Assembly (NCBI GenBank): GCA_031286205.1
Contig: JAITUR010000013.1
Location: forward strand, 1-48,466
DNA: 48,466 nt
Direction: 5' to 3'
From: Treponema sp.
GTDB lineage: Bacteria; Spirochaetota; Spirochaetia; Treponematales; Breznakiellaceae
Part shown: one piece after another, positions 1-48,466 of the stretch
How positions within the stretch are numbered: position 1 is the stretch's first letter
Layout of the letters: every line of letters starts with the position of its first letter
Notes under the pieces: generated by a model
The model's database searches: none
What the model was told of the DNA's origin: nothing
Seen by the model: the letters and a program-made list of their open reading frames with translations, nothing else
Program-made: the position numbers and the translations under genes

Positions 1-1956
1 GTAACCAAAAAAGAAGCGGAAACACGGTATAGAAGCGATTATCTTGGCAGAATGCAGGAGATAGAGTATCCCGACGGCGAAAAGGTAACATATATTTATA
101 ATTACGGCGGGCAAATCAAAAGCGTAAAAGGAAAACGAGGAAGCCTTGTCATTGACTATGTTAAAAATATAGGATATGATGAATTCGGGCAAAGGATATA
201 CATAGAGTATAATAACGGAGTGAGTACAAGGTACACTTATGATCCGTACAGAAGATGGCTAAATAATATTGAAACAATATATGGAAACAACCACATACTT
301 CAAAATATAGACTACACATTTAACCCTGTAGGAAATTTATTGAAGTATGAGAACAATGCATATGGACACACAACAAGCCAAACATACGAGTATGACGGAT
401 TATATCAGCTAACAAAAGCAACAGGAGTAAGCAGCTCGCATCAATACGGCGGATACACGCAATACACCACCAACTACAGCCAAGTATTCGCATTTGATAA
501 CATCGGCAACATGACGAGAAAAACAAGCACGGAAGCGACAAGCACAGGTAACAGGGTTGGAGACAGCTTAAACTACAATCTTGAGTATAAATATTACGAG
601 GGAACACACAAAGCTGAACGTATAGGAAACAGATACTACAGCTACGATCTTAACGGCAATGTAATAGCAGAACGTGAAGGAAGCCATGCGACAACTCCTG
701 ATATATACAGACCATATCATCAGGACGGAAATACATACTCCGTAGATTACGGCTTTGGACTAGTACGGCCTGAGGGAAATACGAACAATAATGACGGCGT
801 ATACCAGCTAAACTACCGTTGGAACGAACGTAATCTACTCAGTGAAAGCAGCGATTTAGCTAATACAGTACATTACAGATATGGAGCAGACGGACAGAGA
901 GCATTGAAGTATGTGTCGAACACAACAGTCTCCACAGTATATTTTAACAAGATGTGGCAGACAACAAATTCCACAACTGAGTGGTTACAGAGTAAGCATA
1001 TATATTTGGGCGAAGACCGAATAGCAACGAAGTTTAACAGCGAAGGTAACACAAATACACTGGCAGAAGAAAGGCGGGTGTATTATTATCACACGGATCA
1101 TTTGGGGAGTGCGCAGACGATAACGAACTATAAAGGAGATTTACACGAAAGATTGGAATACACTCCATACGGAGAACTGTGGATAGATTGGCAGAGCAAT
1201 GACGCTATAGACTCTACACCGTTTAGATTCACCGGGAAGGAACGAGACAAAGAAACTTCGCTCTACTATTATGGCACTCGCTATTTAGACCCCAAAACTA
1301 GCCGCTGGTTGTCGGTTGATCCGGCTATGTATCAAGGTGATTACATTCCAGGTGCGCCTATTAACGATGAAGCGAGAGAGCGTAATCAAAATCTTCCGGG
1401 ACAAGGCGGTGTTTACAATTATGTTAACTTGCATGTTTATCATTATGGGGCGAATAATCCGATTAAATATGTTGATCCTGATGGTAGGAATAATAAGGAA
1501 GCTCAAGCGAGAAGTATGCTTTATAGCGCAGTCGCTTTTATTGTTAATAACGCAAATACTCAAGAAGAAAAGCTTATTGCAGGAGTAATCGTACAAATGA
1601 TGAATAATAAAAAAGTACAATTAGATTATACAGAAAATAGAGATATTCCTGGAATAGCATGGGGTTATTTTGATCCACGAAATAATACAGAAACAGGAGA
1701 ACCAAGAAATCATATTGTAATAGATATTGATTTAGCTATATCTGGAGGTATGTCAGAATTGATAGATACAGTTTTTCATGAGGGGTATCATGCAAAAAGA
1801 GCTCTTTTAAATGAAGGGGCATATAATTTAAACGAAGAAGTAAATGCATGGAATATGGGTTTAGAAATGTCAAATAGATATAGATCACAAAATAATTTAG
1901 AAATAGAAAGGACAGAACCATATACATTACAAGAAATAATAGATATGGGTTATTAA
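1..1956 (+). CDS. RHS/YD-repeat toxin, C-terminal part, with HExxH metallopeptidase-like tip (5' end outside window)
   Basis: The reading frame is open from base 1, before the first in-window ATG at 52, so this is the last 651 residues of a longer protein. It shows repeated YD motifs of the type seen in RHS shells, then the conserved RHS core end (FRFTGKERDKETSLYYYGTRYLDPKTSRWLS, split here: FTGKERDKETSLYYYGTRY then LDPKTSRWLSVDP), ending near PIKYVDPDGR at about residue 495. After this boundary the sequence changes to an AT-richer tip of about 155 residues. The tip contains H-E-G-Y-H at residues 593–597 of the visible part, with further glutamates at 612–613; this is the HExxH zinc-metallopeptidase signature. 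In known polymorphic toxins the RHS shell encloses and releases such a C-terminal toxin. A peptidase toxin is inferred; substrate and secretion route cannot be told. Confidence 0.85.
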   Translation, partial: VTKKEAETRYRSDYLGRMQEIEYPDGEKVTYIYNYGGQIKSVKGKRGSLVIDYVKNIGYDEFGQRIYIEYNNGVSTRYTYDPYRRWLNNIETIYGNNHILQNIDYTFNPVGNLLKYENNAYGHTTSQTYEYDGLYQLTKATGVSSSHQYGGYTQYTTNYSQVFAFDNIGNMTRKTSTEATSTGNRVGDSLNYNLEYKYYEGTHKAERIGNRYYSYDLNGNVIAEREGSHATTPDIYRPYHQDGNTYSVDYGFGLVRPEGNTNNNDGVYQLNYRWNERNLLSESSDLANTVHYRYGADGQRALKYVSNTTVSTVYFNKMWQTTNSTTEWLQSKHIYLGEDRIATKFNSEGNTNTLAEERRVYYYHTDHLGSAQTITNYKGDLHERLEYTPYGELWIDWQSNDAIDSTPFRFTGKERDKETSLYYYGTRYLDPKTSRWLSVDPAMYQGDYIPGAPINDEARERNQNLPGQGGVYNYVNLHVYHYGANNPIKYVDPDGRNNKEAQARSMLYSAVAFIVNNANTQEEKLIAGVIVQMMNNKKVQLDYTENRDIPGIAWGYFDPRNNTETGEPRNHIVIDIDLAISGGMSELIDTVFHEGYHAKRALLNEGAYNLNEEVNAWNMGLEMSNRYRSQNNLEIERTEPYTLQEIIDMGY

Positions 1957-1981
1957 AAAGGTAATATCATAGGTGAATAGA

Positions 1982-2335
1982 ATGAAAAAAATTATATTAT
2001 TAATCTTGTTTTTTTTAAATTTAATGTTATTTGGAGAGGAAGCAATGAAAAGAGTTTCACCTAATAATATTGCAGTTAGGTTAATTGCATGGATAAATAG
2101 CTACAGGGATGTTAATAATGTATATCCTAGAACACTTGATGAGTTAATAGAAAATATTCCAGGAAACAGAGATTATGATCCAAGAAGTCTTTTAAATTTA
2201 TATACTCAAATGGGTTATATAATTCATTGTAATTTTTTTGAAAAATCATTTGTAATTGAAATATTCTTTAATAATAAAAAGCTAATATATAATAGTGAAA
2301 CAAATATTTTTCTTACAGAAGACGTCGAAGCGTAG
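1982..2335 (+). CDS. Small secreted protein, candidate immunity protein for the RHS toxin
   Basis: I do not recognise the family. The protein of 117 residues starts with a clear signal peptide or membrane anchor (KKIILLILFFLNLMLFG) followed by a soluble part with no known motif. The ATG at 1982 is preferred because AGGTG lies six bases upstream; an in-frame GTG at 1973 is the alternative. It begins only 25 bases after the stop of the RHS toxin and shares its AT-rich composition, as immunity genes usually do. If it is an immunity protein, its export signal would place protection outside the cytoplasm, which suits a toxin acting in the periplasm. Function rests on position only. Confidence 0.6.
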   Translation: MKKIILLILFFLNLMLFGEEAMKRVSPNNIAVRLIAWINSYRDVNNVYPRTLDELIENIPGNRDYDPRSLLNLYTQMGYIIHCNFFEKSFVIEIFFNNKKLIYNSETNIFLTEDVEA

Positions 2336-2430
2336 TGTTAACTTAATCAAATTTGTCAAACAAATAATTTTTGGAGCAAAAAATATTCTGAAAAGGAATA
2401 AAAATTATCCCAAAAAGGATGAGGTTGAAC

Positions 2431-2464
2431 GTATCCGTCAATTTAAGGTATCCGTCAATTTAAG
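2431..2464. repeat. Tandem duplication of a 17-bp unit at the IS66 remnant edge
   Basis: The unit GTATCCGTCAATTTAAG is present twice back to back (2431–2447 and 2448–2464). The second copy runs into the stop codon of the IS66 transposase remnant. The 95 bases before it (2336–2430) are AT-rich and hold nothing I recognise. Confidence 0.8.
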
Positions 2465-2835
2465 CGGTGAAAATATACCACGGAAGCAGTTTTTCCCAAT
2501 CTTCGGCTGAAGAAGCAAACGGTGCTTTTTCAAAAAGAGCTGTAAGGTAATGCAGCGGAACAAGTCCGTTTTGCTTGGCAGTCTCAATGAGTGAAAACAT
2601 ACCGCAGGAACTTTCCGCGCCTTGAGGGCTTTTGTTAAACAACCAGTTTTTTCTCCCCAGCACAAATGGACGAATCGCATTTTCACAAGCGTTGTTGTCA
2701 GGCGTTAAATGATAGCTTTCAAGATACGCAACCATCTTATCCCACTGAGACAAGCTGTAACTTATAGCTTGCCCTAACAGTAAAGTAGGAGGTACATCTA
2801 AAGATCGTTTTACAAGCCAATTCTTATTTACCCTC
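2460..2835 (-). pseudogene. IS66-family transposase, C-terminal fragment
   Basis: On the minus strand this frame encodes the end of an IS66 TnpC transposase: a Q-A-I-S-Y-S-L-S-Q-W stretch, then YLESYHLTPDNNACENAIRP, FVLGRKNWLFNKSPQGAES, and a short C-terminal domain ending at the TAA at 2460–2462. The N in DNN and the ENAIRP–GRKNWLF block are the most conserved part of IS66 transposases. Homology can be followed upstream to about 2830, beyond the first ATG at 2753, but an in-frame stop lies just above. The first three quarters of the transposase and the other IS66 genes are absent, so this is a dead remnant. It separates the RHS module from aroC. Confidence 0.8.
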
Positions 2836-2840
2836 AGCTA

Positions 2841-2912
2841 AAGGATAGAATATCGACAACACAATTCTTACCAATATGCCTTGCCCTGCGTAAGGATAGA
2901 ACATGGGACAAC
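2841..2912. repeat. Two imperfect copies of a 20-bp sequence upstream of aroC
   Basis: AAGGATAGAATATCGACAAC at 2841–2860 is nearly repeated at 2892–2912 as AAGGATAGAA-CATGG-GACAAC, 51 bases further on. The rest of 2836–2960 holds no gene I can support; it may be the outer part of the decayed IS66 element. Confidence 0.4.
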
Positions 2913-2960
2913 CATGCACCCAGAGTCCCGTGCTTACTTTTGCGCCTTTCGCGTTAACCC

Positions 2961-2990
2961 CTGACACACCCCGCCATATCATGCTAAACT
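2961..2990 (+). promoter_or_regulatory. Possible aroC promoter
   Basis: CTGACA at 2961–2966 and TAAACT at 2985–2990 are 18 bases apart, and the -10 box ends five bases before the aroC ATG. There is no Shine-Dalgarno sequence, so transcription would start at or next to the start codon. The -35 fit is moderate. Confidence 0.4.
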
Positions 2991-2995
2991 AAATC

Positions 2996-3979
2996 ATGGC
3001 ATCAAACACTTTTGGACAATTATTCAGAGTTACCACATTTGGAGAGTCGCATGGGGAAGCCCTAGGGTGCGTTATCGACGGCTGCCCTGCGGGGCTGGAA
3101 ATACACATCTCTGATATAGAAAAAGAATTGGAACGCCGCCGTCCCGGAGCTGTTCACGGATCCAGAGACGAACAGGATAAACCGGAAATTTTGTCCGGTA
3201 TCTTCGAAGGAAAAACACTTGGTACGCCTATCGCAATTATCGTAAGAAACACAAATCAAAACCCCGCCGATTACGATAAACTAAAAGATATTTACCGTCC
3301 GGGACACGCAGACTCCACATGGGATGCAAAGTTCGGTTTTAGAGATTATCGCGGGGGGGGCAGAAGTTCGGGCAGAGAAACACTAAGCCGCGTTGCTGCG
3401 GGAGCCATAGCGAAAAAACTTTTATCCTTGCATGGAATAGAAATAAAAGCGGATATCTCTGAAATTGCGGGTATTCAAGACCCGGAAAAAATCAAAATAA
3501 GACTGGAAGAGCTAAAAACAGAAGGAGACAGCGCAGGCGGCATTGTTAACTGCATTATTTCAGGGGTTAACGAGCTATCAGGGCTGCCCATAGGGCTAGG
3601 AGAGCCTGTTTTTGACAAATTAGACGCAAGACTTGCCGCCGCAATCATTAGTATTGGAGCCTGCAAGGGTATCGAGTTTGGGGCAGGGTTTACGGCAGCA
3701 GGGCTTTTAGGAGGCGAAAATAACAACGATAAAAACGCAGGCGGTATCCTTGGCGGAATTTCCAATGGGCAGGATATTGTTTTTAGAGCGGCTTTTAAAC
3801 CGACCTCTTCTATCAAAAAACTTCAAACGGCAAAAGATAAAAACGGCAAAGAGGTAGAAGTTTCGGTTACAGGCCGCCACGATGTCTGCATAGTGCCCAG
3901 AGCCGTCCCAGTAGTAGAAGCCATGACAGCCCTCGTCCTTGCAGATTTTTTACTGCTTTCCCGATCGTCAAGATTATAA
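2996..3979 (+). CDS. aroC: Chorismate synthase
   Basis: Converts 5-enolpyruvylshikimate-3-phosphate to chorismate, the last common step of the shikimate pathway, using reduced FMN. The N-terminus GQLFRVTTFGESHG, the central FGFRDYRGGGRSSGRET block and the C-terminal RHDVCIVPRAVPVVEAM block are the three family signatures, all intact. At 327 residues it is slightly short at the C-terminus compared with the usual 350–390. A run of eight G lies in the RGGGR codons (about 3352–3361), a slip-prone spot, but the frame is intact. It is a single gene, ending close to the convergent toxin-like pair. Confidence 0.95.
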   Translation: MASNTFGQLFRVTTFGESHGEALGCVIDGCPAGLEIHISDIEKELERRRPGAVHGSRDEQDKPEILSGIFEGKTLGTPIAIIVRNTNQNPADYDKLKDIYRPGHADSTWDAKFGFRDYRGGGRSSGRETLSRVAAGAIAKKLLSLHGIEIKADISEIAGIQDPEKIKIRLEELKTEGDSAGGIVNCIISGVNELSGLPIGLGEPVFDKLDARLAAAIISIGACKGIEFGAGFTAAGLLGGENNNDKNAGGILGGISNGQDIVFRAAFKPTSSIKKLQTAKDKNGKEVEVSVTGRHDVCIVPRAVPVVEAMTALVLADFLLLSRSSRL

Positions 3980-3992
3980 TATTGGGAAATGA

Positions 3993-4175
3993 TCAGGTAT
4001 GCTTTCGAGCAAGGAAGATTGCCGCTCTTTTTTGAACAATGGCGTTATATTCAGCCGATGTCAACTCTTTGCGTTCATCATGTATTTTTAGGCGAATTGC
4101 ATGAATTTCTCTAAGGGATTCCGGCTCTCTTGCAATATCCGGATCATTCATATATTCATCGATTGTTTTCATCAT
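3993..4175 (-). CDS. Small acidic protein coupled to PIN-domain gene, putative antitoxin
   Basis: A 60-residue charged protein with no membrane segment and no motif I can name. Its start overlaps the last 20 bases of the upstream PIN-domain gene, and its ribosome binding site GGAGG lies inside that gene, nine bases before the ATG. This translational coupling is typical of toxin–antitoxin pairs, and it would be the antitoxin, although the toxin-first order is the less common one. Two adjacent ATG codons (4175, 4172) are possible starts. The function is inferred from context only. Confidence 0.6.
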   Translation of the reverse strand: MMKTIDEYMNDPDIAREPESLREIHAIRLKIHDERKELTSAEYNAIVQKRAAIFLARKHT

Positions 4176-4647
4176 GTTCTAACACCTCCGCAGGGGCATG
4201 AATAAATACCCGCTTAAATCCTTCACGAGCGTTGATAATTTCTGTTTGAATTATTGTTTTATGCTTCACAATATGTCTAAAATTCAAACTAATAATATAG
4301 TCAAGATTTGCAATAGTTGCAGCAGCAATATGAAGCGCATCCGGAGAGTATTTTTTTGGAATAACCCCTTCAGCTATATACAAGTCAGCAAGCCGTATTA
4401 TTTCATCATTCCCAGGTATAACTTCAACCTTGTTGTCAATAATAAGGGCTTTCATTTCTTTAAGTTTCTCAGGATCTTTTGTTTCCTCAAGTTCGTCAAG
4501 TACATACTCAGATGTGAAAGGTCTAAATTTCCCAGATTTTATTTCTGCAAACAACCGAAGTGTATCAGCGCGATATTGCGGGGCATCACTAGCAAAGGGA
4601 AAATTAAAAATCGTAGTTTCAAGATAAATTTTAGGTATACGCAACAT
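4156..4647 (-). CDS. PIN-domain protein, putative RNase toxin
   Basis: A 163-residue protein starting MLRIPKIYLETTIFNFPFAS. PIN-fold RNases place an early acidic residue at the end of the first strand; here the segment IYLETTIFN fits the subgroup with E in that place, followed by conserved acidic residues in VLDELEET (middle) and YSPDALHIAAA (later), and a final strand LDYIISLNFRHI. Such proteins cleave RNA with Mg2+. The ATG at 4647 is chosen over 4665 because a -10 box (4654–4659) covers the region between them. It is the first gene of a pair with the small gene at 3993–4175. Confidence 0.75.
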   Translation of the reverse strand: MLRIPKIYLETTIFNFPFASDAPQYRADTLRLFAEIKSGKFRPFTSEYVLDELEETKDPEKLKEMKALIIDNKVEVIPGNDEIIRLADLYIAEGVIPKKYSPDALHIAAATIANLDYIISLNFRHIVKHKTIIQTEIINAREGFKRVFIHAPAEVLEHDENNR

Positions 4648-4653
4648 GGTTAA

Positions 4654-4681
4654 ATTATACCACATTATTGAAATAATGCAA
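4654..4681 (-). promoter_or_regulatory. Sigma-70 promoter of the PIN-toxin pair, predicting a leaderless mRNA
   Basis: On the minus strand TTGCAT (4681–4676), a 16-base spacer and a perfect TATAAT (4659–4654) are followed by six bases and the ATG at 4647. Transcription should begin on the A of the start codon, and there is no Shine-Dalgarno sequence. Confidence 0.65.
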
Positions 4682-4682
4682 T

Positions 4683-6560
4683 CTATTGTCTTATATAAAT
4701 ATACTCGGTTTCCGCACCGTTCATATTATCAAAATAAACATTCGATAAATCCCACCTGTTATTAAGCGCCCAAAACGAACGGCTCCTCATAAGGTGAATC
4801 ATCGGGAGTTCGTCCATTAAAATCGACTGAAACTCATCCCAAATTTCCTGCGCCCTTACCGGGTTAATCGTAAACTTGCCCTCATTATAAAGAGCGTCGA
4901 TTCTGGCTTCCCATTTCGTTGCAGGCGACTCCTGATACGGATACCACATATGAAGATTTCCGCTGGATACCCAAACATTACTGCCTTGAGTAGGAAAAAT
5001 ATTCGCGCCGGAAAGACCCATTATCATGGAATCCCAATCAAAAATACTGAACAATTGGTTTACCTGCTGCTGAAAATCCATTACGCGGATATTCAATTTT
5101 ATTCCGGCTTTGGCAAGTTCGTCCCGGATTATCGATGCTGTATCATTCAAAAGAGAACTGTCGCTTCTGATTGTAAGATCGAATTCTACACGGCGGTTTT
5201 TACTGTCGCGCATTCTTCCAAAAATATCTTTTTTAAATCCAATGGAATAAAGAAGCTGCAATGCCCGCTCGGTATCAAAAAGATATTGGTTCTTTATACT
5301 TGGATTGTAATACGGATTAGGCTCCGGAAAAATATTTAACTTGGGTTCTGCAAGCCCGCGATACACCTGAATATTTAACCTGTCCCGGTTTAAAAGACAG
5401 CTCATTGCCTGGCGGAATTCTTTTTGCGTAAACCATTCATACTGCGGCTTATGCGAGTTCACCGGGTTTTGATTAAATGTCCAAAAAGACGCGCTAAGCG
5501 CTCCTTCGGCATTAAAGACTGTGTAATCTTCGGTATCATTATAAATAACGGTGCTTATATCTTCGGGGCGAAGCGAGTAAGAATCAATATCTCCCCTTAA
5601 AAAAAGCAATAGCTGGGTATTTTCTTCCGAGATTATTCGGACAATGTTTTCTTCCGGATAGGGAAGCGAAACTCCGTTAGAATCCTTTTTCCAGTAATCG
5701 GTATTTCTTTTGTAAACAAGTCTTTGACCAGGAGTATATTCAGTTAAAAACCATTGTCCCATGCTTGGAATTGTTGCAGGGTTTACAGATACATTAAAAA
5801 TATTTCTAATGGCATTGTTCCTTTCGATTAAAATCCCCGCTTTTTCTTCATTGGAAGCCGCTTCCAGCCTTGCGTCAAATTCTTTTTTAACGGGTAGGTA
5901 AATATGCATGGGTCCAAAAATCATATTTGTTGTAAGCTCGGGGTCTGCCATAATTACGGGAAAATTAAACGAAAAACTCCTGTTATCAATCTTCGTAATT
6001 GTTATCCTTTCTTCTTCTCCGTTTGGCATGGTTAAAAACTGGCCGTAATAACCCGAACTTTGGAATGATTCTTCGCCTTCTATTTCATCGTACCAGAAAA
6101 TAACATCGTCGCTTGTAACTTTTATTTTATTTGAGGAATTATAATAACTCCAGTAAAGATCATCCCGTAAAGTGTAAATTACCTGCATGGTATTATTTTG
6201 TTCATTGGTTACGATTCTTACGGAAGCGGCATTCGGAATCCACTTACGGTTATAATAATCATAATTCAAAAGATAATCCTGCATACTGGAAACAACTGCT
6301 CTTGTTGTAGAATCCTGTTCGGCAATAAGATGATTAAAACTTTTTGGATCATCCCTCATTATGGAAAACCATGTTCCGCTAATTCTGCCAGGAAGGAATT
6401 CTTTGTTCCTTAAAGGTTTTGATACAGTTTTTTCCAGAAGTTCGGGAACCCCTTTCGCGCCCATAGCTTCGAATTCTTCCAAAGAATATTCTTCGCTGCG
6501 GATACAGGAAAAAAAGATAACTGTAATCAGTATCAATAAAGAGGAAAAAAGCTTGTTCAT
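4683..6560 (-). CDS. ABC transporter family 5 solute-binding lipoprotein (peptide/nickel type)
   Basis: A 625-residue extracytoplasmic binding protein. It starts with a lipoprotein signal, MNKLFSSLLILITVIFFSC, with the acylated cysteine at about residue 19. The body has the family 5 (OppA/DppA-like) layout: FSIMRDDPKSFNHL near the start, a DDLYWSYYNS…VTSDDVIFWYDEI segment where family members have W-(S/T)DG…VTA-DV-F, and a long C-terminal lobe. It probably captures oligopeptides outside the cytoplasmic membrane and hands them to a permease. No permease or ATPase gene is adjacent. It begins three bases after the metY stop codon, so the two are probably cotranscribed; the substrate is unknown. 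Confidence 0.85.
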   Translation of the reverse strand: MNKLFSSLLILITVIFFSCIRSEEYSLEEFEAMGAKGVPELLEKTVSKPLRNKEFLPGRISGTWFSIMRDDPKSFNHLIAEQDSTTRAVVSSMQDYLLNYDYYNRKWIPNAASVRIVTNEQNNTMQVIYTLRDDLYWSYYNSSNKIKVTSDDVIFWYDEIEGEESFQSSGYYGQFLTMPNGEEERITITKIDNRSFSFNFPVIMADPELTTNMIFGPMHIYLPVKKEFDARLEAASNEEKAGILIERNNAIRNIFNVSVNPATIPSMGQWFLTEYTPGQRLVYKRNTDYWKKDSNGVSLPYPEENIVRIISEENTQLLLFLRGDIDSYSLRPEDISTVIYNDTEDYTVFNAEGALSASFWTFNQNPVNSHKPQYEWFTQKEFRQAMSCLLNRDRLNIQVYRGLAEPKLNIFPEPNPYYNPSIKNQYLFDTERALQLLYSIGFKKDIFGRMRDSKNRRVEFDLTIRSDSSLLNDTASIIRDELAKAGIKLNIRVMDFQQQVNQLFSIFDWDSMIMGLSGANIFPTQGSNVWVSSGNLHMWYPYQESPATKWEARIDALYNEGKFTINPVRAQEIWDEFQSILMDELPMIHLMRSRSFWALNNRWDLSNVYFDNMNGAETEYIYIRQ

Positions 6561-6563
6561 TAA

Positions 6564-7841
6564 TTATCCCAAACCTTGTTTTAGATCATCAATAATATCA
6601 TCTATATGTTCTGTTCCTATGCTTATTCTAATTGTGTTTGGTTTAATTCCAGATTCTAAAAGTTCGTTTTCCGACATCTGGGAATGTGTAGTAGAAGCCG
6701 GGTGTATAACAAGCGATTTTACATCGGCAACATTTGCAAGGAGAGAGAAAAGTTTAAGTTTTTCCGTAAATAGTTTTGCCTTTTCTAAATCTCCCTTAAG
6801 TTCAAAGGTAAAAATAGAACCCGCCCCATTTGGAAAATATTTTTTGTATAATGTATTTTGATTATGATCGGGCAGGGCAGGGTGGTTTACCTTTTCTACC
6901 TGCGGATGTTTAACTAAAAACTCCACAACTTTTAGCGCATTTTCCACATGGCGTTCTACACGCAGGGAAAGAGTTTCCAGTCCCTGTAAAAAAATAAATG
7001 CGTTAAAAGGAGCAAGACAGGCTCCGGTGTCGCGCAGCAATGTTGTTCGGGCTTTAATAATATAAGCAAGATTTTTTGCAACATCCGTAAAAACCGCGCC
7101 ATGATAGCTTGGGTTTGGCTTGGAAAGCCCCGGAAATTTATCGTTCTGCGCCCAATCGAATTTTCCGCTGTCAATTATTACGCCGCCAATACTTGTTCCA
7201 TGTCCGCCAATAAATTTTGTCGCAGAATGAACAACAATATCTGCGCCGTATTCTATCGGTCTTAAAAGATATGGAGTTGCAAAAGTATTATCTGCAATAA
7301 CGGGGATACCGTTTTTATGCGCGATTTTTACAACAGCTTCGATATCGATAATGCTGGAATTCGGGTTACCCAGAGTTTCAAAAAAGATAGCCTTGGTATT
7401 TTGTTTTATGGCTTTTTCGAAATTTTCCGCCTTGCTGCCGTCAACAAAAGTAAATTCCACGCCCATATCTTCGAAAGTGTGCGCAAAAAGATTATAAGTA
7501 CCGCCGTAAATTTGTGTGTCCGCAATTACATGGTCGCCGGATTTTGTTATATTTTGAATAGCCAATGTCGATGCCGCCTGCCCGGAAGCTAAAGCAAGCG
7601 CGGCAACGCCCCCTTCCAACGCGGCAATCCGCTTTTCAAAAACATCGCAGGTAGGGTTCATTATCCGGGTATAAATATTGCCAGGTTCTGTCAGGGCAAA
7701 ACGATCAGCCGCCGATTTTGAACTTGGGAATACATAAGAAGTAGTTTGATAAATGGGAACAGCCCTGGAATCTGTTGCCGGATCCGGTATTTCCTGTCCC
7801 GCATGAACTTGAAGGGTTTCGAACCTGTAGTTTTTTGTCAT
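6564..7841 (-). CDS. metY: O-acetylhomoserine sulfhydrylase (Cys/Met metabolism PLP enzyme)
   Basis: A 425-residue PLP enzyme of the Cys/Met gamma-family. FETLQVHAGQEIPDPATDSRAVPIYQTTSYVF is the classic start of O-acetylhomoserine (thiol)-lyases; the PLP lysine lies in HSATKFIGGHG at about residue 210; SIGTEHIDDIIDDL closes the protein. The length (about 425–430) favours MetY over the shorter MetB/MetC (about 380–400). It would make homocysteine from O-acetylhomoserine and sulfide. A good GGAG ribosome binding site precedes the ATG. It is followed directly by the solute-binding lipoprotein gene, and is divergent from the large activase gene. Confidence 0.9.
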   Translation of the reverse strand: MTKNYRFETLQVHAGQEIPDPATDSRAVPIYQTTSYVFPSSKSAADRFALTEPGNIYTRIMNPTCDVFEKRIAALEGGVAALALASGQAASTLAIQNITKSGDHVIADTQIYGGTYNLFAHTFEDMGVEFTFVDGSKAENFEKAIKQNTKAIFFETLGNPNSSIIDIEAVVKIAHKNGIPVIADNTFATPYLLRPIEYGADIVVHSATKFIGGHGTSIGGVIIDSGKFDWAQNDKFPGLSKPNPSYHGAVFTDVAKNLAYIIKARTTLLRDTGACLAPFNAFIFLQGLETLSLRVERHVENALKVVEFLVKHPQVEKVNHPALPDHNQNTLYKKYFPNGAGSIFTFELKGDLEKAKLFTEKLKLFSLLANVADVKSLVIHPASTTHSQMSENELLESGIKPNTIRISIGTEHIDDIIDDLKQGLG

Positions 7842-7911
7842 TATTAGCTCCTTTTTTGAATTATATCAAAGATTATGGCGCAATACTAGTATTTACGCTT
7901 AAGAAAAACAC

Positions 7912-7939
7912 TTGCTAAAAACATATTGTATGTTATAAT
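7912..7939 (+). promoter_or_regulatory. Promoter of the activase-family gene
   Basis: TTGCTA (7912–7917), 16-base spacer, TATAAT (7934–7939), followed by AAGG as a weak ribosome binding site and the ATG at 7957. The same 115-base gap carries a TATAAT on the other strand just above metY. Confidence 0.6.
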
Positions 7940-7956
7940 AATTATTAAGGCAAAAA

Positions 7957-10900
7957 ATGTTACATATAGGAATAGATGTAGGTTCGACAACTGTTAAAAC
8001 TGTTGTTATTCAACCTGAAACAAAAGAAATTTTATTTTCAAGATACGAACGGCATAATGCCTGCCAGAGCGAAAAAGTATATGAGTTTTTGCAGGAAATA
8101 TTTAAAAAATATCCGCAAGAACAGTTCAGCGCGGCATTTTGCGGTTCCGGCGGCAGAATCATAGCCGATCTTGTTCATGCCCCATATATTCAGGAAGTTG
8201 TCGCAAATTCCATTGCTGTCCGTGCTTTTTATCCGCAGGCAAAAGTAGCGGTAGAATTGGGCGGTCAGGATGCAAAAATAGTTTTCTTTTACAAAGATTC
8301 CGCCTCCGGCCGCTTAATGGCGGGCGATATGCGCATGAACGGAAGCTGCGCGGGCGGAACCGGCGCTTTTATAGACGAGGTAGCGTCTCTTTTGCGAATC
8401 CCTGTAGAAGAGTTCGATGCCCTTGCCGCCAAAGGAACCCAGGTTTATGACATTTCCGGCCGCTGCGGTGTTTTTGCAAAAACCGATATTCAGCCTTTGT
8501 TAAATCAGGGCGGTCTTTTGGAAGATATTGCTCTTTCAACTTTTCATGCTATTGCCAAACAGACAATCGGCGGACTTGCGCAAGGTTTGGAAATTAAACC
8601 GCCCGTCGTATTCGAAGGCGGCCCTCTTACATTTAACCCAACGCTTATAAAAGTATTTCAGGAAAGACTTGCGCTGGAAAACAGCGATATTATTCTGCCG
8701 CCAAAAGCGGAATTGTTTATTGCATACGGAGCCGCGCTGTCCATTAATGAAATGTTTAATAAAGAAATTAAGGACGATAAACAGCCGGCGGACAAAAAAC
8801 AATTTACTCCGGATGCCGTGCTTACTTCGTTATCAATGTACAGAGAAATCGTAAGCGGCAATACCGTAAATGTAAATTTAAACTTTTTTAATAATGATGC
8901 GGAACGCGAAGAATTTACCAATCGTCACAAAATGCCTGTTCTTAAACATGATATTTCATCGCTGGGGCTTAACAAGGGCGATACCCTAAAAGTTTATATG
9001 GGCATAGATGCCGGTTCTACAACAACAAAATTTGTACTAATCGATAAAAACGAAAATGTAGTTGACAGTTTTTACAGCCCCAACAAAGGAGAACCTCTAA
9101 AAGTTATCCGTCAGGCTTTACTGGACATGAACGAAAAATACAAAGAAGCGGGCATTACTCTGGAAGTTATCGCAATGGGTACTACCGGTTACGGCGAACT
9201 TCTTTTCGATAAAGCATTAGGCGCGGATTTCCATACGGTAGAAACAGTAGCGCATGTAGCGGCAGCGCAAAAATATATTCCGGGTGTCAGTTTTATTTTG
9301 GATATTGGCGGCCAGGATATGAAGGCTATCAATATTTCCAACGGAATCGTAACAAATATAACGGTTAACGAAGCTTGTTCGTCGGGCTGCGGATCGTTTT
9401 TGGAAACATTTGCGGAAAACCTAAAAATCCCCGTAGATAAAATTGCAGAAGCCGCGCTTTCCGCAAAAAATCCTGCCCGCCTTGGAAGCAGGTGTACGGT
9501 TTTTATGAACAGTACAATTATTACCGAGCAAAAAAATGGCAAACAGGCAGACGATATAATGGCGGGTTTGTGCCGGTCTATCATAGAAAATGTTTTTACA
9601 AAAGTTGTGCGAATTTCCAACCCCGCGCAGTTGGGCGATAAAATTGTCGTACAGGGCGGAACTCTAAAAAACGATGCCGTCCTGCGCGCATTCGAACAAT
9701 ACCTTGGAAAAAATATAGTCCGTGCTCCCTTCCCCGGAGAAATGGGCGCTATAGGAATAGCGTTATTAACAAAAAGAGAAATCGAAGAAAACGGCTATAC
9801 ATCGCCTCATGGACCCAGCGACAGAACCCGTTTTATGGGGTTCGATAAACTAAAAGAATTCAGTTATACACAGCATCCGAATTTAATTTGTCCGTTCTGC
9901 GCAAATAGTTGCAATCGTACTCTTGTAAAATTTTCCAACGGACTTACATGGGTTACAGGCAACCGATGCGAACGCGGCGAACTTGTAGGAGATGCTCAAG
10001 ATCCCGGCATTAAAGAACAAATAAAAAATATTACAAAGCAAATGAACGCTGTTCCAGATATGATAAAAATACGCGAGGAGCTTTTATTTAAGGATTATGA
10101 TTTTAAGCAGCTTCTTCCGCAAAAAGATATAACAATCGGCTTGCCGCGTGTTTTGGATTTTTGGCGCAATATGCCTTTCTGGAAAGTATTTTGGAATGCG
10201 CTGGGCTTTAAGATAAAAATATCCAAAAAAAGTTCGCGTTATCTTTACGAAAAAGGCTTACAATATGTTGCATCCGATACCGTTTGTTTCCCCGCAAAAT
10301 TGGTTCATGGTCATATTCAGGATTTAATAGAAAGCAAGGTAGACCGTATTTTCTTCCCGCAAATTAACCGCCTGCCTCCCGAGAATCCGGAGCCAACAAG
10401 TACATTTACCTGCCCGGTATTAAAAGGTTATCCGCTTTCCATTAAACATTCGGATAACCCGGAAGAAAAACATAATATTCCTTTGGATTCTCCCATTTGC
10501 CACTGGTTTTCCGAAAGAGATATAGAATACCAGCTTTCAAAATTTATAAAAGATACTTTTAATATCCCTGTAAAAACAACATTGGCGGCAATTAAACAGG
10601 GCAATAAAGCAATGGAAAAATTTAAATCCGAGTTAACGGAACATGGAAAAAAGATTATCAGCGATACGGAAAAAGAAGGCAATTTTGCGGTTGTTATTGC
10701 AGGCCGTCATTATCAATACGATGAACATATAAATCATAATCTTTCGCGTTATTTTACAAGCATAGGTATTCCAGTTTTAACTGTGGATTCTTTGCCGGAT
10801 CTTAAAAAAGTTAAATTAGATAAATCAACAATAGAAATTACAAATAATAATCATGCCAATTTATTGTCATCTGCTATAATTGCTGCAGAACATCCTGCAT

Positions 10901-12378
10901 TGGAATATGTAGAAATTTTCAGCTTCGGATGCGGCCATGATGCTTTATACACGGACGAAGCCCAGCGCATATTAAACGAAATCTCCGGTAAATCCCCCTT
11001 AATCTTAAAAATGGACGAAAGTGAAATTTCCGGTCCTCTTAGAATCCGTGTGCGTTCTTTTATAGAAACTGTAATGATTCGCCGTAAAAAAGAAAAACAT
11101 AATGTAAAACCGCTTGGCGATCCATACTCTGTAAAATTCAACAAAGGAAAAAAAGATAATCAAAAGGTAATACTTATTCCAAATGTAAGCAGAGCATTTT
11201 GCCTTATATTAAGCAGCGCTCTTGCAAACGACGGTTTCAGGGTAGAGCCGCTTCCAATGGGCGGGGCGGAAGCTATCGCTGTCGGAAAAAGATTCGTACA
11301 TAACGATATGTGTCTGCCGGCGCAAATTGTAATTGGAGAAGCAATCCTTGCTTTGCAAAGCGGAAAGTACGATCCGCAAAAAACTGTAGTAGGAACCGCA
11401 AAGGTTTTATGCGACTGCCGTCTTGCAAATTATTTACCGCTTACAAGAAAAGCATTGGACGAAGCGGGTTTTTCGCAGGTTCCCGTTATTACAACGGATC
11501 AAATCGATTCTAAAAATGCGCACCCGGGTTTAAGATTTACTTTATCTACTTATGCTAAAACAGTATGGGGTTTAATAGAAACCGATACCCTGGAATTTTT
11601 GCGAAGAAAAATCCGTCCATACGAGCTTAACAAGGGAGAAACCGATAAAATCGTAGAAAATGCTTTTATCGAAATTGCGGATGGTCTTGCTTCCGGCGGT
11701 ATATCCGGCTCGATTAAACCTTTTAAAAAAGCCATTAATGATATTTGCAAAATTAAATACGACCGTTCCAAATTAAGAGAGCAGGTTCTTTGCCAAGGCG
11801 AATATTTACTGACTTTCCATCCGGGGTCGAATCAATACATAGAAGATTATCTGGAAAAAAACGGAATGGAAGTTATATTCCCAAGAATGTCGGGAATTTA
11901 CAGACATCTGTTTTTGAATCATACGGTTGCGGAAATAAAGCAATTTAAGGTTAAGCATAAGTTATACGATAAATTATACGCAATGGCAGGCAATAAATTT
12001 TTGGATCTTGCGGTTAATTTTGCCGACAAGGTTGCCTCCAGGCATCCTTTGTACGAAATAGATTTAACCCTGGAAGAAAAAGCAAAGTATTCCGACCATA
12101 TCATGCATCATTCGATTATGTCCGGAGAATCTTTTCTTATAGCCGCCGATATTCTGCATTATGCCGGACAAGGGGTTCGTTCTTTCGTTATTTTACAGCC
12201 CTTTGGCTGTCTGCCCAATCATATCTGCGGCAGGGGGGTAATTAAAAAAATCAAGGAAACACACCCGGATATTCAAATTTTACCCCTGGACTACGACCCG
12301 GATGTCAGCTTTGCCAATATAGAAAACAGGATTCAGATGCTTATTATGAACAGCCGCAGCCTTAAAAAAGCAGGGTAG
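7957..12378 (+). CDS. Giant 2-hydroxyacyl-CoA dehydratase activase-family protein (two BcrAD/BadFG ATPase domains plus DUF2229 and dehydratase-like regions)
   Basis: A 1473-residue protein. The first ASKHA ATPase domain starts at residue 4 (IGIDVGSTTVKT) with GGQDAKIV and the cluster-binding NGSCAGGTGAF and GRCGVFAKTD. A second copy starts at about 350 (MGIDAGSTTTKF), with DIGGQDMKAI, NEACSSGCGSF (about 473) and SRCTVFMNST. From about 645 a cysteine-rich piece (CPFCANSCNRT) leads into DUF2229 (IGLPRVLDFWRNMPFWKVFW) and then two dehydratase-like segments (SFGCGHDALYTDE; FVHNDMCLPAQIV). The family couples ATP hydrolysis to low-potential electron transfer through a [4Fe-4S] cluster. These long fused members are widespread in anaerobes, but their substrate is not established. 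No dehydratase subunits lie nearby. Confidence 0.88.
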   Translation: MLHIGIDVGSTTVKTVVIQPETKEILFSRYERHNACQSEKVYEFLQEIFKKYPQEQFSAAFCGSGGRIIADLVHAPYIQEVVANSIAVRAFYPQAKVAVELGGQDAKIVFFYKDSASGRLMAGDMRMNGSCAGGTGAFIDEVASLLRIPVEEFDALAAKGTQVYDISGRCGVFAKTDIQPLLNQGGLLEDIALSTFHAIAKQTIGGLAQGLEIKPPVVFEGGPLTFNPTLIKVFQERLALENSDIILPPKAELFIAYGAALSINEMFNKEIKDDKQPADKKQFTPDAVLTSLSMYREIVSGNTVNVNLNFFNNDAEREEFTNRHKMPVLKHDISSLGLNKGDTLKVYMGIDAGSTTTKFVLIDKNENVVDSFYSPNKGEPLKVIRQALLDMNEKYKEAGITLEVIAMGTTGYGELLFDKALGADFHTVETVAHVAAAQKYIPGVSFILDIGGQDMKAINISNGIVTNITVNEACSSGCGSFLETFAENLKIPVDKIAEAALSAKNPARLGSRCTVFMNSTIITEQKNGKQADDIMAGLCRSIIENVFTKVVRISNPAQLGDKIVVQGGTLKNDAVLRAFEQYLGKNIVRAPFPGEMGAIGIALLTKREIEENGYTSPHGPSDRTRFMGFDKLKEFSYTQHPNLICPFCANSCNRTLVKFSNGLTWVTGNRCERGELVGDAQDPGIKEQIKNITKQMNAVPDMIKIREELLFKDYDFKQLLPQKDITIGLPRVLDFWRNMPFWKVFWNALGFKIKISKKSSRYLYEKGLQYVASDTVCFPAKLVHGHIQDLIESKVDRIFFPQINRLPPENPEPTSTFTCPVLKGYPLSIKHSDNPEEKHNIPLDSPICHWFSERDIEYQLSKFIKDTFNIPVKTTLAAIKQGNKAMEKFKSELTEHGKKIISDTEKEGNFAVVIAGRHYQYDEHINHNLSRYFTSIGIPVLTVDSLPDLKKVKLDKSTIEITNNNHANLLSSAIIAAEHPALEYVEIFSFGCGHDALYTDEAQRILNEISGKSPLILKMDESEISGPLRIRVRSFIETVMIRRKKEKHNVKPLGDPYSVKFNKGKKDNQKVILIPNVSRAFCLILSSALANDGFRVEPLPMGGAEAIAVGKRFVHNDMCLPAQIVIGEAILALQSGKYDPQKTVVGTAKVLCDCRLANYLPLTRKALDEAGFSQVPVITTDQIDSKNAHPGLRFTLSTYAKTVWGLIETDTLEFLRRKIRPYELNKGETDKIVENAFIEIADGLASGGISGSIKPFKKAINDICKIKYDRSKLREQVLCQGEYLLTFHPGSNQYIEDYLEKNGMEVIFPRMSGIYRHLFLNHTVAEIKQFKVKHKLYDKLYAMAGNKFLDLAVNFADKVASRHPLYEIDLTLEEKAKYSDHIMHHSIMSGESFLIAADILHYAGQGVRSFVILQPFGCLPNHICGRGVIKKIKETHPDIQILPLDYDPDVSFANIENRIQMLIMNSRSLKKAG

Positions 12379-12419
12379 TGCCTCACTATTTTTTCTGATT
12401 TTTATGATATATTTAACCA

Positions 12420-12674
12420 ATGGAAATAACCATTGAGTTCAGCCCTTCGGCTTTTGACCATAACATAACAGAATCCTCCATTCGAGAAGCTATAAAAAAT
12501 CCTGTTTATAACGATATTTTGGATGAATTTGTTAATAAATATTTGCTTTTAGGCTTTGATAACAGTGGCAAATTGCTAGAAATAATATATAATGATATTG
12601 ATGAACGAAGTATAAATGTATTCCACGCCATGAGGTGTAGGAAATGTTATTATCACCTGCTTCCAGGTAATTGA
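12420..12674 (+). CDS. BrnT/DUF4258-like toxin of a type II toxin–antitoxin pair
   Basis: An 84-residue protein. The pattern F-S-P-S-A…H-N-I-T…I-R-E-A-I-K-N-P-V, then YLLLGFDNSGKLLEIIYN and INVFHAMRCRKCY, resembles small BrnT/RelE-fold ribonuclease toxins, in which a ‘G–GR/KLLEVVY’ strand precedes ‘I–I–AR/MKCRK’. The gene is followed after 14 bases by a small gene with the features of an antitoxin. TATATT at 12408–12413 ends six bases before the ATG and there is no Shine-Dalgarno, so the message may be leaderless. Toxicity is inferred from family likeness only. Confidence 0.65.
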   Translation: MEITIEFSPSAFDHNITESSIREAIKNPVYNDILDEFVNKYLLLGFDNSGKLLEIIYNDIDERSINVFHAMRCRKCYYHLLPGN

Positions 12675-12688
12675 ATAAAGAGGAAAAT

Positions 12689-12922
12689 ATGCCAAGAATG
12701 ACTGATGAAGAAGCCCAGGTTCTTGCGGATAAATTTGCAAAAAATCCGCCTAAAGTTACCGGCGATGGAAAAAGCGGATTTTTCATGAAGCATAAGGGAA
12801 ACATTATTGTTTTAGATGACGTTTCCGCAACCTGGCTTCGTGTTACATCCGAATCTACACATAAATCACCTTCTACTCTTGTCAGCGAAATGATTCGTGA
12901 GAAAATGGCTGTTGCCATGTAA
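12689..12922 (+). CDS. Putative antitoxin partner of the BrnT-like toxin
   Basis: A 77-residue protein starting MPRMTDEEAQVLADKFAKNP. The ATG at 12689 is chosen over an upstream in-frame start at 12671 because AAAGAGG lies six bases before it. The C-terminal segment TSESTHKSPSTLVSEMIREKM looks like the end of a ribbon-helix-helix or similar antitoxin (helix–turn–helix S-P-S-T-L-V-S-E-M-I). It directly follows the toxin gene. The next 124 bases (12923–13046) are intergenic and hold only the AT-rich leader of purE, with AAGGCAGGG as its ribosome binding site. Confidence 0.6.
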   Translation: MPRMTDEEAQVLADKFAKNPPKVTGDGKSGFFMKHKGNIIVLDDVSATWLRVTSESTHKSPSTLVSEMIREKMAVAM

Positions 12923-13046
12923 AATCTTCTGCATTATTAATATCGTTTATGGGCAAAAAAGCTGGAATTGCGGTGTCTGTTGCAGGGTAGCAATAATTTA
13001 CAGAATTTGATATACTTATTTATTCTTAAAATATAAGGCAGGGTAT

Positions 13047-13541
13047 ATGAAAAAAGCGGGAATTTTAATGGGGAGCGACAGCGACTTACCGGCGCTGGAA
13101 CCTCTGTTTAAAAGACTTAAAGAATTCGGCATTCCTTACGAGGCGCATGTAATGAGCGCGCATCGTACACCGGCAAGAGCCTGCGAGTTTGCTTCAAATG
13201 CGCGAAAAAACGGTTTTGGAGTTGTTATTGCGGCGGCAGGAAAAGCTGCCCATCTTGCAGGCGTAGTCGCGGCGCATACCACGCTGCCTGTAATCGGAAT
13301 ACCCGTAAAAAATTCTTTGGATGGTCTGGATGCCCTTCTTTCTACAGTGCAAATGCCTGCGGGTATTCCTGTGGCGACAGTAGCAATCGACGGAGCAGAT
13401 AATGCTGGCATACTTGCCGCGCAAATTCTTTCGTTGGCAGATGCTTCTATTGCCGAAAAACTGGAAAAATTTAAGGTCGATATGACAGAACAAGTAATGG
13501 CAAAGGATAAAAAATTGCAGGAAAAACTGCAAAGTATATAA
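13047..13541 (+). CDS. purE: 5-(carboxyamino)imidazole ribonucleotide mutase
   Basis: Purine biosynthesis, step to [24 protein letters not shown] and [23 protein letters not shown], then [20 protein letters not shown], are the signatures of class I PurE, the mutase that needs N5-CAIR from PurK. Treponema denticola is known to have the class II, CO2-using enzyme, so this one differs. No purK is seen in the window. It opens a three-gene purine set; purM follows after eight bases. Confidence 0.93.
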
Positions 13542-13549
13542 GCAGCAAT

Positions 13550-14599
13550 ATGAATTTTAATCAAAGCTACAGCGAAAGTTATAAAAAAGCCGGTGTCGAT
13601 GTTACAGCAGGGTATCGAGCGGTAGAACTTATAAAAAAACATGTTCAGCGGACATATATACCGGGCGTTATAGATGACATAGGCGGCTTTGGCGGTCTTT
13701 TTGCTCTTTCTAAAAACGGAGATTCAGAACCGGTGCTTGTTTCCGGTACGGACGGTGTCGGCACAAAATTAAAAATTGCTTTTATTCTTGATAAACACGA
13801 TACCATTGGCATAGATTGTGTAGCAATGTGTGTAAACGATATTATTTGTACCGGCGCAAAACCGCTTTTCTTTCTTGATTATCTTGCGATGGGAAAAAAT
13901 ATACCGGAAAAAGTAGAAAAAATTGTATCGGGAATTGTAGAAGGCTGTATACAGGCAGGCTGTGCCCTTATTGGCGGCGAAACTGCGGAAATGCCCGGCT
14001 TTTACCCGGAAGACGAATATGATTTAGCGGGTTTCTCTGTGGGTATTGTAGAAAAATCCAAAATACCAATTAAAAAATCTGTAAAAGCCGGCGATGCGGT
14101 TATCGGGCTTGCTTCTTCCGGTTTACATTCCAACGGATTCTCCCTTGTCCGCAAGGCTTTCGATATCGATAATAACGGGCAAGTACTGGAAAAATATTTT
14201 CATGAATTAGGCAAATCTTTTGGAGAAGAACTTTTAACTCCTACAAAAATATATGTTAAACCAATTTTAAATTTAATGGAAAAAATACCTGTCCGTTCCG
14301 TATGCAATATAACAGGCGGCGGTTTTTACGAAAACATACCGCGGGCTTATGGACAGGATGTAGGCGCGGTTATTAAAAAAAGCGCGTTTAACATACCGGA
14401 AATATTTAATTTGATTCAAAAGGGCGGTAATGTTCCGGAAAGGGATATGTTTAATACTTATAATATGGGAATAGGAATGTGCGTTATCTCGCCGCCTGAA
14501 TATGCCGATGAGGCAGTGCGGATTTTAAACGAAAGCGGAGAAAGCGCGGCAATAATTGGAGAAATTAGACCGGATATTATCGGAGTAATTATAGAATAA
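13550..14599 (+). CDS. purM: Phosphoribosylformylglycinamidine cyclo-ligase (AIR synthetase)
   Basis: A 349-residue enzyme that closes the imidazole ring of AIR with ATP. It starts [29 protein letters not shown], has the nucleotide-binding [15 protein letters not shown] segment, [11 protein letters not shown] and [14 protein letters not shown], all PurM hallmarks. Length is normal. The stop codon TAA and the start of purD share a base (TAATG at 14597–14601), so translation is coupled. Confidence 0.95.
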
Positions 14600-15864
14600 T
14601 GAAAATACTGGTTGTAGGCAGCGGCGGAAGAGAACACGCAATAATAAAATCATTAAAAAATAACTCTAATATAAAAAAAATATATGCGGCCCCCGGCAAT
14701 GGCGGTATCTCTCATGATGCTGAATGTGTTCCAATAAAAGCTGTAGATATTAATTCCATGACAATTTTTGCAAAAGAAAATGCAATAGATTATGTCATTG
14801 TTGCCCCTGATGATCCTCTTGCCCTTGGAATGGTGGATGCGCTGGAAGAAAAAGAAATCAGATGTTTTGGACCAAACAAAGCCGCCGCCCGGATAGAAAG
14901 CAGCAAAATTTTCGCAAAAGACCTTATGCAAAAGTACAATATTCCGACGGCTTCCTATAAAACTTTTTATGCCGCAGACGAAGCTTCCGAATATATTAAA
15001 TCAGATAATGTTGAATTTCCCATAGTAATAAAAGCGGATGGTCTTGCGCTTGGAAAGGGTGTTGTTATTGCGAATAACCGCGTGGAAGCGCACCAGACAA
15101 TTATGGATTTTATGCTGGATAAAAAATTTGGAGACAGCGGCAAGAGTATTGTCATAGAAGAATTTTTAACGGGGCCGGAAGTTTCTGTTTTGGCATTTAC
15201 AGACGGAAAAACCGTAAAACCCATGATTTCTTCTATGGACCATAAAAGAATTTTTGACGGAAATACCGGCCTGAATACCGGCGGCATGGGAGCAATAGCG
15301 CCTAACCCGCACTATACGGCGGACATTGCGGCTTTTTGCGAAAAAACCATTTTCTTGCCGACTATTGCCGCAATGCAAAAAGAAGGCTGTCCGTTTAAGG
15401 GATGCCTGTATTTTGGCCTTATGCTGACCCCCCAGGGCCCCAAAGTAATAGAGTATAACTGCCGTTTTGGAGACCCGGAAACGCAGGTTGTCCTTTCCCT
15501 TTTGGAGACAGATTTACTGGAAATAATGCAGGCAGTAACAGACGAAAAATTAGACAGTATCGATATTTCATGGAAAAATGACAATGCCGCCTGTGTAATA
15601 ATTGCTTCCGGCGGGTATCCATTAAATTACGATACAAACCTGGAAATTACAGGGCTTAATAAAGACGGCGGTATTTCCGGCTGCATTGTATATCATTCGG
15701 GGACAAGCTATAAAGACGGGGCTTTTTACACAGCCGGAGGGCGGGTTTTGGGCGTTACCGGTATAGCATCAACATTAAAAAATGCGCTGGAAAACGCCTA
15801 TAATGGGGTAAAAAACATCAATTTCGATAAAAAACACTGCCGTACAGACATAGGAAGCTATTGA
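14599..15864 (+). CDS. purD: Phosphoribosylamine–glycine ligase
   Basis: A 421-residue ATP-grasp enzyme that makes GAR from phosphoribosylamine and glycine. GSGGREHAI at the start, FGPNKAAARIESSKIFAKDLM, IVIKADGLALGKGVVIA, and the metal-binding FGDPETQVVL are present. Length is normal. It is the last gene of the purE-purM-purD unit; its TGA stop lies inside the -35 box of the next transcript. Confidence 0.95.
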   Translation: MKILVVGSGGREHAIIKSLKNNSNIKKIYAAPGNGGISHDAECVPIKAVDINSMTIFAKENAIDYVIVAPDDPLALGMVDALEEKEIRCFGPNKAAARIESSKIFAKDLMQKYNIPTASYKTFYAADEASEYIKSDNVEFPIVIKADGLALGKGVVIANNRVEAHQTIMDFMLDKKFGDSGKSIVIEEFLTGPEVSVLAFTDGKTVKPMISSMDHKRIFDGNTGLNTGGMGAIAPNPHYTADIAAFCEKTIFLPTIAAMQKEGCPFKGCLYFGLMLTPQGPKVIEYNCRFGDPETQVVLSLLETDLLEIMQAVTDEKLDSIDISWKNDNAACVIIASGGYPLNYDTNLEITGLNKDGGISGCIVYHSGTSYKDGAFYTAGGRVLGVTGIASTLKNALENAYNGVKNINFDKKHCRTDIGSY

Positions 15865-15888
15865 CAAATCTACAAAAAATAGTAAAAT
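15861..15888 (+). promoter_or_regulatory. Strong sigma-70 promoter of the TPR–YkgJ–MBL–mltG–dnaG–rpoD run, predicting a leaderless mRNA
   Basis: A perfect TTGACA (15861–15866) overlaps the purD stop codon; 16 bases later comes TAAAAT (15883–15888), then six bases and the ATG at 15895. The start site should fall on the start codon and no Shine-Dalgarno sequence is present. All genes from here to rpoD are overlapping or closely spaced. Confidence 0.7.
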
Positions 15889-15894
15889 GTAAAT

Positions 15895-16332
15895 ATGAAG
15901 GTCTTACCGCTAATTTTATGTTTAATTTTTCTATTTGCCGTGGTTCCTAACGCAACAGCACAGGAAGAATACAACCCTTGGGCGTTAAGGTATTTAAAAC
16001 AGAGCATAGAAGCCTTGGCTGCAGGCGATTATGACGAAGTTATTACTCAATCTAATCTGGTTTTAAGAATCGATCCCAGCTCCTCTGTCTCTTATACAAT
16101 CAGAGCAAGAGCATACTTTGAAAAAGGAGATATAGAAAATTGTATTGCAGACTGTAATCAGGCAATCAGATTCGATAGAAATAACTTAAACGCCTATTCT
16201 TTAAGAGCAAGCGCTCATGCAAGAACAGGTTCTTTGGACAGAGCTATTTCTGACTGGCAGGCAGTTCTTAGAATTGATCCGGAAAATGAAGTGGCTCAAA
16301 ACAATATAGCATTAGCAACAAAAAACAATTAA
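15895..16332 (+). CDS. Secreted tetratricopeptide repeat protein
   Basis: A 145-residue protein with a cleavable signal peptide (MKVLPLILCLIFLFAVVPNATAQ, cut near residue 23) and about three TPR units: A-A-G-D-Y-D-E-V-I-T…, YFEKGDIENCIADCNQAIRF, and RTGSLDRAISDWQAVLRIDP. TPR proteins act as protein-binding scaffolds; a periplasmic place is predicted. It is the first gene of a coupled run: its TAA overlaps the ATG of the next gene (TAATG at 16330–16334). The partner is unknown. Confidence 0.85.
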   Translation: MKVLPLILCLIFLFAVVPNATAQEEYNPWALRYLKQSIEALAAGDYDEVITQSNLVLRIDPSSSVSYTIRARAYFEKGDIENCIADCNQAIRFDRNNLNAYSLRASAHARTGSLDRAISDWQAVLRIDPENEVAQNNIALATKNN

Positions 16333-16766
16333 TGAAAGATGAATCATTCTATGCGTCAGGTCTTAACTTTTCATGCCAAAGATGTTCTTCTTGTTGCCGA
16401 CATGATGCCGGATATGTTTATTTGTCAGAAAATGATATTGAAAAGCTAATTGCTAAATTGGAAACAGACAGAGACAGCTTTATTGGGTTATACTGCCGTC
16501 TGGTTAAAAACTGGAACGGAAATAAAACCCTTTCTTTAAAGGAAAAATCCAATAAAGATTGTATTTTCTGGGAATCAAAAAAAGGATGTATTGTGTATGG
16601 GGCTCGTCCCTTACAATGCAAATTATTTCCATTTTGGGAATCTATCCTTTTTTCTAAAGACAGTTGGAAGATGGCTTCTGAAAGCTGTCCGGGTATGAAC
16701 CTGGGAAAACATTATTCAAAAGAGGAGATTAATACTCTCCTTGAAATGCGTCAGGGGGAGATATGA
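16332..16766 (+). CDS. YkgJ-family cysteine cluster protein
   Basis: A 144-residue protein with the CxxCxxCC motif near the start (CQRCSSCCRHDAGYVYLSENDI), a later KDCIFWESKKGCIVYGARPLQCKLFPFW and a final cysteine in ESCPGM. This pattern is shared by the YkgJ/UPF0153 family of putative zinc- or iron-chelating proteins, whose function is not known in detail. It is translationally coupled to the TPR gene before it and to the MBL-fold gene after it (four-base ATGA overlap). Confidence 0.85.
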   Translation: MKDESFYASGLNFSCQRCSSCCRHDAGYVYLSENDIEKLIAKLETDRDSFIGLYCRLVKNWNGNKTLSLKEKSNKDCIFWESKKGCIVYGARPLQCKLFPFWESILFSKDSWKMASESCPGMNLGKHYSKEEINTLLEMRQGEI

Positions 16767-17704
16767 AAATACATTTTTGGGGAGTCCGCGGCTCCATTCC
16801 TACACCTACTTCTCCTGCACGGATAAAAAGTAAAATCTCCGCCATCATAGAACAAATTACGCCGGAAGATCTTGTAAACTCGGAATCAAAAGAACGCTTT
16901 TTGGCGGGGCTTCCGCCCTGGCTTTTTGGTACTGTTGGCGGAAATTCTCCCTGTGTTACAGTTTCTTTCGAAGATTCCAATGAATGTATTATTTTTGACT
17001 GCGGCTCCGGTCTTAGAGAAATGGGGTTTCAATCTTTACAGGAAAAAAGAAAGACAGATCATTATCATGTTTTTCTTTCTCATTATCATTGGGATCATAT
17101 TCAGGGGCTTCCTTTCTTTGGACCCGCTTATAATCCGGCAATTAAATTCGATTTTTATTCTCCTGCAGATGATATAGAAAGATACCTAAGAGGCCAAATG
17201 ATGCCGCCGTATTTTCCTGTTAATATGGATGTAATGGGAGCTCCCAAAAGATTCCACAAAATGCAGGGGGAAGTAAAAGCCGCAGGCAGAACAATTAATT
17301 TTAGAAAAATGAATCACCCGGGCGATTCTTACGCATACAGCGTTAACGAAAACGGAAAAAGATTTATTTATGCTACAGATACCGAATTAAGCACCAACGA
17401 TTTTCAAAAAACAAAAGAAAATATTGCGTTTTTTAAAGATGCGGACATGATTGTAATTGACTGCCAATATACATTGGGAGAAGCTATAGAAAAATATAAC
17501 TGGGGTCACAGCGCGTTCAGCTTAGCCGTCGACTTTGCCGCAAACTGGAAAATTAAACATATGATTATGTTTCATCATGATCCTACTTACGATGACAATA
17601 AACTTTACGGTATTTTACAATCCGCCCGCTGGTATCTGGAAAGAATGAACATAAAGGGTATAGAATTAACATTGGCATACGAGGGTTTGGAAGTTACAAT
17701 TTAA
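16763..17704 (+). CDS. Metallo-beta-lactamase fold hydrolase
   Basis: A 313-residue protein of the MBL superfamily (Lactamase_B_2 type). MKIHFWGVRGSIPTP and the LSHYHWDHIQGLPFFGPAY motif (HxHxDH) show the di-metal site; further ligands are the H of MNHPGDSYAY, the D in YATDTEL and the HH of MFHHDPTYDD near the end. Members act on phosphodiesters or other esters, including cyclic nucleotides and RNA. The substrate cannot be read from the sequence. Compared with relatives it carries an insert of about 35 residues after the RGS start (residues 18–50). Confidence 0.85.
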   Translation: MKIHFWGVRGSIPTPTSPARIKSKISAIIEQITPEDLVNSESKERFLAGLPPWLFGTVGGNSPCVTVSFEDSNECIIFDCGSGLREMGFQSLQEKRKTDHYHVFLSHYHWDHIQGLPFFGPAYNPAIKFDFYSPADDIERYLRGQMMPPYFPVNMDVMGAPKRFHKMQGEVKAAGRTINFRKMNHPGDSYAYSVNENGKRFIYATDTELSTNDFQKTKENIAFFKDADMIVIDCQYTLGEAIEKYNWGHSAFSLAVDFAANWKIKHMIMFHHDPTYDDNKLYGILQSARWYLERMNIKGIELTLAYEGLEVTI

Positions 17705-18786
17705 TGAAAAAAAAGAAAAAAATATTTAACAAAATTATTGATTTTTTAATTTTTATTATTACGATTATGCTTATTGCAATTCCTGTTATCGGCGGCGCTT
17801 TTATGTATTTTAACGCACCGTTTTACGATAATAAATACATTATAACGGAAAATGACGGTATCAGGCAAAGAGAAGACGGCGATATTTATTTGGAAGTAAG
17901 AAGGGGAGAAACAGCCCGGTCTGTAGGTCTTAGGCTGGAAAGAACAAAGTTAATAAAAAATAAATACTTCTGGAATTTATTGGGCAGGCTGGAAAAAGAA
18001 CATATAAAAAGCGGAACCTATAAATTGGAAATGCCGTTAACACAAATAGAGATATATCGTATTCTTGTTTCCGGTAAACAAACCTTGCATAGAGTTACAA
18101 TTCCAGAGGGATCTACTTTAAGAAGAATGGCGGCAAGGTTCGAAGACGAAGATATATGTTCTGTAGACGACTTTTTAGATGCCGCAAGGAATATGGATAT
18201 AATTAACGAATACAATATACCGGCCAGGTCTATGGAAGGTTACCTGTTTCCCGATACATATTTTTTTCCTTCGGAATATCCTGCAGAACAGGTTGTAAGA
18301 TCGATGGCGGATAATTTTTTTAAAAGGATGGAAAATATAGACCCCGCAATAAAGGAATTAACTCCAAGGCAGTTATACGAAAAAGTTATTATTGCATCCA
18401 TTGTGGAAAGAGAATACAGAATACCGGAAGAAGCGGCTATAATGGCAGGAGTATTTTATAACCGTATGCGTATTAATATGGGGCTTCAGTCATGCGCTAC
18501 TGTCGAATATGTTATTACCGATATTTTGGGGCTTCCTCATCCGGGTTTTATTTCAGGTGCGGATTTAGAAATAGATAATCGATACAATACTTACAGATGG
18601 GCGGGGCTTCCGCCGGGTCCGATATCTTCTCCGGGAATGATTTCTTTAAGAGCATCTTTTTTTCCGGAAGAAACAGATTTTTTTTATTTTAGACTGGAAA
18701 ACGCAAATTCCGGAAGGCATATTTTTTCCAGAACAAATGAAGAGCATATAAACGCCGGCCGTATAACCAAGCCGCAGTCCCGTTAG
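17704..18786 (+). CDS. mltG: Endolytic murein transglycosylase MltG
   Basis: A 360-residue membrane-anchored lytic transglycosylase that cuts nascent glycan strands and so sets their length. It has a lysine-rich N-terminus, one membrane span (about residues 10–34), a LysM-like region, and the YceG catalytic domain with the invariant glutamate in IIASIVEREYR (E235). The conserved NRYNTYRWAGLPPGPISSPG segment follows. Its ATG overlaps the stop of the MBL-fold gene (TAATG). It sits in the same window as the mreBCD–PBP2–rodA cell-wall cluster. Confidence 0.93.
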   Translation: MKKKKKIFNKIIDFLIFIITIMLIAIPVIGGAFMYFNAPFYDNKYIITENDGIRQREDGDIYLEVRRGETARSVGLRLERTKLIKNKYFWNLLGRLEKEHIKSGTYKLEMPLTQIEIYRILVSGKQTLHRVTIPEGSTLRRMAARFEDEDICSVDDFLDAARNMDIINEYNIPARSMEGYLFPDTYFFPSEYPAEQVVRSMADNFFKRMENIDPAIKELTPRQLYEKVIIASIVEREYRIPEEAAIMAGVFYNRMRINMGLQSCATVEYVITDILGLPHPGFISGADLEIDNRYNTYRWAGLPPGPISSPGMISLRASFFPEETDFFYFRLENANSGRHIFSRTNEEHINAGRITKPQSR

Positions 18787-18794
18787 GATAGTTT

Positions 18795-20618
18795 ATGGCC
18801 TTTATTTCCAAGTCAACCATTCAGGAAGTTAACAACCGGCTTGATGCTGTCTCTATAATTGGAGATTATGTCAGACTGGAAAAAAAATCCGGAAGATGGT
18901 GGGGCAAATGCCCTTTCCATGCGGGCGGTCAGGAAAAAACCCCGTCTTTTAAGGTAGATCCGGATTTAAAAATGTACCATTGCTTTGGATGCAGCAAGGG
19001 CGGCAGCGCCATCAGTTTTATTATGGAGATTGATAATTTAACATATCCTGAAGCTATAAAAGCGCTTGCGCGAAAAATGGGAATAGAAATTGTTTACGAA
19101 GAAGGCAATGATTTCGAAGTAGAAGATACAACGCTTAAAGAAGAATTATTCGAATTATACAAACGGACAACAACAACTTTTATTCATTTTTTAAAAGAAA
19201 AACCGGAAGGCGATGAATGTAAAAAATATTTGCAGGAAAGAGGCGTTAACGAAGAAATGATAAATGCCTTTAAACTTGGCTATGCACCCGGCAACAGGGA
19301 TTTTTTACATAAATTTCTAAAACAAAAAGGTTATTCGGATGAATTTTTAGAAAAATCAGGTTTGTTCTCCAAAAATTATAAAACAATCTCCCTGTTTTCC
19401 GGCCGCCTTATTTTTCCAATATCCGACAGGCAGGAAAAAATTGTAGCATTCGGCGGAAGAGCTTTGCCGGGTATTTTGCAAAGCGACGGGAAAGAGCCGC
19501 CCAAGTATATAAACTCGCCGGAAACTGAAATTTATAAAAAAGGTCAGACACTCTTTGCCATAGATTTGGCAAAGCAGGAATTAAGGCGGACAAAAACCGT
19601 CATTCTTGCAGAGGGGTACATGGATGTTATTGCCCTTCATCAGGCGGGAATTACCAATGCTGTCGCCCCTCTTGGAACAAGTTTTACGGATGAACAGGCA
19701 AGCTGGCTAAGCCGCTGGGTGGATAAAGCCGTCTTAATTTATGATACAGACGAAGCGGGCGTTAAAGCTGCCTATAAATCGATACTGACCTGCCGTAAAT
19801 ACGGAATTTCCTGTGAAGTTGTACAGCTTTCAGCGGCTTTGCAGGAGGAAACAGGCGGAATTAACACGGGAAATTTCAAGGATCCTGCCGATATTTTATT
19901 AAAATTCGGCCCCCAGATGTTGAAAAATCTTTTAAAAAACACTATATTTGACTTTAAGTACATAATTTCGCTTTCCGGCGATAAAAGCCGAATGTCGAAT
20001 TTTTTGTTTCCGTACTTGGAAGTTTTAAACTTGGAAGTTGAACGAGATGATTGCATCACCCAAATTGCGGATGTATTCCGTATAGAAAAGAAAGCTGTCC
20101 AAACGGATTATTCGACCTGGAAAAAGAAAGGCAATATTGCGGACAACAGGGCTGCAAAAGAAGTCCCGCTGGAAGTTAAGAGAAATTCAGAACTAATGAT
20201 GCTTACGGTTACGGCTGTAAATATGGAGCTGTATCCTGAATTAAGAGCGGAAGTTCAGATAAAGGAGATAGATTACAAAGCGGCAAAAGAGCTGTTTGTT
20301 TCTTTGGAAGAGTGTTTTGTTTCCGGGGAAATGAATATCGATTCTTTACTTGCAAGGATTAATGAAGATTCATTAAAAAGATTTATTTTATCCAATGGCG
20401 ATACTCCGGAGTTTAAGGGTAATAACGCGCGCCGTCTTATGGAGGATGGAATAAAAGAAATAAAGAAAAAAAGAATTACAAAGAGATTAACGGAAATAGG
20501 AGCGGAGATTCGTCAATTGGAAAGAAAATCGGGGATAGAAGCAAATGCTATCGACGAAATCGATGAATTATTGTCGGAAAAAAAACAGTTAGATGATAAA
20601 CTAAGAAAAATAATTTAA
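18795..20618 (+). CDS. dnaG: DNA primase
   Basis: A 607-residue primase that makes RNA primers at the replication fork. The CHC2 zinc-binding domain is at about residues 39–66 (CPFHAGGQEKTPSF…YHCFGCSKGG), with a four-residue AGGQ insert after the histidine compared with the common CPFHNEKTPSF. The catalytic core has DRQEKIVAFGGRAL, and the Toprim domain at about 265–350 has ILAEGYMDVIALHQAG and LIYDTDEAGVKA. The C-terminal helicase-binding part is divergent. It lies directly before rpoD, the classical macromolecular-synthesis arrangement. Confidence 0.95.
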   Translation: MAFISKSTIQEVNNRLDAVSIIGDYVRLEKKSGRWWGKCPFHAGGQEKTPSFKVDPDLKMYHCFGCSKGGSAISFIMEIDNLTYPEAIKALARKMGIEIVYEEGNDFEVEDTTLKEELFELYKRTTTTFIHFLKEKPEGDECKKYLQERGVNEEMINAFKLGYAPGNRDFLHKFLKQKGYSDEFLEKSGLFSKNYKTISLFSGRLIFPISDRQEKIVAFGGRALPGILQSDGKEPPKYINSPETEIYKKGQTLFAIDLAKQELRRTKTVILAEGYMDVIALHQAGITNAVAPLGTSFTDEQASWLSRWVDKAVLIYDTDEAGVKAAYKSILTCRKYGISCEVVQLSAALQEETGGINTGNFKDPADILLKFGPQMLKNLLKNTIFDFKYIISLSGDKSRMSNFLFPYLEVLNLEVERDDCITQIADVFRIEKKAVQTDYSTWKKKGNIADNRAAKEVPLEVKRNSELMMLTVTAVNMELYPELRAEVQIKEIDYKAAKELFVSLEECFVSGEMNIDSLLARINEDSLKRFILSNGDTPEFKGNNARRLMEDGIKEIKKKRITKRLTEIGAEIRQLERKSGIEANAIDEIDELLSEKKQLDDKLRKII

Positions 20619-20639
20619 AAGGAGTTTTAAGGGTACTTT

Positions 20640-22544
20640 ATGTTAAAATTTGCCATAAATAAATTTAAAAAAACATCGCCTCTTATTAAATATTTTCACA
20701 AAAATAATCAAGCTAAAATTCATATTAATTCTAAACCTGCGGAAGAACCTGTAAAACAAGACCCTGCATTGGCGGGATTTAATCAATCTATCGATGCTAT
20801 AGCGTTAATAAACGCCATTGACGATCCTTCCATTGTTAAACTTCTTGAATATACAAAAGTAAAAAAAATACTTTCGTACGAAGAACTTTCCGATATTCTG
20901 CCGGAGCATATTACAAATACAGATAAAATAGAAAATGTACTTGCGCTTTTAGAAATAAACAATGTTCAGCTTATAGAAGAGGACAGTCTTACAGAAGAAG
21001 ATATAGCGGAACCCAAAAAAGGAAAGGATTCTAAAAAGAAAAGTACACAGGAAAGCGACAAGGAATCTTCCCTGGTGGACGATCCTATAAAATTGTATCT
21101 TCGCGAAATTGGAAGAGAGCATCTTCTTACAGGGGAAAAAGAAATAGAGTTATCCAGAAAAATGGAAGAAGGTGAAAACATCGTAAAAAATGTAATTAGA
21201 AGATCCGGAATGATAATCCCCGAATTTTATGATATTTCGCAAAAAGCATTTATAAAAAGAGATTTACGGGAACTTAATTTAACAAAAAAAGAACTTACAG
21301 AACACATGACAGAAAACAGAAGGTTAAATCATTATTATAAAGATTCGATTCGCAATATGCAAAACGATCTTAAAAACTATATGGAATTAAAAAAACTTCT
21401 TATAACAAAAGATGTGGACTATATCGAGGATAAAGATTGCTCTGCAATTAGAAAAAGAATAATGAAAATCGTAAAAAATACTCAAATACATCCCGACGAA
21501 ATCCAGCTTTTTTCCGATAAGTTTATACAGGCAGAAATTGAAATAAAAAAACACTCAAAAGAACAGGAGCGGCTGGAAAAACATCTTGGAATAAAATCTT
21601 TTAAGGATATTCGCGCCCTGGGAAGATCGTTAACAATAAAAGAAGAACGCGAAAATCTGGAAAAACATCTTGGACTTTCTTCCGACGAAATAAAAGAAAA
21701 AATCAGGTTAATTCAGGTAACGCAAAAAAAATTGCGCTCTCTGGAAGAAGAATTCGAAGAACAAATAGATAACATAAAGAAAATGGCGCAGGAAATTAAA
21801 CACGGCAGAGTAATGATGAAAAACGCCAAGGACAGGCTTATAAGGGCTAACCTTCGTCTTGTTGTTTCTATCGCTAAAAAATATACAAACAGGGGATTAC
21901 ACTTCTTTGATCTTGTACAGGAAGGGAATATCGGCTTAATTAAAGCTGTAGAAAAATTCGAGTATCAAAAGGGATTTAAATTTTCTACTTATGCTACATG
22001 GTGGATACGGCAGGCAATTACCCGTTCAATTTCGGATCAGGCAAGAACCATAAGGGTTCCGGTACACATGATAGAGCAAATTAACAAGGTTGTGCGCGAA
22101 TCCAGGCAGCTTTTACAAACCTTGGGCAGGGAGCCGACAGACGAAGAAATCGCGGAAAAACTGGCATGGACCACTTCCAAGGTTAAATCCGTAAAAAATG
22201 TCGCAAGAGAACCTATAAGCCTGGAAACACCCATTGGAGAAGAAGAAGATTCGTATTTAGGCGACTTTATCGAAGATAAAGATGTGGAAAACCCCGCTAA
22301 TCAGACAGCATTTAAGGTATTACAGGAACAGCTTACAGGCGTTTTATCGACTCTCCCTGCCCGGGAGCAGGAAGTCCTAAAAATGCGCTTTGGACTGGAC
22401 GACGGATATTCGCTTACCCTGGAAGAAGTTGGGCTGTATTTTAATGTAACAAGGGAAAGAATAAGGCAGATAGAAGCCAAAGCATTGCGCCGCCTTAGGC
22501 ATCCCAAAAGAAGCCGCCGCCTGAAAGACTACCTTGACCATTAA
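20640..22544 (+). CDS. rpoD: RNA polymerase primary sigma factor
   Basis: A 634-residue sigma-70. Region 1.1-like N-terminus, region 1.2 ([29 protein letters not shown]), a long charged non-conserved region, region 2 from about residue 400 ([37 protein letters not shown], given here in part: [18 protein letters not shown]; then [15 protein letters not shown]), region 3, and region 4.2 with the -35 recognition helix ([30 protein letters not shown], in part [20 protein letters not shown]). AAAAGGAG precedes the ATG by 14 bases. It should recognise the TTGACA/TATAAT-type promoters listed here. Confidence 0.96.
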
Positions 22545-22581
22545 TGTGTAATTTACTATAATTTTTTAACTGGGAGATACC

Positions 22582-23427
22582 ATGGTAACAGAACAAGATC
22601 TTGATAAACTGCGTACATTGCAGGAAATTGTCTATGAAAAAATAGGCTTGGAAAAAAGCATCCAGGAAATACCCAAGCTTTTGGGTACTCAGGAAGAGCT
22701 TTTAAACAGAATTAAAAAGACCTTTATCGAAAAAAACCAGGATTTCGAAAAGATAAAGGCAGAAGAAAATGAGCTTAGAAACAAGCTTTACGAAGCTGAA
22801 TCTGCAAGGGAAAAGTCCGAAAAAAACATGGATTTTACCAGTACTCAAAGAGAATACGAGGCATTGGACAAGGAAATCCAGGATGCGGCTCAAAAAGAAG
22901 AACAGTACCGTAAAGAACTGCAGCAAAGGGAAAAAATCCTTAACGATCTGGGAGAACAGATAAAACAGCAAACCAGCCTGATAGAACAGCAGGAAAAAGA
23001 GCTGGAAGATCGTAAAAAGAAGATAGAAAACGAAATTTCCGATAAACAAAAGCAAATTGACAATCTTCGTAAAAAAGAAGCCAAGCTGACAGATAATCTT
23101 GACAATGAAGTTGTCTTTAAGTTTGAACGGATTATTAAAAATAAGATGGGTGTAGGCATTGTAGCCATTAAGGGCAATGTATGTATGGGCTGTCATATGA
23201 TTTTGCCTATTCAGTTCGCCAACGAGGTCAGAATAGGCAAGGATTTTGTATTTTGCCCCTATTGTTCCCGTATTCTTTTTTATGAAGAATCCGCCGACGG
23301 CGAAGAAAGCTTCTTTAATACCGAAGATACGGGTGCTCTTTCCGACTTGGACGATGAAGAAGAAGCCGAATATGAAGGCGAAGAAGAGGAAGAAGAAGAA
23401 AAAGCAAGTATAGATTATGATGAATAA
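22582..23427 (+). CDS. Coiled-coil protein with C4 zinc ribbon (CdsZ/DUF-type)
   Basis: A 281-residue protein. Residues 1–185 form a long coiled coil rich in E, K and Q; residues about 200–235 hold a zinc ribbon with CMGCHMILP and CPYCSRILF; the tail is very acidic (DDEEEAEYEGEEEEEEEKAS). The same architecture occurs in spirochaete TP0494-like and chlamydial CdsZ-like proteins, next to rpoD in treponemes. The molecular role is unclear. Its coding end is only six bases before the RNase P RNA. Confidence 0.8.
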   Translation: MVTEQDLDKLRTLQEIVYEKIGLEKSIQEIPKLLGTQEELLNRIKKTFIEKNQDFEKIKAEENELRNKLYEAESAREKSEKNMDFTSTQREYEALDKEIQDAAQKEEQYRKELQQREKILNDLGEQIKQQTSLIEQQEKELEDRKKKIENEISDKQKQIDNLRKKEAKLTDNLDNEVVFKFERIIKNKMGVGIVAIKGNVCMGCHMILPIQFANEVRIGKDFVFCPYCSRILFYEESADGEESFFNTEDTGALSDLDDEEEAEYEGEEEEEEEKASIDYDE

Positions 23428-23432
23428 TATAT

Positions 23433-23890
23433 AGCGATAAGCCGGCTGCCGCTAAAAAGCCGTTTTTGGGCGGTTTCTTTGGAGGAAAGTCCGGGCTCCG
23501 CAGGGCATGATGCCGGGTAACACCCGGGGCTATGCGGCGAAAGCCAAATAGCACAGACAGCGCAACAGAAAATATACATCCTTGCCACCCGACCACCTAA
23601 AATGTTAGTTAATTTGGTCTTTTAGGTCTATATGTTGACATTTTAAGTGGTCGGGCGACAGGGGAATGGTGAAATGGCGGGGTAAGAGCCCACCTAGACA
23701 GTGGTAACACTGTTTATGGCAAGCCTCATCAGGAGCAAAGTCAGACAGTGGATATATTGGCTATGCCAGTAATGGCAACCAGTAAGACGGCTGCCCGCCG
23801 TTTAACCACGGGTAGACTGCTAAGACAGATGGCAGCCTTTTAAGCCCCTAAAGGGGTTTAATAACAGAACCCGGCTTACGGTTTATCGCT
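23433..23890 (+). ncRNA. rnpB: RNase P RNA (bacterial type A-like)
   Basis: The catalytic RNA that matures tRNA 5' ends. The 5' conserved block GAGGAAAGTCCGGGCTC starts at about 23482, with GGTAACACCCGGGG after it; AATGGTGAAATGGCGGGGTAAGAGCC, GGAGCAAAGTCAGACAG, and the 3' block ACAGAACCCGGCTTA (about 23864) follow in the right order. The ends AGCGATAAGCCGG and CGGTTTATCGCT pair as helix P1. A T-run at 23892–23897 follows. The region corresponding to helix P12 is replaced or enlarged by a 68-base palindrome (separate entry), making the RNA about 458 bases long, longer than the usual 350–400. Confidence 0.95.
23588..23655. repeat. Palindromic insertion in the P12 region of rnpB
   Basis: Bases 23588–23605 and 23638–23655 form an 18-base-pair stem with a single C·A mismatch (CCCGACCACCTAAAATGT against ACATTTTAAGTGGTCGGG). 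The 32-base loop contains TTTTAGGT (23620–23627), which is complementary to ACCTAAAA in the left arm (23595–23602), so two alternative hairpins are possible. It is AT-richer than the flanking RNA, as a small inserted element would be. Confidence 0.75.
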
Positions 23891-23916
23891 ATTTTTTATA
23901 AAAAACACGCTTTATA

Positions 23917-23945
23917 TTGACATTTTTTGTTAAATTCTTTAGAAT
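23917..23945 (+). promoter_or_regulatory. Promoter of the TPR–mre–PBP2–rodA run
   Basis: Perfect TTGACA (23917–23922), 17-base spacer, TAGAAT (23940–23945). The ATG at 23958 is 12 bases downstream of the -10 box, so the leader would be about six bases and no Shine-Dalgarno sequence is present. Confidence 0.7.
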
Positions 23946-23957
23946 TTAGCTTGAATT

Positions 23958-24896
23958 ATGATAAATAACAAATCGTTCTCCCGTTATGGGCGTAATATAT
24001 ATCTTCTCAAAAAAATTAAGGCAATATCACTTATTGCTGTTATAATCCTGGCTGCTGTTATTTCTGTATCAATAATTATAAATTCCAGATCAGGATCAAC
24101 TAACGAAAAACGAGAGCTCATTCGTGTTTGGAACGCGGGAGAATACGAAAACGCGTATGAAATAAGTAAAAATGCTTTAGATAATAATCCTGTAGACTAT
24201 TTTTTTCTGGCTATGAACGGTTTTTCATCTTATCAGCTTGGAGTTTCTCAAATTAATAATCAAAATATGGTTTCGTATATCGATGAATGTATTTTTTCGT
24301 TAAGAAAAGCTATGCTGCTTCCCAATTCTAAAAACGATGCTCGTCTTTATTATGTTCTTGGCAAAGCTTATGGATACAAAGGCACAGAATACTCGGACCT
24401 TGCAATAAAATATTTATCCATTGCGGAAAAAATGTCTTACGAAGCAAATGATATTCCTGAATACTTGGGTCTTGCTTACGCCGCAAGCGGAGATTTTCGC
24501 AGCAGCATAGAAGCGTTTACAAAAAGTTTCGATAAAAATTCAAACCCGTCGGATAACTTGCTTTTATCTATATCGCGTTCTTATATTGCAATGGAAGATT
24601 ACAATCTGGCAATGGGTTATCTAAGACGGTGTATAGAATCTTCCCCGGATTCTAAATCCATTAATGTTGCAAGATTATTGTTAGCTGAAGTTTTTATGTT
24701 AACAGGCGAGTATGACAATGCTGAAGAACAATATTTGATAATTTTAAGTGAAGGCGGCGAAAACGCAGAAGTTCGCTTCCAGTTAGGTGAATTTTACAAT
24801 CTGAAAGGCGATACAACAAGAGCCCGCTCAGAATGGAGAATTGCATATAGACAAGACCCCGCTCATGCAAAAGCAAGAGCCCGTCTAAACATATAA
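23958..24896 (+). CDS. Membrane-anchored TPR protein upstream of mreB
   Basis: A 312-residue protein with one membrane span near the N-terminus (about residues 20–41, [20 protein letters not shown]) and a periplasmic part of TPR units, the clearest being [61 protein letters not shown], and [39 protein letters not shown]. It probably binds other cell-wall or envelope proteins; treponemes have a TPR gene in this place. mreB follows after ten bases with AAGGAG as ribosome binding site. Confidence 0.82.
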
Positions 24897-24906
24897 GGAG
24901 TATAAA

Positions 24907-25935
24907 ATGTTTGGTAATATGTCATCGGATTTTGGAATAGATCTAGGAACCTGTAATACTATAATTTACATTAAGGGAAGAGGTATCGTGTTAAACGAAC
25001 CCTCTGTTGTTGCCGTTGAACGCGGTACAAAAAAAATTGTTGCTGTAGGCTCCGATGCAAAAAGAATGCTTTGGAAAACTCCGGAAAATATTATAGCAAT
25101 CAGGCCAATGAGAGACGGCGTAATAGCGGATATAGAATCCACAGAAAAAATGATCCGTTATTTCATATACCGTGTATTTCCAAGGTATCGATTCATTAAA
25201 CCAAGAATGGTAATTGGGGTTCCTTCCTGTATTACAGAAGTAGAAAAACGCGCTGTAGAAGAAGGCGCTTATAAATCCGGAGCCAGAGAAGTTCATGTAA
25301 TCGAAGAAAGCCTTGCGGCGGCTATTGGCGCCGACATTCCAATAAGAGAACCTGCAGGACACATGGTCTGCGATATTGGCGGCGGCACTACAGAAATATC
25401 CGTTATTTCCCTGGGCGGCATGGTTGTATCAAGCGCAATCAGAGTCGGCGGAGACGAGTTTGACGAAGCAATTATTAAACATATTAAAGCCGTCCATAAC
25501 CTGGTAATTGGCGAACAAATGGCGGAAAAATTAAAAATGGAAATTGGAAACGCTTCTCCGGATAAAACAATAGAAAAAATGGAAGTTAAAGGCAATGATT
25601 CCATTACAGGACTTCCGCGCAGACTGGAAATAGATTCCGTAGAAGTACGAGAAGCATTAAAAGATCCAATTACATCGATAGTAGATGAAATAAAAATAAC
25701 TTTTGGAAAGACGCCTCCGGAACTTGCGGCAGATATTGTTGACCGCGGTATTGTAATGACAGGCGGCGGCTCCCTGTTAAAAGGCCTGGATAAACTTATC
25801 CAAAAAGAAACAGGTGTTCCCGCAATTATTGCAGAACAATCGGAAAATTGCGTTGCCCTTGGAGCAGGAAAATATTTTGATTATTTAAAGGGTAACGACA
25901 TAACCAATAATATTTATGACAGAATAAACGGTTAA
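24907..25935 (+). CDS. mreB: Rod-shape-determining actin-like protein MreB
   Basis: A 342-residue bacterial actin that guides lateral wall synthesis from the inner face of the membrane. [28 protein letters not shown] (phosphate 1, in part [18 protein letters not shown]), [16 protein letters not shown], the [11 protein letters not shown] and [14 protein letters not shown] phosphate-2 loop, and [15 protein letters not shown] adenosine motif are all present. Length is standard. mreC follows after three bases, mreD and the PBP2 and rodA genes continue in the same direction, so it heads a complete elongasome operon. Confidence 0.96.
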
Positions 25936-25938
25936 AAT

Positions 25939-26874
25939 ATGTTTCCCGGAAAAGGCGGTGGAAAATCACCGGGTGTACAAATTAATTCTACTGTATATAT
26001 TTTCTGTTCGTTAGTGCTTGTTTCCGTACTTTTATTAATGCTTTCTTCCAGTAATACAATTATAAATGTTAAAAATACGGGAATGTCTATTTTTCTTGGA
26101 GCAAGAAATGGTGTTTTCGAAATTTCTTCTTTTTTTTCCAGAACTGTATTATCTATCAGCGAGCTTTCGGATTTAAGAAGAGAGCATTCGGAACTTTTAA
26201 GGCAGTTGGAAAGATACGATGAACTGGAACGAAGCAATGCGGAAATTATACAGGAAAATTTAAGATTGCGTGAACAGCTTGGTTTTTCTAAAACACTTAG
26301 ATACAAAAGAATTCCCGCTCAAGTTTCCGGACGCGATCCTGATAATTTATTTTCTGCTTTGCTTATTAACAAGGGAAGTACAGCCGGCGTAAAAAATAAT
26401 ATGGTAGTTATTGCGCTTCAGGACGGTACACAGGCTATTGTTGGAAAGGTAATTCAAACGGCAATGTACGAAAGCCTTGTAATGCCGATATTTGACGCTA
26501 ACTCGCAAGTTGCCTCGCGATTTTTTGTAAAACGCTTTGAGGGAATTATAGAAGGGCAGGGGGCATCGGAGAATCCGCTTTTAATGCGCTTTATTCCAAA
26601 AAGGGCAAGGAACGAAATTAACATTGGCGATGTTGTTGTAACAAGCGGTATGGGGGGTATATTTCCGCCGGGAATAAATATTGGAAGAGTAAGCGCTGTA
26701 AATGTTATAGAATACGAAACAACTATGGAAACCGAAATTATTCCAATGATAGATTTTTCCAGGCTGGAATATGTTTTTGTAATAGAAACCGAGGAAATTG
26801 AAGTTTTGCCGAACCCGGAAAAAACGGAAGAAGAAAATTTAATTCCCAGCTTACAGGAATTCAGTTATGATTAG
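25939..26874 (+). CDS. mreC: Rod-shape-determining protein MreC
   Basis: A 311-residue membrane-anchored periplasmic protein that links MreB to PBP2. One membrane span at about residues 12–36 is followed by a coiled coil (LSDLRREHSELLRQLERYDELERS) and the beta-rich MreC core (IPAQVSGRDPDNLFSALLINKGS, VVITSGMGGIFPPGINIGRV with VVVTSGMGG as seen). Its end overlaps mreD by eight bases. Confidence 0.92.
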   Translation: MFPGKGGGKSPGVQINSTVYIFCSLVLVSVLLLMLSSSNTIINVKNTGMSIFLGARNGVFEISSFFSRTVLSISELSDLRREHSELLRQLERYDELERSNAEIIQENLRLREQLGFSKTLRYKRIPAQVSGRDPDNLFSALLINKGSTAGVKNNMVVIALQDGTQAIVGKVIQTAMYESLVMPIFDANSQVASRFFVKRFEGIIEGQGASENPLLMRFIPKRARNEINIGDVVVTSGMGGIFPPGINIGRVSAVNVIEYETTMETEIIPMIDFSRLEYVFVIETEEIEVLPNPEKTEEENLIPSLQEFSYD

Positions 26875-27364
26875 AAATATTGTTTGGACTGTAATTCTAT
26901 GTACTGTTGCTACAATTCTTGAATCGACATTATTTGTTAAAATTGCAATTTTTAAAGGTGTTGTCCCGGATATTGCTCTTTGTATTCTTGTATATTCAGC
27001 ATATGTAAACGGCACCATGACGGGGCAGGTTTCGGGGTTCTTTTCCGGTCTTTGCAGGGATTTTCTTTCCGGCGCTCCATTAGGATTAAATTGTCTTGTT
27101 CGTACATTAATTGGAGCCTTTGCCGGTATTTTTAAGGGAGCGTTTTTTCTTGATTTTTTTATAATTCCGGTTATTCTTTGCACGCTTGCAACAATTATCA
27201 AGGCCGTAATTTATTTTATATTGCATCTTATTATAGTTACCGTTCCAATTTATTCTTTAACTTCTCCTGTATTTTGGATAGAGGTTGGACTTAATGCGTT
27301 ATCTTCTCCATTGTTATTTCTTATTCTTAAACAATTTAAATATATCTCTCCCGGACGGAGATAA
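26867..27364 (+). CDS. mreD: Rod-shape-determining membrane protein MreD
   Basis: A 165-residue integral membrane protein with five or so predicted spans and the family pattern LESTLFVKIAIFKGVVPDIALCILVY near the start, GFFSGLCRDFLSGAPLGLNCLVRTLIG in the middle (D and G residues conserved). It overlaps the end of mreC and is followed after two bases by the PBP2 gene. Weakly conserved family, so context matters for the call. Confidence 0.88.
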   Translation: MIRNIVWTVILCTVATILESTLFVKIAIFKGVVPDIALCILVYSAYVNGTMTGQVSGFFSGLCRDFLSGAPLGLNCLVRTLIGAFAGIFKGAFFLDFFIIPVILCTLATIIKAVIYFILHLIIVTVPIYSLTSPVFWIEVGLNALSSPLLFLILKQFKYISPGRR

Positions 27365-27366
27365 TA

Positions 27367-29217
27367 ATGAAGGAAAATCAAAGTTTAAGAATTTTTGTTT
27401 TAACAATATTACTTGTTTTTGTTTTTATTATATACACAGTTAGACTTTTTAGTATGCAGATACTTTCTGGCGAAGTTTACAGAACAAGGGCGCAGGAATT
27501 TTCCAGAAGAACATATAAAATACCGACACAAAGAGGCGAAATCTTTGACAGAAATTATGACGCTCCAATGGTAATAAACAGAGATTCATTCGGCGTAAGC
27601 ATTACACCTGCAGAAGTACCCAGAAATAAAATAGACGAAATCCTGATATCCCTTTCCGATATAATCGGTATTCCTGCCGATGAAATAAGAGAAAAACTCC
27701 CGACTCAGTATTTTCAGCTGTATCAGCCTGTAGAAATAGCGTCTAACGCAAGTTTTTCCATAATAGCGGCATTGGCGGAAAGAAAAAACGAGCTTCCGGG
27801 TGTATCTTGGCAAAGTAAATTTATTCGTAATTATGTCGATGCGGAAAGTCTTTCGCATATTTTAGGTTATGTCGGGGATATTAATCGCGAAGAACTAACG
27901 CAGCTTTATAATCTTGGGTATCAGCAGGGCGATGTTATCGGCAAAATGGGAATAGAAAAACAATATGATCAGCTTTTAAGAGGAAAAGACGGCTGGGAAA
28001 CAAGAACAGTAGATGTCCGCGGAAGGCGTGTCAGCGACAGGGAAAATATAATTAGAGTGCCTCCGGAAATGGGAAAAAATTTAATTTTAACGATAGATGC
28101 TAATTTACAAACATTGGTAGAAAAAGCTCTTGGTCCGCGTATAGGATCCATAGTTGTCCTAAAACCCGCTACAGGAGAAATCCTTGCAATGGTTTCTTAT
28201 CCCTGGTATGATCCGAATATTTTTACAGAGGGGCTTCGTTCGGATTATCTTCTCTTGCTGGATGATCCAAATAAACCTTTTATTAACAGGGCAATTTCTT
28301 CTGCGTATCCGCCGGCTTCAACCTGGAAAATATTAATGACAACGGCGGTTCTTGCAGAAAGAACATTTCCGCCGGATCAGACAGTTTTATGCCGCGGACA
28401 TATAGGTTTTGGCAACCGTGACTGGCACTGTCATAACCGTTTTCCGGGGCATGGCAGATTAAACTTAAGAAGAGGGTTAGCAATGTCCTGTAATATTTAT
28501 TATTGGACTATTGGAAGAGATCATCTTGGAGCGGATAGAATTATTAATTACTCCAGAATTTTTGGTCTTGATCAATTAACCGGAATTGATATACCCGGAG
28601 AAATACCCGGACTTATCCCGACACCGCAATGGAAAGAAACTCGTATGCACGAAAGATGGGTTGCGGGCGATACAATGAATATGTCAATAGGACAGGGTTA
28701 TATAAATGTTACTCCAATTCAAATGGCTAATATGGTAGCTATGATTGTTAATAACGGGAAAATATATAAACCGCACTTATTAAAAGAAGTAAGAGACCCA
28801 GTAACGGGCGCGATAGAACATATTGTTACGCCGGAATTACTGCACGAAAGCGATATATCTCCGGCTGTTTTTGAAACCGTAAGACAGAATATGAGAGCGG
28901 TTATAACGGAAGGAACCGCTGTGTATCCCTTAAATTTAAGAACTGTTCAGATTGCCGGAAAAACCGGAACAGGAGAAGCAGGATATACCGACAGATGGCA
29001 TTCATGGTTTACGGCATATGCACCTTACAACAGTACGGATATAGATGATACAATTGTTGTATCTGTTGTTGTAGAAGCGGCAAATAAATGGGAATGGTGG
29101 GCTCCCTATGCCTCTGCAATGATTTTCCACGGATATTTTAATAATCAAACTTACGAAGAAACAATCAGGGCTTTGGGGTTTCATCATTTACCTTCGATAC
29201 AAGGGCGGCGCGAATGA
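27367..29217 (+). CDS. mrdA: Penicillin-binding protein 2 (elongasome transpeptidase)
   Basis: A 616-residue class B PBP that cross-links lateral wall peptidoglycan. One N-terminal span (about 8–26), the pedestal domain (RRTYKIPTQRGEIFDRN), then the transpeptidase domain: active-site S318 in YPPASTWK (SxxK), MSCNIYYW as the SxN motif, and AGKTGTGEAG (KTG, about residue 534). All catalytic motifs are intact. It shares four bases (ATGA) with rodA, its glycosyltransferase partner. Confidence 0.95.
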   Translation: MKENQSLRIFVLTILLVFVFIIYTVRLFSMQILSGEVYRTRAQEFSRRTYKIPTQRGEIFDRNYDAPMVINRDSFGVSITPAEVPRNKIDEILISLSDIIGIPADEIREKLPTQYFQLYQPVEIASNASFSIIAALAERKNELPGVSWQSKFIRNYVDAESLSHILGYVGDINREELTQLYNLGYQQGDVIGKMGIEKQYDQLLRGKDGWETRTVDVRGRRVSDRENIIRVPPEMGKNLILTIDANLQTLVEKALGPRIGSIVVLKPATGEILAMVSYPWYDPNIFTEGLRSDYLLLLDDPNKPFINRAISSAYPPASTWKILMTTAVLAERTFPPDQTVLCRGHIGFGNRDWHCHNRFPGHGRLNLRRGLAMSCNIYYWTIGRDHLGADRIINYSRIFGLDQLTGIDIPGEIPGLIPTPQWKETRMHERWVAGDTMNMSIGQGYINVTPIQMANMVAMIVNNGKIYKPHLLKEVRDPVTGAIEHIVTPELLHESDISPAVFETVRQNMRAVITEGTAVYPLNLRTVQIAGKTGTGEAGYTDRWHSWFTAYAPYNSTDIDDTIVVSVVVEAANKWEWWAPYASAMIFHGYFNNQTYEETIRALGFHHLPSIQGRRE

Positions 29218-30524
29218 AGTATAAAGATTTGTTAAAAATTGATTATTTATTGCTGTTGCCTGTTCTTATTCTTTTGGTATTGGGAATACTTTATATATAT
29301 TCTTCCGGCATAACCCACGAAGGAAATCTTGTATCCAATGAATATTTAAGACAGATTATCTGGGCTTCTGTAGGTTTAATTGTTTCTTTTATTCTTTCCA
29401 TGGTAAATTACAGAAAATTTTATAATATTGCAATTTATATTTATATTTTTTCTTTAATACCTTTATTATACACAGTTGTTTTTGGAAAAGTTGTTTTTGG
29501 CGCTGCAAGATGGTTAAGAATTGGTATCTTTGGCGGACAGATGTCTGAATTTATAAAGATTACCGTTATTATTTTACTTGCGCGTTTTCTTGCAGATACA
29601 GATCATAACAAAAAAACTTTTTCGCGTTTTATTGCAAGCTGTATAATTGTCGGTATTCCCATGTTTATTGTTCTTTTACAGCCTGACCTTGGAACAGCAA
29701 TGGTTTATTTGGCAATTTTAATTACAATGGTATTTTTATCCGGTGTTTCCATGCGCTATATTACTTTTATGATTGCGTGTATTGCATTAACAGGATTATT
29801 TTTAGTTCTGCCTTTATGGCAGACACATATTTGGAAAAAATCCATGCCTTTTATGGCTCTTCTTACAAGCCCAAGAATATTAACTTTGGTTGTTTTGTTC
29901 TTTGCCGTAATTGCTGCCATAGCCCTTTTTGGATATTTAAAATATAAAAAGAAATATTTTTACTGGATTGTTTATATTCCATCTATACTTATAATTTCTG
30001 TTGTTACATCTTTTGCCGCCCGTTTAATTTTAAAACAATATCAGCTAATGCGGTTAATTGTATTTTTAGATCCCAATGTCGATCCCAGGGGCGCAGGCTG
30101 GAATATTATCCAGTCCATGACAGCAATAGGAGCGGGGGGGCTTACAGGCATGGGCTATTTACAGGGTACTCAAAGCCATTACAGATTTTTACCTGAACAA
30201 AGCACGGATTTTATTTTCTCCATTTATTCCGAAGAAACAGGCTTTCTTGGCGGTCTTTTGATTTTTGCCATGTTTTTATTAATTTGCTTCCGGATTATAA
30301 CAACATTAAAAACTACCGCAGACCCCTTTGGAAAATATATGTGTGCGGGTTTTTTGGCAATGTATAGTTTTCACTTTATTATTAATGTTGGCATGACAAT
30401 GGGTATTATGCCGGTTACAGGACTGCCTTTATTATTCATGTCATATGGAGGTTCGGCAGTTTTAAGCTCTATGATAGGCATTGGACTATTATTAAGTATT
30501 TACATAAGAAGGTTTAATCGTTGA
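29214..30524 (+). CDS. rodA: Rod-shape-determining peptidoglycan glycosyltransferase RodA
   Basis: A 436-residue SEDS protein with about ten membrane spans that polymerises lipid II with PBP2. Typical segments are YIYSSGITHEGN near the start, QPDLGTAMVYLAI (the SEDS Q/L-PDLGTA motif), DPNVDPRGAGWNIIQSMTAIGAGG, QSHYRFLPEQSTDFIFSIYSEETG, and the C-terminal GIMPVTGLPLLFMSYGGSA. A central extra membrane stretch (about residues 215–265) makes it longer than the usual 370–400. Its TGA overlaps the TTG start of the next gene. Confidence 0.95.
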   Translation: MKYKDLLKIDYLLLLPVLILLVLGILYIYSSGITHEGNLVSNEYLRQIIWASVGLIVSFILSMVNYRKFYNIAIYIYIFSLIPLLYTVVFGKVVFGAARWLRIGIFGGQMSEFIKITVIILLARFLADTDHNKKTFSRFIASCIIVGIPMFIVLLQPDLGTAMVYLAILITMVFLSGVSMRYITFMIACIALTGLFLVLPLWQTHIWKKSMPFMALLTSPRILTLVVLFFAVIAAIALFGYLKYKKKYFYWIVYIPSILIISVVTSFAARLILKQYQLMRLIVFLDPNVDPRGAGWNIIQSMTAIGAGGLTGMGYLQGTQSHYRFLPEQSTDFIFSIYSEETGFLGGLLIFAMFLLICFRIITTLKTTADPFGKYMCAGFLAMYSFHFIINVGMTMGIMPVTGLPLLFMSYGGSAVLSSMIGIGLLLSIYIRRFNR

Positions 30525-32938
30525 GATATGTTAATTCCGTTAAAGATTTGGGAGGTCTTTTACTTTCTGTAGGAAAGCCCGGTCGTTATACAGGCGGTGA
30601 ATACGGAATAACCGCAAAAAAAGATGCAGCGCTAAAAACAGTTATTGCTTTTCCCGATCTTTATGAAATTGGAATGGGAAATCAGGCGCTTCGTATTATC
30701 TACAACCGTATAAACGAACTTCCCGATGTTTTGTGCGATCGTGCTTTTGCACCTGCCCCGGATTTTGAAAAACTCTTAAAAGAAAACTCTATTCCCCTTT
30801 ACGGATTAGATACAGGGCTTGCGCTTTGTAATTTTGATATAGTAATGTTTACGATTGGCTACGAGCTGGGGTTAAACGGCGTATTAACAATGTTAAACGC
30901 AGGCAGTATTCCTTTACGCAGTAATGCCAGAGGAAATAATATGCCGGTTGTAATAGCGGGTGGTCCTGTTGTATCTAATCCAATTCCGTTTTCTCCGTTT
31001 ATAGATGCATTTTGGATAGGAGAGGCAGAAGCTGGTTTTTTTGATTTAGTGCAAGAGTTGTCGGAAACTAAAAAAGCAGGGCAGGGGAGTGCTCCTGCAA
31101 GAGAACAGCTGTTAAAAAAAATATCCGCTCATCCCAGCGTATTTGTTAAGGGCAAGGAAAAAACAGTACGCGCCATCCATACCGGATTTTCTGCAGATAT
31201 AAAATCGTCTATATATCCGATACCAAGCATGAAAATTATTCAAAATCATGGAACTGTAGAAATAATGCGCGGATGCCCTAATGGATGTAGATTTTGCCAT
31301 GCCGGTTTTTGGTACAGACCAATGCGGCAGAAAAACCGTGATTTAATAATACAGCAGGCCGAGGATATAGTAAATAAAAGCGGGTGGCAGCAAATAAGTT
31401 TGTCATCATTGTCATCGGGCGATTACTGCGGTGTCTCTGAACTGGTAGAAACACTAAACGGTAAGTTTGCGGACAAACATGTTTCCTTTCAGATGCCGTC
31501 GCTTAAAGTATCCGGATTTTCGCTTGATCTTTTGGAAAAGATTTCTATAACAAGAAAAAGCGGGCTTACATTTGCCGTGGAAACCCCTTTGGATATGCTG
31601 CAGATGGCAATTAACAAAGAAGTTACAAGAGATTCTATTGTTTCTATTTTAGAAGAAGCAAAAAAACGCGGCTGGAAAAGCGCCAAGTTTTATTTTATGA
31701 TAGGGCTGCCTGTTGGCTGTAACCAGGAAAACGAATATTTCGAAGAAAAGGAAATTGTTGATTTTATATTTGATGTAAGCCGAAGAACAAGATTAAAGTT
31801 TAATATAAATGTGGGAGTTTTTATTCCCAAACCGCACACACCTTATCAGCATGCCGCACAGATAGGCGCGGAAGAAGCAAAAGAAAAATTATATTTTATA
31901 AGATCGAAGCTTAAGCCGTTAGGACATAAAGTTAGTACTTCTAATTTGCTTATATCCAAAATAGAGGGGCTCTTAAGCAGGGGAGACGAAAGGGCGGGGT
32001 ATCTTTGCGAAAAAGTTTTTATGGAAGGCAGCCGCTTGGATGCATGGGATGAATATATCAATAAGGAAAAATGGGAAGAACATTTAAATGAAAATATCGA
32101 TTTATTAAACGAAACCTTGTCCGGCAGTATACCGCCTCCCTGGAGCTGCATTGAATCCGGAATAAATATGGAGTATCTGCAAAACGAATTGGAAAAATCA
32201 AATAACTGTCAAAGGACATCTCCATGCGAAGAAATGTGTAAAAAGTGCAGTCTATGTAATAACAGTGTAAAAATTACTAAAAATATGGATTTTACAGATA
32301 TTGCAATATCTACGACTGATAATACCGACAAAAATATCGTTAACCATAACAAAACATCGGTTAACAAAGGTATATTTAGATTAATTTTCAGTTTTAGCAA
32401 GAAAGGAAGTGCGGTTTTTCACGGACATTTAAGCCTGATAGATATTTTTTCCATGTCGTTTAGGCGTGCGGGCATTTCTGTCATGTTTACCCAGGGGTTT
32501 AACCCTTTAGCCAAGATGGAATTTGCGGCTCCTTTGACAACCGGAATAAGCTCAGACTGCGAGATAGCTTTGGTTGATTTTTACGAAGAGCCAAATACCA
32601 AAGTATTTATAGAAAATCTTAATAAAAGCCTTCCTGAAGGAATCTTTGTTAAAGAAGCCGAATATTTTTACATACCGCATGGGACCAAGCATTATTCCTT
32701 GTCGTCGCTTTTATGGGGAGCTGCATATTCGGCTGGCGATAAAATCGACTATATAGAATTTACGCAGGAAAAAAACTACAGGCAAAGTCGTCTGGAAAAA
32801 GATTGCAAAAGTTTGTTCGAATTAAACCGCGCGGATGTTCTTGCTAAAAATATAATTAACAATACAAAAGAATGGGCTTCGTATTTTGATGTTTATAAAC
32901 ACCTATATATTGGTAGACAGAATATACATTATGCTTAG
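30521..32938 (+). CDS. Radical SAM protein fused to DUF2344 domain (TIGR03960/TIGR03936 type)
   Basis: An 805-residue fusion. The first half is a B12-binding-like radical SAM protein with the CxxxCxxC cluster at C252, C256 and C259 (RGCPNGCRFCHAGFWYRP) and the family start MRYVNSVKDLGGLLLSVGKPGRYTGGE (in part). From about residue 625 the DUF2344 domain begins (RLIFSFSKKGSAVFHGHLSL, RRAGISVMFTQGFNP). The reaction is unknown; such genes often lie beside rodA or rng. The start is a TTG overlapping the rodA stop (TTGA). The last codons, …Asn-Ile-His-Tyr-Ala-stop, lie inside the left copy of the prophage repeat, so this gene's 3' end is the attachment site. Confidence 0.88.
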   Translation: MRYVNSVKDLGGLLLSVGKPGRYTGGEYGITAKKDAALKTVIAFPDLYEIGMGNQALRIIYNRINELPDVLCDRAFAPAPDFEKLLKENSIPLYGLDTGLALCNFDIVMFTIGYELGLNGVLTMLNAGSIPLRSNARGNNMPVVIAGGPVVSNPIPFSPFIDAFWIGEAEAGFFDLVQELSETKKAGQGSAPAREQLLKKISAHPSVFVKGKEKTVRAIHTGFSADIKSSIYPIPSMKIIQNHGTVEIMRGCPNGCRFCHAGFWYRPMRQKNRDLIIQQAEDIVNKSGWQQISLSSLSSGDYCGVSELVETLNGKFADKHVSFQMPSLKVSGFSLDLLEKISITRKSGLTFAVETPLDMLQMAINKEVTRDSIVSILEEAKKRGWKSAKFYFMIGLPVGCNQENEYFEEKEIVDFIFDVSRRTRLKFNINVGVFIPKPHTPYQHAAQIGAEEAKEKLYFIRSKLKPLGHKVSTSNLLISKIEGLLSRGDERAGYLCEKVFMEGSRLDAWDEYINKEKWEEHLNENIDLLNETLSGSIPPPWSCIESGINMEYLQNELEKSNNCQRTSPCEEMCKKCSLCNNSVKITKNMDFTDIAISTTDNTDKNIVNHNKTSVNKGIFRLIFSFSKKGSAVFHGHLSLIDIFSMSFRRAGISVMFTQGFNPLAKMEFAAPLTTGISSDCEIALVDFYEEPNTKVFIENLNKSLPEGIFVKEAEYFYIPHGTKHYSLSSLLWGAAYSAGDKIDYIEFTQEKNYRQSRLEKDCKSLFELNRADVLAKNIINNTKEWASYFDVYKHLYIGRQNIHYA

Positions 32939-32944
32939 TAAAAC
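32912..32944 (-). other. Left prophage attachment site (dif-like)
   Basis: The 23 bases 32922–32944 are repeated exactly at 37458–37480. Read on the minus strand, the site contains GCATAATGTATAT, identical to the E. coli dif core. By alignment with dif the XerC-type arm is ACTAAGCATAA (32939–32929), the central region TGTATA (32928–32923) and the XerD-type arm TTCTGTCTACC (32922–32912). The XerD arm is host coding sequence and fits dif poorly. The repeat includes the TAG stop of the radical SAM gene. Confidence 0.75.
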
Positions 32945-32965
32945 TTAATTTACTGCATAAATCCG

Positions 32966-33838
32966 TTATAAACGACCTTTTTTAGTCATTTGCTTTCTAG
33001 CGCTCATTTGCTTTCTTCGACGCTCATTGTCGCTAGCAATCAAATCTAATAATTCATGATCGTTTAACTCTTTGTAATAATCAAGTTTTTCTGATCGACT
33101 TTTTTCAGCGGCTTGTTTAAGATAGAATTCTTCAGGTGAACCTTCTTTAATTAATTTCTTCCAGTAATATCTAGGAAGACCTACGTGTTTACCTTTATTA
33201 GTAAATCCTCTCTCGCTAACCACTGTCTCTATATGCTCCTTCGCATAGTTTAAGCCAATACCTTGACTTTGTAATTGAAATGGCGCCAATTTTCCACTGT
33301 ATTCGGTTTCTGCCATTTCTCCGTTTAATTTTTTTCTTATGTACCCAACTGTGTACTGCACAGCGTCTCTGTCTGCTGAACCAATTGTGTTATTTCCGTA
33401 CAACCACAACTTTTCAATTTCTTTCGAAGCACGCTGTCCGTAAGCAACCTTGTAAGTAGCTTTAGGATCGTGTCGCCAGCCAATAGTGATAATGTGGTAA
33501 TGAGGTCTTTTAGTTTCGCTTTCACCATATTCTCCACTTGCTATAAATTTTATTTTTTGTTTACCAATATATTTTCTCAAACGCTTGATAAACAACTGAA
33601 GATCACGCTTGACAAGCGTTCCCCCTTCAGGCAAATTCTCTTTACTGTAAGTCAATGTTATAAATGATCCTACAGTACCGTGTAATTCGTGCATTACTCG
33701 CAAGGTCCATTCTCCTGTTTGTCTTATGCGGCAAGCCATGCATTTACCGCAATGATAACCGACAATTTTTCTTGGACCGTCATTAAATAAAGTATGTCCT
33801 TCCAAAAGACCGGACCTGAACCTATTAGTACACGACAA
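32966..33838 (-). CDS. Microvirus replication initiation protein VP4
   Basis: A 290-residue rolling-circle initiator. N-terminal cysteines HCGKCMACR (30–36) match the PCGKCxxCR start of VP4; the HUH metal motif is RPHYHIITIG with H113 and H115; the catalytic tyrosine region is QYTVGYIRKK (Y162, Y166, K169). It would nick the double-stranded replicative form to start single-strand synthesis. The start is a TTG at 33838–33836 that directly follows the VP8 stop codon. It is the last gene of the prophage; its stop is 21 bases from the left repeat. Confidence 0.92.
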   Translation of the reverse strand: MSCTNRFRSGLLEGHTLFNDGPRKIVGYHCGKCMACRIRQTGEWTLRVMHELHGTVGSFITLTYSKENLPEGGTLVKRDLQLFIKRLRKYIGKQKIKFIASGEYGESETKRPHYHIITIGWRHDPKATYKVAYGQRASKEIEKLWLYGNNTIGSADRDAVQYTVGYIRKKLNGEMAETEYSGKLAPFQLQSQGIGLNYAKEHIETVVSERGFTNKGKHVGLPRYYWKKLIKEGSPEEFYLKQAAEKSRSEKLDYYKELNDHELLDLIASDNERRRKQMSARKQMTKKGRL

Positions 33839-33952
33839 TTACAACCTGATGCCGCCACGACTTGCATGGTAAGATCGTAAGCGACGTCCACGACGGCGTT
33901 TTAATTTACGTCCGCCACGGAAAGATCTACGTCTTTTTCTGAAATTAATCAC
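33839..33952 (-). CDS. Microvirus small basic DNA-packaging protein VP8
   Basis: A 37-residue, strongly basic peptide beginning VINFRKRRRSFRGG and ending HASRGGIRL. The C-terminal RGGIRL is the hallmark of gokushovirus VP8, which binds the single-stranded genome in the capsid like protein J of phiX174. The start is a GTG at 33952 with AAGGGGG immediately upstream; an in-frame TAA further up excludes a longer form. It lies between orf27 and VP4; its TAA touches the TTG start of VP4. Confidence 0.82.
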   Translation of the reverse strand: MINFRKRRRSFRGGRKLKRRRGRRLRSYHASRGGIRL

Positions 33953-33958
33953 CCCCTT

Positions 33959-34042
33959 TTATTTTTTTGTGAATTGATTCACTATCCAAACAACGAAAAG
34001 AAATGTTGATAAAAGTAATAATAATAATATAATTCCAAACAT
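33959..34042 (-). CDS. 27-residue single-span membrane peptide, candidate lysis protein
   Basis: The peptide MFGIILLLLLLSTFLFVVWI followed by VNQFTKK is one hydrophobic helix of about 20 residues with a polar, basic end. Its ATG shares a base with the VP2 stop codon (TGATG on the minus strand), which gives strong translational coupling, and it ends seven bases before the VP8 start. It resembles no microvirus protein I know. Small membrane peptides are the usual means by which single-stranded DNA and RNA phages lyse cells, and no other lysis gene is visible in this prophage. The function is an inference. Confidence 0.6.
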   Translation of the reverse strand: MFGIILLLLLLSTFLFVVWIVNQFTKK

Positions 34043-34833
34043 CATCTTTTTTGCTCCAAAGCTTGCATTAAATAATTAAGATAATAATCAGCTTCGGGAT
34101 CACCTCTTTGAATCATAACAAGAGCTTTTTCAAGCGTAGCTGATAACTTACCGAAATCAATACCAGCAATTCTTACATCACCACTATTCTCCATGTGGTA
34201 AGCACCGGTACGAACATTTTCCAGCCTATTTCTAATATCCCAGGCTTGATCAAGCTGCCTTCGTTGAGTTTGAGACATTGTCTCCTTTTCTTGTGCTTGC
34301 ATATTTTTTATACGCTGATCTATTTCTTGCATTTGTTTAGTATGCACATCTTGGAAAACATTATTCTGTTGCCTTTGCCATTCAGTAGTCGCTCTTATTC
34401 TTTCAGCATCTGCCATTGTATGGTGTATGTCTGCTTTCTGCTTCATAAGCTCCATCGCGGCGTAATTCATTTGTAATTTATGAGCCATTTTTTGCTCGTT
34501 GGTTTCTCTCATGCCTTGTGTATTTGGCGCTGTAGTGGGCACGTGGGAGCCTGCACCTGCCGCAGAGCCTGCGGCTAATACTGGGCTCAAACCTGCTTTT
34601 TTTAAGTCAGCTACTCTACGTTCAACGGCATTATCTTCACGGTCAAATATAGCTTGCTGTATTTTTTTGTCATAATCCCATTTTTGGACTTGGAAATCAT
34701 GATCACGTCTAGCCAAGTCCATATTCTCCTGAAACATACGTTCATTCTGCATTCTATCCTGATTCTGATTATACTGATTCATACCTTGCTGTAAAAAATT
34801 ATCAGCGAAATTTGCCATAGTTAACAAATCCAT
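34042..34833 (-). CDS. Microvirus minor capsid / DNA pilot protein VP2
   Basis: A 263-residue protein with long amphipathic helices rich in Q, N and M, and the VP2 signature RRVADLKKAGLSPVLAAGSAAGAG (about residues 72–95; in part KKAGLSPVLAAGSAAGAG). VP2 is thought to act like pilot protein H of phiX174 and guide DNA into the cell. GGAG lies seven bases before the ATG. The stop codon overlaps the start of the 27-residue membrane peptide. Confidence 0.9.
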   Translation of the reverse strand: MDLLTMANFADNFLQQGMNQYNQNQDRMQNERMFQENMDLARRDHDFQVQKWDYDKKIQQAIFDREDNAVERRVADLKKAGLSPVLAAGSAAGAGSHVPTTAPNTQGMRETNEQKMAHKLQMNYAAMELMKQKADIHHTMADAERIRATTEWQRQQNNVFQDVHTKQMQEIDQRIKNMQAQEKETMSQTQRRQLDQAWDIRNRLENVRTGAYHMENSGDVRIAGIDFGKLSATLEKALVMIQRGDPEADYYLNYLMQALEQKR

Positions 34834-34853
34834 TTAATCTCCTTTGGTGTCAA

Positions 34854-34891
34854 CGGGCTATATTACCATCAAGTACAGATCATATAGCCCG
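34854..34891. other. Hairpin between orf56 and VP2
   Basis: CGGGCTATAT (34854–34863) and ATATAGCCCG (34882–34891) form a perfect 10-bp stem with an 18-base loop. A T-run (34895–34900) follows on the plus strand, so it looks like an intrinsic terminator in the plus direction, opposite to the prophage genes. In the minus direction it lies in the VP2 leader. A second perfect palindrome, GGGAGCCGGACCGGCTCCC, lies at 34923–34941 inside the end of orf56. Confidence 0.6.
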
Positions 34892-34909
34892 CCGTTTTTT
34901 CACACCTTT

Positions 34910-35080
34910 TTAGTCTTTGTAAGGGAGCCGGACCGGCTCCCTGTTAATAGTTTTTGGACTCCGCAGAGAAGCCAAAAATTCCCTCTTTCTCTGAAGCCAG
35001 GCTTCATATTCTAGCTCATCTTTCCTAAGTTTGCGCTCATACCATTCCAGAACATCAACCTTATCACTGTTCTGGCTCAC
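34910..35080 (-). CDS. Small charged prophage protein (orf56), function unknown
   Basis: A 56-residue protein, mostly one charged helix: VDVLEWYERKLRKDELEYEA, then WLQRKREFLASLRSPK. The GTG start at 35080 has GGAG ten bases upstream and overlaps the end of the VP3-like gene by 17 bases. Its 3' end contains a perfect GC-rich palindrome. No relative is recognised. The overlap, the ribosome binding site and the filling of an otherwise empty 230-base gap argue that it is real. Confidence 0.5.
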   Translation of the reverse strand: MSQNSDKVDVLEWYERKLRKDELEYEAWLQRKREFLASLRSPKTINREPVRLPYKD

Positions 35081-35444
35081 TTGTCAACTCCTTTTTTACA
35101 GGCTCTGGTTCGGTCGTAGAGGGGGCTGTATTCGCTTCAGATGGGGGTTCGGGTATCTTTCGTTCATTTTGCGCTCTGTAACGCAATACAGACACCCTGT
35201 CAGCTAAATCTACGGGATCAAGCTCGTAAATATCAGCGGCATCCTCAACCTCTTCGTCAAATTCACCTTCGATAGTGTCCAGAAGACCATGTCGATAAGC
35301 TTCAAGCCGCTTTCCAGCGGCTTGCATAGATTCGACAATTTCCTTTGTGGTTTGATAACCTGTTTGTTCCGTGATGAGAATATTGGACATCTTCACACCA
35401 TCGGTCGGCTTATAATTATACCGCGTATTAAATTTTGTAGACAT
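35064..35444 (-). CDS. Probable microvirus internal scaffolding protein VP3
   Basis: A 126-residue acidic protein without membrane segments. It begins MSTKFNTRYNYKPTDGVKMS, similar in style to VP3 proteins with a basic N-terminus, and has helical, acidic middle (LDTIEGEFDEEVEDAADIYE) and a proline-rich acidic tail (PEPPSEANTAPSTTEPEPVKK). Size and charge fit the scaffold that assembles VP1 into procapsids. In most gokushoviruses VP3 lies before VP1; here it follows it, nine bases after the VP1 stop, with AAGGAG as ribosome binding site. The call is by position and type. Confidence 0.6.
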   Translation of the reverse strand: MSTKFNTRYNYKPTDGVKMSNILITEQTGYQTTKEIVESMQAAGKRLEAYRHGLLDTIEGEFDEEVEDAADIYELDPVDLADRVSVLRYRAQNERKIPEPPSEANTAPSTTEPEPVKKELTSEPEQ

Positions 35445-35452
35445 AAAACTCC

Positions 35453-37123
35453 TTAATTATGGTCAATAAGACCGGGTTCAGCCATGAAAGGCATAGGTCT
35501 GGTAACGTGGCATTTATTACCAAATGATATTAAGAACATGGGGTCAACATGAGAAGCTAAAGGACGCTTCATAGCAAATCGTTCTGCTTCGTTAGGTGCA
35601 ACTAAATCAGCATTAAGCGTAGGCGCTGATGAAAACTTACGGGCTAATTGCCAGTACTCAAATTCATCTCTGAACATTCCGTGGACCGTATTACGCTTAA
35701 ACCGATACTCGTCATACCTACCTTGATAGCCAATCACACGATCAACCAAATCAGGGGCAAAGTTGTAGAGCTCCTCAAAGTAGACAGCTTGCTCCGATAA
35801 GTTAGCAAACACAGGAAAGTAATGATCATACTTACTATCCTTAAGCCAAACACGATCAATTCCTTGTTGGTACATAGTCCGAGGCATTATAGACATCAAG
35901 CCCATAATCAAACCGGGTTCTTGGACCCGATAACTCGAAATATAATTGCTGTCAGCACTTATTCCATGACCTGCCATATTACCTTGTGGGGAAACCTGAT
36001 CACTTGAAGAAGTTTGAAGAACCTCTGAAATGACAAGAGGAGTTTTTGAGCCACCAATATACTCCGGACGTTGCAGTCTATCATCTCTAGGATTAGCATT
36101 AAATTGACCCTTTAAGAATTCAACGTAGCGGGATCCTGTACGAGCAGATCTTTCCATAAAGCGTTGAAGCTGGAATAAAAATCTTAATTCAGAAACATCA
36201 AATGTAGATACATTATCCAAGCTAACTTGATTTTTATTCAAGGCACCCCTTAGAGTTCCAATACTTTCGGGAAGATATGTTGGTCCACCTGCCCTAAAAC
36301 CATAACTTACTTCCGAAGTTCCAAAAGATACTCTTTGTGCGACATCAACGGCGGAGGTAGTTTCTAATTGTTCTGAATGTGGAGGGAGAGAAAAAACAGA
36401 ATCATAAAAATCTGCAAATGTATCACCATGTAAACCTATAGAAACAGGCTCGCCTCTCTGTTGCCAGGGCAACATAGATGTAAAATAATCCTTCTCCCAA
36501 CACCTAACTCTAAGACCAGCATTCTTGCCAGCACCTACTAAGGTACCATCAACCTCAATTCCTTCGTCAGGGGAACGCATATCACGCAAACCTACTTCAT
36601 CCATAATATTTGGATCGCGATAATATTCATTCCAAATCAAATTGTAGGCATACAAAGGAAAAGCTAAAGGCATCTTTACAATATCATGATACGTCTGTGA
36701 ACCACTGATAGTATTAAAACCAAAGTAATCCCAAAGAGATCCAGATCTAAAGTAATCATCTATATTTCCAGTAAACCATGAAGGATCTATCCTTGGCATA
36801 TCAGCTACAAATTTACCATCTTGTCCACCAGTAAAGAAGTTTTCCCATTGCTCCCACAACAAACGATACGGAACAAAATAGTAATGCGTAAAAATGTTTA
36901 TCTCGTGCATCAGCGGACACATGACCGGGTTCATACGCAAAACCATGCTATTCGCTATCTGCCAAAAATCTCCTGCAATACAATCATCAAGAAGGATTGG
37001 ATACAGGAAAAACATTTCGGCGGATAACCTTTTTTCGTGGGATAAATTGAATTTATTTCTTGGAACTCTTGGACGCTTAACGGTCTTAAATTGTCGACCT
37101 CTTTTAGCTTGGCGTTCACTCAT
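35453..37123 (-). CDS. Microvirus major capsid protein VP1 (F protein)
   Basis: A 556-residue single-jelly-roll capsid protein. The family start PRNKFNLSHEKRLSAEMFFL, the INIFTHYYFVPYRLLWEQWENF segment and the C-terminal HVTRPMPFMAEPGLIDH are typical of Gokushovirinae and related microviruses. The ATG at 37123 is preferred to a TTG at 37135; GAGG lies five bases upstream. The start overlaps the last codons of VP5. Internal insertions relative to phiX174 F are expected for gokushovirus spikes, and the region around residues 210–300 is the likely one. Confidence 0.94.
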   Translation of the reverse strand: MSERQAKRGRQFKTVKRPRVPRNKFNLSHEKRLSAEMFFLYPILLDDCIAGDFWQIANSMVLRMNPVMCPLMHEINIFTHYYFVPYRLLWEQWENFFTGGQDGKFVADMPRIDPSWFTGNIDDYFRSGSLWDYFGFNTISGSQTYHDIVKMPLAFPLYAYNLIWNEYYRDPNIMDEVGLRDMRSPDEGIEVDGTLVGAGKNAGLRVRCWEKDYFTSMLPWQQRGEPVSIGLHGDTFADFYDSVFSLPPHSEQLETTSAVDVAQRVSFGTSEVSYGFRAGGPTYLPESIGTLRGALNKNQVSLDNVSTFDVSELRFLFQLQRFMERSARTGSRYVEFLKGQFNANPRDDRLQRPEYIGGSKTPLVISEVLQTSSSDQVSPQGNMAGHGISADSNYISSYRVQEPGLIMGLMSIMPRTMYQQGIDRVWLKDSKYDHYFPVFANLSEQAVYFEELYNFAPDLVDRVIGYQGRYDEYRFKRNTVHGMFRDEFEYWQLARKFSSAPTLNADLVAPNEAERFAMKRPLASHVDPMFLISFGNKCHVTRPMPFMAEPGLIDHN

Positions 37124-37370
37124 TAGTAACCTCAACTTGCTCTAATTCAGAGATCATAACTCTGCGGGCTTTTTCCAAGCCCATTATAGATATTTGCTCC
37201 GTATCAAAGCCACCGAGGCAATAAAGCCAGAAATCCGTAGGGGTAATGCTCTTATCCCTGTCCATGCTTGCTAAAAATATTCTAATAGCAGAACCGTCAG
37301 TCCTTGCACAAAACAGGGGAGCGCACTCCTCTGCAACCCTATCATAAACCGTGTAAATTTTAGTTTTCAT
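37116..37370 (-). CDS. Microvirus non-structural protein VP5
   Basis: An 84-residue protein. KIYTVYDRVAEECAPLFCAR, then DGSAIRIFLASMDRD and DFWLYCLGGFDTEQISI, match the non-structural VP5/ORF5 family of gokushoviruses (pattern LYDxxA…PF…AIR-F…DF-LY-IG-FD). It is thought to help switch from double- to single-strand DNA synthesis. It is the first gene of the prophage; AAGGA lies eight bases before the ATG, and TATTAT further up may be the -10 box. Its end overlaps the VP1 start by eight bases. Confidence 0.85.
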   Translation of the reverse strand: MKTKIYTVYDRVAEECAPLFCARTDGSAIRIFLASMDRDKSITPTDFWLYCLGGFDTEQISIMGLEKARRVMISELEQVEVTNE

Positions 37371-37418
37371 TATTTAATCCTTGTATAATATCAACACGCT
37401 AACGCGCTACGCTTGTTA

Positions 37419-37444
37419 ACCTAACGGGATAAATCCCGTTAGGT
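37419..37444. other. Perfect hairpin between VP5 promoter region and right attachment site
   Basis: ACCTAACGGGA (37419–37429) pairs perfectly with TCCCGTTAGGT (37434–37444) around a four-base loop TAAA. There is no T-run on either side, so it is not an ordinary terminator. It lies 13 bases inside the right repeat, in the only non-coding stretch of the prophage apart from the VP2 leader, so a role as replication origin, packaging signal or accessory recombination site is possible. Confidence 0.65.
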
Positions 37445-37447
37445 GTA

Positions 37448-37480
37448 AAGCGACAACATATACATTATGCTTAGTAAAAC
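37448..37480 (-). other. Right prophage attachment site (dif-like)
   Basis: Bases 37458–37480 repeat 32922–32944 exactly. On the minus strand the XerC-type arm is ACTAAGCATAA (37475–37465), the central region TGTATA (37464–37459), and the XerD-type arm TGTTGTCGCTT (37458–37448) is prophage DNA that differs from the left site. Host DNA starts at 37481; the 41 bases to the next gene (37481–37521) are AT-rich. Confidence 0.75.
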
Positions 37481-37521
37481 AACTATAAAAATACAGCAAT
37501 ATAATACCTTATTTTAGAGTT

Positions 37522-38256
37522 TTATGACCTCAGTAAGAATACCCCAAGGTGTGTGGGTTTACTGAAAATAGGATTAAAGCTGGTTGGGTTTGTCCCTGAT
37601 GTTAATATAAACATGGATACATAAGCATAAAGGGCTGTACCGGTCGATTCTAAAGCGGCTACGTCATGATTATAGACATTCCCCTTGCCTGCGTTTTCGT
37701 TGCTTCTTAATTCATCGGAGCTAAGAAAATCGGCATTGGGGCTGTGTTCAAAACTGTCATTTCGAAGAATATTGCCCTGCGAAACATTATCCATAAGTAT
37801 TTCGGCAGGCTCTGCCGGATTAAATATTATTTCCATATTTCTGGAAGGCGTAGTTCCGGGGGTAACTCTAAGGAGATTACTTGTCTGAAATTGCAGTTCA
37901 TAATAACCGCGGTCGAAAAAATCACTGCGGGCAGGTATGCTTGTAGTTGTACTGTCTACAAATCTCCTAAGATTATTCCAGTCATTAACCAGGTGTGTGC
38001 TAATATCGTTAAATAAACTTATATTTATGGTGGTTTCATGAATTGCATTGCTTAAATAAATTTTATAGAATATTACATAACTAGAAGCATAATAAAAGTT
38101 TGACGATATAGAAGGAAGCATTATTTTAACGCCTGTGGCACTCTCAGTACCCTGTGAAATCTGCGGAAGATAAAAATATTCGTCTATACCGCAGGTTGTA
38201 AAACCAAGAAAAACCGGCAATATTATAAATAATAAAAACGGTTTTCTAAGCCCCAT
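37522..38256 (-). CDS. Spirochaetal lipoprotein of unknown function
   Basis: A 244-residue protein with a lipoprotein signal, MGLRKPFLLFIILPVFLGFTTC, the acylated cysteine being at about residue 22. The ATG at 38256 is chosen because it shares a base with the stop codon of the upstream TPR gene (TAATG) and places the signal peptide at the N-terminus; the longer frame to 38313 would bury it. The mature part has no motif I recognise. It is probably anchored in an envelope membrane and cotranscribed with the TPR gene. Confidence 0.75.
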   Translation of the reverse strand: MGLRKPFLLFIILPVFLGFTTCGIDEYFYLPQISQGTESATGVKIMLPSISSNFYYASSYVIFYKIYLSNAIHETTINISLFNDISTHLVNDWNNLRRFVDSTTTSIPARSDFFDRGYYELQFQTSNLLRVTPGTTPSRNMEIIFNPAEPAEILMDNVSQGNILRNDSFEHSPNADFLSSDELRSNENAGKGNVYNHDVAALESTGTALYAYVSMFILTSGTNPTSFNPIFSKPTHLGVFLLRS

Positions 38257-38933
38257 TATTGAACCTCTTCTACTTCTATTCTTAAAATTGCGCTTCTTGC
38301 AAGATCCGGCCAAACCGGAATATTCTGCCAGTTAGTTAATACTTCCCGGTATGCGGCAAGCGCAGCCTGATTATCCCCAAGCTGTTCATTTAGTCTTCCA
38401 ATATTAAATTGAGCGCGCGGAGCCGCAGGAAATTCAAAGGAATGTTCGACGCTTTTTTGTAAAAATTCAATAGCCTGCTCTATCTTGCCCTGTTCTTCGG
38501 CGGCTGCCGCTACATTAAAAAGCGCTATAGGGGCAAGGTATGTTTTATTTCCTTTTTGCGATGCTTTTAACCAGGATTCTTCGCAAGCCGCCCAGTCTTC
38601 CCTGCTCGAATAAATTCTTCCGGCGTACGAAAATGCCCTGCCTGCCGCAATCCCAAAATTATTTTTTCCAAAAGCTTCCAGTTCTTCCAGAAGTGTATTT
38701 ACTTCATCCGTATAATTTTCGTCGTTAATGTTAAAACGCAAATCGTCAAAACGGACTGCCAATAATTCAATTTGTTCAATTGCTTTTTTATTTAAAACAT
38801 CATATACGGAAATAAGTGCAATAGCACCTATGGCAAGAGCTATAAGCACTGCTCCGAAAATAAAAACGCCTTTTCTGTTTTTTTCTATAAACTCAAGAAA
38901 AGTAACTTTTTCGATCTTTTCATTTTTTTTCAT
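38256..38933 (-). CDS. Membrane-anchored TPR protein
   Basis: A 225-residue protein with one membrane span at about residues 21–45 (GVFIFGAVLIALAIGAIALIS) and TPR-like repeats in the rest (ALFNVAAAAEEQGKIEQAIEFLQKSVE; in part AAAEEQGKIEQAIEFLQKS; then FNIGRLNEQLGDNQAALAAY). AAGGAG lies before the ATG. The start overlaps the end of the sigma-54 activator gene by 14 bases and the end overlaps the lipoprotein start, so these genes form one coupled unit with rpsA. Confidence 0.8.
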   Translation of the reverse strand: MKKNEKIEKVTFLEFIEKNRKGVFIFGAVLIALAIGAIALISVYDVLNKKAIEQIELLAVRFDDLRFNINDENYTDEVNTLLEELEAFGKNNFGIAAGRAFSYAGRIYSSREDWAACEESWLKASQKGNKTYLAPIALFNVAAAAEEQGKIEQAIEFLQKSVEHSFEFPAAPRAQFNIGRLNEQLGDNQAALAAYREVLTNWQNIPVWPDLARSAILRIEVEEVQ

Positions 38934-39894
38934 TATATAACTCCTTGGGACTTAATTTAAGCTCTTTTATTAATTTTGACAAATAAGTACGCTGTATGAC
39001 AAGTACTTTGGCAGTCTCTGTCTGGTTCCAGTTGTTTTCTTCCAGTACTTTTCGTATAAAATTTGCCTTAAAATCAGTAATAGCTGTCTTTAAACTTTTA
39101 TCCTTAACTCCTATATCATTTAATATATCAGGTTTTAGGAAAAGGTCTTCTCTGCCTATAACCTTATTTTTGCCTATAACACAGGCTCTTTCTATACAAT
39201 TCTGAAGCTCTCTAACATTACCCGGCCACGAGTATGAAAGAAGAGCCTGTTCCGCATCCATGGAAAACCCCGTCGGTTTATTCTGCTTTTTATCAGATCC
39301 GGCATATTTTTCCAGGAAATAACCTGCCAACTCCATTATATCATCTTTACGCTGTTTTAGCGGCGGAATATAAAGAGGCAGCACATTTAAGCGGTAATAA
39401 AGATCCTCGCGGAATAGCCCCAACTGAACTTGATGTTCCAAATCTTTATTGGTTGCCGCTATAATTCTTACATTTAAATTTACGGTAATATCAGAGCCAA
39501 CCTTTTCCAGTTTTTTTTCCTGAATAACCCGTAAAATCTTTACTTGTAAAATCGGGGGCAAATCCGCAATCTCGTCCAGGAAAATTGTGCCATTCTCCGC
39601 CATATTAAACCGTCCCTGACGATCTTTGGCGGCATCCGTAAATGCTCCCTTAACATGACCGAATAATTCACTTTCTAAAAGCCCTTCCGGAATTGCCGCG
39701 CAATTTACCCTTATAAAAGGTCCGTTTTTCCGAAGGCTTCGTAAATGCACCTGCTCCGCAAAAAGCTCTTTACCTACCCCGCTCTCTCCCAATATCAAAA
39801 CAGATGAATCTGTTTTTGCAACCCTGTCAACTGTCCGCAGTAACTCCAAAATACAGGAGCTTTTTGCTATCAGTTTATGATATGAATCACTCAT
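38920..39894 (-). CDS. Sigma-54-dependent transcriptional activator (PspF-like, no sensor domain)
   Basis: A 324-residue protein made only of an AAA+ domain and a Fis-type helix-turn-helix. Walker A is GESGVGKE (36–43), the sigma-54 contact loop is GAFTDA (83–88) where GAFTGA is usual, Walker B is GTIFLDEIAD (102–111), arginine fingers lie in LFREDLYYRLNVLP, and the C-terminal helix-turn-helix is ENNWNQTETAKVLVIQRTYLSKLIKEL. It lacks a receiver or GAF domain, like PspF, so its control is unclear. It overlaps the end of rpsA by eight bases. Confidence 0.9.
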   Translation of the reverse strand: MSDSYHKLIAKSSCILELLRTVDRVAKTDSSVLILGESGVGKELFAEQVHLRSLRKNGPFIRVNCAAIPEGLLESELFGHVKGAFTDAAKDRQGRFNMAENGTIFLDEIADLPPILQVKILRVIQEKKLEKVGSDITVNLNVRIIAATNKDLEHQVQLGLFREDLYYRLNVLPLYIPPLKQRKDDIMELAGYFLEKYAGSDKKQNKPTGFSMDAEQALLSYSWPGNVRELQNCIERACVIGKNKVIGREDLFLKPDILNDIGVKDKSLKTAITDFKANFIRKVLEENNWNQTETAKVLVIQRTYLSKLIKELKLSPKELYNEKK

Positions 39895-41602
39895 CTGCCT
39901 TGGATTTTAATGCAGCGCCCAAAGTATATGTAGAATCCGACGATTCTTCTTTTGCCATATATTTGGAAATATCATCTTTCTGAACCTTGCTCTTAAATTC
40001 TCTAAGCGAGAATGCAACTTTTTGTTTATCGCTTTGAATCTCTAGTACAATTGCTTTTAATTTATCGCCGACATTGTATTTTTTAAGAGCTTCGTCAGAA
40101 TTTTCCTCGCGATTATCTACAAGATTGCTTTTATGTATTAACCCTTCGATACCGCCGGGAACTTTTAAGAATAATCCGAAATCTACTATCGATGTAATTT
40201 CGCCTTCTACAGAAGATCCGGGACTGTAATTTTCGCAGAAATTTTTCCACGGATCGTCAGAAAGCTGTTTAATGCCAAGTTTGATATTGCGTGCAACGGA
40301 ATCTACGGAAAGAACCATAACTTCGACTTCCTGTCCTACAGCAAGACCGCTCTGCCCTTTTGACTTTCTTGTCCACGAAACATCATCGATATGCAGAAAG
40401 CCGTCTATACCTTCTTCTAGCTCGACAAACGCTCCCGCATTCGTAACCTTTACAATTTTGCGTTTAATTATATTGCCGGTTTGATATTTTTCGCTGATCG
40501 ATTCCCAGGGATTTTCCTGAACTTGTTTAAGACCAAGCGATACTCTACCCGCCTGAAGATCATAACCAAGGATCATACATTCGACAATATCGCCCGATTT
40601 TAACATATCCTGCGGTTTTTGAACTTTCTTTACCCACGAGAATTCGGAAATGTGAGCAAGCCCTTCTATACCTTCTTCCAACTCTATAAAAGCGCCAAAC
40701 TCTGTAAGCTTTGTTACAGTGCCTTTTACAATATCGTTAACATGGTATTTTTCTTCGAAATGCACCCACGGATCGTCGGTATAAAGTTTTAAGGAAAGGT
40801 TGATCTTTTTTTCGGCCTGGTCTATGCGGATAACTTTAAGTTTTATTTCCTGGCCTTTTTTTACAAAATCTTTTGGCCGTGTAACATGACCCCAGCTCAT
40901 ATCGTTTATATGCAGAAGTCCGTCAAAGCCGCCAAGATCTATAAATGCGCCAAAGGATGTAAAACTTTTAACAATACCGGTAACATCGCTGCCAATGGGT
41001 GTCGAGTCAAAGAAATCTTTGCGCCTTGTATCCAAAAGATCTTCCATGCATTTTCTTCTGTTGACAACTATATTAATCTTGCCGTCAGAATAAAGGCGTT
41101 CTATATAAACTGTAATTTTTTGGCCAATCAATTTTTCCGGCTTTTCTATTTTCTGAACATCCGCCTGGCTTGTCGGAAGGAAAGCGTGAACACCGGCTCC
41201 AAGGTGGACATCGAAGCCGCCCTTAACCTGTTTATCCACTTTGCCTTCTATGGGTTTTTTATCCTGAAACGCAGCCCGAATATTTTTCCAGAACAGTTTT
41301 GCGTCAGCTTTTTGTTTTGAAACAATAACTTCGCCGTATTTATTTTCCTTGGCAACAAGGATAACGGAAACGGTATCGCCTATATTTGGAGCCTCAGAAA
41401 ATTCCTGTAACGGAATTTTTCCTTCTGATTTGTAACCTACATCGATAAACACCTGGTCGTTGGTTACTTGTATAACCTTGCCGTCAACCAGCTGGCCTTC
41501 TTCCAATTGCTCCAATGATTTCAGGTATTCTTCCTGTAATTGAGTTTGAATGTTTTCTTCTTTTACCGGACTAGTGTCCGATGCCACTTCCTTATCTGCC
41601 AT
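39887..41602 (-). CDS. rpsA: 30S ribosomal protein S1
   Basis: A 571-residue protein with six S1 RNA-binding repeats; clear ones are VIQVTNDQVFIDVGYKSEGKIP, the GIVKSFTSFGAFIDLGGFDGLLHINDMSW unit (in part SFGAFIDLGGFDGLLHIND), TEFGAFIELEEGIEGLAHIS, NAGAFVELEEGIDGFLHIDD and VDFGLFLKVPGGIEGLIHKS. S1 binds mRNA on the small subunit. In T. pallidum, as I recall, S1 is fused to cytidylate kinase; here cmk is a separate gene 18 bases upstream. Since several genes here seem leaderless or SD-poor, S1 is notable. Confidence 0.94.
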   Translation of the reverse strand: MADKEVASDTSPVKEENIQTQLQEEYLKSLEQLEEGQLVDGKVIQVTNDQVFIDVGYKSEGKIPLQEFSEAPNIGDTVSVILVAKENKYGEVIVSKQKADAKLFWKNIRAAFQDKKPIEGKVDKQVKGGFDVHLGAGVHAFLPTSQADVQKIEKPEKLIGQKITVYIERLYSDGKINIVVNRRKCMEDLLDTRRKDFFDSTPIGSDVTGIVKSFTSFGAFIDLGGFDGLLHINDMSWGHVTRPKDFVKKGQEIKLKVIRIDQAEKKINLSLKLYTDDPWVHFEEKYHVNDIVKGTVTKLTEFGAFIELEEGIEGLAHISEFSWVKKVQKPQDMLKSGDIVECMILGYDLQAGRVSLGLKQVQENPWESISEKYQTGNIIKRKIVKVTNAGAFVELEEGIDGFLHIDDVSWTRKSKGQSGLAVGQEVEVMVLSVDSVARNIKLGIKQLSDDPWKNFCENYSPGSSVEGEITSIVDFGLFLKVPGGIEGLIHKSNLVDNREENSDEALKKYNVGDKLKAIVLEIQSDKQKVAFSLREFKSKVQKDDISKYMAKEESSDSTYTLGAALKSKADE

Positions 41603-41620
41603 CTTCTTTCTTCCTTGTTA

Positions 41621-42262
41621 TTAATCTATCCTCTCTATTAATTTGTCATAAACTTGAATAATGGTCAAGTCGCTTGTGTCCAAAAAGTGAACTCCCTGGG
41701 CAATTTTTAGGCTTCCTTCCGCCTTATTTTTGTCTATATCATCTCTGGCTAAAATGGCGTTTTTTACCTCTTCCAGGCTCATTTTCGAGGTACCTTGGTC
41801 AAAACGCCTTTTTGCCCTGGATTCGGCGGAGGCATCCAAATAGAAGCGGTAGGGGGTGTCCGGAAAGACAACGGTGGTCATATCCCTGCCCTCTACCACT
41901 ATATCGCGCCCCTGCGCTAATTTACGGATTATATCGTTTACTATATGCCTTACGGGCACAATGGCAGAAAGCGGGGATGAATGTTTATCGATTTCATCGG
42001 TATGAAGTTGATCCGTAATATCTTCGCCGTTTAAGAAAACCGTGTCTTTGCCGCCTATAATTTGATAATCTATATCCGCGTTTTTGGCGAATTCCTGCAC
42101 TTTTTCGCTGTCAGCAGGAGAAATTCCTGCTTTTAGGCAGCCTGCGGTGATTGCCCTGTAGAGCTTTCCGGAGTTTATGTAAAGGAATCCTTTTTTTTCC
42201 GCCAGTAATTTGGCTATTGTGCTTTTTCCTGAACCCGCAGGCCCGTCGATCGCAATTACCAT
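41621..42262 (-). CDS. cmk: Cytidylate kinase
   Basis: A 213-residue kinase phosphorylating CMP and dCMP. The P-loop AIDGPAGSGKSTIAK, INSGKLYRAITAG, the GRDIVVEGRDMTTVVFPD segment and the ASAESRAKRRF lid are all in place. Length is normal. It lies directly upstream of rpsA, as in many bacteria, and downstream of the rluB-type gene in the same minus-strand run. Confidence 0.95.
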   Translation of the reverse strand: MVIAIDGPAGSGKSTIAKLLAEKKGFLYINSGKLYRAITAGCLKAGISPADSEKVQEFAKNADIDYQIIGGKDTVFLNGEDITDQLHTDEIDKHSSPLSAIVPVRHIVNDIIRKLAQGRDIVVEGRDMTTVVFPDTPYRFYLDASAESRAKRRFDQGTSKMSLEEVKNAILARDDIDKNKAEGSLKIAQGVHFLDTSDLTIIQVYDKLIERID

Positions 42263-42283
42263 GTTATCTCCATAAAAATTTAT

Positions 42284-42973
42284 TTAAGAAAATGCTTTAA
42301 GTTCTTTGTCCGTAAGCGGGCGGCTGCTGCCCTCTTTTAAGTCCCCTATTAAAACCGAGCCTATTCGTACCCTGCGAAGTACGGCAGGATGCAAACGAAA
42401 GTGCGAAAAAATCCTGCGAATTTCGCGGTTTTTGCCTTCTACAAGTATAATCCTTATACTCTTTCGCCCCGTTCTTTCGGCAAGTTTTGCTTTGTAATGT
42501 ATCTCCTCTACAGTAATGCCATTATTAAAGGCATCGATTGCTTCATCGGGAATTACACCAGTTGCTTCCACAATGTATTCTTTTTCCAGGCCGAAAGAGG
42601 GGTGCCCCAGACGGCTTGCAAAAATACCATCATTAGTAAAAAAAATAAGACCGCAGGACAGGAAATCCAGCCTTCCCACACTGTAAAGCCTTTCTTTAAT
42701 TTCAGGGGGTAAAAGGCTTAATGCCAAAGGTCTTCCCTGCGGGTCATTATTTGTGCAAATATATCCTTCCGGCTTGTTCAGGACAAGGTGTATTTTTTTT
42801 GTTTCCGGTGCCACAGGTTTACCGTCCAGAAGAACAGTATCCCCTTCCTGAACCTTACTGCCCTGCTCTTTAATTATTATACCGTTAACGCTGACCCTGC
42901 CCGAAGCAATTATTTCTTCGCAGGCTCTTCGCGATGCTACTCCCGCGTGCGAAAGATAAACCTGTAGTCTGAT
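42284..42973 (-). CDS. Pseudouridine synthase RsuA/RluB family, apparent AUC start
   Basis: A 229-residue enzyme that makes pseudouridine in rRNA. The catalytic domain has the VGRLDFLSCGLIFFTNDG motif with the catalytic aspartate, LNKPEGYICTN and KNREIRRIF. The first ATG/GTG/TTG in frame is a GTG at 42814, which would remove the S4 domain. Yet the frame stays open upstream and encodes a full S4 domain, IRLQVYLSHAGVASRRACEE and so on, where relatives start MRLQVYL. At the Met position there is ATC (42973–42971), five bases after GGGGG; an in-frame TAG at 42985–42983 blocks anything longer. An AUC start is therefore inferred. It directly follows scpB. Confidence 0.85.
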   Translation of the reverse strand: MRLQVYLSHAGVASRRACEEIIASGRVSVNGIIIKEQGSKVQEGDTVLLDGKPVAPETKKIHLVLNKPEGYICTNNDPQGRPLALSLLPPEIKERLYSVGRLDFLSCGLIFFTNDGIFASRLGHPSFGLEKEYIVEATGVIPDEAIDAFNNGITVEEIHYKAKLAERTGRKSIRIILVEGKNREIRRIFSHFRLHPAVLRRVRIGSVLIGDLKEGSSRPLTDKELKAFS

Positions 42974-42982
42974 ACAATCCCC

Positions 42983-43519
42983 CTATGTCGATGAAAGTTC
43001 GAATTTTTCTATATCTGCTTCGCTTAACTTGGGGAGTTCCGCGATTGAATTAAGCCCAAAGATTTTAAGGAACTCTTTTGTGGTACCGTACAAGACAGGG
43101 CGGCCGGGTATATCTTTTTTACCGGCTTCCCGTACAAGCCCTTTTTCCAATAACAGGCGTATCATATTATCTGCAGAAACTCCGCGTATTTTTTCTATTT
43201 CCGCCCTTGTTACCGGCTGGGAGTAAGCGACAATGGAAAGTGTTTCCATTGCGGCGCGGGATATTTTAGCCTCGTTTTTTTTGCCGTATCTTTCTTTTAA
43301 ATTTTCGTAGTATTCTCTTTTTACGGAAATTGTAACGCCGCCGCCAATCCAGGAAAGTTCATAGGCGCAATCAGGCGCTGAGTATCGATCTTTTAACTTT
43401 TCCAGAGCGGCAATTACGGAATCTTTTGGCATGGAACAAATTCTTGCAATAGTTCCTTCGTCTATGGGGTCAGACTCTAAAAATAATACTGCTTCGACTA
43501 ATGCAATTTCTTTTTCCAA
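42983..43519 (-). CDS. scpB: Segregation and condensation protein B
   Basis: A 178-residue kleisin-associated protein of the SMC–ScpAB condensin. VEAVLFLESDPIDEGTIARI, LSWIGGGVTISVK, ETLSIVAYSQPVTRAEIEKIRGVSADNMIRLLLEKGLV (in part LSIVAYSQPVTRAEIEKIRG) and GRPVLYGTTKEFLKIFGL are family signatures. It follows scpA by six bases. Its TAG stop overlaps the ribosome binding site of the pseudouridine synthase gene. Confidence 0.94.
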   Translation of the reverse strand: MEKEIALVEAVLFLESDPIDEGTIARICSMPKDSVIAALEKLKDRYSAPDCAYELSWIGGGVTISVKREYYENLKERYGKKNEAKISRAAMETLSIVAYSQPVTRAEIEKIRGVSADNMIRLLLEKGLVREAGKKDIPGRPVLYGTTKEFLKIFGLNSIAELPKLSEADIEKFELSST

Positions 43520-43525
43520 TGATAA

Positions 43526-44230
43526 TTACCCCTGTTGTTTGTTTCCTCGAATAAGTATATCACCAAAGAGCCTGTGTTGAAAGATAACAATAAGGCGCAT
43601 TTTAGCGGCTTCCAAAACTGCCAAAAAAGCACAGACTACATCCAGAGCGCCGGAACGGACAACAAGTTCGGTAAATCTACATTCGCCTTTATTTTCCAGT
43701 TTTTCCATAAGCAATGTGGTTTTTTCGTTTACCGTAATTTCTTCGTAAAGGTCGATGATTCTTTCGTGCGGAATACTAACGGTTAACGAAGAAAATGTTT
43801 TTACAAGATCCCAGATATCGACCTTTTGCCACATATCATCGTCCGTAAACGGAAGGTTATGCTGAAGCCGCCTTCGTTCGATTATCCATTCATTTTCTCT
43901 TTCTTTTTCTTCCATAAGCTCGGAAAGTTTTTTATATTTTTGATACTCAATTAAGCGTTCTACAAGGTTTGTTCTTGGATCTTCTGCGCCGGTGTCGTCA
44001 ATTTCTACAGGCAGCAAAGTACGGCTTTTAATATACAGCAAGGTTGTTGCCATTGTATGAAAAGAGGTAAGGTCTTCCATATCCATAGTTTCCGCATAAC
44101 GAAGATAATCTATATATTGCTCGGTTATTTGAGCTATGGGTATATCATAAATATTAATTTCGTTTTTACGGATCATGTACAATAGGAGATCGAGAGGCCC
44201 TTCGAATTGACTTAGTTTAAATTTTTCCAT
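43526..44230 (-). CDS. scpA: Segregation and condensation protein A
   Basis: A 234-residue kleisin linking the SMC heads. The start MEKFKLSQFEGPLDLLLYMI, then KNEINIYDIPIAQITEQYIDYL, is the ScpA N-terminus; the C-terminal winged helix begins near VVRSGALDVVCAFLAVLEAAK. The ATG at 44230 is used because the longer frame to 44362 only reads through the end of recA and the hairpin. No good ribosome binding site precedes it. scpB follows after six bases. Confidence 0.93.
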   Translation of the reverse strand: MEKFKLSQFEGPLDLLLYMIRKNEINIYDIPIAQITEQYIDYLRYAETMDMEDLTSFHTMATTLLYIKSRTLLPVEIDDTGAEDPRTNLVERLIEYQKYKKLSELMEEKERENEWIIERRRLQHNLPFTDDDMWQKVDIWDLVKTFSSLTVSIPHERIIDLYEEITVNEKTTLLMEKLENKGECRFTELVVRSGALDVVCAFLAVLEAAKMRLIVIFQHRLFGDILIRGNKQQG

Positions 44231-44248
44231 AATTTTTTTCAAAGATAG

Positions 44249-44287
44249 ACAGAGTGCGCAGAGGCTGTTAACCCCTGCGCACTCTGT
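44249..44287 (-). terminator. GC-rich hairpin between recA and scpA
   Basis: ACAGAGTGCGCAG (44249–44261) pairs with CTGCGCACTCTGT (44275–44287), a perfect 13-bp stem with a 13-base loop, four bases after the recA stop. The downstream T-tract on the minus strand is short (CTATCTTTG), so it may act as a weak terminator or as an mRNA 3' stabiliser that separates recA from scpAB expression. Confidence 0.6.
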
Positions 44288-44291
44288 AATA

Positions 44292-45398
44292 TTATTCTTC
44301 CTCTGCCGCTGTTTCCTTTTTGGATTTTTTCTCCGGAGCGGGTTTAGCTTCTTCTTTGCCAAAAATTTTCGCTCTTAGCCTGATGTCCAATTCTTTTAAG
44401 AATTCCGGGTTTTTTTCCAGATAATCGCGGGCATTATCCCTGCCCTGCCCAATCTTTTCTTCGCCGTGGGAATACCAGGCTCCGCTCTTTTTGATAATAT
44501 CGTGCTTAACAGCACAGTCCAATAAACTGCCTATGGCGGAAATTCCCTTGCCAAACATTAGTTCTATTTCGGTTTTTCTGAAAGGCGGGGCTACTTTGTT
44601 TTTTACAACCTTAACGCGTACCCTGTTGCCAATTGCATCCGTGTCCTTGCTTACTTCGATGGTCTCCGTCTTGCGGACTTCCAGACGCACCGATGAATAA
44701 AATTTAAGAGCGTTTCCGCCGGTGGTTGTTTCCGGGTTGCCAAAAAATACTCCAATCTTCATGCGGATTTGGTTAATGAAAATTAAAATTGTACGGGATT
44801 TGCCGATTGTCGCAGTCAGCTTTCTTAAAGCCTGACTCATAAGACGCGCCTGCGCTCCCATTTGAGCATCGCCCATTTCGCCCTCGATCTCCGACTGCGG
44901 GGTAAGGGCGGCAACACTGTCCACGACGATAACATCGACAGCGCCTGAACGGACAAGGCTTTCGGTTATTTCCATTGCCTGCTCGCCATTGTCCGGCTGG
45001 GAAACCCATAGTTCATCGATATTGACGCCAAGGTTTTTTGCATAAACCGGATCTAGTGCATGTTCCGCATCGACAAAGGCGGCGTTTCCGCCAAGCTTTT
45101 GAGCTTCCGCTATTGCATGAAGCGCAAGCGTGGTTTTCCCCGATGATTCCGGTCCGTAAATCTCGATTATTCTGCCCCGCGGATAGCCGCCTATCCCAAG
45201 AGCTTCGTCGAGTAATATAGAACCTGAGGGTACTACCTCGATACCTGAGGCTGCATCATGCGTCCCCAGCTTGATTAATGATCCCGCGCCAAACTGTTTT
45301 TCAATCTGAAGACGGGCCGCTTCCAGGGCTTTTGCTTTTTCCTCGCTTGACGCGTTAGGATTGCCCCTGGCTTTTTCTGAATCGTTTGATTTTGCCAT
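44292..45398 (-). CDS. recA: Recombinase RecA
   Basis: A 368-residue strand-exchange ATPase. Walker A is GPESSGKTT, Walker [11 protein letters not shown], the L2 loop [18 protein letters not shown], with QIRMKIGVF before it; the tail is the usual acidic/lysine mix. The ATG at 45398 is preferred to 45458 because GGAGGAG lies five bases upstream and MAKSN… matches the usual start. It also promotes Xer-independent crossovers whose dimers dif resolves. It is first in the minus-strand run and has its own promoter. Confidence 0.96.
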
Positions 45399-45477
45399 AA
45401 AATCTCCTCCCCTATATATGGCGCGGAAGTGCCGTTTTGCTTGCTCGTTTTTGAACAATTTATTATAAACTTAAACT

Positions 45478-45507
45478 ATTTTACCAAAAATACTATATGT
45501 TTGTCAA
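45478..45507 (-). promoter_or_regulatory. recA promoter with an inverted repeat across it
   Basis: On the minus strand TTGACA (45507–45502), 18-base spacer and TAAAAT (45483–45478). An inverted repeat AATACTA (45489–45495) / TAGTATT (45509–45515) surrounds the -35 box and could be a repressor site. In the plus direction TTGTCA (45501–45506) and TATTCA (45523–45528) may serve the divergent PRPP synthetase gene, with the two -35 boxes overlapping. Confidence 0.55.
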
Positions 45508-45542
45508 GTAGTATTATATCTTTATTCAATCAATAATAAAAT

Positions 45543-46622
45543 ATGAGCAATTTTATAGTCTGCGCGACAAGATCTATGCATAATTATGCTTCCGGGGTTA
45601 TTTCGTGTCTGTCTAAATACCTGACTTTTAACAATATTGCTAACCAAATTAATGGAATCGAGCTTTTAGGTACAGACAGGTTTGCGGACGGGGAACTGGA
45701 GGTTACCGTAAATGAATCGATTCGGGGTAAAGATGTTGTCATTTTCTCGTCTTGCGCCCGTAATCAGGCAGGAATTAGCGTAGAAGAGGCTAAAATCGAG
45801 CTGTATCACGCTATAGACGCCCTTAAACGCAGTCAGGCTAATAAAATCATAGTATTTGAGCCTTTTATCTCCTGCGCCCGTTCTGACCGCACTACAAGGC
45901 GAAGCTCTGTAGGTCTTTGGGTGCATCTAAAAACCCTGTTCGGCTTGGGGGCTACCCACATAGTTACTTATCAGCTTCATTCCGATAAATCCAAAACCAT
46001 GCTTGACCCTGTAATTTGCGCAATAGACGATATTCCGGCGTTAAATCTGCTTCAGAAGTATCTTTGCGATGTTTATATAAAAACTGCCGATTTTCTGGAA
46101 CAGACAGTGCGGAATAACTGGGCATTTTGCTCGGTCGATGCCGGCGGCGAAAAACTTGCCCGTGTATTTGCGGATTCTTTTGGCGCGCCCTTGGTTATTG
46201 CGCATAAACAACGCGATTACTCCAAACCAAATACCATAGAGTCTATCAATATACTTTCCGCGGAATCGCTGGAAGATAAAATACTGTGGATAGTTGATGA
46301 TATGATTGATACCGCTTGTTCTGTCGAAACGCTTATTCGCGCTTTGGCTGCCCATAAACCCCGTGAAATTAATATCGCGGCTGTACACGCCCTTTTTTCC
46401 CCGCCTGCCCGGGAACGCCTAAAAGCCCTTGTAAAAGAAGGACTCTTAAACCACACAATAGTAACGGATACCGTTTACTCCGATGCCTTAATAAACGATA
46501 TTGATAATTTAGAAGTAGTTAATTCCTACGAACTTTCGGCAAAAGTAATTAAGGCCATTATTAATAACGAAACAATGAGTAAAATTATGCGCCGCTTTGA
46601 TGCCGGTGTTTATTTATCTTAG
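45543..46622 (+). CDS. prs: Ribose-phosphate pyrophosphokinase-like protein
   Basis: A 359-residue protein of the PRPP synthetase family. LLGTDRFADGELEVTVNESIRGKDVVIF (in part GTDRFADGELEVTVNESIRG) and the PRPP-binding IVDDMIDTACSVETLIRAL are recognisable. It is longer than the usual 310–320 residues. The usual RQDRK…PITAK ATP segment reads RSDRTTRRSSVGLW, and the PRPP loop has DTACS in place of DTAGT. It may still be the housekeeping enzyme of this lineage, but kinetics or partner use may differ. No Shine-Dalgarno precedes the ATG. Confidence 0.83.
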   Translation: MSNFIVCATRSMHNYASGVISCLSKYLTFNNIANQINGIELLGTDRFADGELEVTVNESIRGKDVVIFSSCARNQAGISVEEAKIELYHAIDALKRSQANKIIVFEPFISCARSDRTTRRSSVGLWVHLKTLFGLGATHIVTYQLHSDKSKTMLDPVICAIDDIPALNLLQKYLCDVYIKTADFLEQTVRNNWAFCSVDAGGEKLARVFADSFGAPLVIAHKQRDYSKPNTIESINILSAESLEDKILWIVDDMIDTACSVETLIRALAAHKPREINIAAVHALFSPPARERLKALVKEGLLNHTIVTDTVYSDALINDIDNLEVVNSYELSAKVIKAIINNETMSKIMRRFDAGVYLS

Positions 46623-46625
46623 AAT

Positions 46626-47753
46626 ATGAATAATTTGACAAATAAAAACAGCAATATAATTGCAAAATATTTACGATGGATTATTCTTGGCTTTATTTTA
46701 GGCGGATCAATGTTGATCCATTTTTTACATTTATTTGCCGGTCAAAGATTTCCTTCTGTTCACGCAATATGTCCATTGGGCGGGCTTGAAAATTTATGGA
46801 CATGGATTGCGGGCGCGGGGCGAGGCAATATTCAAAAAATAACCAGTGGAACCATGACGCTGTTTTTCTTTACCCTTGTGTTAGCGTTAATTTTTGGCAG
46901 GGCATTTTGCGGAAATATATGTCCGTTTGGGACATTGCAGGAATTATTTGGAAAATTTTCTAAAAAGAAAATTCAATTATCCGGAAAAATAGATAATGCA
47001 GCCAGATTTTTTAAATATTTGGTTTTAATTTTTGTAACTATCATGGCTTGGATAACGGCAACGCTATGGATTTCTCCTTATGATCCCTGGGGTGCTTTTG
47101 CCCATATTTGGAGAGGCAAAGAACTGTTCCACGAATACGCTGCCGGTTTTATTATTCTTTTAATTGTACTTGCCGCATCTGTATTTATTAACAGGTTTTC
47201 TTGCAAGTATCTTTGCCCTGCCGGAGCTGTATATGGAATTATTTCTAAAATTAGTCCTGCGCGAATAAAACGCAATGACTGTTCGCAGTGCGGGCAATGT
47301 TCTGCGGTCTGTCCAATGAATATTGATGTTGCAAGAATTAAAACGGTAAAATCTGCCGAATGTATAGTATGTAATCAATGTACAATTTCCTGTAAATCCA
47401 AAACAAACGATATACAAATAACTTTTTTTAACAAATCTATAAAACCGCTTGCTTTTATAATAATTATTGTAACAGTTTTTTTTGGAAGTCTTTTTATATT
47501 TAATAAAACCGGCATACTCCGCGTGACTGTTCCCGCGCTTGAATCTGTACTTGAAAGCGGCAATTTCCTAAGGATTATTGATATTCGCGGTTCTATGAGT
47601 ATAGAGGCAGCGTCTGAATATGTTGGAATGGAATTATCGGAATTTTATAACTTAATGGAAATCCCCAAAACTGTTCCAAAAGAAACATGGTTAAGAGATG
47701 TTTCGCTGCATGTTCCCGGTTATGATTTTCATGTGATTAGGGATAGTAGGTAG
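46626..47753 (+). CDS. Membrane-bound 4Fe-4S polyferredoxin (NapH/NosR-like)
   Basis: A 375-residue protein with about five membrane spans. Two CxxxCP motifs of NapH type, FCGNICPFGTLQELFGK (about residue 94) and CKYLCPAGAVYG, lie at the membrane face, and two ferredoxin clusters follow: CSQCGQCSAVCP (about 218) and CIVCNQCTISCK (about 245). A C-terminal domain of about 75 residues (DIRGSMSIEAASEYVGMELSEFYNLMEIP) is shared by related anaerobe proteins. It probably passes electrons to a partner that is not in the window. Its 3' end abuts an IS66 remnant, which may supply the last few codons or the stop. Confidence 0.85.
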   Translation: MNNLTNKNSNIIAKYLRWIILGFILGGSMLIHFLHLFAGQRFPSVHAICPLGGLENLWTWIAGAGRGNIQKITSGTMTLFFFTLVLALIFGRAFCGNICPFGTLQELFGKFSKKKIQLSGKIDNAARFFKYLVLIFVTIMAWITATLWISPYDPWGAFAHIWRGKELFHEYAAGFIILLIVLAASVFINRFSCKYLCPAGAVYGIISKISPARIKRNDCSQCGQCSAVCPMNIDVARIKTVKSAECIVCNQCTISCKSKTNDIQITFFNKSIKPLAFIIIIVTVFFGSLFIFNKTGILRVTVPALESVLESGNFLRIIDIRGSMSIEAASEYVGMELSEFYNLMEIPKTVPKETWLRDVSLHVPGYDFHVIRDSR

Positions 47754-48317
47754 GTCTTCGTCTTCTGTCCCTTCGCAGCTTCGGCAGGCATACTTGGGAC
47801 GGATTGTTTTTTCTACAAATATCCTCTGCGGGATAATATGCAGCTTTTCATTGCTTTCTTCGCCTATTTTCGTTAATTTACACCCGCAAGCGCAGGTTTT
47901 ATCCTCTTCAGGTATATCTATTATCTTTTCCACCCTGGGGATATTTGGGTCTATAGCCTTGCGACCGGGCTTCTTTCTTTTGTATGATTTTACCTCTGTA
48001 GTTTCTTCTTCTGCAGCAGCTCCCGCTTTCTCTTCTAACTGATCGCTTGTTTCCTCTACAAATAAAAATTGCTGGGTTTCATCTGCATATTTTTCAGCGC
48101 TCCTTACAAACTTTCTGTACACCAATAGGTCGTAGCGTTCTTTTATATGTAAATACTTGTGCTGGTATTCCAATACATTGTTTTTCAACCTGTGCATTTG
48201 ATTTTCATATTTTAATTGTAAATCATTTATTCTATGTTCGTAACTTGTTTTAAGTTCGTTGATGTAATTAATTACTGCGGTATCAGCAAAATCAATGTTC
48301 GATTTAGTTGCCTGCAT
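47750..48317 (-). pseudogene. IS66-family transposase, N-terminal fragment
   Basis: The minus-strand frame starts at 48317 with a leucine-zipper-like coiled coil (INELKTSYEHRINDLQLKYE), the KKPGRKAIDPNIPRVEKIID linker, and the IS66 zinc-finger region with CACGCKL and YACRSCEGTEDED. Just after this, at about 47750, IS66 homology stops and the frame runs about 20 more codons into the antisense of the polyferredoxin gene. The catalytic DDE domain is missing. It is therefore a truncated copy, complementary to the C-terminal fragment at 2460–2835 but not obviously part of the same element. Confidence 0.85.
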
Positions 48318-48356
48318 ACCGCAGTCTAGCGCATAACATTTTTATTGTCAATACCT

Positions 48357-48466
48357 TTACACAACTTTTTTGTAATTTAATTCTTTATGTGCTTTAAAGA
48401 AATCTATTCCGGATAATAACATCTGTAACTGAGCCCCTGTAAGCTCTCTTGCCTCTTCCTCGCCTT
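48357..48466 (-). CDS. IS66 Orf2 (TnpB) accessory protein, 3' end only
   Basis: The frame is open to the window edge and encodes GEEEARELTGAQLQMLLSGI then DFFKAHKELNYKKVV and a TAA at 48357–48359. The LTGAQLQMLLSGID segment is the conserved C-terminus of IS66 Orf2 proteins. It precedes the transposase gene by 39 bases, the normal IS66 order. The rest lies outside the window. Confidence 0.75.
   Translation of the reverse strand, partial: GEEEARELTGAQLQMLLSGIDFFKAHKELNYKKVV

Follow-up and report, generated by a model that had tools for sequence, protein, structure and literature searches.

A gokushovirus prophage at the dif site of an uncultured Treponema-like spirochaete

Most gokushoviruses have no known host. 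A stretch of 48,466 nucleotides (hereafter, the window), which is the entire contig C41 of a MAG (2.34 Mb, 94% complete, 126 contigs), carries a complete gokushovirus gene set between genes of a bacterial chromosome. Such a locus raises three questions: whether the phage is really integrated at this position, by which route it could have entered the chromosome, and whether this is an isolated case.

Prophage genes and the host chromosome

The prophage occupies positions 32922-37457 (4536 bp), all its genes lying on the minus strand in the order VP5, VP1, VP3, VP2, VP8, VP4, as six uninterrupted open reading frames free of frameshifts and stops. A repeat search yielded a perfect 23-bp direct repeat, ATATACATTATGCTTAGTAAAAC, whose left (32922-32944) and right (37458-37480) copies are spaced by 4536 bp; when the whole genome assembly was searched, the att pattern was absent elsewhere.

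VP5 (37116-37370, 84 aa), a non-structural DNA-binding protein, matches Pfam Phage_ORF5 (8.9e-15) and phrog_1670, and VP1 (35453-37123, 556 aa), the major capsid protein (MCP), matches Pfam Phage_F (1.8e-93) and phrog_514 (1.2e-139), its start being most likely the in-frame ATG at 37123 rather than the upstream TTG at 37135. The internal scaffolding-type protein VP3 (35064-35444, 126 aa) was assigned by homologues at the equivalent position (best 1.4e-17), the profile search matching it to no PHROG or Pfam family, and the DNA pilot protein VP2 (34042-34833, 263 aa) by the pilot-protein family phrog_8693 (3.9e-8) and by homologues. VP8 (33839-33952, 37 aa), a small basic DNA-binding protein with the C-terminus SRGGIRL, has homologues at the equivalent position in nine relatives. 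The rolling-circle replication initiator VP4 (32966-33838, 290 aa) matches phrog_942 (1.7e-72), REP_ORF2-G2P and Pfam PF23343; its sequence reads the HUH-type motif RPHYHI plus YTVGYIRKK, and its homologues are present in all relatives compared.

The element hence combines an F/VP1-family single jelly-roll MCP and an HUH-type initiator, as in Microviridae, with VP2, VP3, VP5, VP8 and a genome within the gokushovirus range of about 4.2-5 kb. The 4536 bp leave no further large reading frame for a spike protein, and neither the ORF list nor the PHROG and Pfam searches revealed a recombinase or integrase among the prophage proteins. The preliminary description, which had proposed a full gokushovirus-like gene set within a 23-bp repeat, is thus borne out by the six reading frames, the family matches and the repeat copies, found where it had placed them. 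Its claim of a microvirus prophage with no visible decay is also supported as far as the sequence goes, "intact" meaning intact reading frames only.

Between VP2 and VP8, and overlapping the VP2 stop codon, the minus strand also encodes a 28-aa peptide with a single predicted membrane span (33959-34045), a candidate lysis or membrane protein. A phmmer comparison of this peptide with the relatives gave nothing significant, and a scan of short membrane ORFs for a lysis gene was too noisy to back any one of them. Peptides akin to it follow VP2 in bajarodmic virus 192 (L258:2997-3098) and in the genome G151 (L025:10907-11026). Membrane-type ORFs embedded in VP4 in another frame were seen near a conserved GEYG motif in three sequences (L022, about 10058-10192; L257:3581-3730; L259:3477-3608), sometimes preceded by a good ribosome-binding site.

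Both flanks are chromosomal, with mrdA, rodA and a TIGR03960 gene on the left and a lipoprotein-like gene, a TPR-like gene, a sigma-54 activator and rpsA on the right. The adjacent genes are the TIGR03960 radical-SAM gene (30521-32938, plus strand; NCBIfam TIGR03960, above the cut-off) and, on the far side of dif, the lipoprotein-like gene (37522-38313, minus strand). As the TAG stop of the former (32936-32938) falls inside the shared att core, this gene is left unchanged by the integration. The genome is congeneric with the MAGs Treponema sp. Emb289P3bin117 and Co191P1bin8, and its relatives are syntenic; by its sequence, the host is an uncultured Treponema-like bacterium, a Treponematales MAG, and the earlier placement of the phage in a spirochaete chromosome is upheld.

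The repeat as a dif site at the replication terminus

The dif site is the spot where the Xer enzymes of the cell separate the daughter chromosomes. The left attachment site, attL (32912-32939, plus strand), has the structure of a complete host-type dif, GGTAGACAGAA-TATACA-TTATGCTTAGT, comprising a XerD arm (32912-32922), the centre TATACA (32923-32928) and a XerC arm (32929-32939), the arms being assigned by analogy with the dif consensus; it resembles the E. coli dif in both the centre and the arms. The right site, attR (37448-37475, plus strand), is a hybrid, in which the same centre and XerC arm TTATGCTTAGT are combined with a phage-derived XerD arm, AAGCGACAACA. The weight-matrix score of attL is 47.2, empty sites in relatives (n = 17) ranging from 38 to 52, and that of attR is 23.3, the low value being due to the phage-derived arm.

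In about 15 members of the genus, the site is empty, that is, present in one copy, and strongly conserved beside the TIGR03960 gene, and an empty site is also seen in members of a different family of the order. Over the 17 sites, a core of roughly 28 bp hardly varies, in contrast to the random DNA on both sides. GC skew changes from +0.119 to -0.095 across the site, with the cumulative maximum within the window at 32891, and the genes converge on it, those on the left pointing right and those on the right pointing left. Such a skew flip and converging gene direction are marks of a replication terminus. An equivalent flip was observed in five congeners, but the skew of the genomes G040 and G043, which belong to another family, did not flip in the way seen in the window. 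Judging by these sequence features, the 23-bp repeat forms the core of a Xer/dif site, and this site lies at the terminus of replication. Here the preliminary description had the repeat and the bounds right and missed their Xer/dif nature. Integration at a tRNA gene was ruled out, the window containing no tRNA.

The host has genes for two Xer-like proteins, the XerD-like one adjoining an ftsZ-like gene and the XerC-like one flanked by topA-like and hslU-like genes (the neighbours named by reading translations); both proteins exceed the Xer subfamily cut-off NF001399 and are slightly below the NCBIfam XerC/XerD equivalog cut-offs. An insertion exactly at the chromosomal dif, no integrase of its own and the presence of host XerC and XerD are the features of a Xer/dif-integrating element (IMEX).

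We consider it very probable that this is an integrated temperate gokushovirus, and that the host XerC and XerD recombine its dif-like attP with the terminus dif. The circular double-stranded replicative form would bear the attP between VP4 and VP5, and the two enzymes would recombine it with the chromosomal dif inside the 6-bp centre, so that one flank would receive a complete host-type dif and the other a hybrid site. As the recombination would be carried out by host proteins, a phage integrase would not be needed, and since a complete dif and a hybrid site would be left, the chromosome would retain a usable dif and the same enzymes could excise the phage. Three observations speak against this reading: the spirochaete hosts are MAGs, the gokushovirus genes of G006 are placed away from dif, and the XerC and XerD hits score slightly below the equivalog cut-offs.

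That Xer recombines the sites, that the reaction is reversible and that virions are produced is inferred by analogy with E. coli gokushoviruses, in which integration is lost on removal of XerC, of XerD or of one or the other half of the phage dif, and whose reversibly integrated prophages have one canonical flanking dif and another with a variable XerD arm (PMC7062461). The att pair of the window matches this pattern, attL being canonical-like and the XerD arm of attR divergent. The enterobacterial prophages of the EC6098 type are also similar in being 4.3-4.7 kb long, integrase-free and located at dif, with the canonical site on one side and the variable XerD arm on the other, whereas the present host is a spirochaete and the present phage is known from sequence alone (PMC7062461). 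The BMV/Alpavirinae proviruses of Bacteroidetes are likewise integrase-free Microviridae with dif-like sites, but belong to another group of the family, are larger (BMV1, 6.3 kb) and have hosts of another phylum (PMC3091885). The filamentous phages CTXphi and VGJphi similarly hijack the host XerC/XerD at dif; they are, however, Inoviridae with unrelated particles and genes.

Gokushoviruses at the same locus and free relatives

Scanning 394 genomes of the order, we observed gokushovirus capsids in the genome of the window and in four others, and the family and phylum scans contributed one more (G597). The locus is shared by gokushoviruses of G035, G066, G151, the IMG/VR contig L275 and probably G597, with MCP identity of 39-47%. 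In G035 (Treponema sp. Emb289P3bin117), a different gokushovirus (47% MCP identity) lies between the same two genes, flanked by a 36-bp repeat. In G066 (Spirochaetaceae Nm470_bin66), the phage adjoins the TIGR03960 gene and has dif at each end; in G151, a MAG named Treponema brennaborense, it adjoins the rodA/ftsW-type gene and has a dif repeat, and in L275, also with a dif repeat, it adjoins a lipoprotein-like gene (29% identity, 4e-18). Counterparts of the lipoprotein-like gene of the window thus border the prophages of G035 and L275. The gokushovirus genes of G597, which represents a different family of the class, come after rpsA and genes for a TPR-like and a lipoprotein-like protein, so that the phage is probably at the equivalent locus; the contig ends within it, and a search for a viral relative of its capsid found none. 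The exception is G006, where the gokushovirus (L024:5400-10100) lies beside rplM/rpsI-like genes, the dif of the genome is empty, and an examination for att repeats gave none convincing.

The G035 repeat (L022:6205-6240 and 10679-10714) extends about 16 bp past dif into a phage hairpin; hence the sequence common to the phage and the chromosome exceeds dif, which may be a record of an earlier exchange. Gokushovirus-like capsid genes were also seen in an Endomicrobium MAG and a Chitinispirillia MAG (L042, L045).

The closest capsids among annotated phages are those of free faecal microviruses, the best being bajarodmic virus 263 (55.7% MCP identity). A quick unrooted tree of 56 MCPs pairs the window phage with bajarodmic virus 192 (SH-aLRT 98) and splits the five spirochaete capsids among more than one group; the sole named gokushovirus in this tree is phiMH2K, on a long branch, SpV4 not being included. 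Bajarodmic viruses 263 and 192 and Tortoise microvirus 24 have the closest MCPs and the same gene set as the window phage, but are known only as free circular faecal genomes. The dif-like site of bajarodmic virus 192 (score 20.7; best shuffle, 14.6) is situated after VP2, whereas that of the window phage is between VP4 and VP5. An attP-like sequence between VP4 and VP5 was also found in the IMG/VR contig L151, circular by a 123-bp terminal repeat; the sequence scores 15.6, near the highest shuffled value, and so is identified by where it lies and what it resembles.

The 19-mer GTAGACAGAATATACATTA has a single match among 2.9 million IMG/VR contigs, the gokushovirus L075, which carries it at both ends. 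Its terminal repeat being only 22 bp long, L075 may represent either a free circular genome or an integrated phage cut off by the assembly at both att sites. An exact search of IMG/VR with GTAGACAGAATATACATTAT gave no matches, and the same sequence shortened by one base matched only the one gokushovirus contig with the site at either end. GTAGACAGAANNNNCATTAT occurs in 14 contigs, one of which is the gokushovirus prophage L275. The 59 contigs with ATACATTATNNNTAGTAAAA were read as mostly chance matches, and no MCP was found in the eight that were screened. Two further contigs with GTAGACAGAANNNNCATTAT (L264:6786-6805 and L273:1779-1798) have a sequence that looks like a spirochaete dif and no microvirus capsid, L264 having phage-like genes.

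Alternative explanations and the host range of gokushoviruses

Gene content, exact ends, the identity and position of dif, recurrence of the locus and the host Xer-like proteins are direct observations, against which other explanations can be weighed. If the assembly had joined a free circular microvirus present in the sample to the spirochaete contig at a shared dif-like sequence, the prophage would be an artefact. The genome is indeed a MAG of 126 contigs, and a published survey cautions about such joins for Spirochaetes (PMC9239249). Yet at least four further assemblies have a different gokushovirus, independently inserted, at the orthologous locus, making a chance join very unlikely; in G035, G066 and G151 host genes flank the phage on both sides within one contig, the 23-bp repeat is below most assembler k-mers, and the phage ends coincide exactly with a recombination target. 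We thus regard an artefact as highly improbable. The slightest chance of all is given to another route, such as an integrase acting in trans or recombination at chance homology, with dif being coincidental. Four other Phage_integrase proteins are encoded in the MAG, and the G006 phage genes sit away from dif, but the ends match the 6-bp centre and an arm of dif in the window, G035, G066, G151 and L275, GC skew flips at the site, and the use of dif by gokushoviruses has already been proven elsewhere.

It is also conceivable, albeit unlikely, that the phage did integrate and has since lost excision or virion production, as the weak XerD arm of attR might suggest. Against such a remnant, all its reading frames are complete, with lengths near those of free relatives, and the E. 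coli gokushovirus prophages, one of them proven functional, likewise vary in the phage-side XerD arm (PMC7062461).

Xer-mediated integration of a temperate gokushovirus being the preferred reading, its novelty lies in the host. Microviridae integrating at dif were already known in Bacteroidetes (PMC3091885) and enterobacteria (PMC7062461), and the spirochaetes join them as a new, well-supported host phylum. A survey of microviruses from 2022 reported an association with Spirochaetes and doubted it, as it relied on a single contig in a fragmented, error-prone MAG (PMC9239249); the window and its parallels largely remove this doubt as regards integration. In the literature outside most subscription journals and bioRxiv preprints, we found no paper describing a spirochaete microvirus prophage, so that the earlier suggestion that none had been described in a treponeme holds within that literature, although the survey had listed the doubted link.

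At least four other spirochaete-type sequences carry a gokushovirus at the equivalent position, so spirochaetes can host these phages for life. It seems reasonably likely, on balance, that they harbor a guild of temperate gokushoviruses, whose separate lineages each gained a spirochaete dif (placed between VP4 and VP5, VP2 and VP8, or VP3 and VP2) and repeatedly re-entered the terminus locus, and that a dif-like attP can assign some host-unknown faecal microviruses to spirochaetes. Repeated insertion at one orthologous dif locus in at least three spirochaete families, including the probable case of G597, is direct host evidence; the short sequence GTAGACAGAATATACATTAT and its variants can be used to link free microviruses to spirochaete hosts, and Xer-based lysogeny of single-stranded DNA phages is extended to another phylum.

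Follow-up and report, generated by a model that had tools for sequence, protein, structure and literature searches.

A one-span micropeptide frame at the VP2 stop codon of a gokushovirus-type prophage in Treponema as a candidate single-gene lysis protein

Gokushoviruses are very common phages of guts and waters, and their exit from the host is an open question. Passages of PMC7062461 describe a lysis gene as markedly absent from gokushovirus genomes, and acquired M15 peptidases are proposed for lysis in some microviruses in a section of PMC3394797. The window analysed in this study, a stretch of 48,466 nucleotides from a Treponema sp. contig, raises this question through a very short hydrophobic frame that opens on the stop codon of a VP2 gene. 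Is this frame a phage gene, and might its product be what lyses the cell?

The prophage and the frame on its VP2 stop codon

The carrier of the frame is an integrated gokushovirus-type prophage on the minus strand, at about 32.9–37.5 kb, in a bacterial chromosome and not a free virus genome. An F-type capsid, a replication initiator, a pilot protein and ORF5 were found in one direction within about 4.5 kb, in the gene order VP5, VP1, VP3, a 56-aa ORF, VP2, the micropeptide, VP8 and VP4, all on the minus strand. VP5 (37116..37370) matched PF20577 Phage_ORF5 (E = 8.9e-15), and the major capsid protein VP1 (35453..37123) matched PF02305 Phage_F (E = 1.8e-93). The scaffold VP3 (35064..35444) was assigned only by its position between VP1 and VP2, and neither VP3 nor the 56-aa soluble ORF overlapping its end (34910..35080) had a family match of weight. 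The DNA pilot protein VP2 (34042..34833, 263 aa) matched the PHROG 'pilot protein for DNA ejection' (E = 3.9e-8), and the replication initiator VP4 (32966..33838, 290 aa) matched PF23343 (E = 7.4e-20) and PHROG 942 (E = 1.7e-72); the TTG start of VP4 comes immediately after the VP8 stop. VP8, a small basic DNA-binding protein (33839..33952), was recognised by its position and by its motif, namely the RSYHASRGGIRL end common to the VP8 of the window and the VP8 of its relatives. Its frame opens with a GTG, and this start codon is uncertain: the GTG falls inside VP8's own ribosome-binding-site-like stretch (33947-33958, minus strand), so that the true start may be a rare codon (ATT) slightly downstream. 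Pfam and PHROGs profile searches with the prophage proteins gave no peptidase or endolysin match.

The prophage is present in one copy in its source genome. Its att copies are 29-nt direct repeats, 93% identical and spaced 4536 nt apart, at 32916..32944, where the repeat overlaps the 3' end of a host radical-SAM gene, and at 37452..37480; the repeat may be dif-like. The host flank consists of a RodA/FtsW-type gene (29214-30524) and the radical-SAM gene, which ends at 32938. Microvirus prophages of different species in several spirochaete genomes occupy this same chromosomal neighbourhood beside radical-SAM/RodA genes, as seen in a comparison of the window with the prophages L081, L082 and L208 (att repeats of the last at 4250-4282 and 9034-9066), and collinearity with the window extends to both sides of L082, despite a VP1 identity of only 48%.

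The micropeptide ORF (33959..34045, minus strand) overlaps the VP2 stop codon, and its product is MMFGIILLLLLLSTFLFVVWIVNQFTKK. On the minus strand the VP2 3' end reads TTGGAGCAAAAAAGATGATG, with AAA AGA TGA as the final codons and the stop TGA at 34044-34042, and both candidate ATGs, at 34045 and 34042, overlap this stop (ATGA and TGATG). The one-span hydrophobic frame that a sequence-only reading had placed on TGATG is indeed there, at 34042-33959 from the second ATG. Its stated length of 27 residues holds for that ATG; however, a GGAG ribosome-binding site (34054..34057) lies within the last VP2 codons, 8 nt 5' of the first ATG, and because this spacing suits the first ATG better, a product of 28 residues is the likelier one. 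The stop codon of the micropeptide (33961-33959) is followed by 6 nt, rather than the seven bases given before, up to the GTG opening the VP8 frame at 33952. Directly 3' of this stop lies AAGGGGGTGATT (33947..33958), a strong ribosome-binding-site-like stretch, which would be the translation signal of VP8.

By hydropathy alone, the product would be small and membrane-associated, with 28 aa, a KD15 (15-residue mean Kyte-Doolittle value) of 3.21, a single uncharged core of 26 residues, and flank charges of 0 at the N-terminus and +2 at the C-terminus. It is the sole ORF with KD15≥3.0 among the 508 ORFs of 20–60 aa in the window, nine of which reach KD15≥2.5, and the only other ATG/GTG ORF of such hydropathy in the prophage lies within VP1. 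A comparable ORF arose in 1 of 5000 dinucleotide shuffles of the VP2–VP8 gap, a control that accounts only partly for the short (TTA)n stretch from which the leucine run stems. Searches of Pfam, PHROGs and NCBIfam gave the micropeptide no match at E≤1, and at E≤10 there was none to a PDB sequence. A tblastn search against phages was likewise empty at E≤10; masking of the query by the low-complexity filter is the probable reason.

Junction peptides in related microviruses

Relatives were gathered by VP1, VP2 and VP4 searches. The best GenBank records share 54–56% identity with the window VP1 over most of the protein, and the window VP2 and VP4, like the VP2 of the IMG/VR genome L023, have few or no relatives in IMG/VR. 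The window clade comprises 22 genomes (the window, records L074–L080, prophages L081 and L082, and records L209–L220), of which the 19 GenBank relatives were picked by their similarity to the window or L078 and not at random; L081 is identical to L067. In 18 of the 22, including prophages L082 (same genus) and L081 (same family), VP8 follows VP2 almost at once (a gap of 44 nt at most) and a peptide is absent. All four genomes with a gap of at least 60 nt (window 89, L078 415, L209 220 and L220 91 nt) carry a one-span ORF whose start lies no more than 4 nt from the VP2 stop, behind GGAG in the window and AGGAGG in the other three. The hydrophobic short frame for which the sequence-only reading proposed to look at the VP2–VP8 junction of relatives is present in four clade genomes, whereas in the remaining 18 the junction is too short to hold it.

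The three equivalents in L078, L209 and L220, from bajarodmic viruses 192, 125 and 991, respectively, were annotated by the GenBank submitters as hypothetical proteins (XHH65458.1, XHH65024.1 and XHH71450.1; 33, 48 and 32 aa), so the view that such a peptide escapes ordinary gene calling holds only in part. They share with the window peptide the place at the VP2 stop, the ribosome-binding site, one span and the basic tail; XHH65458.1 is the closest in sequence, and a clear sequence match to the window is confined to the tail of this virus 192 peptide. Database searches with the three peptides matched each to itself only, and family searches with the junction peptides gave matches at noise level throughout.

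In a VP1 phylogeny of 38 rows, L078 is the sister of the window (support 93/85, just below the starred level), and the presence of the peptide needs at least six changes on this tree, which means that the peptide comes and goes. The window and L078 peptides have a similar tail, VWIVNQFTKK and IWIVLRFTRKK, the tail ends compared being VVWIVNQFTKK for the window and VIWIVLRFTRKK for L078. The score of this pair was equalled in 6 of 3000 full shuffles and in 175 of 3000 shuffles in which the span and tails were shuffled apart, so that the similarity is only marginal by the latter measure. The same place, the sister lineage and the matching tail, taken together, make it likely, albeit not proven, that the two peptides represent one shared gene. 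Beyond L078, no sequence conservation of the window micropeptide was seen among the junction peptides. A degenerate DNA pattern for the shared tail found 43 IMG/VR stretches, none with a VP1 match, and these were taken as chance.

The sequence-only reading had named missing conservation in close relatives as evidence against itself, and the absence from 18 of the 22 clade genomes does count against it, although single-gene lysis proteins, too, normally come and go in this way.

Outside the clade, the same-order spirochaete prophage L208 has a similar ORF (8907-9026) with an in-frame ATG 1 nt past the VP2 stop. This ORF ends 7 nt short of the att repeat; host DNA as its source was ruled out, since the att repeat (9034) lies outside the ORF end (9026), which places the ORF in the phage. 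Near its start the L208 peptide has YIDPGYGS, presumably a motif known from small bacterial membrane proteins. In L023, a one-span ORF is fitted exactly between VP2 and VP8 behind AAGGAGG, and the L220 ORF is as tightly packed at its junction as those of L023 and the window.

The frequency of such ORFs was estimated over 98 distinct VP2–VP8 junctions, a junction being retained only if an ORF of VP2 size preceded it and the gap measured -60 to 500 nt. In a separate, broader survey, 61 of 153 loci were dropped for having no recognised VP8. A gap of at least 60 nt was found at 43 of the 98 junctions, and 7 of these 43 held an ORF with KD15≥2.4 whose start fell from -45 to +25 relative to the VP2 stop, whereas shuffled gaps predict 0.24. 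Leaving out the window, which is among the seven, six remain. Five had a ribosome-binding site (0.04 expected), and five were seen at KD15≥2.8 (0.03 expected). The junction spans of L020 and L124, recorded in that broader survey, fall outside the limits of this stricter count and were left uncounted. The charge pattern of N≤0 and C≥+2 was present in 6/6 junction peptides tested (the window, L078, L209, L220, L208 and L023; L116, also among the seven, was not included). It was present in 29/133 TM-like ORFs encoded by the same strand in these loci, and this comparison set includes some of the junction peptides themselves. As like ORFs recur at the VP2 stop with a ribosome-binding site and a basic tail, and the sister lineage has a similar peptide, the micropeptide is probably a real phage gene, and its translation, for which the sequence-only reading had argued from the overlap, is very probable on these sequence grounds.

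The VP2–VP8 gap of other microviruses holds soluble conserved small ORFs (L126/L143/L158; L144/L149/L155; L010/L058), so this site takes several kinds of accessory gene, and lysis does not follow from position alone. For the peptide-less relatives, a conserved overprinted span at some other place was also considered and dropped, as no common place emerged among 15 clade genomes. In many bajarodmic relatives, an arginine-rich second mini-ORF overlaps the VP8 stop (ATGA), as if VP8 had been doubled or split (L074 3220-3279, L075 3150-3254, L076 3247-3354, and also L077, L079, L080, L211 and L219).

Lysis and other possible roles of the micropeptide

We regard the micropeptide as a candidate single-gene lysis protein, with a probability of about 0.5. 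Ribosomes finishing VP2 would restart at the overlapping ATGATG, aided by the GGAG in the VP2 tail (translational coupling), and the product would be a one-span inner-membrane micropeptide with its neutral N-terminus outside and its short basic C-terminus inside. Late in infection, copies of this helix may bind to and inhibit a membrane-embedded, MraY- or MurJ-like step in the synthesis of the cell wall, upon which the growing cell would burst. Four points suggest this function: no muralytic gene was found in the prophage; the membrane span is about the size of the 29-residue phiX174 E span reported to inhibit MraY in passages of PMC5039524; expression appears coupled to VP2; and turnover is fast, as in other single-gene lysis proteins according to a portion of PMC10229422.

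Concerning phiX174 E, PMC5039524 makes this span responsible for MraY inhibition and a proline within it critical; the span alone is about as long as the whole window peptide. Like E, the MraY inhibitor of Bullavirinae, the window peptide is a small one-span microvirus peptide with a predicted cytoplasmic C-terminal part, but unlike E, it has no long cytoplasmic domain and no proline in the span, and neither a lysis family of Pfam or NCBIfam nor any PDB sequence matched it. The expression of E is tied to another gene, which is a further likeness; E lies inside a D-type gene, whereas the window peptide sits after VP2. Single-gene lysis proteins are described in a part of PMC10229422 as very diverse, often overlapping other genes and thought to converge on membrane cell-wall proteins, and like those of the ssRNA phages treated there (MS2 L, Sgl-M and Sgl-PP7), the window peptide would be a short membrane-associated product that overlaps or adjoins other genes. 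In contrast to them, it comes from an ssDNA prophage, and no sequence relation to them was seen. An LS pair, a feature of the L-type proteins, occurs in its span, but 4 of the 13 peptides compared have one, so it is of little meaning. If lytic, the 28-aa peptide would rank among the smallest single-gene lysis proteins.

Several observations stand against lysis. There is no homology to protein E, and the critical proline of E is absent from the micropeptide. If lysis is essential, the 18 clade genomes without a junction peptide must lyse otherwise. Furthermore, EC6098 (L160), which forms plaques according to a passage of PMC7062461, does so despite a VP2–VP8 gap of 2 nt, with no room for a junction peptide. 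The statement that gokushoviruses lack a recognised counterpart of E agrees with what PMC7062461 says, in the part concerned, of a missing lysis gene, but in the phiMH2K record, orfN (3997-4326, 109 aa), which lies inside the replication gene, is annotated with a similarity to phiX174 E and K. This orfN is a gokushovirus small ORF like that of the window, but it differs in lying within the replication gene and in being less hydrophobic (KD15 2.35), and no orfN-like ORF was found in the window VP4.

A real membrane micropeptide might instead serve superinfection exclusion or the control of a host membrane protein, which we consider unlikely. The carrier is a prophage, lysogens of a related gokushovirus are immune to superinfection as stated in a passage of PMC7062461, and the patchy presence (18 of 22 clade genomes without the peptide) would suit a lysis gene and an accessory trait equally; however, L078, L209 and L220, whose genomes are recorded solely as circular viruses, have an ORF of this kind, the coupling to VP2 points to late expression, and no Pfam, PHROGs or NCBIfam family was matched.

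The frame could also be a translational spacer that carries ribosomes from VP2 to the VP8 start, with an irrelevant peptide sequence. It reaches from the VP2 stop to the VP8 ribosome-binding site, 6 nt short of the VP8 frame, and the ORFs of L023 and L220 are packed as tightly. Yet most clade relatives couple VP2 and VP8 directly by short gaps, and a spacer needs neither a membrane span nor a basic tail, whereas 7/43 gapped junctions hold spans against 0.24 expected, which renders this explanation improbable. The location between the genes of the pilot protein and the DNA-binding protein would fit a virion or assembly accessory, namely a membrane or packaging helper of VP2 or VP8, but most relatives that retain VP2 and VP8 are without the peptide and its sequence conservation was not seen beyond L078, so that we hold this role to be quite improbable. 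An untranslated chance frame in an AT-rich (TTA)n stretch is very improbable: 28 codons are short, the leucine run is (TTA)n and KD15≥2.5 is reached by 9/508 ORFs, but KD15 3.0 is reached by only 1/508 ORFs and 1/5000 shuffles, and the ORF recurs with ribosome-binding sites in relatives, with a like peptide in the sister lineage.

A frame overprinted on VP2 in Enterogokushovirus

In EC6098, an unannotated +1-frame ORF (4192-4287, 31 aa, KD15 3.54) lies over the VP2 3' end. A one-span +1-frame ORF over the variable VP2 3' end was found in 9/9 Enterogokushovirus sequences (EC6098, L221–L226, L228 and L229, which is Microvirus mar4; L227, a copy of EC6098, was left out, and L222 and L230 are the same strain). 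In the E. coli prophages L221–L226, the +1 frame is open, encodes a hydrophobic stretch and terminates 65 or 53 nt short of the VP2 stop, with a basic tail on most of the ORFs and none in one type (L224 and L225); L228 and mar4 agree with this pattern. The start codons of the ORF differ (ATG, GTG and TTG).

In the last 60 VP2 codons, the +1 frame reached KD19≥2.8 in 9/9 Enterogokushovirus sequences, which are related to one another; of the 94 VP2 genes from other microviruses, one did so (two at KD19≥2.5). No sequence of the nine reached KD19≥2.8 in the other three VP2 bins, a result that depends on the binning, as a slightly different cut shows a hydrophobic +1 stretch at the very start of the L226 VP2 and in codons 69–98 of the mar4 VP2. 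T-rich third codon positions make +1 frames hydrophobic, and further hydrophobic +1 stretches exist in VP1 and VP4 of EC6098 and in VP4 of mar4. When synonymous codons were permuted, the observed +1 hydropathy lay in the upper tail in 8/8 sequences (3/4000 to 275/4000), the highest value, that of L226, not being significant by itself. Among VP2 genes outside Enterogokushovirus, an alternative-frame span (KD19≥2.5) in the last 90 codons was present only in L081, L023 and L028.

The Enterogokushovirus ORF resembles that of the window in its one span, its mostly basic tail and its location at the VP2 3' end, but it lies wholly inside VP2 and in frame +1, whereas the window ORF is in frame +2, and homology is not established. 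It can be regarded as a supporting lead, not a proof, for a membrane gene at the VP2 end. A broader proposal, to which we give somewhat less than an even chance, is that gokushoviruses carry a lysis gene at the VP2 3' end, encoding a fast-evolving and repeatedly replaced one-span micropeptide. Its two forms would be a gene overprinted on VP2 in the +1 frame (Enterogokushovirus) and a gene freed just past the VP2 stop (the window, bajarodmic viruses 192, 125 and 991, the same-order prophage L208, and L023). If so, the variable VP2 C-terminus of the E. coli prophages would be the mark of a second gene. Overprinted genes were omitted from the survey of PMC9239249, as a section of it indicates, and the open-access literature, to which our search was confined with subscription papers outside its scope, contained no recognisable report of a junction peptide or a VP2-overprinted ORF.

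With a 28-residue candidate and a like ORF in EC6098, which is grown in E. coli, the question of gokushovirus lysis becomes directly testable, and the window peptide, if lytic, would lend itself to probing a membrane target of cell-wall synthesis in spirochaetes. Microvirus mar4 has both the span overprinted on VP2 and a separate 32-aa junction ORF (2533-2631), which is annotated as hypothetical.
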